From positions 2,909,962 to 2,973,961 of the forward strand of contig NZ_CP125669.1 in NCBI RefSeq assembly GCF_030053775.1: a stretch of 64,000 nucleotides of DNA. The letters run 5' to 3'. This document shows positions 1 through 64,000 of the stretch, piece after piece (positions within the stretch are counted from its first letter, which is position 1; each line of letters begins with the position of its first letter). The DNA comes from Acinetobacter corruptisaponis (lineage in GTDB: Bacteria > Pseudomonadota > Gammaproteobacteria > Pseudomonadales > Moraxellaceae). A program made the position numbers and the translations under genes. A model generated the notes under the pieces. That model had not been told where the DNA came from, ran no database searches, and saw nothing but the letters and a program-made list of their open reading frames with translations.

Positions 1-44
1 AGTTTCAGATTCTATTCTATTCATATTTACACGCTTATGTGCCG

Positions 45-78
45 ATGCTGGTACATAAGAGGCATTAGGTACCAGCAT
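45..78 (+). promoter_or_regulatory. Hairpin enclosing the ribosome binding site and start codon of the YcaO gene
   Basis: A perfect 10-bp inverted repeat, ATGCTGGTAC at 45-54 and GTACCAGCAT at 69-78, flanks a 14-nt loop. The loop holds the only plausible Shine-Dalgarno sequence (AAGAGG, 57-62), and the right arm contains the first two bases of the start codon at 77. In RNA this would close the initiation region. A translational switch is inference; the inverted repeat itself is directly visible. Confidence 0.5.
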
Positions 79-2275
79 GGAAATCAAGGTTAATTATCTC
101 GACAATCTTCGTCAGGAAGCCAAGTTCGATGATTTTACAGTAATTGCAGATCAACCGATCCGCTATAAAGGCGATGGCTCAGCTCCAGGGCCATTCGACT
201 ATTTTCTGGCTTCATCGGCGTTATGTGCAGCTTACTTTGTAAAAGTGTACTGTGCGGCACGTGATATTCCGACCGATAATATTCGCTTATCGCAAAACAA
301 TATTGTTGACCCTGAAAACCGCTACAAACAGATTTTTAAGATTCAGGTCGAGTTGCCTGCTGACATTTCTGAAAAGGACCGTCAAGGAATTCTACGCTCC
401 ATTGACCGTTGTACCGTGAAGAAAGTGATTCAGACGGGCCCTGAATTTATTATTGAAGAAGTTGAAAGTATTGATGCTGATGCACAGGCATTGCTGATGC
501 CACGCCTGACTTCGGAGAGCAGCACTTATATTCAGGGCAAAGATTTACCTTTAGAACAGACCATTGCCAATATGTCCAGTATTTTGGCAGGCTTGGGCAT
601 GAAGATTGAAATTGCGTCATGGCGTAATATTGTTCCGAATGTCTGGTCACTGCATATTCGTGATGCACAATCGCCGATGTGTTTTACCAATGGCAAGGGT
701 TCAACCAAGGAAAGTGCCTTGGCATCGGCACTGGGCGAATTTATTGAGCGTTTAAACTGTAACTTCTTCTATAACGACCAGTTTTGGGGAGAGGAAATTG
801 CTAACGCTGAGTTCGTACATTATCCTGATGAAAAATGGTTTCAGCCAGGCCCGAATGGTGAATTGCCAGTAGAAATTCTGGATGAATACTGCCTTGAGAT
901 TTATAACCCTGACGATGAATTGCTGGGCACGCATTTATATGACACCAACTCAGGTAATACTGAGCGGGGCATCTGTTCGTTGCCATTCGTACGCCAGTCG
1001 GATGGTGAAGTGGTGTATTTCCCATCTAACTTGATTGAAAATTTATATCTTAGTAATGGTATGAGCGCAGGCAATACCTTGGCTGAGGCACAGGTACAAT
1101 GTTTATCGGAAATCTTTGAACGTGCGGTGAAACGTGAGATTCTGGAGGGTGAAATGACGCTGCCAGATGTGCCGCAACAGGTCTTGGAGAAATACCCAGG
1201 TATTTTAGCAGGCATCAAAGGTTTGGAGGAACAAGGTTTTCCTGTATTAGTCAAAGATGCTTCGCTGGGTGGTCAGTTCCCCGTGATGTGTGTGACGCTG
1301 ATGAATCCACGTACAGGCGGAGTCTTTGCCTCATTTGGTGCGCATCCAAGTTTTGAAATTGCGTTGGAACGTAGCCTGACTGAGTTGTTGCAGGGACGTA
1401 GTTTTGAGGGTCTCAATGATTTACCGCAGCCAACGTTCCAAAGTAATGCGGTGACTGAACCAAATAACTTTGTGGAACACTTTATTGATTCCAGTGGTTT
1501 GGTATCATGGCACTTTTTTAGTTCCAAAGCTGATTTCGATTTTGTGGAGTGGGACTTTACCAACCAAGGTCAAAACAGCAATGTGGAAGAAGCGGAAGAA
1601 CTGTTTGCCATTCTTGAGGAAATGGGTAAAGAAGTCTACATGGCAGTGTATCAGCATTTAGGTGCAACGGCTTGCCGTATCTTGGTGCCTGACTATTCCG
1701 AGATTTATCTGGTGGAAGACCTGATCTGGGACAACACCAACAAAGCACTGTCATTCCGTGAAGATATCTTAAACCTGCATCGTCTGGATAATGACAGCCT
1801 TGAGGCCTTGGTTGAACGTCTGGAAGAATGTGAGCTGGATGACTACACCGAAATAGCCACATTGATTGGTATCGAATTTGATGACAATACCGTGTGGGGG
1901 CAACTGACCATTCTTGAGTTAAAACTTTTGATTTATCTTGCTTTAGAGCAAGTTGAAGAGGCAAAGGAATTGGTTGAGCAGTTCCTGCAATACAACACCA
2001 ACACGGTTGAGCGTGGCCTGTTCTATCAATGCATGAATGTGGTGCTGGAGGTGATTCTGGATGATGAGCTGGAACTGGATGATTATCTAAGTAACTTCCG
2101 CCGTATGTTTGGTGATGAACGGATGGATGCGGTACTTGGATCGGTAGATTGCAGTGTCCGTTTCTATGGTCTCACCCCAACCAGTATGAAACTGGAGGGG
2201 CTGGATCGACATTTGCGCCTGATTGACAGTTATAAAAAGTTGCATGCCGCACGTGCCAAGGCTGTTGCTGTCTAG
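77..2275 (+). CDS. ycaO: OsmC-YcaO fusion protein (YcaO-type ATP-dependent cyclodehydratase family)
   Basis: The 732-residue product has two parts. Residues about 1-140 are an OsmC/Ohr-like domain with two candidate redox cysteines, C50 and C112 (in DRCTVKKVI). Residues about 150-560 are a YcaO domain carrying the ATP-site block TNGKGSTKESALASALGE (about 204-221) followed by ERL. The last 150 residues are acidic and helical, resembling the TPR-like tail of Escherichia coli YcaO. YcaO proteins activate amide oxygens with ATP; E. coli YcaO has been linked genetically to RimO-dependent methylthiolation of ribosomal protein S12. The N-terminal OsmC domain makes this protein longer than E. coli YcaO (586 residues as I recall). 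The start is supported by AAGAGG 15 bases upstream, inside a hairpin loop. The actual substrate is unknown. Confidence 0.85.
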   Translation: MEIKVNYLDNLRQEAKFDDFTVIADQPIRYKGDGSAPGPFDYFLASSALCAAYFVKVYCAARDIPTDNIRLSQNNIVDPENRYKQIFKIQVELPADISEKDRQGILRSIDRCTVKKVIQTGPEFIIEEVESIDADAQALLMPRLTSESSTYIQGKDLPLEQTIANMSSILAGLGMKIEIASWRNIVPNVWSLHIRDAQSPMCFTNGKGSTKESALASALGEFIERLNCNFFYNDQFWGEEIANAEFVHYPDEKWFQPGPNGELPVEILDEYCLEIYNPDDELLGTHLYDTNSGNTERGICSLPFVRQSDGEVVYFPSNLIENLYLSNGMSAGNTLAEAQVQCLSEIFERAVKREILEGEMTLPDVPQQVLEKYPGILAGIKGLEEQGFPVLVKDASLGGQFPVMCVTLMNPRTGGVFASFGAHPSFEIALERSLTELLQGRSFEGLNDLPQPTFQSNAVTEPNNFVEHFIDSSGLVSWHFFSSKADFDFVEWDFTNQGQNSNVEEAEELFAILEEMGKEVYMAVYQHLGATACRILVPDYSEIYLVEDLIWDNTNKALSFREDILNLHRLDNDSLEALVERLEECELDDYTEIATLIGIEFDDNTVWGQLTILELKLLIYLALEQVEEAKELVEQFLQYNTNTVERGLFYQCMNVVLEVILDDELELDDYLSNFRRMFGDERMDAVLGSVDCSVRFYGLTPTSMKLEGLDRHLRLIDSYKKLHAARAKAVAV

Positions 2276-2334
2276 ATTAAAAGGTAGGGACTGGTATTAC
2301 TTATTTTTTATAGCGTTGCCACCTGAGTGTGGGT

Positions 2335-2368
2335 TACAGCAGTCTGCGAATTGGCAATGACTGCTGTA
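2335..2368. repeat. 9-bp perfect inverted repeat between convergent genes
   Basis: TACAGCAGT at 2335-2343 is repeated inverted as ACTGCTGTA at 2360-2368, with a 16-nt loop, in the gap between the ends of the YcaO gene and the convergent hydrolase gene. There is no strong T-run on either side. It may act as a weak bidirectional terminator, but this is uncertain. Confidence 0.35.
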
Positions 2369-2381
2369 GTATCCAAAAAGA

Positions 2382-3353
2382 TTAGCTCATATATTTGGCG
2401 AGATAAGACAATACTTTTTCAGGATGGCGGCCAAACCAGTTGTAGCCATCCTCAAAGCGTTTGGTTGTATCTTCAATCCAGTACAACTCTTTATCGGTAC
2501 TGGCCAACAGATCAAATGTTCTTTGAGAATCTTCAGCAGTGGTCAATATGTCTTTACGCACTTGCCACATCAACACTGGAAGTTTGACATGGGGTGCCCA
2601 CAATGCCCCTGACATATCTGCTGCTGGAAAACCACCTAGTTTCAGCAATTCAAGGTCGACTAATTCAAGGTATTGATCAACACCTTGTAATGCTGCGAAT
2701 CTCTCTAAAATAACCGTCATGTTAGGTACGAGTGGGCTGCACATACACAGCACATTTTCAAAAAGTTCAGGATGTTTGCTGATGGCTGCATATTGTGAAA
2801 TACCACCCAGACACTGACTGTATAAAGCCACTTTCATTTTACTGAACTCAGGATGGGCATCAACAAACTTTTTCACCCCCACACAATCACGCCATTCCCA
2901 TTGACCAATGCCAGATACACCACCATTGGCTGCGCCACTTTGACCATGATTACGGAAATCGTAGGTCAGTACGTTATAGCCCGCATCGGTGAGATGCTTG
3001 TATTGAATCACAAAATCAATTTCTACAGGTTCAACAAAATTACTCCAAGGCTCACCCAGATGACCTGGATAACCTGCACGGCACATGGGCAAGGCATGGT
3101 TAAAAATCACCAGTTTATCGCTGCTGCCACCTTTGGCTGGGATATACCAAGCTTCCAGTGGTGTTCCATCATCTGATGGAATTGATAGGTCATACCATCC
3201 TTGCATACCGTATTCATCAGGATTTTTAAAGATAAAGCTACGTGGCATCTTAACCATGCCAGCCAGACCTTTCACTTTTTCATGGTCTTCCCTTGAAATG
3301 TTTTTTTCTTGTTCCAATGCCTTTAGCATTCTTTCTCTTGAAATACCTGTCAT
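2382..3353 (-). CDS. alpha/beta hydrolase with a cysteine at the nucleophile elbow
   Basis: This 323-residue protein has an alpha/beta-hydrolase fold. The strand and oxyanion region LVIFNHALPM lies near 81-90, YDFRNHGQSG at 131-140 is typical of the family, and the nucleophile elbow reads YSQCLGG (178-184). The canonical G-x-S-x-G serine is therefore replaced by C181, as in dienelactone-hydrolase-like enzymes. No signal peptide is evident, so it is probably cytosolic. It is transcribed divergently from a LysR-type regulator across a 178-bp gap, which suggests that regulator controls it. The substrate cannot be deduced. The cysteine nucleophile is read from the sequence; activity is inference. 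Confidence 0.7.
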   Translation of the reverse strand: MTGISRERMLKALEQEKNISREDHEKVKGLAGMVKMPRSFIFKNPDEYGMQGWYDLSIPSDDGTPLEAWYIPAKGGSSDKLVIFNHALPMCRAGYPGHLGEPWSNFVEPVEIDFVIQYKHLTDAGYNVLTYDFRNHGQSGAANGGVSGIGQWEWRDCVGVKKFVDAHPEFSKMKVALYSQCLGGISQYAAISKHPELFENVLCMCSPLVPNMTVILERFAALQGVDQYLELVDLELLKLGGFPAADMSGALWAPHVKLPVLMWQVRKDILTTAEDSQRTFDLLASTDKELYWIEDTTKRFEDGYNWFGRHPEKVLSYLAKYMS

Positions 3354-3531
3354 GACAATGACTCCTTTTTTAGTTCAATGATAGATTTAAGGAAATAGGT
3401 TTGAGGCTGGGTAGCCATCAGATGACCTGTATGAATTGATTGTAAAGATGAGATTGGATTGAATATATATGCTTTGAATGATAGGAGAGGTAAGTTAAAC
3501 TAAACAATAAAAGTGGAAGCCAAATAAAAAT

Positions 3532-4476
3532 ATGATGCCTATTCAACCCGCTCTTCTTTATTCTTTGACATGGTTTGCTCATATTGCCCGCCATCGTAGC
3601 TTTACCAAGGCAGCGACAGAAATGGAGGTTACACGTGCAGCCTTATCTCAACATTTAAAAAGTCTAGAGCAATCATTAGAGGTTCGGCTGCTGAATCGAA
3701 CGACTCGTGATATGTCGCTGACAGAGGAAGGGCAACGTTTATTGGATGTGGTGCAGCCCGCACTTCAAGCGATTGAGCAGGCAGTCGCAGAATTGGATGA
3801 AGCTCATCTTGAGCCGTCTGGTCTGATTCGATTATCCGTTTCACGTGTTGCCGCTCGGACTTTAATTGAACCGCATATGAGGGAGTTTTTAGAACGTTAC
3901 CCGAAACTGAGATTGGAACTTGTTACAGATGATGGTTTTTCAAATATTGTGCTTGAGGGACTTGATGCAGGCATTCGATTAGGGGAGAGCTTGGAGGATC
4001 AAATGGTTGCCATACCCATCACTCCACAATTAGAGATGGCGATTGTGGGTGCTCCTGAGTATTTTGAATGTTATGGAGTCCCAGAAACACCACAGCAATT
4101 AAAAGATCATAACTGTTTGTCCTATCGTTTTTCTTCGAGTGGTGTAATTGATCGCTGGTCATTCATTACACCTGATGCAGAGGCCCGAACAATTGTGTAT
4201 GAACCTAAAGGAAATGCCATTTTCAATGATGATGACAGTATGTTGCGTGCAGCTTTGTCAGGTATTGGTTTGGTGCAGCATTTGAACTTGTGCGTGCAGC
4301 CTTATTTGCAAGATGGTCGACTGGTGCGTATTTTGCTACCTTGGGTTCGTCCACGTTCAGGTTTCTTCCTCTATATGCCCTCAAGGGCACATATGCCTGC
4401 CAAGCTTCGTGTATTGATGGAGTTCTTGATTGAAAAAAGAGAATTATTGGTTTTAGATTCTTTGAAAGTACCATAA
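3532..4476 (+). CDS. LysR-family transcriptional regulator
   Basis: 314 residues. The N-terminal winged helix-turn-helix spans about 8-66 and contains the family hallmark RSFTKAATEMEVTRAALSQH, followed by a linker helix and a LysR substrate-binding domain (about 95-300). Proteins of this family bind DNA as tetramers and respond to small effectors. It is divergent from the alpha/beta hydrolase at 2382-3353, the usual arrangement for a LysR regulator and its target. The reading frame has ATGATG; either could start translation, and the TAAGTT-rich upstream region has no strong Shine-Dalgarno sequence. The effector is unknown. Confidence 0.85.
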   Translation: MMPIQPALLYSLTWFAHIARHRSFTKAATEMEVTRAALSQHLKSLEQSLEVRLLNRTTRDMSLTEEGQRLLDVVQPALQAIEQAVAELDEAHLEPSGLIRLSVSRVAARTLIEPHMREFLERYPKLRLELVTDDGFSNIVLEGLDAGIRLGESLEDQMVAIPITPQLEMAIVGAPEYFECYGVPETPQQLKDHNCLSYRFSSSGVIDRWSFITPDAEARTIVYEPKGNAIFNDDDSMLRAALSGIGLVQHLNLCVQPYLQDGRLVRILLPWVRPRSGFFLYMPSRAHMPAKLRVLMEFLIEKRELLVLDSLKVP

Positions 4477-4533
4477 GAAATTTCTTTGAAAATCAAAAAC
4501 TCTCAATAAAAATAAATCCGTGCAAAAGATGGT

Positions 4534-4956
4534 TCAGGTATCCCGTAAGATGGTTTGCCCTGTATGGGGATTGGTCAGTGTTACACTTTCCAGCGCACGG
4601 ATTCGCCATAAATGATTTTGCCTTGTGAGCACCACAAGAATCAGCGTGTCTATTTGATGTGGGCCAACTGGATGGGCAACACCTGCTGTGAGCCGACTCC
4701 AGAAATGGCTGATTACTACATCATCGGTAATGTAAGCGAGATTAATCAGCTCATTTACAAGTGTGGAGTCGCTGTAGATCGTTTCATGGATGGGAACATG
4801 AAGTGCCACAATTTCCTGAACCCCTTGCACATAGTGCCCAAAGCGATTCACAAAGGTGGCATCTTCACAAAATAAATCTGCAAAGGCCGTCATGTCATGG
4901 TGATTCCACGCAGCTTGAAATGCCAATGGAATGTCTTCGGGATTTATTATTTTCAT
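4534..4956 (-). CDS. SnoaL-like / DUF4440 (SgcJ/EcaC family) protein
   Basis: A compact 140-residue protein. The N-terminus (IPLAFQAAWNHHDMTAFADLFCEDATFVNRFG) has the spacing and acidic/aromatic pattern of NTF2-fold SnoaL-like proteins annotated as SgcJ/EcaC family. Several conserved histidines face the presumed cavity. No signal peptide is seen. NTF2-fold members include isomerases, cyclases and non-catalytic binding proteins, so the function cannot be specified. It stands alone, convergent with the upstream LysR gene, with 57 bp between the stop codons. Confidence 0.65.
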   Translation of the reverse strand: MKIINPEDIPLAFQAAWNHHDMTAFADLFCEDATFVNRFGHYVQGVQEIVALHVPIHETIYSDSTLVNELINLAYITDDVVISHFWSRLTAGVAHPVGPHQIDTLILVVLTRQNHLWRIRALESVTLTNPHTGQTILRDT

Positions 4957-5124
4957 CTTATTGCCTTTTGCTCATCTGTTCTAAAAACACTGAAATAAAA
5001 GAGAAATTTATTCTCCATCACTGATTATATCGGTATATAACGTTTATTCAGCATTTACCTGAGATGATCATGTGGATAACTTAAGACATATCAACAATGC
5101 ATAAAACATACTCTCTAAATCTGC

Positions 5125-5130
5125 TACAAT
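5125..5130 (+). promoter_or_regulatory. Possible -10 element for prfC
   Basis: TACAAT lies about 90 bases ahead of the prfC start in an otherwise gene-free 261-bp region. It resembles a sigma-70 -10 box, but no convincing -35 element stands 17 bases upstream. This is a tentative call. Confidence 0.25.
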
Positions 5131-5217
5131 TGCGCCAATTTTGAATTCCCACTTTTTTCGGTTAAGTACACATTTGGAATTGTGTACATAACTGTGTACA
5201 TATTGAAGATTTTTCTC

Positions 5218-6810
5218 ATGAGTTTTAAAGACGAACTAGCGGCACAGGTTGCCCAGCGACGCACCTTTGCGATCATTTCCCACCCCGATGCGGGTAAGAC
5301 CACCATGACCGAAAAACTGCTGTTATGGGGTAAGGCCATTCAGGTTGCAGGAATGGTGAAAAGCCGTAAGTCTGACCGTTCCGCAACATCAGACTGGATG
5401 GAAATGGAAAAGGAACGTGGTATTTCGATCACGACTTCGGTGATGCAGTTTCCCTATAAAAAGCACACCATCAACCTTCTCGATACCCCAGGACACGAAG
5501 ACTTCTCGGAAGATACCTACCGCACCTTAACCGCTGTGGATTCTGCCTTAATGGTGATTGATGGTGCAAAAGGTGTTGAGGAGCGTACCATTAAATTGAT
5601 GGAAGTGTGTCGTATGCGTGACACACCGATCATTTCATTCGTCAACAAAATGGACCGTGAAATTCGCGAGCCATTGGAATTGCTTGATGAAATTGAGAAT
5701 GTCCTCAAAATTCGTTGTGTGCCAATCACCTGGCCATTGGGCATGGGGCGTGACTTTGCGGGCGTGTACAACCTGCTTGAAAATAAGCTGTATGTCTACA
5801 AGGCGGGTTTTGGTTCAACCATTACTGATATTGAAGTGCGTGATGGTTATGACCATGCGGATATCCGTGACAAAGTGGGTGAGCTAGCATGGGCATCGTT
5901 TGAAGAATCACTTGAATTGGTACAGATGGCAAATGAGCCATTAGACCGTGAGTTGTTTCTTCAAGGCAAGCAAACCCCTGTGCTGTTTGGTACGGCATTG
6001 GGTAACTTTGCGGTTGACCATGTGTTGGATGCCTTTATCAACTGGGCACCAGAACCTAAGGCGCATCCAACTCAGGAACGTACTGTCGATGCCAATGAAG
6101 AGGGCTTCACAGGCTTCGTGTTTAAAATTCAGGCCAACATGGACCCGAAACACCGTGACCGTATTGCCTTTATGCGGATTTGCTCAGGTAAATATGAAAA
6201 AGGCTTGAAAATGAATCATGTGCGTATCGGTAAGGACGTGCGTATCAGTGATGCGCTGACATTCCTTGCTGGTGAGCGTGAGCATCTGGAAGAGGCTTGG
6301 CCTGGGGACATTATTGGTCTACATAACCACGGCACCATCCAGATTGGCGATACCTTTACCAGTGGTGAAAACCTGCATTTTACGGGAATTCCACACTTTG
6401 CGCCTGAAATGTTCCGCCGTGTGCGTTTACGTGATCCGTTAAAGTCCAAGCAATTGCAGAAAGGCCTGAAAGAGCTGTCGGAAGAGGGCGCAACACAGGT
6501 GTTTATGCCACAAATCAACAATGACCTGATTGTTGGTGCAGTGGGTGTGTTACAGTTTGATGTGGTTGCGTACCGCCTAAAAGAAGAATATAAGGTGGAC
6601 TGTATTTATGAGCCTGTAAGTGTGCATACCGTGCGCTGGATTCATTGTGATGATGAAAAGATTCTGAATGAGTTTAAGAAAAAGGCCCACGATCAACTCT
6701 CGGTTGATGGTGGTGGACACCTTACTTATTTGGCGCCAAGCCGTGTCAACTTGCAGTTGATGCAGGAACGCTGGCCAGATATTCAGTTCCGTAACACACG
6801 GGAACACTAA
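5218..6810 (+). CDS. prfC: Peptide chain release factor 3
   Basis: RF3 is the translational GTPase that releases RF1/RF2 from ribosomes after termination. The 530-residue product has the GTPase motifs in order: SHPDAGKTT (G1), [12 protein letters not shown] (G3) and NKMD (G4). These are followed by beta-barrel domains including [13 protein letters not shown], and the protein ends in QFRNTREH exactly as known RF3s do. The reading frame opens at 5182, but [17 protein letters not shown] from 5218 matches the family N-terminus and length (529 in E. coli), so I place the start there. A terminator follows directly, so it appears monocistronic. Confidence 0.95.
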
Positions 6811-6816
6811 AATATA

Positions 6817-6849
6817 TAAAAACAGCTTCTAATTAGAGGCTGTTTTTAA
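6817..6849 (+). terminator. Rho-independent terminator of prfC
   Basis: AAACAGCTTC and GAGGCTGTTT pair across a short TAATTA loop (one G-U pair), and a T-run follows. It begins about 8 bases after the prfC stop codon. Confidence 0.75.
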
Positions 6850-6879
6850 TTGAACAAACTAAAAATAAGGGATGGTGAG

Positions 6880-7707
6880 ATGAACACTTTAAAACCACTT
6901 TTTGCTGTCAGTTTAATGATTGGAATGATGGCATTAACGGCATGTGATCATCCAAATAAAAATGAAACTGATTCAGCACAGGCAATTGAACAGCATACCG
7001 CACCAGTTGAGAAAGCTGAGGTTTTACCCTACCTCAATATGCAGGAGGCCAAGGCGGATTATGCCTTGCCATTTTGTGAAAAGAAAAACTGTATTGATGT
7101 CGATATTCAAACCATTAAGACTCAGGATGAATGGTTGAACGCATGGATTGCAAAAAATCAGGCCAACGTGATCCAGCAACAGATTGAGCAGAATAAAAAC
7201 CTGACCCTGCAACAAGCGGTTAATGCCTATGTGAAAAAGTCAGATGAATGGCAGGATAAATATTCAAAAAACAAGGCGTATGAATTGCATTTAAATACCC
7301 GTATCGCCTCACAACGTAACCAATATGTATTACTACAAGTCGGCATTAATACTCAACAGGAAGACATTGCGGTCAAGGATCGTTTCTATTTCTTTGCTGC
7401 CGACCGTAAACGACAAAAAAGTCTCAGTATTCTGGATGTGATTCAAAAAAATCAGCAAAATGCCTTGAACGATATTGTGCAAAACCATTATCAAAAATGG
7501 GTTGAAACACAATCTTTAGAAGTCAAAAAGCAAGCACCTAAAAAACTGTATTGGGGACAAGCGGACTGGTTTTTCGATGGTGAAGGTATTGGTCTGCATT
7601 ACCGTGCCAATGAAATCAGTAAGGATGCACCGCAACTGGATATTTATCTAAGCACTGAACAAACTAAACAGATGCTACAGCCTGATATTTATCAACAAAT
7701 GTTCTAA
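6880..7707 (+). CDS. Predicted lipoprotein, DUF3298/RsiV-like C-terminus
   Basis: The chosen start gives 275 residues beginning MNTLKPLFAVSLMIGMMALTAC, a lipoprotein signal with lipobox LTAC and acceptor cysteine at about position 22. An in-frame TTG at 6850 overlaps the prfC terminator and lacks a ribosome site, whereas AAGGGATGGTGAG precedes the ATG at 6880. The mature part is rich in Q, K and N. Its end (YWGQADWFFDGEGIGLHYRANEIS, then DIYLSTEQTKQML) resembles the C-terminal half of DUF3298 proteins such as the next gene's product. It is probably a periplasm-facing lipoprotein. Function unknown. Confidence 0.65.
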   Translation: MNTLKPLFAVSLMIGMMALTACDHPNKNETDSAQAIEQHTAPVEKAEVLPYLNMQEAKADYALPFCEKKNCIDVDIQTIKTQDEWLNAWIAKNQANVIQQQIEQNKNLTLQQAVNAYVKKSDEWQDKYSKNKAYELHLNTRIASQRNQYVLLQVGINTQQEDIAVKDRFYFFAADRKRQKSLSILDVIQKNQQNALNDIVQNHYQKWVETQSLEVKKQAPKKLYWGQADWFFDGEGIGLHYRANEISKDAPQLDIYLSTEQTKQMLQPDIYQQMF

Positions 7708-7811
7708 TCTTTGTAACAAGCGTATAGGAATTGCATGTATCACTAGCGGTTTGCGGTGAAGTCCGCTAGCATTTAAAAATCTTGTGTCATCACAATGCTT
7801 GCAGGTTTCCG

Positions 7812-8717
7812 ATGAAAACATTTTATAAATCTAGCGTTCTGGCATGTGCAATTATGCTTGCCGCATGCCAGCCAAAATCAGAACCTAAACAGCCAGAGGA
7901 CAAGCCACAAGAGCAGCCAGTTGTGCAGACACAGGCTGAGCCGATCTTACGTGGTGAAACGGTCAAGGTGCAGGTGAGTTTGCCTGAGTGTAAGGGCAAT
8001 ACCTGTCCAGATTTTAGCGTTGAACGCTTGCAGAGTAACTTCCCATTTATTGACCAGTTGCTTGATCAGGAAATACTGAGCCAACTCGGCAAGATGCTTG
8101 AAATTGTTGATAATGATGCTGCGGCCTCTACTGTACAGGCCAATGAACAAAAGCAGAATCTGGATGCACAAGCGCAGTTGTATGCCAATTCATTTATCAA
8201 GATTGATGAAGAACTGAAAGCATTGAGCAGTAGCCATCAAATCAGTCTGATGATCAAGCCCAAGATTTTACAGCCTAAGGGCACACTGGCAACGGTTGTC
8301 CTGAATAGCAGCAGTTATTTAGGTGGCGCACATGGCTCAACCTCGCAACGCTACTACAATTTTGACCTGACCAATCAAAAACAGGTGCAATTAAACGACC
8401 TGCTAGTGCCAAAACAAAAGGCAACGTTGGACAAGCTGGCGCATGATGCATTTAAGGTCTGGATTGTAGACAGCAAACTTGCCAATAACCCTGATGAATA
8501 TGAGCAGGCATGGCCGTTTAAGCTTACTGACAACTTCCTGCTGGGGGAGCAGGGCTTAATTCTGCAATATGCTGAATATGAAATTGGTCCTTATGTAGTA
8601 GGTTTACCACGGTTGGTGATTCCATTTGATAAGTTGCAGGGCGTGTTAAAACCTGAATATTTGCCAAAGGTAGACGAGTCAGCAGCATCTACGCCTGTGG
8701 CAAATAAGTCCCCTTAA
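7812..8717 (+). CDS. Predicted lipoprotein with DUF3298 (RsiV-type) domain
   Basis: 301 residues from the ATG at 7812. The lipobox MLAAC gives an N-terminal lipidated cysteine near position 19, followed by a charged P/E/Q-rich linker. The C-terminal half has the DUF3298 signature: SSYLGGAHGSTSQRYYNFD, then LNDLL and a final FPL-like strand region (IGPYVVGLPRLVIPFDKL). In Bacillus RsiV this fold binds lysozyme, but here there is no anti-sigma transmembrane context, so I do not infer that role. It lies 100 bp after a related lipoprotein gene, suggesting an old tandem duplication. Confidence 0.7.
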   Translation: MKTFYKSSVLACAIMLAACQPKSEPKQPEDKPQEQPVVQTQAEPILRGETVKVQVSLPECKGNTCPDFSVERLQSNFPFIDQLLDQEILSQLGKMLEIVDNDAAASTVQANEQKQNLDAQAQLYANSFIKIDEELKALSSSHQISLMIKPKILQPKGTLATVVLNSSSYLGGAHGSTSQRYYNFDLTNQKQVQLNDLLVPKQKATLDKLAHDAFKVWIVDSKLANNPDEYEQAWPFKLTDNFLLGEQGLILQYAEYEIGPYVVGLPRLVIPFDKLQGVLKPEYLPKVDESAASTPVANKSP

Positions 8718-8747
8718 ATCCCCCCTTTGCCAAAGTGGGACTTTTAA
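8706..8747 (+). terminator. Probable hairpin terminator overlapping the lipoprotein stop codon
   Basis: AAGTCCC at 8706-8712 pairs with GGGACTT at 8737-8743, followed by TTTAAT. The interior also holds a C-run facing CTTTGCCAAAG. The hairpin overlaps the end of the lipoprotein gene and lies just before tatD. Confidence 0.45.
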
Positions 8748-8751
8748 TAAA

Positions 8752-9567
8752 ATGATGCAACTGTTTGATACCCATACCCATTTTGATGTTGCCGATTTCG
8801 ACCATGATCGGCAACATTTGGCTGTACAGGCGAAACAGGTGGGCGTAGAGGCTTTGGTTCTCATCGGTTTTGTTGAATCCCGCTTTGATGAACTCATTCA
8901 CACCCATCAACAGTTGCAACACTGGGAAAATGTCCCTCAATCCTATCTCGCACCTGGTTTGCATCCTTTTTATATTGAACAACATCAACAGGCCCATCTA
9001 CAGCGATTGGAGCAGGTGTTAAAGCAACATGATTGTGTCGCCATTGGTGAGATTGGTCTGGACACCTTTTTAAAGCAACATAAACAGCCTGAGCTTTTTG
9101 CCAAACAGCAGCATTATTTTAATGCCCAACTTGAACTGGCAACGCATTATCAAAAACCTGTGTTACTACATATTCGTAAAGCCCATGCGGAAAGCCTTGC
9201 CATTTTAAAGGCACAAAAATTCAAACTGGGTGGTATTGCGCATGCCTTTAGTGGCGGTGTGGAAGAAGCTAAAGCCTTAGTCAAACTCGGTTTTAAAATT
9301 GGTGTGACAGGGCAGATTACTAATCCAAACGCCAAAAAACTGCTTCAGGTGGTACAGGCGATTGGGGCTGAACATCTGGTGATTGAAACGGATTGCCCTG
9401 ATATGACACCGTTGTGCTGTCAAACGTCAACTGAACACCGCACGAGAAATACACCTGTGAATTTGCCTTATGTTTTAGAAAGTTTGGCACAAACCCTTGG
9501 ACAGCCACAAGACCAGCTTGCCCAGCAATTATGGCAGAACTCATTGACAGCCTTGCGTTTAAAGTAG
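8752..9567 (+). CDS. tatD: TatD-family metal-dependent DNase
   Basis: 271 residues. The protein opens with LFDTHTHFDV, the two-histidine metal motif of the family. It continues with PGLHPFY, GEIGLD (metal-binding glutamate), LHIRKAHAE, HAFSG and ETDCPDMTP (metal aspartate). TatD proteins are TIM-barrel 3'-5' exonucleases implicated in DNA repair and oxidative stress. Two consecutive ATG codons (8752, 8755) are possible starts. The residual uncertainty is which TatD paralogue it is (TatD, YcfH or YjjV type). Confidence 0.85.
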   Translation: MMQLFDTHTHFDVADFDHDRQHLAVQAKQVGVEALVLIGFVESRFDELIHTHQQLQHWENVPQSYLAPGLHPFYIEQHQQAHLQRLEQVLKQHDCVAIGEIGLDTFLKQHKQPELFAKQQHYFNAQLELATHYQKPVLLHIRKAHAESLAILKAQKFKLGGIAHAFSGGVEEAKALVKLGFKIGVTGQITNPNAKKLLQVVQAIGAEHLVIETDCPDMTPLCCQTSTEHRTRNTPVNLPYVLESLAQTLGQPQDQLAQQLWQNSLTALRLK

Positions 9568-9686
9568 CAATAATCATCCCATTAAAAATAAGATAACTAA
9601 AAGGGAACACATCCTTTTTCAAACTGGCTTACATTAAAGAAAGAACTTCATAACAAACAAACTTGCCACACTGGGAGGAGCACCCC

Positions 9687-12443
9687 ATGGCCAGATATAG
9701 CAAAATCAATAGTTTTAATGCCCTACAAACACTCAATGTTGGTTCAAAACAGTATCAAATTTTTAGTCTGGCTCAGGCAGCACAACGTCTGGGTAATATT
9801 GATCAACTCCCAAAGTCATTAAAAGTTTTACTGGAAAATTTACTGCGTTTTGAAGATCAAAAAAGTGTAAAAGTCGAGCATATTCAAGCCTTGGTGGACT
9901 GGCAAAAAAACAGAAGTTCCGATCAGGAAATCCAATACCGCCCAGCCCGAGTGTTGATGCAGGACTTTACGGGTGTGCCTGCGGTGGTTGACCTTGCTGC
10001 CATGCGTGCCGCAATGGCTCAGGCAGGTGGTGATCCAAACCGTATCAATCCACTGTCTCCTGTGGATTTGGTGATCGACCATTCCGTCATGGTGGACCAT
10101 TTTGCCAACCAGAATGCCTTTGCCGAAAATGTTGAAATTGAAATGCAGCGCAATGGTGAGCGTTACCAGTTTCTACGCTGGGGCCAGTCTGCCTTTGATA
10201 ACTTTAGTGTAGTGCCACCAGGAACAGGAATTTGCCATCAGGTCAATCTGGAATATCTGGCTCAAGCGGTCTGGCTAGGTGAAGATGAGGGCCAGACTTT
10301 TGCCTTTCCAGACACCTTGGTGGGAACAGATTCACATACCACCATGATCAATGGATTGGGTGTGTTGGGTTGGGGTGTCGGCGGTATTGAGGCAGAAGCG
10401 GCCATGCTGGGACAGCCTGTATCCATGCTGATTCCTGAAGTGATTGGCTTTAAGCTGACTGGGAAGTTAAGTGAGGGAATCACCGCGACCGATCTAGTTC
10501 TGACTATTACCCAGATGCTGCGCCAAAAGGGCGTTGTGGGTAAATTTGTTGAATTTTATGGAGATGGCTTGGCGGATCTGCCACTGGCTGATCGTGCCAC
10601 CATTGCCAATATGGCACCTGAATATGGCGCAACCTGTGGTTTCTTCCCGATTGATGATGTGACTTTGGGTTATTTGGCCCTGACAGGCCGTCAACAGGAC
10701 CGTATTGATCTGGTGGAGGCTTATAGTAAAGCACAGGGTTTATGGCGCAATGTGGGTGATGAACCAGTTTTTACTGATGTACTGAGTCTGGATATGGGAA
10801 CAGTTCAGGCCAGTCTGGCAGGCCCAAAACGTCCACAGGATCGGGTGCTGCTTTCAGATGTGCCTAAAACCTTTAATACCTTGATGGAACTGAACCTAAA
10901 ACCCGCCAAGGAAGCCAAGGAACGTTTGGAAAATGAGGGGGGCGGTGGTACTGCCATAGAAGCCAAAGCTGCAAATTTGCCCCATGAAAATCCATCATGT
11001 ACGCTGGATGGACAAAGCTATCCTTTAAATCATGGTGATGTGGTGATTTCAGCAATTACCTCATGTACCAACACTTCCAATCCAAGCGTGATGCTGGCTG
11101 CGGGCCTGCTTGCCAAGAAAGCCATTGAAAAGGGCTTGCAGCGTAAGCCGTCGGTAAAAAGTTCCCTCGCCCCTGGTTCCAAAGTGGTGACCGACTATCT
11201 TGCCGCCGCAGGATTAACTCCTTATCTGGATCAACTCGGTTACAACCTTGTGGGTTATGGATGCACCACCTGTATTGGTAACTCTGGGCCATTGCCAGAA
11301 GCAATTGAAGCCGCCATTCAGTGCCATGATTTAAATGTTGCCTCTGTGCTTTCTGGAAACCGAAATTTTGAAGGCCGTGTCCATCCGCTAGTCAAAACCA
11401 ATTGGCTTGCCTCACCGCCGTTGGTGGTTGCGTATGGTTTGGCAGGTAATATCCGTACCGATTTAACCACCCAGCCGATTGGGGTGGGCAAGGGTGGGCA
11501 GGAGGTCTACCTGAAAGATATATGGCCAAGCCAAACCGAAATTGATCAGGTGTTGCAGAAAGTAAATACAGAGATGTTTCATAAGGAATATGCGGCTGTG
11601 TTTGATGGTGATGCAACATGGCAGGCTATTCAGATTCCACAAAGCCAAACCTATGCATGGCAAAACAACTCGACCTATATTCGCCATCCACCATTTTTTG
11701 AGGAGATCAACCATCCACCTAAAGCCATTACTAATATTGAGCAGGCGCGTATCCTGGCCGTGTTGGGAGATTCGGTCACCACAGACCATATTTCTCCAGC
11801 AGGCAATATTAAAAAGGACAGTCCAGCAGGGCGCTATTTGCAGGATCAAGGCGTGGAACCCAAAGATTTCAACTCTTATGGTTCGCGGCGCGGTAACCAT
11901 GAGGTGATGATGCGTGGCACTTTTGCCAATATTCGCATTAAAAATGAAATGCTGAATGGAGAGGAGGGTGGCAACACCATTTACATCCCGACAGGTGAGA
12001 AACTGGCAATTTATGATGCCGCCATGCGTTATCAACAGCAAAAAGTTCCTTTGTTGATAGTGGCGGGCAAGGAATATGGAACGGGTTCATCACGGGACTG
12101 GGCCGCAAAGGGAACCAACCTACTGGGTATTAAGGCGGTGATTGCGGAAAGTTTTGAGCGGATTCACCGTTCCAATCTGGTGGGAATGGGCGTATTGCCC
12201 TTGCAGTTTATTGATGGGCAAACCCGTCAGTCCCTGAACCTGACAGGTCGCGAAGTGCTGTCCATTTATGGGTTGTCAGATAATATCCAGCCGCATCAAA
12301 TCCTTGATGTTGAGCTGGTACGAGAGGATGGCAGTCAGGAGCAGTTTAAGGTGTTGTGCCGAATTGATACCCTGAATGAGGTGGAATACTTTAAGGCAGG
12401 TGGTATTTTACATTATGTACTGCGCAATCTGATTGCTGCATAA
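9687..12443 (+). CDS. acnA: Aconitate hydratase A
   Basis: AcnA interconverts citrate and isocitrate in the TCA cycle and glyoxylate shunt, using a [4Fe-4S] cluster. From the ATG at 9687 the product has 918 residues, close to the usual AcnA/IRP1-type length. Cluster ligands are visible in SCTNTSNPSV and GYGCTTCIGNSGP. The substrate-binding regions TDSHTTMINGLGVLGWGVGGIEAE and, near the C-terminus, GKEYGTGSSRDWAAKG are intact. GGGAGGAG just ahead of the ATG decides the start over an upstream in-frame TTG. It is monocistronic, with its own terminator. Confidence 0.95.
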   Translation: MARYSKINSFNALQTLNVGSKQYQIFSLAQAAQRLGNIDQLPKSLKVLLENLLRFEDQKSVKVEHIQALVDWQKNRSSDQEIQYRPARVLMQDFTGVPAVVDLAAMRAAMAQAGGDPNRINPLSPVDLVIDHSVMVDHFANQNAFAENVEIEMQRNGERYQFLRWGQSAFDNFSVVPPGTGICHQVNLEYLAQAVWLGEDEGQTFAFPDTLVGTDSHTTMINGLGVLGWGVGGIEAEAAMLGQPVSMLIPEVIGFKLTGKLSEGITATDLVLTITQMLRQKGVVGKFVEFYGDGLADLPLADRATIANMAPEYGATCGFFPIDDVTLGYLALTGRQQDRIDLVEAYSKAQGLWRNVGDEPVFTDVLSLDMGTVQASLAGPKRPQDRVLLSDVPKTFNTLMELNLKPAKEAKERLENEGGGGTAIEAKAANLPHENPSCTLDGQSYPLNHGDVVISAITSCTNTSNPSVMLAAGLLAKKAIEKGLQRKPSVKSSLAPGSKVVTDYLAAAGLTPYLDQLGYNLVGYGCTTCIGNSGPLPEAIEAAIQCHDLNVASVLSGNRNFEGRVHPLVKTNWLASPPLVVAYGLAGNIRTDLTTQPIGVGKGGQEVYLKDIWPSQTEIDQVLQKVNTEMFHKEYAAVFDGDATWQAIQIPQSQTYAWQNNSTYIRHPPFFEEINHPPKAITNIEQARILAVLGDSVTTDHISPAGNIKKDSPAGRYLQDQGVEPKDFNSYGSRRGNHEVMMRGTFANIRIKNEMLNGEEGGNTIYIPTGEKLAIYDAAMRYQQQKVPLLIVAGKEYGTGSSRDWAAKGTNLLGIKAVIAESFERIHRSNLVGMGVLPLQFIDGQTRQSLNLTGREVLSIYGLSDNIQPHQILDVELVREDGSQEQFKVLCRIDTLNEVEYFKAGGILHYVLRNLIAA

Positions 12444-12469
12444 AGTGTTAGGACACCTCCTCAAGCAAA

Positions 12470-12497
12470 GATGAAAGCTGGTCTTTCATCTTTTTTA
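12470..12497 (+). terminator. Rho-independent terminator of acnA
   Basis: GATGAAAG (12470-12477) and CTTTCATC (12483-12490) form a perfect 8-bp stem with a 5-nt loop. TTTTTTA follows. Confidence 0.85.
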
Positions 12498-12556
12498 TTT
12501 GAATTTCAAGCATTCAGCGTTAAGGTAGTCAGGCCCGATAAAACTGGATAAAGGCT

Positions 12557-13744
12557 TTGAATCAATTACCACGCTATGTTTATTATCTCTTGGCTGCACA
12601 GGCACTGAACTTAATTGCGGCGGTCTTATCGGTGACCGTGGCGGCGATTGTCGGCTTAAAGCTTGCACCTACGCAAGCCTTAGCCACAGTTCCTTATGGT
12701 TTGCAGTTTTTAGCGATGCTACTGACCACCTTTATCTTTTCTTTTTTAATGAAAAAGTTGGGACGTCATCTGGTTTTTCAATTTGGCTGCATCTGCCTAT
12801 TCCTAGCGGGTGTTCTAGGCTATCTGGCATTACAGCAGCAACAGTTCTATCTATTGTGCCTCAGCCATTTTTCACTGGGTTTATTTATCTCGACTGCGAA
12901 TTTTTATCGCTTTGCGGCCTCTGATCGTCTTGCAACAGAACTTATTCCGAAAGCAACAGCCATGGTGATCTCAGGTGGGGTGGTTGCTGCAATTATTGCG
13001 CCCATATTGGCGATTCAGTTTCAGCAGGTGCAGGGTTTACCCGATTTTACTGCAATTTATTTCATTTTTAGTGTCTTGGCCTTGTTACTCTCTCCAATCC
13101 TGTATGGATGGAATAAAAAGTTCCAACGTCAACAGACGCAGCAGGTTGTAATTGAACCAATTCAGCGCGCCAAATTGCCGAGCAGCTTGATTATCGCCGC
13201 CGTGATAAGCGGTGCATTTGCCTACTATATTATGAATGTGATGATGATTATGTCTTCTTTGCATTTAAAGGAACATCATTCATTTCACTATGCCTCGATC
13301 TCCATTCAGTTGCATGTATTGGCAATGTTTATTCCGTCATTCTTTGTATCGAAACTGATTCAACGATGGGGCACACACACCACGATTTATGTGGGCTTTG
13401 CTTTGCTGATGTTATCGTCATTGATTCCAATGATTGGACAGGTTGGAATTTATATTAATTTTGCGCTGATTGTCCTTGGTGTGGGCTGGAATTTCGCTTA
13501 TTCAGGGGCATCCACTTTATTGGCAGGTTTAAATGAGCAGCAAAAACATCGTGTACAAGGTATAAATGAGACAGGAATTGCCTTGTTTGCAACTTTAGGG
13601 GCATTTTTACCTGCCCCAATTTTAAGTAGTCTAGGTTGGATCAATGCAAACCTTTTAGCCTTATCCATGAGCTTCATGGTTTTAATTCTGTTGCTGGTTT
13701 TAAGTCGCCAAGGTCAATCGCCAAGTAAACTTTCATCGGGCTAA
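12557..13744 (+). CDS. MFS transporter
   Basis: 395 very hydrophobic residues with about 12 predicted membrane spans. The motif-A-like cytoplasmic loop is FLMKKLGRHLVFQFG (about 64-78), and a second-half counterpart is SKLIQRWGTHTTIYVGF. It is an inner-membrane secondary transporter with unknown substrate. The frame opens with TTG at 12557; AAAGG is very close upstream (2-nt spacing), so the true start could be slightly different. The first span begins near residue 9, so little sequence can be missing. Confidence 0.75.
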   Translation: MNQLPRYVYYLLAAQALNLIAAVLSVTVAAIVGLKLAPTQALATVPYGLQFLAMLLTTFIFSFLMKKLGRHLVFQFGCICLFLAGVLGYLALQQQQFYLLCLSHFSLGLFISTANFYRFAASDRLATELIPKATAMVISGGVVAAIIAPILAIQFQQVQGLPDFTAIYFIFSVLALLLSPILYGWNKKFQRQQTQQVVIEPIQRAKLPSSLIIAAVISGAFAYYIMNVMMIMSSLHLKEHHSFHYASISIQLHVLAMFIPSFFVSKLIQRWGTHTTIYVGFALLMLSSLIPMIGQVGIYINFALIVLGVGWNFAYSGASTLLAGLNEQQKHRVQGINETGIALFATLGAFLPAPILSSLGWINANLLALSMSFMVLILLLVLSRQGQSPSKLSSG

Positions 13745-13805
13745 CCTAAAAGAAGCTAAACACGCTAAAATACTGCTTTGACTGAAAAGATAGACCACGA
13801 CTGCT

Positions 13806-14567
13806 ATGACCGATCTCCAAAATGATGAATATGACCGCCGTTTCGCTGGTGTAGCCAAAATTTATGGAGAAAATGCATTTGCACACTATGAGCAAAGCCA
13901 TGTCATGGTGATTGGTATTGGCGGTGTGGGAAGCTGGGCAGTTGAGGCACTGGCACGTACAGGGATTGGTGAGCTGACGCTGGTGGATATGGATGTGGTT
14001 GCCGCATCCAACATCAACCGTCAACTGCCTGCAATGAGTTCAACACTGGGACAGGAAAAAATTGAGTTGATGGCAGAACGTTGCCGTCAAATCAATCCAC
14101 GAATGAAAGTCAATGTGATTGATGACTATCTCACACCTGAGAATGTCAAAGAGATTCTGGATCCTGTTCCAAGCATCGTTTTAGACTGTATTGATGATGT
14201 CAAAGCCAAGTTGGCTTTGATGCTGCACTGCCGTTTTAACAAAATTCCCCTGATAGTTTCAGGTGGGGCAGGTGGAAAGCTTGACCCGCTCAAGATTCGG
14301 GTGGCGGACTTATCCAAGACTGAACAGGACCCGATGCTTGCCAAACTGCGCACACAACTGCGTTCTAAAGGTATTTGTAAAAAGCCGAAAGACAAGTTTG
14401 GAATTACCTGCGTTTACTCCATTGATAATCCGTTTTCAAGCGCTGATATCTGTGCAACTGCTGGCTTGCGCTGTGGTGGTTATGGATCGGCGGTGGTGGT
14501 GACTTCAAGCTTTGCAATGGTTGCGGTGGCTGAAGTCTTGAAGAAGCTGGATAAAATCAGGGCTTAA
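13806..14567 (+). CDS. tcdA: tRNA threonylcarbamoyladenosine dehydratase
   Basis: TcdA (CsdL/YgdL) uses ATP to cyclise t6A37 to ct6A in ANN-decoding tRNAs. The 253-residue product has the E1-like nucleotide loop GIGGVGSWAVEALARTG (about 37-53), followed by LVDMD and ASNINRQLPA. DCIDDVKAK lies downstream, and the C-terminus is the family-typical GYGSAVVVTSSFAMVAV. In E. coli it receives electrons or sulfur chemistry from the CsdA/CsdE system; no csd genes are adjacent here. It is convergent with the gene at 14581. Confidence 0.9.
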   Translation: MTDLQNDEYDRRFAGVAKIYGENAFAHYEQSHVMVIGIGGVGSWAVEALARTGIGELTLVDMDVVAASNINRQLPAMSSTLGQEKIELMAERCRQINPRMKVNVIDDYLTPENVKEILDPVPSIVLDCIDDVKAKLALMLHCRFNKIPLIVSGGAGGKLDPLKIRVADLSKTEQDPMLAKLRTQLRSKGICKKPKDKFGITCVYSIDNPFSSADICATAGLRCGGYGSAVVVTSSFAMVAVAEVLKKLDKIRA

Positions 14568-14580
14568 ACAGCCCAATAAA

Positions 14581-15060
14581 TTAAGCCTGTGGATATTGTG
14601 GTGCTAGGCGGTAATAGCTGTAGGTCACATTCGGATCTTTGTACACGTCATAGCTGGTTTGCTTAAAGTCAGAGACCCATTGCGAACCCGTAAAACCTGC
14701 AATATGTCCATAACGATGCTTCTTGGTGCGATGGATAATATAAATGTCACCTGGTTGCGGATTGTTAAAGTCAGGCGTGATTTTTTGATAGCCAATCTGC
14801 TGCAAGGTACGGCCCCAGTCTGATGCGGCGATAGGGTGCTGAACAATATTGGCGCCCGCAGATTGCAGGGCGATCCTAACGAATTTGGCACATTGAGATG
14901 AGCTACGATAGGACGCCCGCGTGGTTAGCTTTTGAGAAAACTTGTTCACATCAATGGTTGGCGTTGATGGCAGCCTTGGCATCTCCCGATAAGGAATAAC
15001 CAGCTGTTGTGCTGGTGGATATATCATGCTGTGGTCAACTGAAGGTACATCATAAATCAT
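14581..15060 (-). CDS. CHAP/NlpC-P60-like putative amidase
   Basis: 159 residues. The C-terminal two thirds look like a CHAP-type cysteine peptidase/amidase: SSSQCAKFVRIALQSAG (C57 as nucleophile), PQPGDIYII, YGHIAGFTG (H119 as general base) and WVSDFKQ (D131 as possible third residue). The N-terminal 40 residues are proline-rich, without a signal peptide or membrane span. CHAP enzymes cleave peptidoglycan peptides or related amides. Without an export signal it could be a phage-like lysin or a secretion-system effector; neither context nor an immunity gene is present. Function is inferred from fold only. Confidence 0.55.
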   Translation of the reverse strand: MIYDVPSVDHSMIYPPAQQLVIPYREMPRLPSTPTIDVNKFSQKLTTRASYRSSSQCAKFVRIALQSAGANIVQHPIAASDWGRTLQQIGYQKITPDFNNPQPGDIYIIHRTKKHRYGHIAGFTGSQWVSDFKQTSYDVYKDPNVTYSYYRLAPQYPQA

Positions 15061-15321
15061 TGTAAATCTCTACCGCATTTTCAAAACAACTGAACGTGTG
15101 CCAGAATCCGTACGCGGCACATAGTAAGCGATAAATTTTAAAAAAACTAAAATGTAATGTAATAATGTAACAATTGAGGCTTTTTATAATAAATTATTTA
15201 AGAAAACTTTTTGAAGATTTTCTTAATTTTAAATAGGTTATATTTCCATAAATTTGAATCTTAATATTTGTAAAATGATATTTCTTGATGTGACTTATGT
15301 CACGTTTTTGTGGAACATCAA

Positions 15322-16338
15322 TCAGGATTGATGTTCTTTTATGTAGTCTTCAGTACGTTGCATGGCTGCCTGAATATTCTGAATGGCATTTTCAATATCG
15401 GCGATAGTTTTGGCATTGCCACCACTGAGCGCCTGACGCCATTTACGTGCGCCTGGCAAGTTCTGAAATAATCCGAGAATATGACGTGTGATAATTGAAA
15501 GGGGGGCTCCCTCAGCTACTCGCTGGTGAATATACGGCATCATCTGTTGTATGATGTCAAAACGATTCGGTGCTTCTAAATTCCACAATTGACCCAGTTC
15601 AGCCAATAAGTAAGGATTATGGTAGGCTTCGCGGCCAATCATCACCCCATCAACATGCTGTAAATGTTGTTGTGTTTCATCAAAGGTTTTAATGCCGCCA
15701 TTAATTTCAATGGTGAGGTGAGGGCGTTCCTGCTTGAGAAGATAGACATCTTCATAGCGCAGAGGCGGCACTTCACGGTTCTCTTTTGGAGAAAGGCCCT
15801 GCAAAATGGCAATCCGTGCATGTACAATGAAGTGAGTGCAACCCGTTGCTGCAACAGTATCAACGAAATGCAGCATTTCTTCATAAGACTGCATATCATC
15901 AATCCCGATCCGATGTTTCACGGTAACAGGAATCGACACTGCTTTTTGCATGCTATGAATACATTCAGCCACCAAGTCTGGTTCAGCCATTAAACATGCA
16001 CCAATCTTGTTGTTCTGAACACGGTCACTTGGGCAGCCGACATTTAAGTTGACTTCATTGTAGCCCCAATCCTCAGCCATTTTAGTACAGGTTGCCAGTT
16101 CCTGCGGATTGGAACCACCGAGCTGCAACACAATTGGATGTTCTTCCTTGTTGAAGTCCAGATGGCGGTTGGCACCACCATAAATGATCGCGCCTGTTGT
16201 GACCATTTCGGTATAAAGCACCACATTTGGATTAAATAGGCGGGCAAAAAAACGGTAGTCTTTGGTTGTCCAATCCATCATGGGTGCAACACTGATGCGA
16301 GGTTCTTTCGTGCTTTCAATGGTTTTGTTGATATTCAT
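15322..16338 (-). CDS. dusA: tRNA-dihydrouridine(20/20a) synthase DusA, with element-supplied 5' end
   Basis: DusA reduces U20/U20a in tRNA with FMN and NADPH. The product (338 residues from the ATG at 16338) shows VAPMMDWT, the catalytic cysteine C102 in NVGCPSDRVQ, KHRIGID, and INGGIKT plus GREAYHNP for FMN phosphate binding. The extreme N-terminus (MNINKTIESTKEP) comes from an integrated element. The displaced native version (MQSLESLKPRISVAPMMDWT) survives at the far end of the element at 34,443-34,503. ATGs at 16347 and 16338 are both possible starts. The new gene should be functional because the reading frame and conserved core are restored. Confidence 0.93.
   Translation of the reverse strand: MNINKTIESTKEPRISVAPMMDWTTKDYRFFARLFNPNVVLYTEMVTTGAIIYGGANRHLDFNKEEHPIVLQLGGSNPQELATCTKMAEDWGYNEVNLNVGCPSDRVQNNKIGACLMAEPDLVAECIHSMQKAVSIPVTVKHRIGIDDMQSYEEMLHFVDTVAATGCTHFIVHARIAILQGLSPKENREVPPLRYEDVYLLKQERPHLTIEINGGIKTFDETQQHLQHVDGVMIGREAYHNPYLLAELGQLWNLEAPNRFDIIQQMMPYIHQRVAEGAPLSIITRHILGLFQNLPGARKWRQALSGGNAKTIADIENAIQNIQAAMQRTEDYIKEHQS
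16266..16281. repeat. Left attachment site (attL)
   Basis: TTGTCCAATCCATCAT lies inside the codons for the conserved MMDWT motif of dusA. It is repeated exactly at 34,443-34,458. After a short mismatch the similarity continues (GGGTGCAAC here, CGGCGCAAC there), consistent with an attachment core within a conserved gene. Confidence 0.88.
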
Positions 16339-16390
16339 ATTAAAAAACATACCTTTACAGTGTTGCATATTTTGGACTATTTCGATTTTT

Positions 16391-16472
16391 TACGCCTCAT
16401 TTCGCACCATTATTTTTGAAATTTACGCCAAATTACGCCATTATGGTCTTGGAAAAGAGATAAGGCGTAAAT
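16391..16472. repeat. TTACGCC repeats near attL, candidate integrase arm sites
   Basis: The heptamer TACGCC(T/A) occurs at about 16391, 16424 and 16434 in one orientation, and inverted as AAGGCGTAA at about 16462. All lie between attL and the integrase start. The same motif recurs beside attR. Their position and repetition suit arm-type binding sites of the integrase or an excisionase. Confidence 0.45.
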
Positions 16473-16473
16473 T

Positions 16474-17616
16474 ATGGGAACAATTTCACAACGCAAATTG
16501 GCGGATGGAACAATACGTTTTCGTGCTGAAATTAGAATAAGCCGTAAAGGCCTTGCAAATTTCAAAGAGAGTAAAACGTTTAGTTCAATGCGACTTGCCC
16601 AAAAATGGTTAGCAATGCGTGAAGAGGAAATCGAAGAAAATCCAGAGATTTTATTAGGCAGATCGGATGTGACCAACATCACTTTAGCCAATGCCATAGA
16701 GAAATATCTTGATGAAGTTGGCAATGAATATGGTCGTACCAAAACCTACTGTCTTCGTCTAATTCAGAAATTTCCAATAGCGCAGCATATTATCACAAAA
16801 ATAAAACCAGCAGATATTTCTGATCATGTTGCTTTACGCAAGAATGGGTATGACAAACTGGATTTAAAGCCAATTGCAACGAGTACTTTGCAACATGAGC
16901 TGTTGCATATCCGTGGTGTATTGTCCCATGCCTCAGTCATGTGGGACGTGAATGTAGATTTGGCTGGTTTTGATAAGGCTACAGCTCAATTAAGGAAAAC
17001 CAGACAAATTTCCTCCAGTGGCAAGCGCGACAGATTGCCGACCACGGTGGAGTTAAAAAAACTGACAGAATACTTTTATCGAAAATGGCAGAACCCTGTA
17101 TATAGTTATCCCATGCACTTGATCATGTGGTTTGCTATATTTTCATGCCGACGTGAGGCGGAAATCACAGAGATGCTTCTGGCTGATCATGATGTGGATA
17201 ATGAAGTTTGGAAAGTTAGAGACCTGAAGAATCCCAAGGGCTCCAAAGGAAATCATAAAGAGTTTAATGTCCTTGAACCATGTCAAAAGATGATTGAGCT
17301 TTTGCAGCGTAAAGACGTCAGGAAACGTATGCTTAAAAGGGGATACGATAAGGACTTATTGATACCACTTAGCCCTAGAACCATAGGGGGCGAGTTTAGG
17401 AATGCCTGTAAATTACTGGGTATTGAAGATTTACGATTTCACGATTTAAGGCACGAGGGATGTACACGTCTTGCAGAACAGGGCTTTACCATTCCCCAGA
17501 TTCAGCAGGTAAGCTTGCATGATTCGTGGGGAAGTTTGGAAAGGTATGTTTCTGTGAAAAAAAGAAAAAAGACGATAGAGCTAGCAGAAGTGTTGCCTCT
17601 CATTGGTGAAGATTAA
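16474..17616 (+). CDS. int: Tyrosine recombinase/integrase of the dusA-targeting type
   Basis: 380 residues. The N-terminal arm-binding region is basic, the core-binding domain spans about 65-170, and the catalytic domain about 185-370. The catalytic residues are visible: R227 in SCRREAE, H323 and R326 in FHDLRHE, H349 in SLHDSW, and nucleophile Y358 in ERYVSV. The family integrates by strand exchange through a 3'-phosphotyrosine. Its gene abuts attL in dusA with no other gene between, which supports it as the element's own integrase. The ATG is preceded by AAAGAGATAAGG. Its end is 57 bp from an IS. Confidence 0.92.
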   Translation: MGTISQRKLADGTIRFRAEIRISRKGLANFKESKTFSSMRLAQKWLAMREEEIEENPEILLGRSDVTNITLANAIEKYLDEVGNEYGRTKTYCLRLIQKFPIAQHIITKIKPADISDHVALRKNGYDKLDLKPIATSTLQHELLHIRGVLSHASVMWDVNVDLAGFDKATAQLRKTRQISSSGKRDRLPTTVELKKLTEYFYRKWQNPVYSYPMHLIMWFAIFSCRREAEITEMLLADHDVDNEVWKVRDLKNPKGSKGNHKEFNVLEPCQKMIELLQRKDVRKRMLKRGYDKDLLIPLSPRTIGGEFRNACKLLGIEDLRFHDLRHEGCTRLAEQGFTIPQIQQVSLHDSWGSLERYVSVKKRKKTIELAEVLPLIGED

Positions 17617-17656
17617 TATGATCCTGATGAGCCAATGTATAGTTTTGATCCAAAAC

Positions 17657-17688
17657 TTTGGCTAGGTCTTGGATGATCCTAGCCAAAA
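17657..17688. repeat. 10-bp inverted repeat abutting the IS left end
   Basis: TTTGGCTAGG (17657-17666) and CCTAGCCAAA (17679-17688) are perfect inverted copies. The right arm is inside the IS terminal repeat and the left arm outside it. It is either the integrase gene's hairpin or a remnant of a second, inverted IS end. Similarity beyond the arm (CCTAGCCAAAGTTTTGGA versus CCTAGCCAAAATAATGGA) favours the latter. Confidence 0.4.
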
Positions 17689-17744
17689 TAATGGACAATG
17701 ATTCCCTCTAAAGATAACGTAACGTTAACTTTGGAGATGTAAAA

Positions 17745-18038
17745 ATGGCTAAACGCTTTAGTCCAGAATTTAAACAACAAGCAATTGATTATGCACTTTC
17801 AAACTCGCACGAATCTGTGGCTGCTATCGCCCAGAAATTAGGTGTGGGTTATTCAACATTAGATAAATGGATTCGTGAGACCAACCCCACTGGTTCCAGC
17901 AAAAGACAGCTCTCGCCAGAACAACAGCGTATTCTCGATTTAGAAAAAGAAGTCAAACAACTCAGGGAAGCTAATGATATTTTAAAAAAGGCGCATGTGT
18001 ACTTCCTGACAGATCATGCCAAGAAAAGTACACGGTAA
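17745..18038 (+). CDS. IS3-family transposase OrfA
   Basis: 97 residues. An N-terminal helix-turn-helix (KRFSPEFKQQAIDYAL, then VAAIAQKLGVGYSTLDKWI) binds the IS ends. A leucine-zipper-like coiled coil follows (ILDLEKEVKQLREANDILKKA). A -1 slippery heptamer A AAA AAG at 17984-17990 is in phase. From it the -1 frame runs open into orfB, so most active transposase would be an OrfAB fusion. GGAGATGTAAAA precedes the ATG. Confidence 0.9.
   Translation: MAKRFSPEFKQQAIDYALSNSHESVAAIAQKLGVGYSTLDKWIRETNPTGSSKRQLSPEQQRILDLEKEVKQLREANDILKKAHVYFLTDHAKKSTR
17984..17990 (+). promoter_or_regulatory. Programmed -1 frameshift site (A AAA AAG)
   Basis: The OrfA codons at 17985 (AAA) and 17988 (AAG) are preceded by A. 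The -1 frame is free of stops from here into orfB at 18053. This is the standard arrangement for producing OrfAB in IS3-family elements. Confidence 0.8.
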
Positions 18039-18052
18039 TCCAAGGCCTAGCT

Positions 18053-18904
18053 GTGACTGAAATTACGGTTTCTTCTGCCTGTAAATGCCTAGGTGTCAGC
18101 ACTTCGGGCTACTATGCTTGGCGAAAGAGACAGACTTACGTCAATCAGAAGTACACTGATTTAAAAGCTGTATATTGGCAACACCATGCTCGCTTAGGAG
18201 CACCTTCATTGGTGCACGACATGCATGATTTAGGTTACTGCATGAGTGAACGTACAGTTGGAAGGATGCTGAAAAAGCTCAGTTTACGCAGCAAGATTGC
18301 ACGTAAATATAAGCATACGACTGATTCAAATCATCGTTTGCCGACGGCACCGAATTTATTAGATCGCCAGTTTACAGTCACTCTGCCAAATAAAGTTTGG
18401 ACAACAGACATCACCTATATCCGAACCAAAGAAGGTTGGCTGTATTTATGTGTGATGCTAGATTTATTTAGTCGTCGTATTATAGGTTGGCAAACCAGCC
18501 ATCGGATAGATCGTCAATTGGTATATGATGCATTTAATTATGCAATGGCACGTCAGGGATATCCAACAGGTGTCATGGTGCATTCGGACCAAGGCTCACA
18601 GTACTGTAGTCGTGATTTTAGAGCACTATTATTGGCGAATCACTGTATTCAAAGCATGTCACGTAGGGGGAATTGTTGGGATAATGCGGTGACTGAAAGC
18701 TTCTTTCATACATTGAAAGGTCATGTGATACATGGCAGTGTATTTGCCACTCGAAAAGAAGCCAATGCTATCTTGTTTGAATATATTGAAGTTTACTACA
18801 ATCGAATCAGACGACATTCTGCAAACGGCTGGTTAAGTCCTGAAGCCTTTGAACATAAATATTTTAAGAATTTAGAGGGATATGCTGTCCACGATACTGT
18901 CTAG
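18053..18904 (+). CDS. IS3-family transposase OrfB (DDE integrase domain)
   Basis: 283 residues, or the C-terminal part of OrfAB. An HTH_21-like segment (GYYAWRKRQ) is followed by an rve-type integrase core. The catalytic triad is D119 (WTTDITY), D179 (HSDQGSQY) and E215 (DNAVTESFF). The Y-R-shaped tail (YYNRIRRHSANGWLSPEAFE) is typical. The apparent start is GTG. The triad is intact and there is no internal stop, so the IS is potentially active. Confidence 0.9.
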   Translation: MTEITVSSACKCLGVSTSGYYAWRKRQTYVNQKYTDLKAVYWQHHARLGAPSLVHDMHDLGYCMSERTVGRMLKKLSLRSKIARKYKHTTDSNHRLPTAPNLLDRQFTVTLPNKVWTTDITYIRTKEGWLYLCVMLDLFSRRIIGWQTSHRIDRQLVYDAFNYAMARQGYPTGVMVHSDQGSQYCSRDFRALLLANHCIQSMSRRGNCWDNAVTESFFHTLKGHVIHGSVFATRKEANAILFEYIEVYYNRIRRHSANGWLSPEAFEHKYFKNLEGYAVHDTV

Positions 18905-18909
18905 GATCA

Positions 18910-19232
18910 AACAGATGGTAGGCATATTCATCCATATCCTTTAACTTTTGCTCATTTAAACCTTTGTCACCCTCCCTCAGCATTGCATTTAGGTCGCCAC
19001 TGTAAATGTAATAGCGTAAGGGATCATCTTTAGGAATGACTTGCCACTGTTTGCTGATCGCTACAAAAGCATTGCAGTTCACATTTTCATAACAACGTCT
19101 GACTTGGGGAGCAGAAGATGGATCATTGATCAGTGCCATCACTTGATTCATATCCGCATGACTTAAACTGGCAAACGACATGCAGCCTGCCACAGCAGTG
19201 TATTGCAGCAATGTCTTGATTGAATGATTCAT
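18910..19232 (-). pseudogene. Small secreted protein, 3' end cut off by the IS
   Basis: The native part codes for about 107 residues. It has a signal peptide (MNHSIKTLLQYTAVAGCMSFASLSHA, cleavage after SHA), then a mature part with CYENVNCNAFVAISKQWQVIPK. The frame continues into the IS to 18864, adding about 15 foreign residues. It is a paralogue of the gene at 19252-19674, sharing signal peptide, SAP-V-RC, NVNCNAF and WQVIPK. Compared with that paralogue, about 30 C-terminal residues are lost and are not found beyond the IS. It is likely a pseudogene, though a secreted truncated product is possible. Function unknown. Confidence 0.65.
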
Positions 19233-19251
19233 TTTTTATTCCTTATTTTTA

Positions 19252-19674
19252 TTATTTCTGACTACGATCAATATAATGAAGCACGGCTAAACCTTTCACA
19301 AAAATCAGAAAGTCAGCATCATTACGGGCTTTTTCTTTAAAGGTAAAAGCACCTGCTTCCAGAATTTGGTAGGCACGATCTTTCTGCGGTGGAGCAAAGT
19401 CACGGTTTAGACCATCACCGTCATTGTCTTCAATAAAACTTCTCAGGGTATAACCATCCAGTTTGTAGTTCTTGGGAATCACTTGCCATTCTTTAGACAG
19501 GGCAAAAAAAGCGTTGCAGTTGACGTTGCCTTTACAACGGGTCACTTTAGGTGCACTGGCGGGATTGTTATAGAACTGGGTCATGCTTTTTGCATCGGCA
19601 TGGCTGAGGCTGGTGAAAGACATGCAGGCAGCAACAGCACTGCATTGTAGAAACGCTTTGATTCGATTGTTCAT
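19252..19674 (-). CDS. Small secreted protein of unknown function, paralogue of the truncated neighbour
   Basis: 140 residues from the ATG at 19674 (the open frame extends to 19806 without a signal-like start). The signal peptide MNNRIKAFLQCSAVAACMSF ends at SLSHAD. The mature protein has two closely spaced cysteines (CKGNVNC) that could form a disulfide, then FFALSKEWQVIPK and a helical C-terminus. I do not recognise the family. The periplasmic or secreted location is supported by the signal. Its cysteine loop is shared with the IS-cut paralogue. It is only 19 bp upstream of the paralogue on the same strand, so the two probably formed one operon. Confidence 0.6.
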   Translation of the reverse strand: MNNRIKAFLQCSAVAACMSFTSLSHADAKSMTQFYNNPASAPKVTRCKGNVNCNAFFALSKEWQVIPKNYKLDGYTLRSFIEDNDGDGLNRDFAPPQKDRAYQILEAGAFTFKEKARNDADFLIFVKGLAVLHYIDRSQK

Positions 19675-19993
19675 TAAATTGTGATCCTGATTATTGTTGT
19701 TTATTACTTTTTTAGAAGGCACAGAACAAACTGATTTGCAGAATTTAGGCACAGCAACGCAGCAATGACTGAACATCATTGAAAGGGCAATGCAAACCTG
19801 ATTCACATCAAAAAAGCTGTGCTGATATCGATTTAGTCTGTCAGATGAGCAACGTTATAAGGCAACGTGCCATGACAGATAGGCAAGGGCGGGGAATGCT
19901 TAGAAATATAAAAAACAGTCATGATTGACTCCTTAGGTATTTAAGAAGTTCTACCGCATTACTGTCAAATAATGGTGGCAGAACGAAAAGGGG

Positions 19994-20142
19994 TTGACAG
20001 ACTGAACCTAAGAATCAGCACACCCGAAGGTGTCCCCCTCCCGTTCTACCGCAGAGGGAGCACGAGTACTCACACCAAAAGATGGGATCTTTTAGTGTAC
20101 TTAGGATACGGTCTGTCAAAACCGACTGACGATGTAGGTCAG
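19994..20142 (+). ncRNA. Multi-helix structured RNA upstream of the DUF932 module
   Basis: At least five helices can be drawn by hand. An outer stem pairs 19994-20004 with 20109-20119, and an inner closing stem CCTAAG (20007-20012) pairs with CTTAGG (20100-20105). Inside are three hairpins: ACACC-CGAA-GGTGT (20020-20033), CTCCC/GGGAG (20038-20060), and a long hairpin 20072-20098 with an AAAAGAT-GGG-ATCTTTT core. A sixth helix, CTGAC/GTCAG, follows at 20126-20142. The orientation is chosen because the next gene downstream on the plus strand is about 200 bp away. It may be a cis-regulatory leader or a separate ncRNA. I cannot assign it to a known family. Confidence 0.6.
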
Positions 20143-20260
20143 CAAGCCCATCATAATCATAACGATTTCATAGGTCAATTCGATTTGTCCTGCTGTTTTG
20201 TACAACTCAGTAAAAAATGAACAGGCATACGATTCCAAATTATTTCAAATACATATTACT

Positions 20261-20324
20261 GAAATGAAGCAACGCCAAGAGGCATCAAAATGATGTCTAC
20301 AGCAGCGTTTTAAACACTCATTTC
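20261..20324 (+). promoter_or_regulatory. Nested hairpin leader ahead of the small glycine-rich gene
   Basis: GAAATGA (20261-20267) pairs with TCATTTC (20318-20324), AACGC (20271-20275) with GCGTT (20305-20309). Within these, a 7-bp hairpin forms from 20281-20287 and 20291-20297. The structure ends about 20 bases before the ATG at 20345, so it would lie in the 5' untranslated leader. Confidence 0.4.
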
Positions 20325-20344
20325 TTAAATGTTGGAGAAATTCC

Positions 20345-20578
20345 ATGTCGTATTTGGATACAGAAGAAGAATCGTATAGCCCTCGCTTTCGAGAACCCCA
20401 ACCCCTGCAACTCAGCCTTGCCAGCGCACCGACGACATTGGCAATGCTGGGCATGAACCTCGCCAAGTCGATGGGCTTTTCACCAATGCTTGGTGGTGTG
20501 GCAGGCGCAGCTTTGGGTGGTGTGATTCTGGTATTAGCAGATCAAACCCGATCTAGCATCAGCACACATAAATACTGA
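20345..20578 (+). CDS. Small glycine-rich protein with a hydrophobic segment
   Basis: 77 residues. The N-terminal half is polar and acidic (YLDTEEESYSPRFREP). The C-terminal half is hydrophobic and glycine-rich (GFSPMLGGVAGAALGGVILVLAD) and could cross or insert into a membrane, or be a phage-type small protein. TTGGAGAAATTCC gives a good ribosome site. It leads the plus-strand recombination module, 38 bp before the DUF932 gene. Function unknown. Confidence 0.55.
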   Translation: MSYLDTEEESYSPRFREPQPLQLSLASAPTTLAMLGMNLAKSMGFSPMLGGVAGAALGGVILVLADQTRSSISTHKY

Positions 20579-20616
20579 ACAAGACATCATTCAAATCAGA
20601 ATAAAGGACACATCTT

Positions 20617-21666
20617 ATGGCACATTTAGTTGAAACAATGGCATTCGTTGGACAAACTCCGTGGCATGGGCTCGGTAATCAACTTACACCTAATCAACCA
20701 CTGGAAGTCTGGGCAGAGCAGGCAGGCATGGATTGGCGGATTGAATCCTCCGATGTCAGCTACATGGCACAAAACCATCGAGGACAAAACATCATTATGC
20801 CCTTTGAAGAACAACGGGTACTTTACCGCTCAGACACCCATGCACCGTTATCGGTAGTGAGCCAGCGCTTTCAGGAAGTCCAGCCGAGGGAAATATTACA
20901 TTTCTATCGTGACCTGACCGAGCAATCAGGCTTTGAACTGGAAACAGCAGGGGTACTTAAAGGCGGTAAGAAATTCTGGGCACTGGCACGGACAGGGCAA
21001 AGCGCAGCCTTAAAAGGAAAAGATGTCAGTAATGGCTATATTCTTTTAGCAACCGCTTGTGATGGCACATTGGCAACGACAGCCCAGTTCACCAGTATCC
21101 GAGTAGTGTGTAACAACACTTTGGCAATCGCTTTACGTGGACAGCAAGGTAATTCAGGTGTGGTCAAGGTTCCACACAGTACCCGATTCGATGCGGAACG
21201 GGTCAAACGGCAACTGGGGATTTCAGTTCGTGCATGGGATGAACACATGTATGAAATGAAGCAGCTTAGTCAGCGCAAGGTGACGCAGCAGGAAGCGGCA
21301 GCTTACTTTGATGCGGTATTTAACAATACCAATCTCAGTATGGCGGAACAGGATGAAAGTATTATTCAGTACTACCGCAATTCAGCCATGCCGAATCAAA
21401 TAAACCCATCCAAAGCCGACAATAAAACTGAACCGAATGGACGAGCAATGTCAAAAGTCATGACCATGTTTAACGGACATGGACGTGGGGCAGAACTGAG
21501 TTCCGCTAAAGATACGGCGTATGGTTTGCTATGCAGCATCACCGAGTTTTGTGACCATGAACGTCGAGCCATGAGTATCGACCATCGACTAGATTCAGCT
21601 TGGTTTGGTGCAGGTGCAGCCATTAAACAACGAGGTGTGGAACAGGCATTAAGAATGGTGTCTTAA
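20617..21666 (+). CDS. DUF932 domain-containing phage/plasmid-like protein
   Basis: 349 residues. The protein matches the DUF932 (TIGR03299, phage/plasmid-like) pattern: VGQTPWHGLGN near the N-terminus, YRSDTHAPLSVVSQRFQEVQPREIL, GGKKFWALARTG, and FTSIRVVCNNTLAIAL in the centre. The family occurs on plasmids, phages and integrative elements, usually near single-strand annealing or exonuclease genes; the biochemical function is unsettled. AAAGGACACATCTT precedes the ATG. A strong terminator follows, separating it from the YqaJ gene. Confidence 0.8.
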   Translation: MAHLVETMAFVGQTPWHGLGNQLTPNQPLEVWAEQAGMDWRIESSDVSYMAQNHRGQNIIMPFEEQRVLYRSDTHAPLSVVSQRFQEVQPREILHFYRDLTEQSGFELETAGVLKGGKKFWALARTGQSAALKGKDVSNGYILLATACDGTLATTAQFTSIRVVCNNTLAIALRGQQGNSGVVKVPHSTRFDAERVKRQLGISVRAWDEHMYEMKQLSQRKVTQQEAAAYFDAVFNNTNLSMAEQDESIIQYYRNSAMPNQINPSKADNKTEPNGRAMSKVMTMFNGHGRGAELSSAKDTAYGLLCSITEFCDHERRAMSIDHRLDSAWFGAGAAIKQRGVEQALRMVS

Positions 21667-21749
21667 TAAACCATTTCATTATTCAGTTTTATTTAAGAAA
21701 ACTATCTTATTTTAACCATCAGGTAAAACCTGAACCGCAGAACCCTTTC

Positions 21750-21778
21750 GCCACGTCTCCCCCGACGTGGCTTTTTTT
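21750..21778 (+). terminator. Rho-independent terminator after the DUF932 gene
   Basis: GCCACGTC (21750-21757) and GACGTGGC (21764-21771) form a perfect 8-bp GC-rich stem. TTTTTTT follows. Confidence 0.85.
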
Positions 21779-21827
21779 ATGCCCGAAATTCAGCTTTTAC
21801 ACTTTTATCGATACAGGAATATTTCTA

Positions 21828-22979
21828 ATGAATAGTCATACTCAAATTCAAAACACCTTAAACAATCCACCGTTACAGCCGTATTCACCCAACCTGAATC
21901 CAACCACTCAAAACTCATCGACTCAACAGGTTGAAGTCGGAACTCGAACCAAACGAGACCGACCGAATACGCAGCCACGAAAAACCAAAACACCTGTAGC
22001 AAAACGACTTGCCAACACCAAACAGATGAATTACCAGCAATGGCTGGAAGTCAGAAAGCAGGGCATTGGCAGTAGTGATGCGGCTACTGCTTGCGGACTC
22101 AATCCCTATATGTCGATGCTGGAACTGTGGATGATCAAGACAGGGCGGATGCAACAAAATATCGAGGATGAAAGCGTAGGCTATGCACCGTTGTACTGGG
22201 GCAAGCAGCTAGAACCGTTGGTGGCTGAATACTACAGCATGCACACCAATAATAAGGTACGTCGAGTCAATGCAGTGTTACAACACCCCGATGAAGACAA
22301 ACACTTTATGTTGGCAAATCTGGATTATGCCGTAGTCGGTAATGACGAGGTGCAGATTCTGGAATGTAAAACCGTAGGGGAATATGGCGCAAAACTATGG
22401 CGAGATGGCGTGCCTTTATATGTGCTGTGTCAGGTGCAGCATCAATTGGCAGTAACAGGAAAGCAGGCAGCACATATTTGTGCCTTGATCTGTGGGCATG
22501 AAACCAAAATCTTTAAGGTCACACGTAATGAAACAGTGATCAAATATCTCATCAATGCGGAACGCTATTTCTGGGAATGTGTGGAAAACGATATCCCGCC
22601 TGATGTGGATGCTTCTGAATCAGCAGCCAAAGCCTTACAACTGTTATATCCAGCGCATGTACCACTCAGTACAACTGATTTATCTGAAGATACAAAAGCC
22701 AATCAAGACTTTGAGCAATTGTTAAAACAACGTCATTTGATTGAACAGCATCAAGCCAGCTTTGACCAGCTTAAGCATCAAATCCAAGCCAAGATGCAGG
22801 ATGCAGAACGAGCGACTTTTAAAACAGGGTCTGTTACTTGGAAGAAATCCAAGGATTCAGTCGGTCTGGACAGTAAAGCCTTGTTGCAACAGCATCCTGA
22901 GTTCCTGCAACAGTTCCCACAGAACAAGCAGGGCACACGGCGTTTTCAGATTTATGCGGATGATGATCAGTCTAAATAA
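21828..22979 (+). CDS. YqaJ-type viral recombinase (lambda-exonuclease-like nuclease)
   Basis: 383 residues. After a proline/threonine/asparagine-rich basic N-terminal 65 residues, the YqaJ domain starts at WLEVRKQGIGSSDAATACGLNPY. It continues with YWGKQLEPLVAEYY (conserved E), NLDYAVVGNDEVQILECKT (the D...ExK metal centre) and VPLYVLCQVQHQLAVTG. These proteins are 5'-3' double-strand exonucleases that feed annealing proteins in phage and element recombination. A helical tail (about 290-330) ends in a basic segment. No Bet/RecT-like annealing protein is recognisable next door; the DUF932 or RDF-like proteins might fill that role, but this is speculation. Confidence 0.8.
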   Translation: MNSHTQIQNTLNNPPLQPYSPNLNPTTQNSSTQQVEVGTRTKRDRPNTQPRKTKTPVAKRLANTKQMNYQQWLEVRKQGIGSSDAATACGLNPYMSMLELWMIKTGRMQQNIEDESVGYAPLYWGKQLEPLVAEYYSMHTNNKVRRVNAVLQHPDEDKHFMLANLDYAVVGNDEVQILECKTVGEYGAKLWRDGVPLYVLCQVQHQLAVTGKQAAHICALICGHETKIFKVTRNETVIKYLINAERYFWECVENDIPPDVDASESAAKALQLLYPAHVPLSTTDLSEDTKANQDFEQLLKQRHLIEQHQASFDQLKHQIQAKMQDAERATFKTGSVTWKKSKDSVGLDSKALLQQHPEFLQQFPQNKQGTRRFQIYADDDQSK

Positions 22980-23212
22980 ATTAGCCTAAGCCGAATCCAC
23001 AAACATTCCCACAAAAATCCATCCAACCCATCAAATCCCCAATTCATCAAAAAAGCGCAAAACAGCCCCCGCTCCCCATAAGCACGTTGAGGAAACGTAC
23101 CTATAGAGAGCAAATGGACTGCCTTGCGAGATTTATATGCATTTCAAAAAATGACTGCTTCTTACTCATATCAAAGGGGCATGAGTCAAAAATTACCAAA
23201 GAGGAATTTAAT

Positions 23213-24133
23213 ATGATTAAAGGTTTAGCAATCACACCACCTGTACTCGGTCGTATCAGCATCGGTAAGATTGTGGAAAAGAATGGCAAACGACTGCCTG
23301 AAAAGGATGACCAGTTCACCATTACCAGTCAAATCCAAAATAAAGATGGTTGGGTGAAGCATCCACTTGATGAACAGCTCAGAGCCAAAGCACCGAATCA
23401 AAAACTACGCTCTATTCCTGTACGGATGATCTTCAATGATCCTGAGTTGAACCTACGGGCAGAATACAGCTTATTTGACCGACAAACAGGGCGTTTAATC
23501 TGCTCAGGCAATGGAGAAACTTGTCAGCGACTCGGACAGAACGGCATTGAACAACATCCATGCCCATCCCCTGATTTATGTCCATTGGCACAGGGCGGAC
23601 TATGTAAGCCTTATGGCAGACTATATGTAAACTTGGATGAATCAGATGAGTTCGGTACATTTATCTTTAGGACTACTGGCTTTAATAGTATTCGTACCTT
23701 GGCTGCACGGCTTCGTTATTATCATGCCGCTTCAGGTGACCTCCTTTCATGCTTGCCTTTGCAACTTACTTTACGAGGCAAAAGCACCACGCAAAGTTAT
23801 CGTACTCCGATCTATTACGTGGATTTAACTTTACGTGATGGGATCAACCTGCAAGAGGCAATTACATCAGCCAAGCAGATTGATGAAGTGAGTAAGGCAG
23901 CAGGGTTTTATCAGGAGGCATTGGATCATGTGGCACGGCAGGGCTATGGCAATGCCAGCTTTGAGGTGGGTGGTGAAGAGGGTTTGGATATTGTTGAGGA
24001 GTTTTATAGTGATCAGCAAAATGCTGTTGAGGTGAGGTCTGATGTCGTATCAGCAGCATCGATTGCTCAAGCGGTCAATGATGCCACGGAGATAAAACAG
24101 AGTCTGAGACAAAGTGTAAGGGCTGTAAATTAG
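23213..24133 (+). CDS. Gp3/RDF-like cysteine-cluster protein (putative recombination directionality factor or hydrolase/metal-binding protein)
   Basis: 306 residues starting MIKGLAITPPVLGRISIGKI; GAGGAATTTAAT just before 23213 supports this ATG over the longer frame from 23087. Features are CSGNGETCQR, then CPSPDLCPLAQGGLCKPYGR (a likely zinc-binding cysteine cluster), and SIRTLAARLRYYHAASGDLLSCLPLQLTLRG. The latter resembles the core of the family annotated as hydrolase/metal-binding protein, or as Gp3-like recombination directionality factor of serine-integrase phages. This element uses a tyrosine integrase, so a directionality role is uncertain. A terminator follows. I recognise the family by pattern only. 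Confidence 0.6.
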   Translation: MIKGLAITPPVLGRISIGKIVEKNGKRLPEKDDQFTITSQIQNKDGWVKHPLDEQLRAKAPNQKLRSIPVRMIFNDPELNLRAEYSLFDRQTGRLICSGNGETCQRLGQNGIEQHPCPSPDLCPLAQGGLCKPYGRLYVNLDESDEFGTFIFRTTGFNSIRTLAARLRYYHAASGDLLSCLPLQLTLRGKSTTQSYRTPIYYVDLTLRDGINLQEAITSAKQIDEVSKAAGFYQEALDHVARQGYGNASFEVGGEEGLDIVEEFYSDQQNAVEVRSDVVSAASIAQAVNDATEIKQSLRQSVRAVN

Positions 24134-24207
24134 CCCAAACCAATTGGCAGAAAAATACAGAACTCGGTTTTGTAATGAGTACCAAGCTAATAATATCAAT
24201 GAGATAA

Positions 24208-24238
24208 AATAAGAGAATTATAGTTCTCTTATTTTTTT
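24208..24238 (+). terminator. Rho-independent terminator after the RDF-like gene
   Basis: AATAAGAGAA (24208-24217) and TTCTCTTATT (24224-24233) form a perfect 10-bp stem with a 6-nt loop and T-run. The remaining 24239-24461 is AT-rich and presumably holds the promoter of the restriction operon; I see no gene in it. Confidence 0.85.
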
Positions 24239-24461
24239 GATTAATTACAAGTTATTATACTTGCCAGCGACATATATAGTCGTACCTATCCAAGGGTGCC
24301 TAGCTTTGTACTTTGGTAGGGGATTAAAATATAAAATAGTATATATCTTTATTTTTTTGTGTAGTACATGACTTTTCATTCGTCTTAGATGTGCTAACGT
24401 AATAAACTATTGAACATTAAGTATAAAACCACAGCGGTTGACCATTGATCGAGGATAAAGA

Positions 24462-26192
24462 ATGAACTCATTGGAACAAAAGTTTCTAAATGACTTAGAT
24501 GATAAGCTCTGGAAAGCCGCTGATAAATTACGTAGCAGCTTAGATGCTGCCAACTACAAGCATATTGTGCTTGGATTAATTTTCCTAAAATATGTATCAG
24601 ATGCTTTTGATGAACGGCAATCTGAACTCAAGGATTTATTTGCTCAAGCGGATGATCACAACATCTATTACATGCCTCGTGATCAATACGACACAGAAGA
24701 AGAATATCAACAAGCAATCGCTGATGAATTAGAAATTATTGATTATTATCAAGAAAAAAATGTGTTTTGGGTGCCCAAAGCAGCACGTTGGGCAACATTA
24801 CAAAATACAGCCGCTTTAGCCATTGGCTCGATTATTTGGCAAGATGAACATGGGCAAGATGTCAAACTACGTTCTATATCTTGGTTGGTCGATAATGCTT
24901 TTGATGAAATTGAGAAAGCTAATCCTAAATTAAAAGGTATTTTGAATCGTATTGGGCAATACCAGCTTGATAATGACAAACTGTTGGATTTGATCAATAC
25001 ATTTTCAGACACAAGTTTCACCAAGCCTGTATACAATGGTGAAAAACTGAGTTTGCACAGTAAAGACATTCTCGGGCACGTCTACGAATATTTTTTAGGA
25101 CAGTTTGCGTTAGCGGAAGGTAAGCAAGGTGGGCAATATTACACACCTAAAAGTATTGTGACCTTGATTGTGGAAATGCTGCAACCTTATAAAGGTCGTG
25201 TTTATGATCCTGCAATGGGTTCGGGTGGTTTCTTCGTTTCCAGTGAAAAGTTCATCGAACAACACGCACAGGAAAAGCATTACAAAGCATCTGAACAGAA
25301 AAAGCATATTTCGATTTACGGACAAGAAAGCAATCCAACCACGTGGAAACTTGCTGCCATGAATATGGCAATTCGTGGCATTGATTTTAACTTTGGCAAA
25401 AAGAATGCCGATACATTTTTAGATGATCAGCATCCAGACTTACGTGCTGATTTCGTCATGGCAAATCCACCGTTTAATATCAAAGATTGGTGGCATGCTT
25501 CACTGGAAAGCGATGTACGTTGGAAATATGGCACACCGCCACAAGGCAATGCCAACTTTGCTTGGATGCAGCACATGCTGCACCATCTATCACCAACGGG
25601 CAGTATGGCACTTTTGCTTGCCAATGGTTCGATGAGTTCCAATACCAACAATGAGGGTGAAATCCGTAAAAACCTGATTGAAGCAGATTTGGTCGAATGT
25701 ATCGTGGCATTGCCAGGTCAACTGTTTACCAATACACAAATCCCTGCCTGTATTTGGTTTTTGACCAAGGACAAAAAGAATGGTTTGTCCTTAGATAAAA
25801 AGAAAGCCAATCGTGAGGGCAAGACTTTATTTATTGACGCTCGTAACTTGGGCTATATGAAAGATCGTGTACTGCGTGACTTTACTGATGCAGATATTGC
25901 CAAAATTACTAATGCCTTACACGCTTGGCAACAAGGTGAAAATTTTGAAGGTGAAGCTTATCAGGATGAAAAAGGCTTTTGTTTCTCGGCTGAATTGAAA
26001 GACATTCAGAAGCATGATTATGTACTGACCCCTGGACGTTATGTAGGTGCAGTCGAGCAGGAAGAGGATGGAGAACCTTTTGCTGAGAAGATGGCACGCT
26101 TAACAGGGCAACTGAAACAGCAATTTGCTGAAAGTGCTGTACTGGAAAGTGAAATCAAAAAGAATTTAAAAGGTTTAGGTTATGAGTTCTGA
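24462..26192 (+). CDS. hsdM: Type I restriction enzyme modification subunit (N6-adenine methylase)
   Basis: 576 residues. A HsdM N-terminal helical domain (about 6-150) precedes the SAM-binding methylase domain, with DPAMGSGGFF (249-258) as motif I and NPPF (335-338) as the catalytic adenine-N6 motif. HsdM pairs with HsdS to methylate one adenine on each strand of a split target, protecting the host from HsdR. It is the first gene of a six-gene operon. GAGGATAAAG precedes the ATG, and its end overlaps the next gene by 11 bp. Confidence 0.95.
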   Translation: MNSLEQKFLNDLDDKLWKAADKLRSSLDAANYKHIVLGLIFLKYVSDAFDERQSELKDLFAQADDHNIYYMPRDQYDTEEEYQQAIADELEIIDYYQEKNVFWVPKAARWATLQNTAALAIGSIIWQDEHGQDVKLRSISWLVDNAFDEIEKANPKLKGILNRIGQYQLDNDKLLDLINTFSDTSFTKPVYNGEKLSLHSKDILGHVYEYFLGQFALAEGKQGGQYYTPKSIVTLIVEMLQPYKGRVYDPAMGSGGFFVSSEKFIEQHAQEKHYKASEQKKHISIYGQESNPTTWKLAAMNMAIRGIDFNFGKKNADTFLDDQHPDLRADFVMANPPFNIKDWWHASLESDVRWKYGTPPQGNANFAWMQHMLHHLSPTGSMALLLANGSMSSNTNNEGEIRKNLIEADLVECIVALPGQLFTNTQIPACIWFLTKDKKNGLSLDKKKANREGKTLFIDARNLGYMKDRVLRDFTDADIAKITNALHAWQQGENFEGEAYQDEKGFCFSAELKDIQKHDYVLTPGRYVGAVEQEEDGEPFAEKMARLTGQLKQQFAESAVLESEIKKNLKGLGYEF

Positions 26193-27615
26193 TCAACCGT
26201 TGCTGCTTGAGATTCAAAAAGGCGAAAGCAAAACGCTAGAGTTTAAACAGCAGTTACCGAAAGGACAGCAGATCGCCAAGACATTAATTGCCTTTGCCAA
26301 TAGTAGTGGCGGTAAGTTGATTGTTGGAGTCACTGATGATCGGCAGTTGGTTGGGATTCAAGATGATATTTTTGAGTTGCAAGATAAAATCACCTCCATG
26401 ATTTATGAGTTGTGTGCCCCACAACTTGCCGCACAAATCTATATTGAGAACATAGATGGTGTTGAGCTATTGGTTGTGGAAGTCGCACGAGGTAGTTTAT
26501 TTCCGTATTACCTTAAACCAGTAGGACGTGAGCAAGGCACGTATATTCGCCTAGGTGCGAGTAACCGTGTAGCATCGCCTGAGCATATTCAACAGCTTGA
26601 ATTGCAACGGCTGAATATCAGTTTTGATGCCTTAGCCAATTATCAATACCCTTTGGAAAAGCTTGATTTAACAGTTTTGGAAGCAGCGTTCAAAGCTGCT
26701 GATAAAACACTGACTTTAGAAAAGATGTTGAATCTGAAACTGGTGATTGAAGAGCAAGGGCAGCGTTATGCCAGTCATGGTTTATTGATCTTACTCGGTC
26801 AATATGAGCATGTGATGACCCAATGTGCCCGATTTAAAGGCACAAATATGAGTGTGTTTTTAGACCGTAAAGAATACACAGGTGACTTGTTTTCTCAAAT
26901 TGAACAAACAGAAATTTTTATTAAAAATCATTTGTCTTTACGTGCTGAAATTCGAGGCTTAAAGCGTTATGACTATTTGGAAATTCCAGAAAATGCCATC
27001 CGTGAAGCCTTAGTCAATGCTTATGTGCATCGAGATTACAGCAACTTTGGACGCAATATTAAAGTCGCTGTGTATGATGACTTGGTCAATATCGTTTCCC
27101 CAGGTGGATTACCCAATGGTTTAACTGAAGCGGACTTGTTGCAGGGACGTTCAGAGATTCGGAATCGAGTATTGGCTCGTGTGTTTCGAGAGCTAGGTTA
27201 TATTGAGCATTGGGGCAGTGGTCTGCAACGGATCAAGCAGATGTGTGAAGCAGAGAATTTGCCAACACCTGAATTTTTAGAAACCAATGATTTTTTTGAT
27301 GTGAAGTTATATCGTCCTGTGATTGAATTTGAGGGTGGTGCAATAGGTGGTGCAATTGATCATTCAAGTGGTGTAATCGAAGATTTAGGTGGTGCAATTG
27401 AAGCAAGCCAACTCACCGAACGCCAACAGGAAATTTTAGTTTTAATTCAGCGTAACCCGAAAGTTTCTTATCGTTCTTTGGCTGAGCAACTCGGTATTAA
27501 TCAATCTGCCTTACAAAAGCATCTGAATCATTTAAAAGATGCAGGCTGGCTTGAGCGTGTGGGGCGAACTCGTGGGTATTGGATGGTTAAGAAAGAATTT
27601 GGGGGTGAGCGATGA
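26182..27615 (+). CDS. AlbA_2/Schlafen-type putative DNA-binding ATPase with C-terminal winged helix
   Basis: 477 residues. The AlbA_2 (AAA_4, Schlafen-like) domain begins with GESKTLEFKQQLP and contains IAKTLIAFANSSGGKLIVGV. A HATPase_c_4-like region follows, with PENAIREALVNAYVHRDYS, VSPGGLPNGLTEADL and ELGYIEHWGSGLQRIKQMCE. A glycine-rich repetitive linker (GGAIGGAID, LGGAIEA, about 385-410) leads to a C-terminal winged helix (LTERQQEILVL...YRSLAEQLGINQSALQKHL). The gene overlaps hsdM by 11 bp and hsdS by an ATGA overlap, so it is translationally coupled into the restriction operon. Such proteins are found in defence islands and as transcriptional regulators; the role here is unknown. Confidence 0.8.
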   Translation: MSSDQPLLLEIQKGESKTLEFKQQLPKGQQIAKTLIAFANSSGGKLIVGVTDDRQLVGIQDDIFELQDKITSMIYELCAPQLAAQIYIENIDGVELLVVEVARGSLFPYYLKPVGREQGTYIRLGASNRVASPEHIQQLELQRLNISFDALANYQYPLEKLDLTVLEAAFKAADKTLTLEKMLNLKLVIEEQGQRYASHGLLILLGQYEHVMTQCARFKGTNMSVFLDRKEYTGDLFSQIEQTEIFIKNHLSLRAEIRGLKRYDYLEIPENAIREALVNAYVHRDYSNFGRNIKVAVYDDLVNIVSPGGLPNGLTEADLLQGRSEIRNRVLARVFRELGYIEHWGSGLQRIKQMCEAENLPTPEFLETNDFFDVKLYRPVIEFEGGAIGGAIDHSSGVIEDLGGAIEASQLTERQQEILVLIQRNPKVSYRSLAEQLGINQSALQKHLNHLKDAGWLERVGRTRGYWMVKKEFGGER

Positions 27616-28937
27616 ATTTTGAAAAGTTGCAGGATATTGCCAATGTTATAGACTCATTACATAAAACCCCACAATATTCTGAAACGGGATATTCAATGGT
27701 GCGTTGTACTGATGTTAAATATGGGTTTTTAAATTTACAAGGGACATTGAAAGTATCTAAAGATATATTTGATGAGTTCTCAAGACGTTATACACCAAGT
27801 TTGAATGATATAGTTATTACGAGGGTTGGGACTTATGGTATAACGGCGTTAGTTCAAGATGTTGAATTCTGTTTAGGGCAAAATACATCTGTAATCATTG
27901 CAAAAAATATTAATCCTAAATACTTATATGTAGTACTAAATTCACCGATATTAAAATATCAAATTGAAGCTTCAGTTGTTGGAAGTACGCAGAAAACATT
28001 GAGTTTGAAAGCTATCAATAGTTTGGAAATTCCTAGGTTTTCCCCAAAAGTAGAAGATCGAATTGCAAAAATAATCTCAGAGCTTGATGACAAACTTTAT
28101 CTTAACAACCAAATCAACCAAACTTTAGAATCCATCGCCCAAGCTATTTTTAAAAGTTGGTTTATCGACTTTGAACCTGTGCGTGCCAAAATTGCAGCAA
28201 AACAAACAGGGCAAGACCCTGAACGTGCTGCGATGTGTGCGATTAGTGGTAAAAGTGAAGCAGAACTGAAGCAAATGTCTGAGGACGATTTTGCTGAATT
28301 ACAGGCGACTGCTGCATTGTTTCCTGATGAGTTGGTGGAGAGTGAGTTGGGGGAGGTGCCAAGGGGGTGGGAGTTACAGCAAATTAAGGATATTGCTAAA
28401 TACTGTACTAATAAAATTTCATTAAAAGATCTAACTCTTGAAAATTATATATCTACAGAAAATATGTTACCTGAAAAAAAAGGGATCGAAAAAGCAAGTT
28501 CATTGCCAAAGGCTAATAGTGTTCCAGCGTTTAGGAAAGGGAATATTTTGGTTTCCAATATTCGACCTTATTTTAAGAAAATTTGGCTTTCTTCTTTCGA
28601 TGGCGGGCATTCTAATGATGTATTGAATTTTGAAGTTATAGAAAATGGCTGTGAAGAATATTTATATAACTTCATTTATCAGGATAATTTTTTTGAGCAA
28701 ATGATGGCTTCATCAAAAGGTTCAAAGATGCCTAGAGGTGATAAAAAAGCAATTATGGATTTTCAGATTGTTACCTCTTCAGTAACTTTAAGGAAACTAT
28801 ATTCAGAAAAAGTAAGGAAATTTTATTCAAAGCAAAATAGTATAAAAATCGAAAATCAGATTTTAATAAATCTTAGAGATGCTTTATTACCAAAGTTGTT
28901 ATCGGGTGAGGTTGGATTGATGGAAATAGGTTTTTAG
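27612..28937 (+). CDS. hsdS: Type I restriction enzyme specificity subunit
   Basis: 441 residues with two target-recognition domains (about 1-150 and 255-400). A conserved central helical region (NQTLESIAQAIFKSWFIDFEPVRAK) separates them, and a matching C-terminal helix (LRDALLPKLLSGEV) closes the protein. HsdS holds the HsdM subunits and decides which sequence is modified and cut. GEVPRGWELQQI marks the border of the second recognition domain. The two recognition domains are visibly more AT-rich than the central segment, as expected for exchanged recognition cassettes. The ATGA start overlaps the preceding gene's stop. Confidence 0.9.
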   Translation: MNFEKLQDIANVIDSLHKTPQYSETGYSMVRCTDVKYGFLNLQGTLKVSKDIFDEFSRRYTPSLNDIVITRVGTYGITALVQDVEFCLGQNTSVIIAKNINPKYLYVVLNSPILKYQIEASVVGSTQKTLSLKAINSLEIPRFSPKVEDRIAKIISELDDKLYLNNQINQTLESIAQAIFKSWFIDFEPVRAKIAAKQTGQDPERAAMCAISGKSEAELKQMSEDDFAELQATAALFPDELVESELGEVPRGWELQQIKDIAKYCTNKISLKDLTLENYISTENMLPEKKGIEKASSLPKANSVPAFRKGNILVSNIRPYFKKIWLSSFDGGHSNDVLNFEVIENGCEEYLYNFIYQDNFFEQMMASSKGSKMPRGDKKAIMDFQIVTSSVTLRKLYSEKVRKFYSKQNSIKIENQILINLRDALLPKLLSGEVGLMEIGF

Positions 28938-28949
28938 AAGGAGATTACT

Positions 28950-29774
28950 ATGTTATCAGTGTCAGAGCAGTTAGCTTATTCAACAGTTAGAATTGAGTGT
29001 GAACTTAAATCTGGTGGTATCTCTACAGGTACAGGTTTTTTCTTTAATTTTCTTGAGGATAAAGTATCTAATACTCATGTTCCTGTTATTATTACTAACA
29101 AACATGTAATAAAGGATACATTAAGAGGGCGAATAATTATAACGAAAGCTAATCAAAATGGTGAACCTATTAATACAGAGCATTTCAGTATAATTCTTGA
29201 AAACTTTGAAAGTTTTTGGCGATTACACCCTGAAATTGATGTTGATTTATGTGCAATGCCCATAGCTCCTTTGATAAATGAGGCTCAAAGTAAAAATGAA
29301 AGATTATTTTATATTCCTTTGACTAAAAATTTACTTCCTACAGAACAACATCGAGAAGAGTTTACGGCACTCGAAGATGTTTTAATGATTGGTTATCCTA
29401 ATGGTATCTGGGATAGAGTTAATAACATGCCAATTTTTAGAAGAGGTATAACAGCTACGCATCCTATTCTTGATTATAATGGTAAAAAAGAGATTATGAT
29501 TGATATTGCTGCTTTTCCAGGGTCTAGTGGTTCACCTGTATTAATTTTTAATGAAGGTGGCTATATGGATAAAAAGGGGAATATGTATATGGGAAGTAAT
29601 AGAATAATTCTTCTTGGGATTTTATATGCAGGCCCTCAAGCAACAACTACAGGTGAAATTATTATGTCACCAAATATTCAAAGACCAATAGCTATTTCAC
29701 AGATACCAAATAATTTAGGACTTATTATTAAGGCAGAAAGAATTATGGAAATGGAAAAATTGTTTGTATCATGA
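28950..29774 (+). CDS. Trypsin-like serine protease in the restriction operon
   Basis: 274 residues with no signal peptide. The chymotrypsin-fold triad is readable: H52 in TNKHVIKD, D97 in EIDVDLCAM and S193 in FPGSSGSPVLIF. Its oxyanion-loop glycine is also present. It sits 12 bp after hsdS with its own ribosome site (AAGGAGATTACT) and precedes the Fic gene, all within the hsd operon. Trypsin-like peptidases are known from several anti-phage systems, where they act as effectors after sensing. Here a cytosolic protease in a restriction operon is suggestive, but the substrate is unknown. The gene is markedly AT-rich compared with hsdM and hsdR. Confidence 0.8.
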   Translation: MLSVSEQLAYSTVRIECELKSGGISTGTGFFFNFLEDKVSNTHVPVIITNKHVIKDTLRGRIIITKANQNGEPINTEHFSIILENFESFWRLHPEIDVDLCAMPIAPLINEAQSKNERLFYIPLTKNLLPTEQHREEFTALEDVLMIGYPNGIWDRVNNMPIFRRGITATHPILDYNGKKEIMIDIAAFPGSSGSPVLIFNEGGYMDKKGNMYMGSNRIILLGILYAGPQATTTGEIIMSPNIQRPIAISQIPNNLGLIIKAERIMEMEKLFVS

Positions 29775-29821
29775 ACCTTTAATTTTTGTGATGAAATTTT
29801 CCGAATTTTAAAGGACTAATC

Positions 29822-30829
29822 ATGCCATACCAACCGCCCTATACTTTAACCACACCAATTTTAAATGAAGTTGCTTATATTAGTGAGCAAATCGGGCGGA
29901 TAACGGCACAAACTCAACAACAGGATTTACGGTTAAGACGAATTAACCGTATTCGCACCATTACAGGTTCACTTGCGATTGAGGGAAACACTTTAGACGA
30001 AGCACAAATCACAGCAATTTTAGATGGTAAACGAGTGCTTGCTCCCCCAAGAGAAATACAGGAAGCACATAATGCCTTACAAACTTACGAGCAGTTGCCG
30101 AACTGGAAAAGTGATGCTGAACAAGATTTATTACAGGCACATCACACCTTAATGATAGGGCTAATTACCGAAGTCGGACAATATCGACAAGGCGGTGTTG
30201 GGGTGATGTCAGGCGAACAAGTGATTCATGTTGCACCACCTGCATCTCAAGTGCCACGTTTAATGAATGATTTATTACATTGGCTGAAACATAGTCCCGA
30301 CCACCCATTAATTAAAAGCTGTGTATTCCATTATGAATTTGAATTTATTCACCCTTTTGCTGATGGTAATGGGCGTATGGGGCGGTTATGGCAAACGCTG
30401 ATTTTATCGGAATGGCAACCGATTTTTCGTTATATTCCTGTGGAAAGTCTGATTCATCAACACCAACAACAATATTATCAAGCGATTCAAAACAGTACAC
30501 AACAAACGGATATTGCCCCATTTATCCAGTTTATGTTATCCATGATTCAACAGGCAGTTCGTCATCAGGTTAGCCCCCAAGTCACCCCTCAAGTCACCCC
30601 CCAAGTCGAGGATTTATTACAGTGTATGATTGGGGAAATGAGCCGAGAGCAAATTCAGCAAAAATTAGATTTAAAAGACAGAAAGTCATTTAATAATAGA
30701 TATTTACAACCTGCATTACAAGTAGGTTTAATAGAAATGACCATTCCAGACAAACCGAATAGCCGTTTGCAACAATATCGTTTAACTGCGCAAGGTAAAA
30801 TGTTACAGGTACAAGGACTGAACCCATGA
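29822..30829 (+). CDS. Fic-family protein, predicted AMP-transferase with N-terminal inhibitory helix
   Basis: 335 residues. The inhibitory motif S-L-A-I-E-G (50-55) in a helix before the core identifies a class II (N-terminally autoinhibited) Fic protein. The Fic motif [12 protein letters not shown] starts at H177, giving the catalytic histidine and the phosphate-binding GNGR. The core is followed by a tandem [15 protein letters not shown] linker (250-264) and a winged-helix-like tail ([15 protein letters not shown], then [19 protein letters not shown]). It lies between the protease and hsdR, and its stop overlaps the start of hsdR (ATGA). Fic enzymes usually attach AMP to target proteins; the target is unknown. 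Confidence 0.88.
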
Positions 30830-33800
30830 ACGAAACCCAACTTGAAAACCTATGCCTAGACTGGTTCTCTGAAAATGGCTGGGATGTCGTTCATGGTGTC
30901 AATATTGCACCTGACAGTGGCAATCCTTTACGTAAAGACTATAAGCAGGTTCTGATTGAATCAGATTTACAAACTGCTTTTGAACGCTTAAATCCACATT
31001 TGCCAGTGAGTTGTTTTGAGCAGGTTTTACAGAAACTCACTAAACCTGAAAGTCTGGATTTAATCACCAATAACCGTGCTTTTCACCGTATGCTTATTGA
31101 GGGTGTACCTGTCAGTTACAAAAAAGACGATGATTGGGTGAATGACCATGCGTTTTTGGTCGATTTTAATCATTTGTATCAAAATCGCTTTGTCGCAATC
31201 AATCAATTCACCATTCAAGGCACAAAGCAGCCAAGACGACCTGATATCATCTGTTTTATTAATGGTATCCCTTTTGCTGTACTTGAGCTAAAAAGCCCTA
31301 CCGATGAAAACGCCAATATTTGCGATGCCTTTAACCAGCTACAAACCTACAAAGAAGAAGTTTCTGATCTGTTTGTTTTTAATGAAGCTTTGGTGGTGAG
31401 TGACGGCATTACAGCTCGAGTCGGTTCATTGACAGCAAGCCAAGAACGCTTTTTACCGTGGCGTACCATTAAAAATGAAGATGATAAGCCTCAGCTAGAG
31501 TGGGAACTGGAAACGGTTATTCGAGGTTTCTTTGATCGTGAGTTATTCCTCGATTACATCCGTTTCTTTGTGCTATTTGAAACTGATGGTGAAAAAACGA
31601 TTAAGAAAATTGCGGGCTATCACCAGTTCCATGCAGTGCGTGAAGCTATTCAAGCCACCATTGCCGCCGCTAATCCGACTGGTAATAAAAAAGCAGGCGT
31701 GGTTTGGCATACTCAAGGTTCAGGTAAAAGTATTTCGATGTGTTGCTATGCAGGTAAACTTTTACAACAACCAGCTATGCAGAATCCTACATTATTGATA
31801 GTGACTGATCGTAATGACCTAGATGGACAACTGTTTGAAACCTTTAGTCAGGCACAAGAATTATTAAAACAAATGCCAGTACAAGCCAATAATCGTGATG
31901 AACTGAGACAACTGCTTGCTGAACGTGAATCAGGCGGAATTATTTTTACCACGGTACAAAAGTTTGCTTTGCTCGATGGAGAAACTGAGCATCCATTGCT
32001 GAATGGTCGGCACAATATTGTGGTGATGTCAGATGAAGCCCACCGTAGCCAATATGGGCTCAAAGCCAAACTGTCTAATGATGGTACTTATAAATTTGGC
32101 TATGCCAAGCATATGCGTGATGCTTTAAAGAATGCAGCATTTATTGGCTTTACAGGTACGCCAATTTCCAGTGAAGACAAAGATACCCGAGCCGTTTTTG
32201 GTGATTACGTTTCGATTTACGATATTCAAGATGCTGTCAAGGACCGCGCAACCGTGCCGATCTATTATGAATCCCGTTTGGCAAAACTAGATATTAATAA
32301 GGCCGAAATCGAGGAACTCTCTGATCAAGTTGATGAAGTGGTTGAAGATGAAGAAGATGTAGGTAGTCGTGAAAAGACCAAAGGGGAATGGAGTCGATTA
32401 GAGAAGTTGGTTGGTGCGACCCCGCGCCTGAAACAGGTTGCTGCGGATTTGGTGACGCACTTTGAAGCCCGTACTGAAGCTACGGCAGGCAAAGGTATGA
32501 TTGTGACCATGAGCCGTGAAATCTGCGTGCATTTGTATAATGAAATTATTGCTCTGCGCCCAGATTGGCATGATGATGACCCGAAAAAAGGAAAAATCAA
32601 AATTGTGATGACGGGTTCAGCATCGGATAAGCCATTGCTACAGCCCCATATTTACAATAAGCAAGTGAAGAAAAGCTTAGAGAAACGTTTTAAAGATGTG
32701 AATGACCCTTTGCAATTGGTGATTGTACGGGATATGTGGCTGACAGGATTTGATGCACCTTGTACCCATACCATGTATATCGACAAACCAATGAAAGGGC
32801 ATAACCTGATGCAGGCGATTGCTCGTGTGAACCGTGTCTTTAAAGACAAGCAAGGTGGTTTGGTTGTTGATTATATTGGGATTGCCAATGAGTTAAAGCA
32901 GGCATTAAAAACCTATACAGATGCCAAAGGAAAAGGCGAGCCAACTTTACGTGCGGAAGAAGCTTATGCTGTGCTTGCTGAAAAAATGGATGCCATTCGT
33001 GGGATGTTTGCCAAGACCAATGACCAAACTGGATTAGACTTAAGTGGTTATGAAACGCAAGCACATCGCTTGATAATTCCAGCAGCCAACTATGTGCTGA
33101 GTCTAAAAGATGGCAAAAAACGCTTCTTGGATTTAGTACTTGCAGTCAATAAAGCCTTTTCATTGTGTGGTACGTTGGATGAAGCCAAGACATTGCATAA
33201 GGAAATTGCGTTTTATTCAGCCATTAAAGCAGTCATTAGTAAGCATACTTCTGTGGATCGTAAATTATCACAAGCAGAAAAGGATAGTACGCTTAAACAA
33301 ATTCTGGATAATGCTGTTGTTGCTGATGGTGTGGCAGATGTATTTGCGCTATGTGGTTTAGATAAACCAAATATTGGTTTACTGTCAGATGAATTTTTAG
33401 AAGATGTTCGACAAATGCCATATCGTAACTTGGCGGTCGAATTATTAGAAAAATTATTGAATGATGGTATAAAGGCAAAAACTCGTAATAACCTTGTACA
33501 AGAAAAGCGTTTCTCTGATCGTTTGCAGGAAACTTTAAGGAAATATAACAACCGTGCGATTGAGACCTCTCAAGTGATTGAGGAGTTAATCCAGATGGCG
33601 AAAGAGTTTCAGGCAGATATGGAACGTGAAGCCTCACTGGGTCTGAATCCTGACGAAATCGCTTTTTATGATGCCTTGGCAAATAATGAAAGTGCGGTAC
33701 GTGAGCTTGGAGACGATACACTGAAGCAGATTGCTCGTGAAATCACTGAGAAATTGCGTAAATCGACAACTGTGGATTGGCAAGTTCGAGATAGTGTACG

Positions 33801-33927
33801 TGCTCAGCTTAAAATCTTGGTGCGTCGTACTTTACAGCGTTGGAAGTATCCACCTGACAAAGCGGCAGAGGCGATTGAGTTAGTTATGAAGCAGGCTGAA
33901 ATGTTATCGAATGCTTGGACAAGTTGA
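30826..33927 (+). CDS. hsdR: Type I restriction enzyme endonuclease/translocase subunit
   Basis: 1033 residues. The N-terminal nuclease domain carries PD-(D/E)xK elements ([19 protein letters not shown], about 145-163). The superfamily-2 motor follows, with HTQGSGKS (Walker A), SDEAHRSQ (DEAH box) and FIGFTGTPI. HsdR-HsdM-HsdS complexes translocate DNA and cut far from unmethylated targets. C-terminal helices mediate HsdM contact. The start overlaps the Fic gene in the ATGA arrangement. Its length and motifs are intact, so restriction activity is likely if the operon is expressed. Confidence 0.95.
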
Positions 33928-33931
33928 TATA

Positions 33932-33962
33932 AGGTTAAGGAGTAGGTTGTTCTGCTCCTTAT
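33932..33962 (+). terminator. Possible terminator after hsdR
   Basis: AAGGAG and CTCCTT arms (about 33937-33959) can fold across TAGGTTGTTCTG. One internal mismatch and only a weak T-run (ATT) follow, so termination is tentative. Bases 33963-34018 show no recognisable gene. Confidence 0.3.
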
Positions 33963-34018
33963 TAAGGGCTTGGATTGAAAAATGATTTTTGATGTCATTT
34001 TAGAATTCATCAGCAACC

Positions 34019-34264
34019 GATCAAGTCACCGTACATGATACCGATCAAGCTACCGTACAAGCTGGTGATCATGCTCAACGTTAGATTGTGGTTATGGAGT
34101 AGAGAGAATATAGTTTGATAGAATTAATGTCTTTACTAGATTTGACTTATCGTCCAACTTTTCAGCAGAATTACCTTAATCCAGCGATATAGGCAGAGCT
34201 GATTCAACGTACTATTTTAAACAAGCCAAAAAGTCCAAAGCAAAGATATAGATTGAGTTTATAA
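34019..34264 (+). pseudogene. Decayed winged-helix tail of a Fic/AlbA-type protein
   Basis: One frame reads DQVTVHDTDQATVQAGDHAQR, then a stop. After a second stop it reads SLIELMSLLDLTYRPTF, NYLNPAI, a third stop, then AELIQRTILNKPKSPKQRYR before the final stop. This matches the repeat linker and tail of the Fic protein at 29822 ([35 protein letters not shown]). Three nonsense codons in one conserved frame show decay without frameshift. Only the C-terminal part remains. Bases 34265-34364 show nothing else. Confidence 0.6.
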
Positions 34265-34364
34265 GGCTGGGTGACTCAAATTCCACGTAAGTCACTGGGT
34301 TGGGTGAAAAATAATCAATTGAAATAAAAATAATAGGTACTTAAAATTGGACAAAATATGGACG

Positions 34365-34391
34365 TTATTTGCGCCTATTTTACGCCTAAAA
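34365..34391. repeat. GCGCCT/TACGCC repeats near attR
   Basis: TTATTTGCGCCTATTTTACG and the following CCTAAAA give two direct copies of an (A/T)TT(A/T)(C/G)GCCTA-like motif. They resemble the TTACGCC repeats beside attL. The rest, up to attR, is AT-rich without a gene. Confidence 0.4.
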
Positions 34392-34442
34392 ATTTAAATT
34401 TTTTTGATAAGTTTTTGATTTATTTTATAAAGAAAATTTCAC

Positions 34443-34458
34443 TTGTCCAATCCATCAT
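34443..34458. repeat. Right attachment site (attR)
   Basis: Exact copy of the 16-bp TTGTCCAATCCATCAT repeat at 16,266-16,281, within the remnant of the original dusA 5' end. Confidence 0.88.
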
Positions 34459-34503
34459 CGGCGCAACGGAAATACGTGGCTTTAATGACTCAAGTGATTG
34501 CAT
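34443..34503 (-). pseudogene. dusA: Displaced original 5' end of dusA
   Basis: Read on the minus strand from the ATG at 34503, the codons give MQSLESLKPRISVAPMMDWT, ending at attR. This is the natural DusA N-terminus, separated from the rest of the gene by the integrated element. The native dusA promoter presumably lies between here and 34,620. That stretch (34,504-34,621) holds no gene. Confidence 0.85.
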
Positions 34504-34621
34504 AGAAAGGCTCTCGGATCTGGACAGGCAAGGAAAGGGCAGCATTATACGAGTTTTGTGATCAATTCACCAATCATCACATCCAAACTCTTTATAGTCT
34601 TTTGCCTTTATAATAGGGCAA

Positions 34622-35251
34622 TTAGGCAGCCACACCTGAAATCAACAATTGAACAGCAGCATACGCATACTGTTCAAGCATCTTGGGATTTTCGACATCT
34701 GAAAGAAAGCGTAGCGCGCCTGCAATGATAATTCCAACCACTGCATGTCCCGTCATTTCGGTATCCAGATTTGCCTTTAGAAAACCTTTCTGGATACCGT
34801 TGTTTAAATAATTTGCCACAAACAACCCACCCATATGCAACAAGTTATTGATATGCGCTGTCATTTCTTTATCAATCGAGGTGGCTTCCAGCAGAATCAG
34901 GCGAACAGTTTTAGGATTATCTTTGGCAAATTGTTGAAATCTATCCGCAATCCTTTCACATTGAATGATGTAGTCTTCAAGAGTCGACACCGCATCAGGT
35001 GCATTTTCTTCGGCTAAAAGTGCAGTAATTTTATATAAGGTATCCAGAATGACCTTATCTAAAATGTCCCGCTTATTTTGAAAATGGCGATAAAAAGTAC
35101 CGTGCCCAATCCCTAAACGCTTGGCAATGTCAGAAATCGCAGTCTGATGATAACCACGTTCAGAAAATTCAAGAAAAGCCGCTTCAATAATTTCAGCTTG
35201 TAATTGCAGACGTTGGCGTTCAGCCCGAGTCAATGGAGTGTGTTCATTCAT
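34622..35251 (-). CDS. TetR-family transcriptional regulator
   Basis: 209 residues. The N-terminal DNA-binding helix-turn-helix (QAEIIEAAFLEFSERGYHQTAISDIAKRLGIGHGTFYRHFQNK, about 17-59) is canonical. The ligand-binding domain follows. It is divergent from the SDR gene at 35374 over 122 bp, the usual position of a local repressor of the SDR-monooxygenase-esterase operon. The ligand is likely a substrate of that pathway, by inference. Confidence 0.85.
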   Translation of the reverse strand: MNEHTPLTRAERQRLQLQAEIIEAAFLEFSERGYHQTAISDIAKRLGIGHGTFYRHFQNKRDILDKVILDTLYKITALLAEENAPDAVSTLEDYIIQCERIADRFQQFAKDNPKTVRLILLEATSIDKEMTAHINNLLHMGGLFVANYLNNGIQKGFLKANLDTEMTGHAVVGIIIAGALRFLSDVENPKMLEQYAYAAVQLLISGVAA

Positions 35252-35373
35252 GGCAAAAGTCTAGCAGAACCCAGTCAGGATTACGATAGTATAGCTGAGT
35301 AATTGACATTAAATTCCTAATATGACATTGTATTCCGAAATTGTGGATAATTAATTTAAGAGGAAATAGGGTG

Positions 35374-36213
35374 ATGGCAAAGGGTTATGTATTTACCGAC
35401 AAGGTGGTGTTGATTACTGGTGGTGGGCGAGGGATTGGCTTTGCTACAGCACTGGCATTTAAAAAATTGGGTGCGAAAGTTGCCATTGGCGATATTGATG
35501 CCGAACTTGCCCAGCAAGCTGCAAGCAAACTAGAGGGCTTTGGCGGCTATCTGGATGTACGTTCCCAGCAATCTTTTCATGATTTTATTGCTCAGGCTGA
35601 ACAGGCGTTGGGGGCAATTGATATTTTGATCAATAACGCAGGCATCATGCCAATGGGTAAAATGGAAGATGAAAGCCAAGCCATTACCGATGCCCAGATT
35701 GATATTAATCTGCGTGGCGTGATTCATGGCATGAAAGCCGTATTGCCAAAAATGCAGCAACGTCAGTCAGGACATATTGTCAATGTTGCCTCTTTGGCAG
35801 GTAAATATCCGATTCCTGGTGCAAGTATTTATTGTGCAACCAAGTTTGCGGTGGTGGGTTTAACCGCTTCTATGCAACAGGAATTACGGGATACGCCGAT
35901 TGGTTTGTCTGCGGTATTGCCGTCCAAAGTACGTACTGAACTGTCATCGGGTACAGGTGATAATTTACCGATTCCAACCGTTGAACCTGAAGATGTGGCT
36001 CAAGCGATTATCACGGCTGTAAAACATAATCTGACTGAAATTGCTGTACCAAATTATTTAACCCATACCCCGAAAGCCTATGGCTTTGTCCCGCACTGGC
36101 TCAATACCAAAGCACGTCGCTTTTTCGGTGATGACCGTATTTTAAAAGGCTTGGATCAAAATGATCGTCAAGCCTATACTCAGCGTTTAGACCGTTTGAC
36201 CAAAACAAAATAA
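35374..36213 (+). CDS. SDR-family oxidoreductase
   Basis: 279 residues. The NAD(P) motif TGGGRGIG lies near the N-terminus, followed by NNAG and the catalytic Y-x-x-x-K in YCATK (SLAGKYPIPGASIYCATKFA). The ATG at 35374 is preceded by GAGGAAATAGGGTG; an upstream TTG at 35341 has no such site. A basic C-terminal tail (RFFGDDRIL) could associate with the membrane. It is first in a three-gene operon with a monooxygenase (12 bp gap) and an esterase, suggesting an alcohol or carbonyl oxidation step. Confidence 0.85.
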   Translation: MAKGYVFTDKVVLITGGGRGIGFATALAFKKLGAKVAIGDIDAELAQQAASKLEGFGGYLDVRSQQSFHDFIAQAEQALGAIDILINNAGIMPMGKMEDESQAITDAQIDINLRGVIHGMKAVLPKMQQRQSGHIVNVASLAGKYPIPGASIYCATKFAVVGLTASMQQELRDTPIGLSAVLPSKVRTELSSGTGDNLPIPTVEPEDVAQAIITAVKHNLTEIAVPNYLTHTPKAYGFVPHWLNTKARRFFGDDRILKGLDQNDRQAYTQRLDRLTKTK

Positions 36214-36225
36214 GGGAAAGATTTT

Positions 36226-37722
36226 ATGGCTCAGATTGAGAAATTTCATGTCGTTGTGATTGGGGCTGGTTTTGCAGGAATTGGGGCTGCGATTAAGTTA
36301 CAGCAAGCAGGTTTTACTGATATTGTCGTTTTGGAAAAAGCCAATGAAATTGGTGGTGTTTGGCGTGCTAATACTTATCCAGGCTGTGCCTGTGATGTAC
36401 CATCGGCATTGTACTCATTTTCATTTGCACCCAATCCAAACTGGAGTCGGGTATTTGCTCCACAGGCAGAAATTAAAGATTATATTCAGGATGTTGCCAA
36501 AAAATTTGATGTGGAGAAATACGTCCGTTTTGGCTATGAAATGATTGAAAGTGCATGGGATGATCAGGCAAAGCATTGGGTGGTTAAAACCAGTCGGGGT
36601 GATCTACATGCCCGTTTTGTGATTATGGCTGGCGGTCCAATGCACGAACCAGTGATTCCTCAAATCAAGGGTTTAGATACATTTAAAGGTGCATGTTTCC
36701 ACTCAGCCGAATGGCAGCATGATGTTGATTTAAGCAATAAAAAAGTGGCAGTGATTGGGGCAGGTGCATCAGCGATTCAGTTTGTCCCAGCCATTCAGCC
36801 GAAAGTGCAAAAACTGACCCTGATTCAGCGTACCCCGCAATGGGTATTGCCAAAGATGGATCAGAGCCTGCCAAAAGCGGCACAACTGTTATTTAAAGCC
36901 TTACCAATCACCCAGCGTTTGACTCGTTATAGCGTGTATGGCGTTTTTGAATCGTTAAACTCCAGTATGCACCATCCCAAACTGATTAAGCAGATTGAAC
37001 GTGTTGCCAAACTTAATATCCGTTTAGGTGTGAAAGATGCGGCACTGCGTGAAAAGTTAATTCCCAACTTTACCATTGGTTGTAAACGGGTGCTGCAATC
37101 CAACAACTGGTATCCAGCTTTGGCACAATCCAATGTTGATGTATTACGTTGTGGCGTTCAGGAAGTTCGTGGCAATACCCTGATTGCCAGTGATGGTTCG
37201 CAACATGAGGTGGATGCGATTATTTTTGGAACAGGTTTTGAGATCAGTAATCCACCTGTTGCCAAGCAGATTCGTAATAAAGATGGCAAAACCATGGATG
37301 AGCTTTGGCAGGGCAGTGCCAAAGGCTATTTAGGCACTGTGGTTGAGGGCTGTCCAAATGCTTTTGTCATGTTTGGGCCAAATATTGCGGTCAGTTCATC
37401 TGCCTTGATCATTATTGAAGCGCAGTTGGCTTATATTCTGGATACCTTGCAAAAAGCCCAGGCACAACAGATTGAAACCATTGAAATTCGCCCTGATGTG
37501 TTGGCCAATTATAATGACGAAGTACAAACAGCCTTGAAAGATACGGTCTGGAATACAGGCGGATGTAGCAGTTATTTTATTGATGCCAATGGGCGTAACA
37601 GTACTTTATGGCCGTGGACAACGTTTGAAATGCGTTCACGTTTGGCAAGCTGCAACCTAAATGATTACCAATTGAGCTTTCAGAATCAGGCTGCGATTAA
37701 AACAGCAAAAAAAGCCAGTTAA
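36226..37722 (+). CDS. Flavin-containing monooxygenase, Baeyer-Villiger type
   Basis: 498 residues. The FAD-binding GAGFAGIG (13-20), the Baeyer-Villiger fingerprint F-K-G-x-x-F-H-S-A-E-W (about 151-161), and the NADPH-binding GAGASAIQ (about 178) are all present, in that order. These enzymes insert oxygen next to a carbonyl to give esters or lactones. With an SDR just upstream and an esterase downstream, the operon could run alcohol, ketone, ester, then hydrolysis products. The architecture recalls the mycobacterial mymA operon. The substrate is not deducible. Confidence 0.85.
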   Translation: MAQIEKFHVVVIGAGFAGIGAAIKLQQAGFTDIVVLEKANEIGGVWRANTYPGCACDVPSALYSFSFAPNPNWSRVFAPQAEIKDYIQDVAKKFDVEKYVRFGYEMIESAWDDQAKHWVVKTSRGDLHARFVIMAGGPMHEPVIPQIKGLDTFKGACFHSAEWQHDVDLSNKKVAVIGAGASAIQFVPAIQPKVQKLTLIQRTPQWVLPKMDQSLPKAAQLLFKALPITQRLTRYSVYGVFESLNSSMHHPKLIKQIERVAKLNIRLGVKDAALREKLIPNFTIGCKRVLQSNNWYPALAQSNVDVLRCGVQEVRGNTLIASDGSQHEVDAIIFGTGFEISNPPVAKQIRNKDGKTMDELWQGSAKGYLGTVVEGCPNAFVMFGPNIAVSSSALIIIEAQLAYILDTLQKAQAQQIETIEIRPDVLANYNDEVQTALKDTVWNTGGCSSYFIDANGRNSTLWPWTTFEMRSRLASCNLNDYQLSFQNQAAIKTAKKAS

Positions 37723-37758
37723 TTGTATTGCTTGATAGATGAACTGGGGTAGATAAAA

Positions 37759-38691
37759 ATGGGACTGAACATAAATATTGAAAAAATAAAAGAAAGTTTA
37801 CTGAAACAAGGCTTGAGATTCAGCTTTAAAACAGCCAGTGGCTTGCCTTTACCTTTTCCTGTATTGCGTGGTGCAATGGAAATTGGCGCAACAATTTTCA
37901 GACCCAGAACTGATGTCCTGATCAAAAAGATCAAATTAAAAGACGCTGCCACCCAGAATATTGTAAAGGCTGAGGTGGCAACTCCGCCAACCCGACCCCA
38001 AGGCGTGTTATTGCATTGTCATGGCGGTGCTTTCTTTGCAGGTTCATCCAGAACACATCGGGCACTTTCGACAGAGATGGCAGCGAGAGCTCAGGTCATT
38101 GTGTATATGCTGGATTATCGACGAGTGCCTGAACATCCTTATCCTGCCGCTTTGGATGATGTCAAAACGGTTTATCAACATTTATTAAGTGATGGCTGGC
38201 GACCTGATCAAATCTTTTTAGGCGGTGATTCTGGGGGATGTGCGCTGGCACTTGCCTTGGCGATTCAACTGAGAGACACCCAGCAACTCCTGCCTGCGGG
38301 AATGGTGATGATCTCACCCTACGTTGATATGACGCTGAGTTCAGTTTCTGTGCGTGCCAATGTCAAACGTGACCCGATGCTGAAAAGTTTGGCATTGAAA
38401 CGGGGTGGCGATGGTTATCGAGGAAAATTAAACGCAGATGATCCACGCATTTCGCCACTTTTTGCTGACCTCAAAGGCTTGCCACCCTTATTGATTCAGG
38501 CGGGTAGTGAGGAAATATTGCTAGGCGATGCAAGAAATTTAGCCAGTCGTGCTGAGGCTTCTGGTGTAGAAACGACCTTGAATGTCTATGAAAATATGTG
38601 GCATAACTTTCAAATGTTTAATCTATTGATCCAAAAGGCAGATGATGCACTGGATGAAATTGGTCAGTTTATACAGGGTAAACTGGTTTAA
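37759..38691 (+). CDS. HSL-type alpha/beta hydrolase (esterase)
   Basis: 310 residues. The oxyanion motif HCHGGAFFAGS (about 91-101) and the nucleophile elbow GDSGGCAL (about 155-162, serine in G-D-S-G-G) are those of hormone-sensitive-lipase-family esterases. The catalytic aspartate and histidine are near the C-terminus (AGSEEILLGDA; WHNFQMF). It follows the monooxygenase by 36 bp and likely hydrolyses its ester product. Its stop overlaps the convergent MFS gene's stop by four bases. Confidence 0.85.
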   Translation: MGLNINIEKIKESLLKQGLRFSFKTASGLPLPFPVLRGAMEIGATIFRPRTDVLIKKIKLKDAATQNIVKAEVATPPTRPQGVLLHCHGGAFFAGSSRTHRALSTEMAARAQVIVYMLDYRRVPEHPYPAALDDVKTVYQHLLSDGWRPDQIFLGGDSGGCALALALAIQLRDTQQLLPAGMVMISPYVDMTLSSVSVRANVKRDPMLKSLALKRGGDGYRGKLNADDPRISPLFADLKGLPPLLIQAGSEEILLGDARNLASRAEASGVETTLNVYENMWHNFQMFNLLIQKADDALDEIGQFIQGKLV

Positions 38692-39881
38692 TTGGTAGTG
38701 ACTAGGCTTTTCCTCATTAAAAGGTTATCCAGTAAACTAAACAGCATACACGCAAGAACCAGACATAGGCCTGCCAAACAGGTCATGGTCCAACCGCCAT
38801 GATTCCATGCAAAAATGCCAAGTGCGGAACCACAGGCACCTCCAGTAAAATAGGCGGTCATATAGATTGCATTGATACGTGACTTTGCATCAGGTCGTAA
38901 GCGGAAAATAATGCTCTGGTTGCTGGTGTGTACCAATGCCAAAGCCAACTGGATCAGGGCAAAGCCAACAATATAGCTGATGAGGACTGTTTGCCCGTAA
39001 TAGAAGCAAATCCAGCTGATAATGAATAAGGCACAGCCCATCCAGGTCAGTTGCCTGGTGTAGTCCTGATCAGCATATCGGCCAATATATTGGGTGGATA
39101 AGGCACCAAAAATACCCACCAGACTCACCATCCCAATCACCAGGTCAGGTAAATGATGGGCCGAGCTTAGCAGAAGTGCGATGGTGGAATACAGGATACT
39201 GACTGCCGCAAAGGCAAACCCGCCTGCAAGTGCCCGTAACAATAGACGCTTTTCCTGCTTCAAGAGTTGAGCCATCGAAACAAAGATTTGCCCATAATTC
39301 ATTTTCATGCGCATGACGTAGGGCAAGCGGCTTTTAAGCGCATAAGCCAATATCAGCATCAAGACCCCACTGACCACATAAATGACTTTCCAGTGAAACA
39401 GGTTGGAGAACAATCCTGCCAGACTGGTCGACAGCAAGATACCCACCAATAAACCGCTCATGAGAAAGCCAACAACTTCGCCTGTTTTTTCAGGCTGTAC
39501 CGTCATGGTGGCGAGGGGAATCAGCACTTGGGCCGCAACGGAAAATAACCCAACCAGTACTGTTCCAACCCATAACATTGGCAGGTTCACTGAGAAAGCG
39601 CTCAGAAATAAACCTAGAGCGCATAAAGTCATGAGTAGGGGAATAAACTTGGTCTTATTGACCACATCACCCATTGGCACAATAAATAGCAAACCCAAGG
39701 CATAGGAAACCTGTGCAAAAGTGACGGTCAGGGCAGCCTGGCTTTCTGTTACGGCAAAATACTGCTGAATGGAGTGGATCAGTGGCTGGCTATAATAGTT
39801 GGCACCTGCACACAGACCGCACGCCGCAGCCATAAACCAGAGCAAGGCCTTATTTTGACTAATATCTTGAGGGGCTGACAT
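38688..39881 (-). CDS. MFS transporter, probably SoxR-regulated with ridA
   Basis: 397 residues, 12 predicted spans. GDVVNKTKFIPLLM is the motif-A loop. The start ATG at 39881 has GAGAAAATT upstream; a longer frame to 39932 lacks a ribosome site. It is 19 bp after the RidA gene and lies in the operon facing soxR, so it may be an efflux pump for redox-active compounds. That role is inference from a MerR-type promoter upstream. Confidence 0.8.
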   Translation of the reverse strand: MSAPQDISQNKALLWFMAAACGLCAGANYYSQPLIHSIQQYFAVTESQAALTVTFAQVSYALGLLFIVPMGDVVNKTKFIPLLMTLCALGLFLSAFSVNLPMLWVGTVLVGLFSVAAQVLIPLATMTVQPEKTGEVVGFLMSGLLVGILLSTSLAGLFSNLFHWKVIYVVSGVLMLILAYALKSRLPYVMRMKMNYGQIFVSMAQLLKQEKRLLLRALAGGFAFAAVSILYSTIALLLSSAHHLPDLVIGMVSLVGIFGALSTQYIGRYADQDYTRQLTWMGCALFIISWICFYYGQTVLISYIVGFALIQLALALVHTSNQSIIFRLRPDAKSRINAIYMTAYFTGGACGSALGIFAWNHGGWTMTCLAGLCLVLACMLFSLLDNLLMRKSLVTTN

Positions 39882-39900
39882 AATTTTCTCTATCACTGGT

Positions 39901-40320
39901 TTATGCAGTATATGCGGTTGCTTCAATTTCAACGAGCATTCCTGCTAATGCCAATCTGGAAACAGGAATCAATGTGCATACAGGAAAAGCATGATCTTTC
40001 CATAAACTTCGCATGATGCCTGCCAATACCTGAAGTTTTTCAGAATTATGGTCAACAATCAGTACACGCAAAACGGCGATATCTGAAAGTTGTGCCTGAG
40101 CGGCGATTAAAGCATGCTGAATATTATAAAAGACTTGTTGTACCTGTTGGTCAAAAAAATCGGAAAGTTCACCATTTTTGTTTTCTCCTCCCTGGCCTGC
40201 TATATGGATGATACGCATATTGGGTTCCACAATGACAACATGACTATAACCATTACTCCGCGGATCATACAGTTTATCTGGGTTAATGGTTTTAAATGCG
40301 GGTGTGTTGACCTGATTCAT
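39901..40320 (-). CDS. RidA/YjgF/YER057c-family protein
   Basis: 139 residues starting MNQVNTPAFKTINPDKLYD. The RidA fold shows in IIHIAGQGG, QVQQVFYNIQHALIAAQA and RSLWKDHAFPVCTLIPVSRLALAGMLVEIEATA. The canonical catalytic arginine region (here PVSRLA) is present. RidA deaminates reactive imine/enamine intermediates, and some members respond to oxidant stress. The promoter on this strand (-35 40380-40385, -10 40355-40360) suggests transcription starts near 40347. An ATG at 40332 would then leave almost no leader, so 40320 is preferred. Confidence 0.8.
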   Translation of the reverse strand: MNQVNTPAFKTINPDKLYDPRSNGYSHVVIVEPNMRIIHIAGQGGENKNGELSDFFDQQVQQVFYNIQHALIAAQAQLSDIAVLRVLIVDHNSEKLQVLAGIMRSLWKDHAFPVCTLIPVSRLALAGMLVEIEATAYTA

Positions 40321-40354
40321 AAGACAGACCATTTCCTAAAACTTGGGCTATGTT

Positions 40355-40385
40355 AGTATCAAAGCTCAAGTTAACTAGAGGTCAA
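40355..40385 (-). promoter_or_regulatory. SoxR-type promoter with 19-bp spacer driving ridA-MFS
   Basis: On the minus strand TTGACC (-35) and GATACT (-10) are separated by exactly 19 bp. The spacer and its edges contain the dyad CTCTAGTTAACTTGAG, matching the SoxR operator pattern (CCTCAAGTTAACTTGAGG). The soxR gene starts 8 bp away on the other strand. A 19-bp spacer is the hallmark of MerR-family promoters. Confidence 0.7.
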
Positions 40386-40392
40386 GCTTATT

Positions 40393-40887
40393 TTGAAAAA
40401 AGTGCCATTGCAGACTTGGCTCAGCATCGGGGAGCTTGCAAAACGTGGTGGCGTAAGTGTTGCTGCCATTCGTTTCTATGAGGAAAAGGAATTGATCTGG
40501 GGCACACGAACCACAGGAAATCAACGCCGTTACCAAAGGGCAATGCTCAGGCGAATTGCCATTATTAAAACCGCCCAACAAGTCGGGATTAGCCTGCAAC
40601 AAATTAAAGAGACTTTTGAAAGCTTGCCCAAGCAGCAGGTTGCAAGTAGAAAAGATTGGCAAACCATGTCTCAGCAGTGGCAGTCACAGCTTGATCGGCA
40701 AATTATGATGCTCTTGCAATTGCGCCAACAGCTTGATCAATGTATTGGCTGTGGTTGCCTATCACTGGAACAATGTCCACTGAGAAATCCTGATGATTGT
40801 CTGGCAGAACGATCAATGGGTGCGCATTTTCAGGAAATTTTATTGTTGCTGAATCAGAAAAATAAAATGATGAATGAGATAGAGTGA
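40393..40887 (+). CDS. soxR: Redox-sensitive transcriptional activator SoxR
   Basis: 164 residues, TTG start with AGAGGTCAAG upstream. A MerR-type helix-turn-helix (LSIGELAKRGGVSVAAIRFYEEKEL) and dimer coiled coil lead to the [2Fe-2S] ligands CIGCGCLSLEQC, spaced C-x2-C-x-C-x5-C exactly as in E. coli SoxR. The oxidised cluster activates transcription by unwinding a promoter with a long spacer. Here the adjacent divergent promoter of ridA-MFS is the obvious target. Confidence 0.92.
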   Translation: MKKVPLQTWLSIGELAKRGGVSVAAIRFYEEKELIWGTRTTGNQRRYQRAMLRRIAIIKTAQQVGISLQQIKETFESLPKQQVASRKDWQTMSQQWQSQLDRQIMMLLQLRQQLDQCIGCGCLSLEQCPLRNPDDCLAERSMGAHFQEILLLLNQKNKMMNEIE

Positions 40888-40946
40888 TTTTTGCACCAAT
40901 ATTGTGCGTTAAATCTATTTTGATCAGACAAAATTACATAAATATC

Positions 40947-40976
40947 ACTTGAAAAAATGCCGATTCAAGTTTTTAC
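40947..40976 (+). terminator. Terminator of soxR
   Basis: ACTTGAA (40947-40953) and TTCAAGT (40964-40970) form a 7-bp stem with a 10-nt loop. TTTTTA follows. Confidence 0.6.
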
Positions 40977-41205
40977 ATTTCTTTTTAGTTTTTCTGAGGG
41001 ATGGCGACCATACAATTCAGATTTATTGATAACCCCTATTTTGTTGTCTTGAAATAGGTCTTGCAGTTTGCGAGATAAATAGTCGCCGAAAAAACCAATA
41101 AAAGTTCATGTAAGCCAATTTCTCTACATAGCTGCACGATTATGATGCGGTTTCAGTCCATAGACCCGTTTTAGCCAAGCCTGAATATGAACAATGTTTA
41201 AAGAG
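40965..41205 (-). pseudogene. Candidate decayed coding remnant, family unknown
   Basis: The minus strand reads GFFGDYLSRKLQDLFQDNK, then IGVINKSELYGRHPSEKLKR, before a stop at 40965. Upstream, another frame gives CREIGLHELLLVF, joined to the first by a one-base slip in a T6 run. Further up IVHIQAWLKRVYGLK can be read. Composition looks protein-coding but frames are broken. I do not recognise the family. Bases 41206-41519 are AT-rich with no gene seen. Confidence 0.35.
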
Positions 41206-41519
41206 TTGGTGTGTGTTCTATTTATGATGATAGATAAAACATGGGGTTATTTAATCTATACCGCTTTGGCATTGAATGAAAAAAAGGCACAAGGCATATA
41301 AATGAACGGATAGATACAGAAGAGAATGAAATTTTTATCTTCGATGTGTATGGCTAAGCAAGTATGATTTATCAAAAGCCAAACATGCTGAGCATACAAG
41401 GTTTCAATATCAATATGAATCATCAGTTCAAAATATGGGTATTTATTAAATAAATAGTGGGTGGAATTTTAAAAAAGTTCCATTAGAATCCAAAATTCTA
41501 CAAAGAATACTCCTGGGGG

Positions 41520-41542
41520 AAACATTGCTATCCGCGATGTTT
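41520..41542 (+). promoter_or_regulatory. Leader hairpin before pntAA
   Basis: AAACATTGC (41520-41528) and GCGATGTTT (41534-41542) pair over 9 bp with one G-U pair and a TATCC loop, 30 bases before the ATG. No T-run follows, so it is not an ordinary terminator. It may affect mRNA stability or translation. Confidence 0.3.
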
Positions 41543-41572
41543 ACTTAAGAAAAACTAGCTTGAGGAACGCTC

Positions 41573-42700
41573 ATGCAGATCGGAATCCCAACCGAAACTG
41601 TCGCCAGTGAAAGTCGTGTAGCTGCTACACCTGAGACAGTAAAGAAGTTGATTAACGCAGGTCATAGCGTTGTCATTCAACGTGGTGCTGGTGTTAAAGC
41701 CGCGTATATTGACAGTGCTTATGAACAAGTTGGCGCAACTATTACGGACGATGCATATACAGGCAGCCAAATTATTTTGAAGGTACGTGCCCCTAAGGGT
41801 GACGAAATTCAAAAGCTTGCGGCGAATACGACTGTGGTTGCAATGTTTGACCCTTACCGCAATCCAGAACTGGACCAGTTTGCTGCTCAGCAGGTCAACG
41901 CTTTTGCCTTGGAATTACTGCCACGTACACTTTCCCGTGCACAAAATATGGACGTACTTTCTTCTCAGGCAAACTTGGCAGGTTATAAATCTGTATTGTT
42001 GGCTGCGGCTGAATACCAGCGTATGTTCCCAATGTTAATGACCGCTGCGGGTACAGTGAAACCTGCACGTGTCGTGATCATGGGTGTTGGTGTTGCAGGT
42101 CTACAGGCAATTGCAACTGCAAAACGTTTGGGTGCGGTTGTTGAGGCAACTGACTTGCGTCCAACAGCAAAAGAGCAGGTTGAGTCTTTAGGCGGTAAAT
42201 GGTTAGACGTACCAATGTCCGATGAAGAAAAACAACGTGCTGCTGAAGCTGCGAAAAGCGGATATGGTTGGCAGCCTGGTGAGCAATACATCAAGGATCA
42301 AGCTGCGATTGTAGATAAAGCGGTATCAAATGCTGACATCGTCATCACCACCGCATTGATTCCAGGTCGTAATGCTCCACGTCTGATCAAGGCTGAGACT
42401 GTTGCCAAAATGAAACCAGGTTCTGTCATCTTGGATATGGCGGTTGAAACTGGCGGTAACGTTGAGGGTTCTAAAGAGGGCGAAACAGTTACAACTGAAA
42501 ATGGCGTGAAGATTTTGGGCATTCCAAACATTCCAGGCACAGTTGCAACTGAAGCATCTGCATTGTATGCACGTAACGTTTTCAACTTCCTTGAGACATT
42601 ATTCGACAAAGACAAGAACTTTGTGCTTAATCAAGAAGATGAAATCCAAAAAGCGTTACTCGTGACTCATGGCGGTCAAGTACTGCTCAAGCGCGGTTAA
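41573..42700 (+). CDS. pntAA: NAD(P) transhydrogenase subunit alpha, part 1 (NAD-binding domain I)
   Basis: 375 residues forming the soluble NAD(H)-binding domain: MQIGIPTE at the N-terminus, [31 protein letters not shown], and the Rossmann loop [19 protein letters not shown]. The enzyme uses the proton gradient to reduce NADP with NADH at the inner membrane. The alpha subunit is split here, with its membrane part in the next gene 11 bp away. GAGGAACGCTC precedes the ATG. Confidence 0.93.
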
Positions 42701-42711
42701 GGAGAGTTCTC

Positions 42712-43035
42712 ATGGTTGAAACGATTACGATTTTCGTCCTTGCCATCTTCGTAGGTTACTACGTGGTTTGGGGTGTAACGCCTGCGTTACATACACCATT
42801 AATGGCGGTAACCAATGCATTGTCTTCAATCATTGTCGTAGGGGCAATGATTCAGACGGTTGGTATGCCTGCGATTGGTGTTGATGCCAATGTTGCATTC
42901 CAGAGTGTAAATGTTGTGAGTATCCTTGGCGCAGTTGCTGTGTTCCTGGCAAGTATCAACATTTTCGGTGGCTTTGCAGTAACTGCTCGTATGCTTGAGA
43001 TGTTCAAGCCAAAGCAAAAGAAAAAAGAGGGCTAA
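42712..43035 (+). CDS. pntAB: NAD(P) transhydrogenase subunit alpha, part 2 (membrane part)
   Basis: 107 residues with three predicted spans (near 3-22, 30-55 and 70-95) and a basic tail (KPKQKKKEG). This is the C-terminal membrane portion of alpha that is fused to part 1 in E. coli. It joins PntB's membrane domain to form the proton channel. AAGGAGAGTTCTC gives a strong ribosome site, and the gene lies between pntAA and pntB in a tight operon. Confidence 0.92.
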
Positions 43036-43038
43036 TTG

Positions 43039-44493
43039 ATGGAATTTATTCGTGAATTTGCGAACTGGTTCTACCTGATTGGTGCAGTTCTCTTTATCCT
43101 AACCTTGCGTGGCTTGTCTGGTCCTAAGACTGCAATCGCGGGTAACCGTTATGGCATGGTCGCAATGACCATTGCAGTCATCACCACATTCTTCGTTGCT
43201 GAACACCCTGTGGTTTGGATGATTGGCGGAGCGATGGTGCTGGGTGCGGTTGTGGGTATCGCTCGTGCGAAAACAGTACCTATGACACAAATGCCTGAAA
43301 CTGTTGCATTGATGCACTCATTGGTGGGTTTGGCTGCGGTATTGATTGCAATTGCTGCGATTCTGCACAATAACCAGCTAATTGCATTGTTTGAGCAAAA
43401 TAAAGATGCATTGGAAGCTGCTGGCGTACAGCATGCACACATGAGCGCAGTTCACCTGTTTGAATTGTTCGTGGGCTGTTTCGTTGGTGCGATTACGTTC
43501 ACGGCATCTGTATTTGCCTATGGTAAATTGGCTGCGAAAAAATGGGCCAAAACAATTTCTGGTGCATGGGTTAAACCTGTTCAGGCGATCATCTTTATTG
43601 CAATGCTTGCATGTGGTTTCTACTTCTTCACTACAGGCAACATGACTGCATTCTGGGCGATGACGGCTCTTGCACTTGTATTCGGCTGGGTGTGGATTGC
43701 ACCAGTGGGTGGTGGTGATATGCCAGTTGTGGTATCGCTATTGAACTCATTCTCTGGTTGGGCTGCGGCAGGTATTGGTTTCACACTTGAAAACAATATG
43801 TTGATCGTTGCTGGTTCACTGGTTGGTTCTTCTGGTGCGATTCTGTCTTATATCATGTGTAAAGCGATGAACCGTTCAATCATCAACGTATTGTTTGGTG
43901 GTGCAATGGGTGGTGCAGCAGTTGCCTCAGCAGACAAAGGTGAGCAAGTTCAGCGTAACTACCGTTCTGGTTCAGCAGATGATGCAGGCTTCCTGATGTC
44001 AAATGCAGACAGCGTTGTGATTGTACCTGGTTATGGTATGGCGCAAGGTCGTGCACAGAATGCGGTTAAAGAATTGTGTGAAATCCTGAAAGAACAGGGC
44101 GTAAAAGTTCGCTTTGCGATTCACCCAGTTGCGGGTCGTATGCCTGGTCACATGAACGTATTGTTAGCTGAAGCGGATGTTGCCTATGAAGATATCCTGG
44201 AAATGGATGAGATCAACTCTGACTTCCCAGCAACTGATGTGGTACTGGTTATCGGTGCGAATGATGTTGTTAACCCAGCAGCGAAAGATGATCCAAGCTC
44301 ACCAATCTATGGCATGCCGATTCTTGAAGCGCATAAAGCACGTACCATTATGGTGATCAAGCGTTCTATGGCAACAGGTTATGCTGGTCTGGACAATGAC
44401 TTGTTCTACAATGAAAAAACCATGATGATCTTTGGTGATGCGAAGAAAGTTGTTGAAGATATGACAAAAGCAATCAATGGTGGTGGTCACTAA
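43039..44493 (+). CDS. pntB: NAD(P) transhydrogenase subunit beta
   Basis: 484 residues. About nine membrane spans (residues 1-260) precede the soluble NADP-binding domain III, with GYGMAQGRAQNAVKEL, HPVAGRMPGHMNVLLAEA and GANDVVNPAAKDDPSSPIYGMP. Start taken at the ATG 43039 (GAGGG upstream), although a TTG just before is in frame. The gene begins three bases after pntAB ends, so expression should be coupled. The operon ends with a terminator. Confidence 0.94.
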   Translation: MEFIREFANWFYLIGAVLFILTLRGLSGPKTAIAGNRYGMVAMTIAVITTFFVAEHPVVWMIGGAMVLGAVVGIARAKTVPMTQMPETVALMHSLVGLAAVLIAIAAILHNNQLIALFEQNKDALEAAGVQHAHMSAVHLFELFVGCFVGAITFTASVFAYGKLAAKKWAKTISGAWVKPVQAIIFIAMLACGFYFFTTGNMTAFWAMTALALVFGWVWIAPVGGGDMPVVVSLLNSFSGWAAAGIGFTLENNMLIVAGSLVGSSGAILSYIMCKAMNRSIINVLFGGAMGGAAVASADKGEQVQRNYRSGSADDAGFLMSNADSVVIVPGYGMAQGRAQNAVKELCEILKEQGVKVRFAIHPVAGRMPGHMNVLLAEADVAYEDILEMDEINSDFPATDVVLVIGANDVVNPAAKDDPSSPIYGMPILEAHKARTIMVIKRSMATGYAGLDNDLFYNEKTMMIFGDAKKVVEDMTKAINGGGH

Positions 44494-44516
44494 TCTGACC
44501 TCATCAGGATTGAAGA

Positions 44517-44541
44517 AGCCACCGTTAGGTGGCTTTTTTGT
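44517..44541 (+). terminator. Terminator of the pnt operon
   Basis: AGCCACC (44517-44523) and GGTGGCT (44528-44534) form a perfect 7-bp stem with a GTTA loop. TTTTTTG follows. Confidence 0.88.
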
Positions 44542-44554
44542 TAGAGCATATTTA

Positions 44555-45376
44555 TTAAAGGTATTTTTCTACAAGATCCATAGATTGTGCATAAAGATCA
44601 CGGGCAAGTTGCTGGTTTTTAGCATGTGGTGATTTCAAGTCTGGCATGTGTGCACTGACATATTCTCCATTACGCTTCGCCCAATCATCTCCAGTCGCCA
44701 TTTGCGTAATCAACTTTGCAGGAACCGAGGTCGGTACTAAACCAATTTTCATCACTTCATAAACAGGTTTTGGCAGTTCGCGATAAATGTCAGAGGCAAC
44801 GCCTCCTGGATGCAGTGAGTTGTTGGTGATGCTGCTGCCAGCCATGCGTTCAGCAAGTGCATTGCTGAACAGTAGGTTTGCGAGCTTGGACTGACCATAA
44901 TAGAACAGGGGATTATAAAAACCCTCTGCACGGAACTTATTCGGTTTGATTGAACCAGCCCAATGTGCAATTGAGGCGAGATGTACAATTCGAGCTTTAG
45001 GTGCCTGTTCCAAAACAGGAATCAGCTTATGTGTCAGTAGAAAGTGGCCCAGATAATTCACACCAAACTGTTGTTCAAAACCATCCTGCGTCAGCTGCTT
45101 GGTTTTGGCAAATAGTCCTGCGTTGTTAATCAGGACATCAAGACTACCGTAGCGGTCTGCAATCTCATCGGCTGTGTTGCGGGTTGATTCAAGACTGTTC
45201 AAATCGAGGGAAACCAAATCAACCTGCCCGTGACCCAATGCACGCAATTTATCCTGCGCAGCTTGCGCTTTTTGCGGATTACGGCAGGCAAGAATGACGT
45301 GCTGTCCTTGCTTTACCAACTCTTCCGCTGTGGCAAAACCAATACCTGTATTTGCACCTGTAATCAGAATTTTCAC
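44555..45376 (-). CDS. SDR-family oxidoreductase (retinol-dehydrogenase-like)
   Basis: 273 residues from a GTG at 45376 (VKILITGANTGIGFATAEEL); GGAG eight bases upstream supports it over an ATG 72 bases earlier. TGANTGIG binds the cofactor, NNAG follows, and YGQSK (Y-x-x-x-K) is the catalytic pair. The downstream pattern with HPGGVASD and LARDLYAQS resembles the WW-domain-oxidoreductase/retinol-dehydrogenase branch. Single gene, convergent with the pnt operon. Substrate unknown. Confidence 0.8.
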   Translation of the reverse strand: MKILITGANTGIGFATAEELVKQGQHVILACRNPQKAQAAQDKLRALGHGQVDLVSLDLNSLESTRNTADEIADRYGSLDVLINNAGLFAKTKQLTQDGFEQQFGVNYLGHFLLTHKLIPVLEQAPKARIVHLASIAHWAGSIKPNKFRAEGFYNPLFYYGQSKLANLLFSNALAERMAGSSITNNSLHPGGVASDIYRELPKPVYEVMKIGLVPTSVPAKLITQMATGDDWAKRNGEYVSAHMPDLKSPHAKNQQLARDLYAQSMDLVEKYL

Positions 45377-45644
45377 TTCATCTACTCCAATAATGCTCTT
45401 TATTTGATGAATTTTAAAGCAGGCCCTATAGTGCGGTAATTTTGACAACTTGTCATGTCAAATTTGAAAGGGAAGAAGAGATTGTTATTGATAAAAGGTG
45501 TATAAAGGTCTGGATATTAAGTATTTAGTTTAGATCATTTTTTTATGATGAATAAATATAAACCAATGAATTATTAAAAGAAAAAAAGAATTCATTTTGG
45601 CATTGTCTTTGCATCGGATTACTTGGTGTTTCTAGGGGAATTTT

Positions 45645-46967
45645 ATGAAAAGTATAATTTTAATATTGTTGTTTTTACTATCTCTCACATCCCATGCATC
45701 TGCTGAAACCACGACAAATATTCAGGAAATCCGTATTTCCCTGGATAGTGTATGGGTGGTGGTGGGTGGTATTCTGGTTTTCTTTATGCAGGCAGGTTTT
45801 GCACTGATCGAGAGCGGCTCGGTGCGCAGTAAAAATACCGTGAATGTACTCATGAAGAACTATATGGATACCTGTATTGGAGGACTTATTTTCTGGCTGT
45901 TTGGCTTTGGCCTGATGTTTGGCCTGAATCAAACAGGGTGGATCGGACTCAGTCATTTTATGCCAGATCAACTGGATGACTGGCACTGGAACCTGTTGTT
46001 CTTTCAGATGATGTTTGCGGCGACAGCCACCACGATTGCCAGTGGTGCCATGGCTGAACGCATCCATTTTGTGGCTTATGTGGTAAGTGCGGTTTTTGTA
46101 AGTGGCATCATTTACCCTGTATTTGGTAGCTGGGCATGGGGCGGACTGTTCGGTGGTGATGGCTGGCTGAAAGCTTTGGGATTTATTGATTTTGCTGGTT
46201 CAACTGTGGTGCATTCAATTGGTGGATGGGTTGCGCTTGCAGGCATTATGGTGCTTGGCCCTCGTTTGGGACGGTTTGGTCGTAAGGGGCAAAGCCATTT
46301 TCTAGCAGGACATAATCTGCCTTTGGTGGCATTGGGTGGCTTTGTGCTATGGTTTGCGTGGTTTGGGTTTAATGCGGCATCCACGGTTGCCGCAAGTGTG
46401 AGCATTGGACGTATTGCCCTCAACACGCATTTGGCTGCCTGTGCTGCGGCTGCAACGTATATGGTTCTGGCCTTGCTTCAATCCAAGGCGGTGCTCATGC
46501 GCAATACCATTAACGCATCACTGGGTGGTCTGGTTTCAATCACGGCGGGTTGTGCCACCATGTCACCCCTATTTGCGGTCATCACAGGTGCTATAGCGGG
46601 TTTGCTGATGACTTTTGTACCTTTGTTAATTGAAAAGATGCGGCTGGATGATGTGGTGGATGCTGTTGCAGTACATGGGGTGTGTGGAGCATGGGGAACC
46701 ATTGCCGCAGGTGTCTTCTTTCTGGAGAAACCGTTTAACCTTGATGTGATCTCCGTTCAGGCTTTGGGTGTGGGGGCCGCATTTGTCTGGGGCTTTGGTG
46801 CCGCGTTTATCATGTTTAAGGTGCTCGACAAGGTTCTCGGTGGTTTAAGGGTTTCCCAGCAACATGAACAGCGGGGACTGGATTATACCGAACATGCTGA
46901 ATTGTCATACCCAGAGTTTCAGAGGGATGTCACCTTTGAAACCGAAAATATCACTCATCGCCATTAA
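45645..46967 (+). CDS. amtB: Ammonium transporter, Amt family
   Basis: 440 residues: a signal peptide (about 1-21, ending SHASAE) and 11 predicted membrane spans. Pore residues are visible: FAGSTVVHSIGG with the first pore histidine and VHGVCGAWGT with the second; FGFNAAST is also typical. Amt proteins conduct ammonium into the cell. In many bacteria amtB is paired with glnK, but here the partner is an unknown protein 15 bp downstream, not a P-II protein. AGGGGAATTTT precedes the ATG. Upstream 45377-45644 is an AT-rich promoter region. Confidence 0.92.
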   Translation: MKSIILILLFLLSLTSHASAETTTNIQEIRISLDSVWVVVGGILVFFMQAGFALIESGSVRSKNTVNVLMKNYMDTCIGGLIFWLFGFGLMFGLNQTGWIGLSHFMPDQLDDWHWNLLFFQMMFAATATTIASGAMAERIHFVAYVVSAVFVSGIIYPVFGSWAWGGLFGGDGWLKALGFIDFAGSTVVHSIGGWVALAGIMVLGPRLGRFGRKGQSHFLAGHNLPLVALGGFVLWFAWFGFNAASTVAASVSIGRIALNTHLAACAAAATYMVLALLQSKAVLMRNTINASLGGLVSITAGCATMSPLFAVITGAIAGLLMTFVPLLIEKMRLDDVVDAVAVHGVCGAWGTIAAGVFFLEKPFNLDVISVQALGVGAAFVWGFGAAFIMFKVLDKVLGGLRVSQQHEQRGLDYTEHAELSYPEFQRDVTFETENITHRH

Positions 46968-46981
46968 GGGAGGTGATTGTT

Positions 46982-47599
46982 ATGGCTGAATTAAGCATTG
47001 AACAAAAAAGGCTGGCAGTGGAAAAGGGGCTTGCACAGTTCTTGCCAGACTCGGTATTGCAGCGGGTTTTGCAGTACTGGGAAAGTGAATATGGTCACCA
47101 GCCATCCTTTGTATTAAATCGTTTTCTCAGTGAAATTTGTACCAGTGATGACCTACGCTTGCAGCGCAAGGAGATGTTGCGGCAGGTATTGTATGAAATT
47201 TCGGTGGTTGAGAAACAGGAACGCCTCAAGGTAAAAACGGATAAAGAAGTTATGCCCGCTGAGACAAGTCCCGAAACAATGGACCTGTTTCAGGCGTTCC
47301 ATGACTTTGTGATGGGTGTGTTAAAAGGCGTCAGTCAACCTGATTATCTGGATTTTGTGGCAGAGATTCAGGGCAAAATGAAGAAACATCGTTTACTTGC
47401 TGGATATTGGTATATTGCAGGTTCAGAGAAGCAGTGCTTGATGCAAATGCCGAAAGAGGCTTATGCGGTTATGATTACAACGCTGTATGCGATCTACTGT
47501 AGTTTTTATGGTCCAGGCAAGGCGGATCAACTGTATGCACAGATTAAGCATGAAATAAAACAGCATCACCCAGCAGTCGACTTAAGCCAGTTGTTGTAG
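46982..47599 (+). CDS. Hypothetical cytosolic protein co-transcribed with amtB
   Basis: 205 residues starting MAELSIEQKRLAVEKGL; GGGAGG with suitable spacing supports ATG 46982 over an earlier GTG. It is predominantly helical and soluble, with a charged linker around 85-100 (KTDKEVMPAETSPETM). No motif is recognised. Being directly behind amtB it may be involved in nitrogen metabolism, but this rests on position only. Confidence 0.6.
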   Translation: MAELSIEQKRLAVEKGLAQFLPDSVLQRVLQYWESEYGHQPSFVLNRFLSEICTSDDLRLQRKEMLRQVLYEISVVEKQERLKVKTDKEVMPAETSPETMDLFQAFHDFVMGVLKGVSQPDYLDFVAEIQGKMKKHRLLAGYWYIAGSEKQCLMQMPKEAYAVMITTLYAIYCSFYGPGKADQLYAQIKHEIKQHHPAVDLSQLL

Positions 47600-47606
47600 G
47601 AATGAA

Positions 47607-47635
47607 AAAAGCGACCTTATTGGTCGCTTTTCTTA
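47607..47635. terminator. Bidirectional terminator between the amtB operon and rsfS
   Basis: AAAAGCGACC (47607-47616) and GGTCGCTTTT (47622-47631) form a perfect 10-bp stem with a 5-nt loop. A/T runs on both sides suit termination from both strands. Confidence 0.85.
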
Positions 47636-47639
47636 AGTT

Positions 47640-48038
47640 TTAGGCAACGGATTCAGGTGCGCGCCATAAACTTTCAAGATCATAGAATTTACGGGCTGTT
47701 GGCAACATCACGTGTACCACAACGAAACCAAGGTCAATGAGGATCCATTCAGCATCGCGTTCACCTTCGACACCAATTGGGCGAAAACCTGCTTTACGTG
47801 CTTCATCAGCAACATTATCCGCAAGGGCTTTAACATGACGGGTTGAGGTGCCACTTGCAATCACAATCGCATCGGCAACATTGCTGATCGAACTGACATC
47901 AAGTTCTAGAATATCTTTGGCTTTTACATCTGTGAGGGCTTCATGTACAACTTTTAAGCAAGCCTGTACATCTTGATTCGATGTTTTGATTTTTAGGTCG
48001 TGAGAATTAGAAGCGCTGGGCGATGGTTCTAAATTCAT
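47640..48038 (-). CDS. rsfS: Ribosome silencing factor RsfS
   Basis: 132 residues from MNLEPSPSAS. RsfS binds ribosomal protein L14 (uL14) and blocks subunit joining in starvation. The core is ILELDVSSISNVADAIVIASGTSTRHVKALADNV followed by EGERDAEWILIDLGFVVVHVMLPTARKFYDLESLW, almost textbook. AGGAAAATATACC precedes the chosen ATG; the frame extends upstream to 48074 without a ribosome site. It is the last gene of a minus-strand set starting near 50.6 kb; the gap to hyi is 92 bp, so it may have its own promoter. Confidence 0.93.
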   Translation of the reverse strand: MNLEPSPSASNSHDLKIKTSNQDVQACLKVVHEALTDVKAKDILELDVSSISNVADAIVIASGTSTRHVKALADNVADEARKAGFRPIGVEGERDAEWILIDLGFVVVHVMLPTARKFYDLESLWRAPESVA

Positions 48039-48130
48039 AGAGGGTATATTTTCCTGACAATTACTCATTGTCAAATATACCGTTTTTCTCTAAAAAGTTC
48101 AAATTTAGCGGTAACAGTTTATGTCTGACT

Positions 48131-48925
48131 CTAGGTGTTAACGTCATTGGCAAAGTATTTCTGTTTCCATGCAAAGGACTGATCTGAATGGGTTTTTGGT
48201 TTATATTCCGCCCCAATAAAGCCCTGATAGCCACTTTGTAATAGCCAGTCAAAAATTGCCTTATATGCAATATTGCCCGTGTCGGGTTCGTGACGGCTAG
48301 GGCAGTCGGCGAACTGGATATGTCCAATCTGGTGCAGGTTTTCCTGTAGGCCTGTCAAAATATCCTCACCCATCATGGCCATATGGTAGCAGTCATATTG
48401 CATTTTCAGTGCGGGATGGTTGATGGCCTCCAGCATTTCCTGTGCCTGGGCAATATTCTGCACCAAAAAGCGAGGCATGTCGGTGCCATTGATCATTTCG
48501 AAAAGGGGTTCAATCCCTTGCTCTGTCAGCATGTGACAGGCCAGTTTGAGATTGCTTGATAGGGTGTTTAAACAAGGGAGCAGGTCAGCGTCTAAAGGCT
48601 GTTTGCCCGCTAAAATATTCACACGTGGAACATCCAATGCTGTGGCATAGCGAATTGCCAGCTCAAGTGCATGATGGAACTCCACCTCTCGTCCTGGGAT
48701 ACCCGCTAGCCCATTACCACCCTGCATCAGGTCGCCAGCAGGAACATTGATCAGACATAGGGAGAGGTTGTGCTGTTCCAGTTGGGTTCGAATATCGAAA
48801 ATGTCGAGTTCATAAGGAAACTGAATTTCAACGTGTTCAAAACCGTGGGCATGTGCCAAGGCGAAGCGCTCAATAAGAGGAACTTCAGTAAAAATCATGG
48901 ATAAATTGACTGCAAGATGGCTCAT
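48131..48925 (-). CDS. hyi: Hydroxypyruvate isomerase family protein
   Basis: 264 residues with the TIM-barrel AP-endonuclease-2-like fold: NLSMIFTEVPLIERF, HVEIQFPYEL, the metal-binding E in IEPLFEMING, MQYDCYHMAM, IQFADCPSRHEPDTGNI, and FIGAEYKP. Hyi interconverts hydroxypyruvate and tartronate semialdehyde. The next gene upstream encodes a tartronate-semialdehyde-reductase-like dehydrogenase, supporting a glyoxylate/glycerate pathway. No glyoxylate carboligase is in the window. Confidence 0.85.
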   Translation of the reverse strand: MSHLAVNLSMIFTEVPLIERFALAHAHGFEHVEIQFPYELDIFDIRTQLEQHNLSLCLINVPAGDLMQGGNGLAGIPGREVEFHHALELAIRYATALDVPRVNILAGKQPLDADLLPCLNTLSSNLKLACHMLTEQGIEPLFEMINGTDMPRFLVQNIAQAQEMLEAINHPALKMQYDCYHMAMMGEDILTGLQENLHQIGHIQFADCPSRHEPDTGNIAYKAIFDWLLQSGYQGFIGAEYKPKTHSDQSFAWKQKYFANDVNT

Positions 48926-48946
48926 TTCAGGCTCCCCAAATCAATA

Positions 48947-49813
48947 TTATTGTTCTATATATTGAATGATAGTTGCTAAATCTTTCTCAGAAAAGCCATT
49001 TTCTTGGTGGGCTTGTAACTGTAATAAAGCTTTTTGTGCAACAGGTATCTTTAAGTTTAGATTTTGTGCAAGTTTTAGCGCATTGTTTAAATCTTTTGAT
49101 AATGTTTGCACTTTCCATTGCACAGGTTCAAAGTTGTGAGTTGCCATACGTGGTGCAAGAATCTGGAAAGGTTTGGAATCTGCGAAACCTCCTGCAAGCG
49201 CAGGGGCAAGGAGTGTGGTGTCCACTCCAGCTCGATCAGCAAGCGCCACTGCTTCAGCAATCAGGGTGCTGTTTGCCGCAACAATCAATTGATTGCAGAT
49301 TTTAGTGGCTTGACCAGTGCCTGAGTCTCCCATGCGGGTCACACGCTGCGATAGTAGTTGATAAACTGGACTGAGTTGTTGAATCGTTTGAGCATTTCCA
49401 CCTGCAAAAATAACCAGGCTTCCCTGTTCAGCACCGATTGTTCCACCAGAGACAGGTGAGTCAATCCAGATAACCTCTTGCTGTTGAGCAGATTGCGCCA
49501 GTTGTTGCGTTGCTGCGACCGATAAGCTGGAGAAATCAACAATGACTTGTCTGGCCTGTAAATAAGGCTGGATTTGGGCAAAAACACTTTGAACTGCCTG
49601 ATCGTCAGCCAGACAGGTGAGAATGACAGGATAATTTCCAATATCTTCCAAAGCTAAAGTTGCTGCGCCCTGTTGAATAAGTGGCTCACATGCATGAGGG
49701 CTACGGTTCCAAACTGCTACCGTATAACCCGCCTGTAATAATCGGCTGGCCATTCGGCTTCCCATTAAACCCATACCTAAAAAAGCGATAGGTGTTTGTT
49801 GATCAACATGCAT
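48947..49813 (-). CDS. glxR: NAD(P)-dependent beta-hydroxyacid dehydrogenase (tartronate semialdehyde reductase type)
   Basis: 288 residues. The N-terminal Rossmann motif FLGMGLMGSRMASRLL identifies the 3-hydroxyisobutyrate dehydrogenase/GlxR family. SPVSGGTIGAEQGSL is the substrate-binding signature, and catalytic lysine appears in GQATKICNQL. It lies between hyi and the crotonase, with 21 bp on each side. Given hyi, tartronate semialdehyde to glycerate is the best guess; 3-hydroxyisobutyrate dehydrogenase remains possible. Confidence 0.8.
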   Translation of the reverse strand: MHVDQQTPIAFLGMGLMGSRMASRLLQAGYTVAVWNRSPHACEPLIQQGAATLALEDIGNYPVILTCLADDQAVQSVFAQIQPYLQARQVIVDFSSLSVAATQQLAQSAQQQEVIWIDSPVSGGTIGAEQGSLVIFAGGNAQTIQQLSPVYQLLSQRVTRMGDSGTGQATKICNQLIVAANSTLIAEAVALADRAGVDTTLLAPALAGGFADSKPFQILAPRMATHNFEPVQWKVQTLSKDLNNALKLAQNLNLKIPVAQKALLQLQAHQENGFSEKDLATIIQYIEQ

Positions 49814-49834
49814 GTGAATTTATCCAAGCTGTAA

Positions 49835-50623
49835 TTACTTATACTGACGCGGTAAGAACTGAATCTCAGGATTCTTGTCTTTCTTGCGTGCAAGACTGCT
49901 GTTTTTACCCAACAAAAGTTTAAGCTGCCATAACTTCTCTAAACGTAGTGCCTTTTCTGGCTGGTGTTCCATGGCATCTAGTACCCGTTTCGCTGCCATG
50001 ATGGCATCTGGGGAACGTTGCAGCATTTCCTGTGCAATCACATTGGCCTTTGCCAACGGATTGTTGTCCAGATGTGTGACCAAACCAATTTCTTTGGCGT
50101 ATTCTGCATCAAATACACGTGCGGTCAGGGTAAGCTCCTTGGCTAAATCAACGCCAATCAGTCCTTTCAATGAGCGGGTTAGGCCCATATCTGGAACCAG
50201 TCCCCAGCGGCTTTCCATAATTGACATTTGGGTGGTCGGCGTTGCAATACGGATATCCGCAGCAAGCGCAAGCTGCATGCCCGCCCCAAAGCAATAACCC
50301 TCAATTGCGGCAATCACTGGAATTGGTAAGTTTTGCCAAATCAGGAAAGCTTTCTGGAACAGGCTTTGACCTGGCTTGATCAGTTCCCATGCGGCGAATG
50401 CGGTATTTTTAGGGTTGTTCAGGTCAGATAGGTCAATACCCGCACTAAAAACCTGTGCCTCACCTGTTAAAATGACGCAACGAATCGAACGGTCTTTTTC
50501 AATTTTCTTTGCAGTTGTCACCAGTTCTTTTAATAACGCAAAACTCATCGCGTTGCGTTTTTCTGGGCGGTTGAGGTAAACCGTTGCAATTCCATTGTTC
50601 TTTTCAACTCGTAACAGTGCCAT
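49835..50623 (-). CDS. Crotonase/enoyl-CoA hydratase family protein
   Basis: 262 residues from MALLRVEKNNGI; the ATG at 50623 has AAGG upstream and matches the family length. Oxyanion-hole residues are in NRPEKRNAMS and GYCFGAGMQLALAAD. The acidic residue position is filled by E in MESRWGLVPDMG, and one catalytic position carries D (VPDMG). It is the first gene of the operon with the reductase and hyi. The CoA substrate is not evident. Confidence 0.82.
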   Translation of the reverse strand: MALLRVEKNNGIATVYLNRPEKRNAMSFALLKELVTTAKKIEKDRSIRCVILTGEAQVFSAGIDLSDLNNPKNTAFAAWELIKPGQSLFQKAFLIWQNLPIPVIAAIEGYCFGAGMQLALAADIRIATPTTQMSIMESRWGLVPDMGLTRSLKGLIGVDLAKELTLTARVFDAEYAKEIGLVTHLDNNPLAKANVIAQEMLQRSPDAIMAAKRVLDAMEHQPEKALRLEKLWQLKLLLGKNSSLARKKDKNPEIQFLPRQYK

Positions 50624-50741
50624 TTGCCTTACTCTTATTGTGTTCGATGCTGGGCAGCATAACATGAGTCTTTCACCTGAAACATGACACCACAGTCACA
50701 AATAGCGGTGATGACCAGCATCTTGTAGATGCCAGCAGACC

Positions 50742-53552
50742 CTAGGTATCGTGGGAATGTAAAATCAGGCTGGCGGCCTGTCTAACCTGATCAATCGCAA
50801 AGTTCAACTCATTAAAACGATGGTTGGTTTCCCGTATAAAGGCATCATCTGCTTTGCGGCGCTCTTTACGCAGGGTTGAAACGAATTGCTCAAATTCCCC
50901 TGAAACCTTTTGTAAAGCTGGGGTGCCAACGTAGCGTGTTGCACCATAAAGGCGGTGTAGCACATGCTCAAGCTGGGGGAAATCCTCCAACTCAATCAAT
51001 TGCTGCATTTCAGTCAGTTCAGTATCAAAGCTATCCACCAGCATACCCAATAGGTCCTGCGCCAGTTCTTCCTTGTTGGCTGCCAGCTGGATACTTTGCT
51101 GCCAGTTTAAAATCTGTGGATCAATTGATTCTGTCGGGTGCTTCTGTTCAGTATTGACAGGCTGGGAAGAGAAGTTGTTTTTGGTCCAATGGGTCAGGAT
51201 TTGAATGATCTGTTCCATTTGGATTGGCTTGGTCACATAATCATTCATACCCACTTTTAGCAATTTCTGTTTTTCATCAGCCAGTGCATGTGCGGTCAGT
51301 GCAATAATCGGGAGTTGCATGCCTGTATCCAGCGTTGACTCAAGCGAGCGAATGGCTCGGGTAGTATCAATTCCAGACATGACAGGCATCTGAATATCCA
51401 TAAACACAAGGTCAAAGGGTGGCAGCTTTTGTTCAATCCGCTGCTGGATCATGTCAATCGCTTTCTGGCCGCTTAATGCCTTGGTGGTGGTGACATTCAG
51501 TTCGCCCAACAGTGCCTCAAGCACAATCAGGTTGGGAAGATGGTCATCAACGGCCAATACGTGTAAGCCCTGACCATTGAAATCCTCAGATTCCTGTTCA
51601 AACACAGGCTGGTTACCCAACAATTGGACCAGTTCACGGCGGCTTAATGGCTGATACAGTGGACGGGCACGGTATTCATTCAGCATGTTCGGCTCAAGGC
51701 TCATTTGATAACCGTAAACTGCCAGATTGCCATGATAACGCTGGCGAATTTCCTTGAGTAAGGCTTCGGTATCACCGCTATGGTCAACAATGAGCCAGGT
51801 GTTTTCCTGCTGGTTCAGGTGGTTGAGGCGGCTGAACAGGTCAAGGATCGACTGTGTTTCAATATGCGCCACATGGTAGTTTTCCAGATATGAGCGCAGC
51901 ACACTCGCGGTTGCGGGATGGGCCAGATAAGACACCACTTTCAATTGGTCGAAATGAGGATGCTCCACAGTTTCATCTTCTTCCTCAAGCTTGAATGAGG
52001 CGGTAAACCAGAATGTTGAACCTTTCTCGGTTGGTGCACGTTCCTGATTATCCTCAAATCCAATCTGGCCATGCATCAGGTGAACAAGCTGCTTGGAAAT
52101 TGCCAGGCCCAGTCCTGTTCCACCAAACTGACGTGTAACCGAGGCATCACCCTGCGAAAATGATTCAAACAGCTTTTTACGGTCGGTACCGCTGAGACCA
52201 ATCCCGCTGTCCTGAACGCTGAAATGTAGTAGGCACTGTCCAATATCATCATCTTCCATGCGGACACGGACAATGATCTCACCATCAGGGGTAAACTTGA
52301 TGGCATTGGAAATCAGGTTGGTCAGAATTTGCTTGAAACGTAGCGCATCACCAATCACATGTTGTGGGATGTTCTCGGCATAATAAAATGCCATATTGAT
52401 ATGCTTCTGTGCGGCCAACGGCGAAAGCATGTCCATCACATCAAAAATGGCTTCCTCAAGATCAAAAGGGGCAGTCTCAAGTTCCAGCTTGCCTGCATCA
52501 ATTTTGGAGAAATCCAGTACATCATTGATCAATGCCAATAAATGTGCAGAGGATTTTCGGATGGTCTGTAGATAGAGGTTCTGCTCATTGCTTAGGTTTT
52601 GCTGGCGTAACAGCAAATGAATAAAGCCATCAATACTGTTCAATGGCGTTCTGAGTTCATGGCTGATATTGGCCAAAAAGACGGACTTGGATTGATTTGA
52701 TGAAATCGCCTGATCGCGTGCCTGACGATAGGTAATGTTCTGAACTTCCAGCGTATCCAGTGTACGGCGTAAGTCTTCTTCAGTTTGCTCAGTATGTTCT
52801 TTAAGTTCCAGAAAACTAAAGTGTAGACGTTTAACCACATTGGCAATATCCCGTTGGAGCAGACGTAATTCGCCTGTACTGTTCACCACAATATGCTGAT
52901 CCAGTGTATCGGCATTCAGGCGCTGCATCTGCATACGGATTTCATACAGTGGTGCCAGCCAGCGTCGTGAAAAAACATTCAGGCAAAATAATAGAATCAT
53001 CAGAGTAATCAGACCTGTCGCCACCAGCGAAAGCAGGATTTTATAGCGGGCCAGTTCCAGAGGCTGATTGTCCAGTTCAATCATCAGCCACACAGAATCA
53101 GGATTGCTGGCATCCAGTTTTGCACCATAAATATTATTGTGGTTGTGCGAAATCGGGCCAAAAAAATTACTGTTGTCAGGAAACGTTGGCCAGAAGCGAT
53201 TGTTCTGGTAGCCCACGCTTAAGTAGGTCTGCCCCTTGTTGTCAATCAGGACCGCACGTTGCAGGTTTCGCTCATCAAACATCTTCTGCATGATGTTCTG
53301 GGCGCGGTCATATTGGTCAGGATGTTGCTGCACCAGTTGCAGTAGATCATTCGCGGTCTGGTGGTAGCGTGCCAGAATGGCGGAGGCGTCGGAGCGTTGC
53401 TGCTGTTTGGCCGCATTGGTCGTTTCAGATAAAACCCAGAAAATTCCCACACCTGTCAAAATTGCGATTGGCACTAGAATGAGGGCAATCAGTTGTCCAT
53501 AGGCATGATTGAGCCGTAAGCGTTTTGACAGGGTTTTATTGAAATTTGACAT
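50742..53552 (-). CDS. barA: Hybrid sensor histidine kinase BarA/GacS
   Basis: 936 residues in the classic order: N-terminal span (20-41), a periplasmic domain to about 168, second span (172-193), HAMP, HisKA with H298 in ISHELRTPLNS, HATPase with DALRFKQILTNLISNAIKF and GGTGLGLAIS, an inactive-looking receiver (about 530-645), a true receiver with D719 in DLVFMDIQMPVMSG, and an HPt domain with H866 in HRLYGATRYVG. BarA/GacS with UvrY/GacA controls small RNAs and secondary metabolism. It diverges from cysM, as in other Acinetobacter genomes. Confidence 0.92.
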   Translation of the reverse strand: MSNFNKTLSKRLRLNHAYGQLIALILVPIAILTGVGIFWVLSETTNAAKQQQRSDASAILARYHQTANDLLQLVQQHPDQYDRAQNIMQKMFDERNLQRAVLIDNKGQTYLSVGYQNNRFWPTFPDNSNFFGPISHNHNNIYGAKLDASNPDSVWLMIELDNQPLELARYKILLSLVATGLITLMILLFCLNVFSRRWLAPLYEIRMQMQRLNADTLDQHIVVNSTGELRLLQRDIANVVKRLHFSFLELKEHTEQTEEDLRRTLDTLEVQNITYRQARDQAISSNQSKSVFLANISHELRTPLNSIDGFIHLLLRQQNLSNEQNLYLQTIRKSSAHLLALINDVLDFSKIDAGKLELETAPFDLEEAIFDVMDMLSPLAAQKHINMAFYYAENIPQHVIGDALRFKQILTNLISNAIKFTPDGEIIVRVRMEDDDIGQCLLHFSVQDSGIGLSGTDRKKLFESFSQGDASVTRQFGGTGLGLAISKQLVHLMHGQIGFEDNQERAPTEKGSTFWFTASFKLEEEDETVEHPHFDQLKVVSYLAHPATASVLRSYLENYHVAHIETQSILDLFSRLNHLNQQENTWLIVDHSGDTEALLKEIRQRYHGNLAVYGYQMSLEPNMLNEYRARPLYQPLSRRELVQLLGNQPVFEQESEDFNGQGLHVLAVDDHLPNLIVLEALLGELNVTTTKALSGQKAIDMIQQRIEQKLPPFDLVFMDIQMPVMSGIDTTRAIRSLESTLDTGMQLPIIALTAHALADEKQKLLKVGMNDYVTKPIQMEQIIQILTHWTKNNFSSQPVNTEQKHPTESIDPQILNWQQSIQLAANKEELAQDLLGMLVDSFDTELTEMQQLIELEDFPQLEHVLHRLYGATRYVGTPALQKVSGEFEQFVSTLRKERRKADDAFIRETNHRFNELNFAIDQVRQAASLILHSHDT

Positions 53553-53701
53553 AATGCGGTCAGATTTATCATTCTGTGCAACATCTTAGCATGCTTTGTG
53601 GCAAACAGCGGTATGGGCTAGCCAATAAAAAGCATAGTGAAAAGGTGCAGTATTTCCATTTTTTTCATACAATAGTCGCCACCTTAATATCGGTGTCGAT
53701 C

Positions 53702-54637
53702 ATGACGAATACGCAAACTGATTTTTTAGCAGATGAATTTTTACTGGACTATTATGTTGGTAAAACCCCTTTAGTCCGTTTGCAGCGTTTGGCGTGTCAT
53801 ACTCAAGCTACGGTATTGGCAAAACTGGAAGGCAATAATCCAGCGGGTTCGGTCAAGGATCGCCCTGCCTATAACATGATTGTCCAGGCAGAAAAGCGTG
53901 GGCAGATTCAGCCAGGCGACACCTTGATTGAGGCCACCAGTGGCAACACGGGAATAGCCCTGGCGATGGTTGCCGCGATGCGTGGCTATAAAATGAAGCT
54001 GATCATGCCAAACAACATGAGTCAGGAACGTAAGGACGCCATGCTGGCCTATGGTGCTGAACTGATTGAGGTGACGCAGCAGCAGGGAATGGAAGGTGCG
54101 CGTGACCTTGCCACGCAAATGCAGGCGGATGGCAAGGGCTTTGTCCTGAACCAGTTTGGCAATCCAGATAATGTTGAGGCGCATTACCTCACCACAGGTC
54201 CTGAAATCTGGAAGCAGACAGCTGGAAAAATTACGCATTTTGTCAGCTCAATGGGCACCACGGGCACCATCATGGGTGTTTCAAAATATTTAAAAGAACA
54301 AAACCCAGAGATTCAGATTGTCGGTTTACAACCCGAAGATGGGGCGAGCATTGCGGGAATTCGCCGTTGGCCTGAAGAATATCTGCCAACCATTTTTGAC
54401 CGTAGCCGTGTGGACCGTATCATTGATATTCCACAGCTTGCAGCGGAACAGACCATGCGTAAACTGGCACGTACGGAAGGCATCAGTGCGGGAACCTCTT
54501 CTGGTGGGGCGGTGTGGGCATCACTCAAAATTGCTGAGGAAACACCTGATGCCGTGATTGTGTGCATTATCTGCGACCGTGGTGATCGTTACTTGTCAAC
54601 AGGGCTGTTTTCAGTTCAAGATGAAGATCAGGCCTAA
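53702..54637 (+). CDS. cysM: Cysteine synthase B
   Basis: 311 residues starting MTNTQTDFLADEF; the open frame from 53576 extends upstream without family similarity. PLP-binding lysine is in NPAGSVKDRPA, the substrate loop in EATSGNTGIAL, and the phosphate cup in SMGTTGTIMG. CysM makes cysteine from O-acetylserine and sulfide or thiosulfate. It is divergent from barA. No strong ribosome site is seen before the ATG (GTGTCGATC). It is followed 14 bp later by an exonuclease gene. Confidence 0.92.
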   Translation: MTNTQTDFLADEFLLDYYVGKTPLVRLQRLACHTQATVLAKLEGNNPAGSVKDRPAYNMIVQAEKRGQIQPGDTLIEATSGNTGIALAMVAAMRGYKMKLIMPNNMSQERKDAMLAYGAELIEVTQQQGMEGARDLATQMQADGKGFVLNQFGNPDNVEAHYLTTGPEIWKQTAGKITHFVSSMGTTGTIMGVSKYLKEQNPEIQIVGLQPEDGASIAGIRRWPEEYLPTIFDRSRVDRIIDIPQLAAEQTMRKLARTEGISAGTSSGGAVWASLKIAEETPDAVIVCIICDRGDRYLSTGLFSVQDEDQA

Positions 54638-54650
54638 CTGATTACACTGA

Positions 54651-55475
54651 ATGATGAGCTTGCGTTTTCCAATTTTAGTTTTTGATATTGAAACACTGAC
54701 TGACTTAAAGGCTGGTGCTCATCTTTATCATCTTGATTTGCCTGAAACCGATGTGGAACAGGCACTGACCAAAATCCGCCGTCAGGAATCAGGCAGCGAT
54801 TTTCAGCGTCTACCCTTGCATGAAATTGTCTGTATTTCAGGTTTATGGATTGATGAAAAGGGCTTTCGCCTATTTTCATTTAGTCGGGAGCAGGGTTCCG
54901 AGGCAGAAATGCTGACAAAATTCCTGTCCATTTTTGACAAGAAGCAGCCGACGCTGGTGAGCTGGAATGGTTCGCAGTTTGACCTGCCCGTGATTCTGTT
55001 CCGTGCTATGTATCATGGGCTTTCTGCGCCAAGCCTGTTTGATCAGGGTGAAATTGATAACCAGAAGCGCTTTAACAATTACCAGAATCGTTACCATCAT
55101 CGCCATGTTGACCTGATGGATGTGATGGCGATGTTTAATGGGCGTAATTTCCAGAAGCTGGATGACATTGCCTGTCTGTTGGGATTCCCTGGAAAACGTG
55201 GTGAAACGGGTTATCATGTGCCTGAATATGTACGCACTGAACAATGGTTGAAACTCACCAGTTACTGTGAGGGTGATGTGCTTAACACATGGCTGGTCTA
55301 TCTGCGCTGGCTATTGCTAAAAGGTCAGTTGAATCAACAGGATCACCAGCAATGGATTCAGGCGACAGCCGATTATTTACAGACACAGACGCAACAAACA
55401 GAATTTTTACAGGTATGGCGGCAGACATCGCAATATACTGTATTCACCGCACACACGTTTGCACCAAAAATTTAG
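54651..55475 (+). CDS. PolB-like 3'-5' exonuclease (DEDD family)
   Basis: 274 residues. DIET (FDIETLTD) gives exonuclease motif I, SWNGSQFDLPVI motif II, and YCEGDVLNT motif III, in the order known for the predicted PolB-like 3'-5' exonuclease family. Motif III conserves D of the DEDD set. It is in tandem between cysM and rlmD. Substrate (DNA or RNA) is not known. Two consecutive ATG codons at the start are both possible. Confidence 0.8.
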   Translation: MMSLRFPILVFDIETLTDLKAGAHLYHLDLPETDVEQALTKIRRQESGSDFQRLPLHEIVCISGLWIDEKGFRLFSFSREQGSEAEMLTKFLSIFDKKQPTLVSWNGSQFDLPVILFRAMYHGLSAPSLFDQGEIDNQKRFNNYQNRYHHRHVDLMDVMAMFNGRNFQKLDDIACLLGFPGKRGETGYHVPEYVRTEQWLKLTSYCEGDVLNTWLVYLRWLLLKGQLNQQDHQQWIQATADYLQTQTQQTEFLQVWRQTSQYTVFTAHTFAPKI

Positions 55476-55484
55476 GTTCATCTT

Positions 55485-56912
55485 TTGAAACATAAAGCAA
55501 AACGCCGCCCAGCACAAAATCCTGTCTATATCTTTCAGGTGGAGTCCTTTTCACATGAAGGACGTGGAATTGCGCATTATGGCACGCATCCAGACCATCC
55601 CAAGGAAAAGCAGGGCAAGAAAGTGTTTATCCGCTATGCGCTGGTGGGGGAAACTGTACAGGCGAAGATTACCAACCAGACCACCCGTCTGGAAGAAGCG
55701 GAAATGCTCAGGCTGGAAAGTGATGCCGCCGAGGGGCGAATTGATCCGATCTGTCCACATTTTGGCGTGTGCGGTGGCTGTAGCTTGCAACATATTCACC
55801 CTGACCAGCAGGTTTTACTTAAGCAGCAGGTATTGCAGTCGCATTTACAGCATTTTGCAGGATTGCAACCTGAACAGTGGCTGGACCCGATTCGTTCTGT
55901 AAAAACCGATTATCGCCGTCGTGCGCGTATCGGGGTACGTTATCTGCATAAGCAGAATCGTCTGGTGATGGGGTTTCGTGAACATCACAGCAACCATCTG
56001 ACTGAAATCCAGCACTGCAAGGTGCTGGACCAAACCCTGTCGGATGTATTGCCTGAACTGAAGAAACTTCTCGAAAGTCTAACAGGCAAGGCTCATATTG
56101 GTCATATAGAATTGGCGATGGGGGATACCGAGGTCGCATTGCTAGTTCGTCATTTAGATGAATTAAATGTGTCGGATGTCAACCAATTACGTCAATTTAC
56201 GTTACTCAAGGGATGGCAACTGTATTTGCAGCCGAAAGGTGCGGACAGTGTTCATCGTGTCGATGATGTCCATGCGGAGATGCGTCTGCACTATAGCCTG
56301 GATGACTTTGCCATCAAGTTTGCATTTTCACCTCTGGACTTTACCCAAGTCAATAGTGGGGTAAATGCGAGAATGATTCAGTTGGCATGTGAATTGCTAC
56401 AGTTACAGAAAGGGGAAAGGGTGCTTGACCTGTTTTGTGGGTTGGGCAACTTTTCTCTACCTTTGGCACGCTGTGTCGGTGAGACGGGTCAGGTGGTCGG
56501 TGTTGAGGCAAGTGATGAGATGGTGCAACGGGCAACAGAGAATGCGAAAGCAAACCAGTTGGCCCATGCACAGTTCTTTTCACAAGATTTAACAAAAGAC
56601 TTTTCGCATCATTCTTGGGCAAAACAGGGATTTGATGCATTATTGATTGATCCTCCACGTTCAGGTGCGGTTGAAGTTATGCAATATGTACCTAATTTTG
56701 GAGCAAAAAGAATCGTTTATGTTTCATGTAATCCTTCAACACTGGCAAGGGATGCGGGTGTACTGGCACAATATGGCTATCAACTCAAAAAAGCCGCAGT
56801 GATGGATATGTTTACACATACTGAACATATTGAATCCATTGCACTATTTGAGAAAACTGAACAGTTTGAAAAGATTGGGCAGCCTGAAAAAATCGAAGAG
56901 ATAAACGATTAG
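55485..56912 (+). CDS. rlmD: 23S rRNA (uracil(1939)-C5)-methyltransferase
   Basis: 475 residues from a TTG at 55485. A TRAM domain ([14 protein letters not shown]) is followed by the iron-sulfur ligands [14 protein letters not shown]. The methylase domain has [24 protein letters not shown] (SAM motif) and the catalytic cysteine in [11 protein letters not shown]. The C-terminal 25 residues are a repetitive tail rich in E, K and I ([17 protein letters not shown]) beyond the usual end. It lies 31 bp before relA, the same order as in E. coli. Confidence 0.94.
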
Positions 56913-56943
56913 AAAATGAGTTATTTAGCCAGAGGAGAATGGT

Positions 56944-59250
56944 ATGGTCACAGTACGTGAACAGTTACCTGGACAGCTCCATGAGTTGTCTGAGGAAGCG
57001 ACTGTAGAACATGCCGCTGAAGCGCAAAGTGGTCTGGTGTCCTGGCTGGATCGGGTGCGTGATATCTTGGATGGGGCAGAGTTAAGGCAACTTCAGCAGG
57101 TTGCAGAACTGACCTTGGCAAAAGAGCTGGAAACCACGGTAAACCATCGGACCAATACCTTTAGTACAGGGATTGGCATGGCCGATATTTTAGCGCATCT
57201 GCATGTTGATGAAGATACGCTTTCAGCGGCAGTGTTGTACCGCAGTGTGCGTGAGGGCTTAATCACCCTGGAAAATATTCAGCAACAGTTTGGCGAGCAA
57301 GTGCATAGCCTGGTCAAGGGCACACTTGCAATGGGTAAACTGTCTGAACTGATTGAAAAAAACAAGCGTCTGGAAGACCATTTCAACAATAACCAGCGTG
57401 AACACCTCAGTGGCATTTATAAAATGCTGATCTCGGTGACTGAAGATGTTCGTGTGGTTCTCATCAAGCTGGCGGAACGTACCTATTCTTTACGTGAACT
57501 GGCAACCGCAAGCAAGGAACGTCAGGAACGGGTGGCACGGGAAATCCTGACTATTTACTCACCACTGGCACACCGTCTGGGTATTGCGCAGCTCAAGTGG
57601 GAACTGGAGGATCTGGCTTTCCGCTATCTGGCACCAGAACGTTATAAGGAAATTGCTGCACTGCTGAATGAAAAGCGTCTGGAGCGGGAACAATATATCC
57701 AGTTTGTGATTGATAAGCTTAAGACCGAATTGGCAGAGTACGACATTCAGGCCGAGATTACGGGGCGGGTGAAGCACATTTATTCGATTTATCGAAAAAT
57801 GAAAAGCAAGAACCTCAGCTTTGACCAGCTCTATGATATTCGTGCTGTGCGTGTGTTGGTGAAGAATGTCCCTGACTGCTATCACGCGCTGGGGATTGTG
57901 CATCAAATCTGGCGACACATCCCGAACCAGTTTGATGACTATATTACCAATCCGAAAGCCAATGGCTACCGTTCATTGCATACCGCAGTGATTGCCGAAA
58001 ACAAGTCACTGGAAGTGCAAATCCGTACTTTTGACATGCATGATGAGGCGGAGCTTGGAGTTTGCTCACACTTCAACTATAAAGAAGGTGAAAAGAACAC
58101 TGACCATTCATTCAACCATCGTCTACATTCCCTCCGTGCGGTGCTGGAACACTATCAGGAACGTACTGAAACCACGCCACATACCGAAGATGATGAATCC
58201 AATGACATTGATCAGATTCAGGATTTTGAAAATTTTGAAAAGATCTATGTATTCAGCCGAGATGGTGACATTAAGGAGTTGCCACGTGGTTCAACCGTTC
58301 TGGATTTTGCCTACCATGTGCATACCGAGGTGGGGAACAAGTGCTATGCGGCACGGGTCAACCAGCGTTATGTACCGCTCACCTATACCCTAAAAACAGG
58401 TGAACAGGTTGAGATTCTCACCAAGAAAGATCGTGAACCAAACCGTGACTGGTTGGTAAACTCTTTAGGTTATATCAAGACCGCCCGTGCCCGTGACAAG
58501 TTGCGTCATTGGTTTAGGCAGCAGGACCGTAGCAAGAATATTGAGGTTGGACGTGAGCTACTGACCAAAGAGCTTTCACGTTTAGCAATTCACCCAAAAA
58601 GCATTGATTTAAATGATTATTCATCGCATTTTAATGTGAAGTCTGGGGATGATATTCTGGTCGGTCTGGTCAATGGTGACATTAGCCTGCATGCTCTGAT
58701 TAATCAGGTCAATCGTCAGATGCATCTGGATCAGGATGAGCCTGAGCTGGTGTTGAAACCTGCCCTGAATCCACGTGCCAGCCATACCTTGTCTGCACAT
58801 GGCATCCTGATTGATGGACTGGACAATGTGGAACTGCATGTTGCCCAGTGCTGCCAGCCTGTACATGGCGAGTCGATAGGTGGTTATATCACCTTAAATC
58901 GTGGTGTCAGTATCCACAAGATTGCGTGCCCTGATTATATTCGGATGACCACGCAAGAACCTGAACGTGCGGTTGAGGCGGATTGGGAAATGCAGCCAAC
59001 ACGTGGTCAAAGTGTGCAGATTGTGGTTGAGGCCTATGATCGCCGTGGCTTGCTTAAGGACCTAACCCAAGTGATTTTCTCAGACCAGATCAATATCCGT
59101 CAGGTCAATACCATTTCTGAGGCGGATGGCATTGCCAACATGAAACTGTTGATTGAAGTCAAAGGTTTGGCGCAATTGTCCCGTTTATTGGCGCGTTTGG
59201 AGCAGCAGCCAGGCATTATCAGTGCCAGACGTTTGGTGCAGGGAAATTAA
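56944..59250 (+). CDS. relA: GTP pyrophosphokinase RelA
   Basis: 768 residues. Stringent-response ppGpp synthetase I acts at stalled ribosomes. The HD hydrolase region lacks the expected HD pair (VLYRSVREG in its place), whereas the synthetase region is intact (YDIRAVRVLV, FDDYITNPKANGYRSLHTAV). The motif QFDDY resembles the E-F-D-D of RelA rather than the bifunctional R-x-K-D. TGS (KIYVFSRDGDIKELPRGSTVLDFAYHVHTEVG), helical/zinc-finger and C-terminal ACT domains follow. The ATG has AGAGGAGAATGGT upstream. Confidence 0.95.
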   Translation: MVTVREQLPGQLHELSEEATVEHAAEAQSGLVSWLDRVRDILDGAELRQLQQVAELTLAKELETTVNHRTNTFSTGIGMADILAHLHVDEDTLSAAVLYRSVREGLITLENIQQQFGEQVHSLVKGTLAMGKLSELIEKNKRLEDHFNNNQREHLSGIYKMLISVTEDVRVVLIKLAERTYSLRELATASKERQERVAREILTIYSPLAHRLGIAQLKWELEDLAFRYLAPERYKEIAALLNEKRLEREQYIQFVIDKLKTELAEYDIQAEITGRVKHIYSIYRKMKSKNLSFDQLYDIRAVRVLVKNVPDCYHALGIVHQIWRHIPNQFDDYITNPKANGYRSLHTAVIAENKSLEVQIRTFDMHDEAELGVCSHFNYKEGEKNTDHSFNHRLHSLRAVLEHYQERTETTPHTEDDESNDIDQIQDFENFEKIYVFSRDGDIKELPRGSTVLDFAYHVHTEVGNKCYAARVNQRYVPLTYTLKTGEQVEILTKKDREPNRDWLVNSLGYIKTARARDKLRHWFRQQDRSKNIEVGRELLTKELSRLAIHPKSIDLNDYSSHFNVKSGDDILVGLVNGDISLHALINQVNRQMHLDQDEPELVLKPALNPRASHTLSAHGILIDGLDNVELHVAQCCQPVHGESIGGYITLNRGVSIHKIACPDYIRMTTQEPERAVEADWEMQPTRGQSVQIVVEAYDRRGLLKDLTQVIFSDQINIRQVNTISEADGIANMKLLIEVKGLAQLSRLLARLEQQPGIISARRLVQGN

Positions 59251-59252
59251 TA

Positions 59253-59284
59253 AAAAAAGGGGCTGTATTTACAGCCCCTTTTGA
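59253..59284. terminator. Bidirectional terminator between relA and the lpoB operon
   Basis: AAGGGGCTGT (59257-59266) and ACAGCCCCTT (59271-59280) form a perfect 10-bp stem with a 4-nt loop, and A7 and TT flank it. It also ends the convergent operon. Confidence 0.88.
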
Positions 59285-60289
59285 TCACCAGCGAACAGGT
59301 TTTTCGCTTGAGCCTGGTGTTAGGTCGGCATCAGACAACGGTTCTGATGACTCAATCTGATTCGTACCTTGGCTTGAATAATTGACGGGCGTTAAAGATA
59401 AGCCACTCAAAACTTCATTGGTGATTTGCTGTGCCAGTAGGTCAGATGAAGTGGCAGGCTGTGCGCTGTGAATCAAGTCACCTAGGGATTGGCGTTGCTG
59501 TTGATTCACTGTTCCCGCGGCAGCAACTTTGCCTGTATTGACCTCAATCACTCGCCAGTTCAGACGGATGGCTTGTTGTCCAGCAGGTACGGCACCGTAG
59601 AAAGAACGGCCCTGTGTGGTTTTGGCTTCATTGATGCGTCCCACCAAAATATAGTCAGCACCCACTTTCTGTCCAAGACGTGCCATTTCAGCAGGGGCAC
59701 CATCCCAGCGAAGAAAGGCATTTTCACTTGCCATTTCCTCAATATAGTCTCGACTCACCAAACTTAACTGACGTGAGTTTGCCAGTTGTGTACCAACTAG
59801 ATCAGCAACTTCAGTGACAAAATCATCGGCATCACTGCCATCGGTGATTTGTGTTTTTGCATAGTTATACTGGAATGGCATCACCGCAATGCGGCGTAAA
59901 TGTTGATCAGCGACACTGGACTGGAATTTGCTGACATAGGCACGCACTTTGGCGCGGTAGTTCTTGCCAGAACCAGAAATACTTAACACCTGAAAGCGGT
60001 TAATCGCATTAGTACCCTGCGTTTCAACGCTAAACACAGGCGAGGTTTTACCCTGATAGCTCCAATGATTGTTGCTGACCACCATGTTCACTTCTTCAGC
60101 TAAATCGGTACGTGAACTGACACTGGTGCCATTTACAGACTGTGCTGCAATCAGCAGGGCTTCCGCAATGGCCTGTTGCTGGGTTGGGCCGCTACCTGTG
60201 GCTTCTTTCATGACTTCTTGTAGGGCAGCATTGGCTGAATGAATTGTTGTTAAGCAGAACAGGGCTGCACAAAATAAGGATTTCATCAT
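59285..60289 (-). CDS. CsgG/FlgO-like secreted protein
   Basis: 334 residues with a signal peptide (MMKSLFCAALFCLTTIHSANA). An N-terminal segment (GSGPTQQQAIAEALLIAA) resembles FlgT/FlgO N-termini. The core, RRIAVMPFQYNY through VGTQLANSRQLSLVSRDYIEEM and GADYILVGRI, is CsgG-like. A disordered C-terminus follows. CsgG relatives are periplasmic or outer-membrane-linked assembly proteins. It ends an operon with lpoB and YcfL-type genes, supporting an envelope function. No curli or flagellar genes are nearby. Confidence 0.65.
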   Translation of the reverse strand: MMKSLFCAALFCLTTIHSANAALQEVMKEATGSGPTQQQAIAEALLIAAQSVNGTSVSSRTDLAEEVNMVVSNNHWSYQGKTSPVFSVETQGTNAINRFQVLSISGSGKNYRAKVRAYVSKFQSSVADQHLRRIAVMPFQYNYAKTQITDGSDADDFVTEVADLVGTQLANSRQLSLVSRDYIEEMASENAFLRWDGAPAEMARLGQKVGADYILVGRINEAKTTQGRSFYGAVPAGQQAIRLNWRVIEVNTGKVAAAGTVNQQQRQSLGDLIHSAQPATSSDLLAQQITNEVLSGLSLTPVNYSSQGTNQIESSEPLSDADLTPGSSEKPVRW

Positions 60290-60360
60290 TTTCTATCATT
60301 CTATGTGACCCGATGCCTCAGGAGGTACTGAACATCGAGTTCATTGTTGTTGTGAATGGT

Positions 60361-60963
60361 TTATAAACCAAAAGCAGCACGTTTAGCCGACTTGCGAATT
60401 TCTTTCTCGCCTGTCCATTCAACAATACCTGTTTTCAGGTTTTGTAATTTGAAGGTGAACTTGTAGTACACATCACTCTTACCGCCTGAGTTTTTTACGA
60501 TGCTGGATAAGTTGCCATTCAGCATGTATTCAGCGGCAATTTGAGAACCTGTTTTTACTGCTGTGCGTTTGTCAACCATGCCACTTTGCTGTTGATAAGC
60601 CAACTGGTCTGCCATTGCGCCCACAGAAGTCATGTCAACGAAACGGAATTTTCCAGAATTAATCAGTTTGTTCTGGATGGTATCGGTAATGGATTCAGTA
60701 TCAATATGCTCTTGTGTTTTGTTTTTGATACGGTCAACAAACAGCACTGGACGGCGGGCCTGGGTCATTTCAATCACAGGTGGAAACGCCAGCATGTCAT
60801 CAACCATCTTGGCTGCGATTTGTTGAAGGTCGGTTGAACCAAAATCCTTGGTTAAGGTCTCAGTTGCCTGTGCATCGCCATAAGATACAGACTGGGAGGC
60901 ACAGCCACTGAACAATGCCATGGTGCCAATTGTGGTTGCTAAAGCCAAAGTGCGGAATTTCAT
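60361..60963 (-). CDS. lpoB: Penicillin-binding protein activator LpoB
   Basis: 200 residues. Lipobox FSGC gives a lipidated C near residue 21. The linker is short, and the globular part has RRPVLFVDRIKNKTQEHIDTESITDTIQNKL, FRFVDM and IAAEYMLNGNLSSIV, all of the LpoB family. Outer-membrane LpoB reaches through peptidoglycan to stimulate PBP1b. It is followed by a CsgG-like gene and preceded by a YcfL-like lipoprotein, matching the E. coli ycfM-ycfL pairing. Confidence 0.85.
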   Translation of the reverse strand: MKFRTLALATTIGTMALFSGCASQSVSYGDAQATETLTKDFGSTDLQQIAAKMVDDMLAFPPVIEMTQARRPVLFVDRIKNKTQEHIDTESITDTIQNKLINSGKFRFVDMTSVGAMADQLAYQQQSGMVDKRTAVKTGSQIAAEYMLNGNLSSIVKNSGGKSDVYYKFTFKLQNLKTGIVEWTGEKEIRKSAKRAAFGL

Positions 60964-60991
60964 GTCTTACCCCTTATAAATAAGCTGTTGA

Positions 60992-61399
60992 TTAGTCTTT
61001 CTTCATGTAAATAAGTACGTCTACACCACGTGGGTTTGGTGCGACAGACTGAACGGTTTTAACTTCACGTCCCTGTAATGTAATCGGTTTCCAGGTGGCC
61101 CCCTCTGGATTGATTTCAGTGCCATCTGCATCAAACCAAACAATCTTGTATTCAAACGATTGTGCATAGAACCAACCATTTTTTAAGGCCAGTGACGCTT
61201 TTTTAATATCCCCAAGCGTGGTCATGTTGACGCGGTTGACCCCAATGCGTGTTGCCAGTATCGGGTTGCTGGTCATGGTTCTGACATTGCTTGCGCCCGT
61301 TGCAGGGTCTGTTTGTGTACGCATGGCATTTGGTGCTGTACATGCGGTGAGCCCAAGGACAGAGCCACACAGGATTATAGGTAAAAGCAGTTTTTTCAT
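60992..61399 (-). CDS. YcfL-family (DUF1425) lipoprotein
   Basis: 135 residues. The lipobox LTAC with acceptor C20 is followed by a beta-rich domain: FYAQSFEYKIVWFDADGTEINPE, WKPITLQGREVKTVQSVAPNPRGVDVLIY, typical of DUF1425 YcfL. Role unknown, but its gene normally neighbours lpoB. It lies 28 bp before lpoB and 18 bp behind the COG3014 gene. Confidence 0.8.
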   Translation of the reverse strand: MKKLLLPIILCGSVLGLTACTAPNAMRTQTDPATGASNVRTMTSNPILATRIGVNRVNMTTLGDIKKASLALKNGWFYAQSFEYKIVWFDADGTEINPEGATWKPITLQGREVKTVQSVAPNPRGVDVLIYMKKD

Positions 61400-61417
61400 A
61401 ATGTTTTACTCAAGTCA

Positions 61418-62788
61418 TTATTTTGCAATGCTGAAACTATCAGCAACGATTTGTTGGTTGGTTTCAATACCACGGATAAAAGTGGTCTGGTTTGGTTTTA
61501 CTTCAATATTGATGCTTTGATTTGCGTAGTTGTTTTTAAGCTGGATGGTATGGCTGCCAGCAGGAAGTGAGAGTCGGGTGACCTGTGCATTGCTTGGCAA
61601 GGTGTTCCATGCACGTACATCCGCTTTTTCAGTGGCGGTGTTATACACGTTGCCCGCAAGTTGGCCCAATACCCCTAAACGATTGCCCAGTTCTTTTTGC
61701 ACCGCATACTTGGCGGTTGAACGCGCAATCTGGGTGGTGAGGTTGGCTGCAATATTTTCCTTAAGGGTTTTTACCGCCAAGGCACCAATATCGGTAAGTA
61801 ATGCGGTATTTGCCACAGTCTTGCCATTCACTGACACATCAATTTGGCTTGGTGCAACATAGGTTGTTGGGTCATAGCTGGCAAATGAGACATTGACCAA
61901 ACCATTTGTGGTTGGAATCGCGAGGGTGGAGGAAATCTTTTGTGGAACGAGGCCCTGTTCCAGAAAAATAATCACAGGGTATTGCGCACTGGCTTTGCCT
62001 GTCGTTGTGTCCAGACGTTTCACGTCATTCTTGATAAAATCATTTGGCTGTAATTCATAGGCTTTCTTATAGTCCACCAGCGCGTCATTTTTTTCACCCA
62101 GTGCTTCCCATAAGGTTGCTGCCATATAGAAAGCATAGGCATTCTGGTAGGTATTCTTCACTTTACCCGCGATAGTGTCGAGACCTGCCAATGCTTCGTC
62201 ATATTCTGCTGGAGGAGCATCATTCTCCTGTGCCTTTGCAGCGGCTTTTTCTGCTTCCTTGCTGTGAGCCAGTTCAATTTCCCGTTGAATACGCTGGGCC
62301 ACGCGCATTTCCACACTGGCACCCTCGGTATTGTTTAACGCCAGATAATTGATCGCCTGATACACATGCGCCAATACTTGCTCATATTCTGGGATTTTGT
62401 AAGGAGAAACACTGTCATTGGTTACAAGGGAAAGTGCCTTGAAACCCAGTTTGGATGCACTGATGGTGGCCTTGTTATTTTGTTCGTCCAATAAGGCAAA
62501 TGCATTTTCAAAGGTTTGCTTACTGGCTTCATATTGTTGATTGGCCTGTTCTAAACGGGCTTTTTCCAGTAGATATAATGCAGCGTCATTACTTTTGGCT
62601 TTTTTCTGAAATAATTCCTGTGTTGAGGTATCAAGGGGTTGGGTCAGCGATGAGCGAAAACTTTGCGCTGTATTGGTATAACTATCAAATAAACCAGCCT
62701 GTGTTTGAGTGGTTACTGTAAGGCTGGAGAAACTTAAACAACCCATGATGAATAACGAAACTCTTGATTTCGCCAATGAAGATGACAT
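61418..62788 (-). CDS. COG3014-family secreted protein with TPR-like helices
   Basis: 456 residues with a signal peptide (about 1-32, ending TQAGLF). The N-terminal half is helical: YEASKQTFENAFALLDEQNNK and AYAFYMAATLWEALGEKNDALVDYKKAYELQPN are TPR-like units. The C-terminal half is beta-rich with PSQIDVSVNGKTVANTALLTDIG, and it ends in a PEGA-like strand segment. COG3014 proteins are found with LpoB and YcfL in several gammaproteobacteria. It is the first gene of this operon. Upstream 62789-62992 holds only AT-rich promoter-like DNA. Confidence 0.75.
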   Translation of the reverse strand: MSSSLAKSRVSLFIMGCLSFSSLTVTTQTQAGLFDSYTNTAQSFRSSLTQPLDTSTQELFQKKAKSNDAALYLLEKARLEQANQQYEASKQTFENAFALLDEQNNKATISASKLGFKALSLVTNDSVSPYKIPEYEQVLAHVYQAINYLALNNTEGASVEMRVAQRIQREIELAHSKEAEKAAAKAQENDAPPAEYDEALAGLDTIAGKVKNTYQNAYAFYMAATLWEALGEKNDALVDYKKAYELQPNDFIKNDVKRLDTTTGKASAQYPVIIFLEQGLVPQKISSTLAIPTTNGLVNVSFASYDPTTYVAPSQIDVSVNGKTVANTALLTDIGALAVKTLKENIAANLTTQIARSTAKYAVQKELGNRLGVLGQLAGNVYNTATEKADVRAWNTLPSNAQVTRLSLPAGSHTIQLKNNYANQSINIEVKPNQTTFIRGIETNQQIVADSFSIAK

Positions 62789-62992
62789 GTAAAACCCCTT
62801 TTACAAAAAAACACAATCTATATAAAATTTTTCGCAAATATACAAAATGTTTTAATTTTTTAACAGATGTTAACATGGTTATTTAATTGGCATTCAATCT
62901 AAAAATAATTTTAATCTATATAAGTTTTTGAAAGATATTATTTAATTCGATTCATCCAAATTGAATATTTGGATGAATGACTTCATTTGAAT

Positions 62993-63766
62993 TTACCTTT
63001 TTGATAAAAAGATATTGGTAAGTCGATTTAAAAACTGAGGACTGATACTGGAAAGCTGGTACATCAGTTTGGTTTTTATACCCACTGGCGTATGGGTTGG
63101 AATCAGGGCGTGATCCTTTTGCTGAGCCAGATGCAGCACCTGTTTTGCCACATCGGCAGGGGTTAAGTCCACCCCAATGTTCTGGATGCTGCCCGCATCC
63201 ATATTCTTGACCATATTGGTCTGTACAAATAACGGCATGACATCAAGTACACGGATATTATATTTCTGCCATTCCACATCCAGTGCTTCGGTTAAACCAC
63301 GTACAGCAAACTTGCTGGCGGAGTAGGAGGCTAAATCAGCCTGACCATAAATTGCTGAGGCGGAAGAGAGATTAATCACTCGGGCAAAACTGGATTTTTG
63401 TAGATACGCCAATGCGGCATGGCAGCCATTTAAAACCCCTTTGACATTAATATCCATCGTACGGTGATGGGATTGAATCGGGGTATTTTCAAATGCGCCA
63501 GAATATAGAATTCCCGCATTATTCACTAAAATATTCAGCTCACCCGCCCAGGTTTTAAATTCCTGTAGCGCCATTTGCCACTGGCGATAATTGCTGACAT
63601 CCAGATAGCCTGCTTTGGCATTGTCGCCCAGTTCTTTTGCCAGAGCGTTTGCCTGTTCCTCATTAATATCGTATATACCAACTTTATAGCCATTGTTGTG
63701 AAATAAACGCGCAATTTCAGCACCAATTCCCTGTGCAGCCCCACTGATAAAAACACTCTGTTGCAT
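62993..63766 (-). CDS. SDR-family oxidoreductase
   Basis: 257 residues. SGAAQGIG (cofactor), NNAGILYSG, and Y-x-x-x-K in YSASK are the classical SDR positions. The C-terminus is amphipathic and basic (FLNRLTNIFLSKR), common in membrane-associated SDRs. AAGGGAAAGCA precedes the ATG. It is divergent from mazG. Substrate unknown. Confidence 0.83.
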   Translation of the reverse strand: MQQSVFISGAAQGIGAEIARLFHNNGYKVGIYDINEEQANALAKELGDNAKAGYLDVSNYRQWQMALQEFKTWAGELNILVNNAGILYSGAFENTPIQSHHRTMDINVKGVLNGCHAALAYLQKSSFARVINLSSASAIYGQADLASYSASKFAVRGLTEALDVEWQKYNIRVLDVMPLFVQTNMVKNMDAGSIQNIGVDLTPADVAKQVLHLAQQKDHALIPTHTPVGIKTKLMYQLSSISPQFLNRLTNIFLSKR

Positions 63767-63868
63767 TGCTTTCCCTTGCTTTATCTTGATATTTTTTGAA
63801 TCCGTGTATATTACGCATAAGCAGTTTGCTGCTGCAACAATTTCGCTGCACCTAGTTTGGAGATCATC

Positions 63869-64000
63869 ATGGAAAAGTTATTGGCAATCATGCAGGAATT
63901 AAGACAAAAATGTCCATGGGATCAGCAGCAAACACCTGAAAGCCTGACCCGTTATGCGATTGAGGAAGCCTATGAGGTGGAGGCGGCAATTCGGGAGGGC
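63869..64000 (+). CDS. mazG: Nucleoside triphosphate pyrophosphohydrolase MazG, N-terminal 44 codons
   Basis: The gene runs off the window. The visible part reads [20 protein letters not shown] and then [18 protein letters not shown], which matches the MazG N-terminus with its E-E-x-x-E metal-binding helix. TTGGAGATCATC gives a good ribosome site. MazG removes excess NTPs and lowers ppGpp and mutagenic nucleotides. Confidence 0.9.

Follow-up and report, generated by a model that had tools for sequence, protein, structure and literature searches.

The structured element at positions 19994-20142 of the window (the whole 64-kb stretch of DNA that was analyzed) very probably represents a C4-type antisense RNA cassette, which a mobile island encodes on its minus strand and which would keep a downstream small-protein operon switched off through a block at a leader open reading frame (ORF). 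The original prediction had placed an elaborate structured RNA on the plus strand: the element is structured, conserved, covarying and located on a mobile island, but the strand was wrong, as indicated by Rfam matches confined to the minus strand and by an excess of G-U pairs in the P1 stem. With the strand and identity of this striking fold settled, a vague claim regarding a leader RNA becomes a testable circuit.

Strand and identity of the fold

Folding of the plus strand between positions 19980 and 20160 reproduced, at the same coordinates, every element that had been described by hand (the outer and inner helices, the multiloop, the CGAA, GC and AAAAGAT-ATCTTTT hairpins, and the flanking 5-bp helix), with an energy of -55.4 kcal/mol (z -3.08) that was equalled by none of 200 dinucleotide shuffles. 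The minus strand between 19960 and 20130 was folded to -64.4 kcal/mol (z -4.81 versus shuffles), and this fold includes the three-stem C4 form. An Infernal/Rfam search, which had been named as a check and proved to be the right test, identified the C4 antisense RNA (RF01695) on the minus strand at 20056-19971, with a score of 64.1 bits (gathering threshold 45, E 4.1e-10) and with the model matched in full (1-87), this being the sole above-threshold Rfam match of the whole 64-kb window. When all 4227 Rfam models were used in a permissive scan of 19600-20650, nothing besides C4 and c4-a1b1 (RF03163; minus strand, 20156-20105, 20.9 bits, under its gathering threshold of 46.7) was retrieved up to E 5, and the plus strand was without any match up to that value. 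The radC motif, whose model we take to be among those scanned, had been put forward for comparison and found no counterpart here. The c4-a1b1 element is known as the target that lies upstream of C4; genome-wide, its model produced three matches, none of which was above threshold or at the window locus.

Assignment of the strand also relies on the pairs themselves. In an alignment (named A1) of 18 cassettes linked to the 140-aa protein family introduced below, the main stem P1 contains 57 G-U versus three A-C cells when read on the minus strand; since these G-U cells would represent A-C mismatches on the plus strand, the RNA is a minus-strand RNA. The corresponding unit is wider than 19994-20142, as it begins with the promoter-like site (20178) and ends with the leader ORF (19833), and the features of this locus are as follows:

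20150..20178, minus strand: promoter-like sequence TTGACC-17-TATGAT for the C4 transcript, matching 10/12 of the consensus
20126..20143, minus strand: leader hairpin GCTGAC-CTACATC-GTCAG, identical to the flanking 5-bp helix; paired in 100% of cells across the 18 cassettes
20111..20119, minus strand: a1 target TTGACAGAC, one arm of the described outer helix; perfect complement of a'
20100..20105, minus strand: b1 target CCTAAG, one arm of the described inner helix; perfect complement of b'
20072..20098, minus strand: leader stem ACACTAAAAGAT-CCC-ATCTTTTGGTGT in the interval from b1 to C4, obtained by folding; across the 18 cassettes, its two parts show pairing in 79.5% and 75.2% of cells
19971..20056, minus strand: C4 antisense RNA with stems P1, P2 (UUCG loop) and P3; Rfam RF01695
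20050-20048, minus strand: RNase P-type GGT motif in C4, recognized from sequence only
20006..20014, minus strand: C4 recognition loop b' (TTCTTAGGT), with complementarity to both b1 and b2
19994..20002, minus strand: a' recognition segment GTCTGTCAA of C4, the other arm of the described outer helix; complementary to a1 and a2
19962..19968, minus strand: a2 target TTGACAG, 3' of C4; complementary to a'
19948..19955, minus strand: GGTAGAAC, which repeats the 5' strand of C4 and is able to pair with the 3' strand of C4 (19977-19984), with a2 in the loop
19929..19938, minus strand: b2 target ACCTAAGGAG, overlapping the Shine-Dalgarno sequence of the leader ORF; supported by b':b2 covariation
19833..19922, minus strand: leader ORF of 29 codons (MTVFYISKHSPPLPICHGTLPYNVAHLTD) with its ATG at 19922, after an AGGAG
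19252..19674, minus strand: gene for a 140-aa protein, likely regulated in view of its C4 linkage; N-terminus signal-peptide-like by eye
18864..19232, minus strand: paralogue of the 140-aa protein, its 3' end inside an IS3-type transposon (alignment and match) and overlapping the transposase ORF 18053-18904

The helices of the plus strand are the complement of the minus-strand RNA plus its target copies: the outer helix is formed by a1 with a', the inner helix by b1 with b', and the CGAA hairpin is the complement of the UUCG hairpin of C4.

Two sigma-70-like sites, both on the minus strand, are present between 19600 and 20700, compared to an average of 2.3 in shuffled sequences, so that the window site is not significant when taken alone and provides weak evidence on strand, as does the lack of any sigma-70-like site on the plus strand of this interval. 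Among 116 non-redundant C4 loci, 95 carry a promoter-like site (at least 9/12) located 70-180 nt upstream of C4, versus 12% in mononucleotide-shuffled sequences.

Covariation, and pairing of each C4 with its own targets

Covariance analysis over homologues, which had likewise been proposed as a check, was performed on the 18 cassettes of alignment A1, in which the C4 and leader stems were found to be paired in 93.5% of cells, with a covariation of 0.221 versus 0.135 in shuffled alignments (0/500, a count which is not a probability since the cassette sequences are related). Pairing reached 99.0, 98.9 and 100% of cells for P1, P2 and P3, respectively, each stem showing double changes, and compensatory changes were also observed in the leader hairpin (one double-changed pair, being A-U in 11 and G-C in seven cassettes) and in the leader stem at 20072..20098 (four double-changed pairs). 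When C4 was folded alone by energy, a two-hairpin form was obtained in 110/116 loci.

For the interaction of C4 with a2 and b2, 97.6% of cells were paired, with a covariation of 0.507 versus 0.171 (0/500 shuffles) and with double changes at seven of 14 pairs, while slid controls were paired in at most 50.8% of cells; a':a2 was paired in 100% of cells, with two double-changed pairs, and b':b2 in 95.2%, with five of seven pairs double-changed. The interaction of C4 with a1 and b1 was paired in 83.3% of cells overall, comprising 99.4% for a1:a' (two double-changed pairs) and 59.3% for b1:b', the latter value being low with fixed columns because the lengths of b1 and b' differ between loci. The GGTAGAAC repeat and the C4 3' strand were paired in 100% of cells, two pairs being double-changed in five sequences, and a repeat of this type with at least six matching bases was retrieved at 108 of 154 distinct C4 loci in eight genomes (63% for cognate versus 15% for swapped combinations). 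This pairing was seen by eye also in C4s without a2 and b2. As an alternative to P1, it could, as a guess, separate messenger and antisense forms. Counts of double-changed pairs were not above those of shuffles (27/500 for the stems, 486/500 for a1b1, 142/500 for a2b2 and 359/500 for the tail), and the same applied to counts of pair types in the four covariation tests; therefore, a large share of the covariation score is due to a few changes passed on by descent. Slid controls, in which relatedness is kept, were paired in at most 53% of cells for stems, a1b1 and a2b2.

The b' loop varies among loci, with the targets varying to match. In order to compare loops, 122 C4 loci were reduced to 116 non-redundant loci, 115 of which were parsed (c15 of the window's own genome was dropped, and c13 of this genome was mis-parsed), yielding 49 distinct b' loops for which the mean cognate pairing exceeded all 10000 permutations, for b' and for a', and in both flanks. 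When the targets of all genomes were compared, the cognate one was the single best for only 12 of the 49 loops upstream and 16 downstream with regard to b', and for only four upstream and one downstream with regard to a', because resembling loops are found in more than one genome. When ranked inside one genome, the own target was the best in 117/143 upstream and 40/50 downstream cases with targets, compared to 6.9 and 2.5 expected by chance, these ranks being based on C4s for which a and b each match over at least six bases, so that cognate pairs are favored; for the C4 of the window, the own target ranked best in its genome both upstream and downstream.

Retention of the targets was assessed in eight genomes (chosen as C4-rich, plus the window's own), where one of 166 C4s was left unparsed and at least c06 of the window's own genome was mis-parsed. 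Matches of at least six bases were found in 92% (a1), 87% (b1), 39% (a2) and 34% (b2) of the 165 parsed C4s, versus 36, 13, 16 and 13% in a mismatched-locus control, and consequently many relatives cannot use the downstream route. The upstream a1 b1 match is kept by 143 of the 166 C4s, targets on both sides by 47, and a1 b1 alone by 77; the first two values argue for self-control and element immunity rather than for control of host genes, the latter action having been suggested for A. baumannii C4-like sRNAs. In the 4.15-Mb genome of the window, the joint motif TTGACAG-N5..30-CCTAAG occurs five times, corresponding to a1b1, a2b2, the segment of C4 itself (on the plus strand) and two sites elsewhere, and its reversed control occurs twice.

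Within the eight genomes, 13 parsed pairs of C4s share the same b', 12 of them with a different a', and one further pair (in genome G061), which was unparsed in the loop parsing, has an identical core with both loops in common. Within-genome uniqueness of loops was rejected as a proof of exclusion: as about one quarter of random pairs are estimated from a' counts to share a', and as orthology is a confounding factor, it is only suggestive. The notion that orphan or tandem C4s act as weapons against other elements was also discarded, since for 17 C4s of the eight genomes without a local b target the matches to downstream targets elsewhere were no better than those of shuffled loops. Tandem arrangements were observed on two occasions, with three C4s head to tail at a spacing of 83-86 nt on contig 1 of G061 (255601-255856; L153, L143 and L141) and a like tandem of three on contig 1 of genome G059 (3346721-3346976; L181, L174 and L171), both followed by a normal cassette approximately 325 nt past the start of the third C4; four of these six C4s are without a b complement of six bases in their flanks. 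Contig 1 of the window's own genome contains two close C4 pairs with differing recognition loops (3070156-3070505 and 2061211-2061487), the first member of each being without a local b target according to the script.

The linked small-protein operon, the island and the spread of C4

An ORF of 25-37 codons, located after an AGGAG and starting 46-50 nt past C4, is present at 17/17 loci (16 plus the window). The C-over-G richness of the leader ORF (1.71) is not unusual, as it is reached by 10% of random 90-nt windows; Rho action would predict such richness, and this ratio therefore provides no support for it.

Homologues of the 140-aa protein were retrieved from 21 of 175 genomes of the genus, at 26 places in total, the window included. 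A C4 precedes the homologue on the same strand at 23 of these 26 places (again including the window), or at 20 of 23 after merging of places sharing one C4. A second homologue search, with longer flanks and in largely the same genomes, produced 26 loci, 24 of which were scanned (L228 and L231 being omitted for size); C4 was detected at 16 of the 24, that is at 16/17 Acinetobacter loci versus 0/7 others (five Psychrobacter and two metagenome bins). The protein family linked to this C4 type is undescribed: neither downstream protein had a Pfam match up to E 0.01 or a PHROG match up to E 0.1, and for the 140-aa protein nothing was obtained below E 2.4 versus the PDB by Foldseek or above Z 3.1 by VIA-align, a PDB sequence search returned a single, unconvincing match (E 0.24), and no relative was confirmed among viral contigs. 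The structural model of this protein is helical with a mean pLDDT of 81.8, residues 1-26 being below 50 and the mature part being confident; this protein and its paralogue are probably secreted. The last residues of the paralogue ORF (18864-19232) are unlike those of its relatives, and an IS3-type transposase pair (17745-18904) overlaps its end, so that the ORF looks cut by the insertion.

The DUF932 gene is divergent from C4 at 16/16 C4-bearing Acinetobacter loci; among these loci, orf77 was not found in L221, and YqaJ and Gp3-like genes were not found in L216. C4 thus sits amid two operons with targets on one side only, and the divergent DUF932 module is not the C4 target. Five Psychrobacter loci (L220, L223, L224, L226 and L230) carry the protein family and the DUF932 module in another order and with no above-threshold C4. 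Within the window, a gene that resembles dusA by eye adjoins a phage-type integrase gene (Pfam) at 15322-17616, and the island may consequently be inserted at dusA.

The genome of the window contains 15 C4s above threshold, and three fully scored C4-rich genomes contain 25, 22 and 20. C4 is present in at least 145/175 Acinetobacter genomes, at least 18 of the 175 carrying 15 or more, and in at least 44/293 genomes of an evenly drawn sample of the order, in which a second family also reaches at least 13-14 C4s per genome; these are lower bounds, as at most 23 candidates per genome were scored in the genus survey and 14 in the order survey. The C4 of the window is ordinary as a family member, and it is the pattern of loops and targets that is of interest.

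Alternative readings, the proposed circuit and its meaning

The original prediction had envisaged a plus-strand leader RNA acting in cis on the orf77-DUF932-YqaJ recombination module. This is very improbable: the plus-strand fold does beat its shuffles and DUF932 adjoins C4 divergently throughout the C4-bearing Acinetobacter loci, but substitutions in the stem agree with pairing on the minus strand, the loops change together with a Shine-Dalgarno sequence of that strand, and the plus strand has no Rfam match up to E 5 and (as weak evidence) no sigma-70-like site. That conservation would reflect a coding constraint on the plus-strand frame 19972-20220, which had been named as a possible refutation, can practically be dismissed; this ORF measures 82 codons in the window, but 13-78 codons in the 15 linked homologues that share its ATG; of 116 loci, 84 have this ATG, and their frames measure 4-89 codons. 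In addition, the length of the b' loop varies and the stems show compensatory changes.

The remaining readings accept a C4 RNA and differ in its target. Domestication as a host regulator, with unlinked host mRNAs as the main targets, is improbable. PMC5320573 proposes this role for the Group 1 sRNAs of A. baumannii on the basis of variable a' and b' loops, and many C4s of the eight genomes are without a2 and b2; however, the window C4 retains perfect cis targets on both sides, and the joint a-b motif elsewhere in the genome equals the reversed control (two and two). Transcription termination at a1 b1 as the main activity, rather than a translation block at b2, is a more serious contender but still unlikely. 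Such is the mode of the P4 CI RNA on seqA, as far as described in PMC4825925, and it would be in line with the better retention of a1 and b1 than of a2 and b2; against it, covariation in the linked family is no less strict for a2 and b2 than for a1 and b1, and b2 lies on the Shine-Dalgarno sequence. Translational self-repression, which would also confer immunity of a resident island against its relatives, is the most likely reading.

In P1, a short ORF precedes the controlled gene, and blocked translation of this ORF silences the genes behind it via Rho-dependent polarity. In the proposed circuit, a single promoter would drive a transcript comprising the leader hairpin, a1 b1, the leader stem, C4, a2 b2, the leader ORF and the genes for small, presumably secreted proteins, from which RNase P probably frees C4 by cutting at the GGT (20050). 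C4 would then pair through a' with a2 and through b' with b2 on the Shine-Dalgarno sequence of the leader ORF, such that its translation would be blocked and the untranslated message probably lost by polarity, leaving the downstream genes off. Pairing of C4 with a1 b1 may, like that of P4 CI RNA on seqA, attenuate the transcript and also restrict C4. The idea of action in trans, raised in the original prediction, is kept here for a C4 antisense RNA on a mobile island: acting in trans, C4 of a resident island would silence an incoming island bearing the same loops. By analogy with P1/P7, as described in PMC12197685 and PMC5320573, C4 should cover the ribosome site of the leader ORF.

The cassette resembles the P1/P7 C4 (RF01695) in its covariance-model match, three stems, a'/b' loops, GGT motif, and downstream a2 b2 with b2 on the ribosome site, and differs in that its downstream genes encode small, probably secreted proteins and no recognized antirepressor, and in that the c4-a1b1 model reaches it only below threshold. 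C4 RNAs of Acinetobacter have already been published (PMC5320573), that account covering 21 Group 1 sRNAs of the C4 family in A. baumannii AB5075 with RNase P-like processing by RNA-seq, an upstream Region 1 called possibly auxiliary, and targets leaning to host mRNAs. Genus, RNA family and a GGW processing site are shared with the window C4, and the Group 1 upstream stem-loop has a loop CACAUU or CUACAUU (consensus CUACAUU), compared by eye to CUACAUC in the window; unlike the window C4, which is flanked by cognate targets, Group 1 sRNAs have no linked targets described in the available parts of PMC5320573. The P4 CI RNA is a processed RNA between complementary sites up- and downstream (seqA and seqC), a likeness by description, and it differs in working by premature termination (PMC4825925). 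IsrK of Gifsy-1, also likened by description, is a prophage RNA controlling the short ORF orf45 coupled to anrP, where it activates while C4 is expected to repress (PMC12197685). Titles and abstracts in the literature, with subscription journals thinly covered, included none on cognate C4 targets in Acinetobacter (the term occurs in PMC9810633, PMC6978653 and PMC6186949). What is new is the retention of the upstream target by most C4s of the eight genomes, the own target, where targets exist, usually being the best within its genome, and the undescribed protein family tied to this C4 type.

In P1 and P7, specificity is set mainly by a'. As a tentative and rather doubtful extension, the 15-25 C4s of a C4-rich Acinetobacter genome might constitute largely orthogonal identity tags (few a' types by many b' types, each with its own targets), whose immunity groups would decide which islands are co-resident, with b' as the main key; at the present locus, the tag might time a burst of small secreted proteins when the island enters a naive cell, perhaps excluding rivals. 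Such natural orthogonal antisense pairs would offer a way to ask how islands share or exclude one another per cell.
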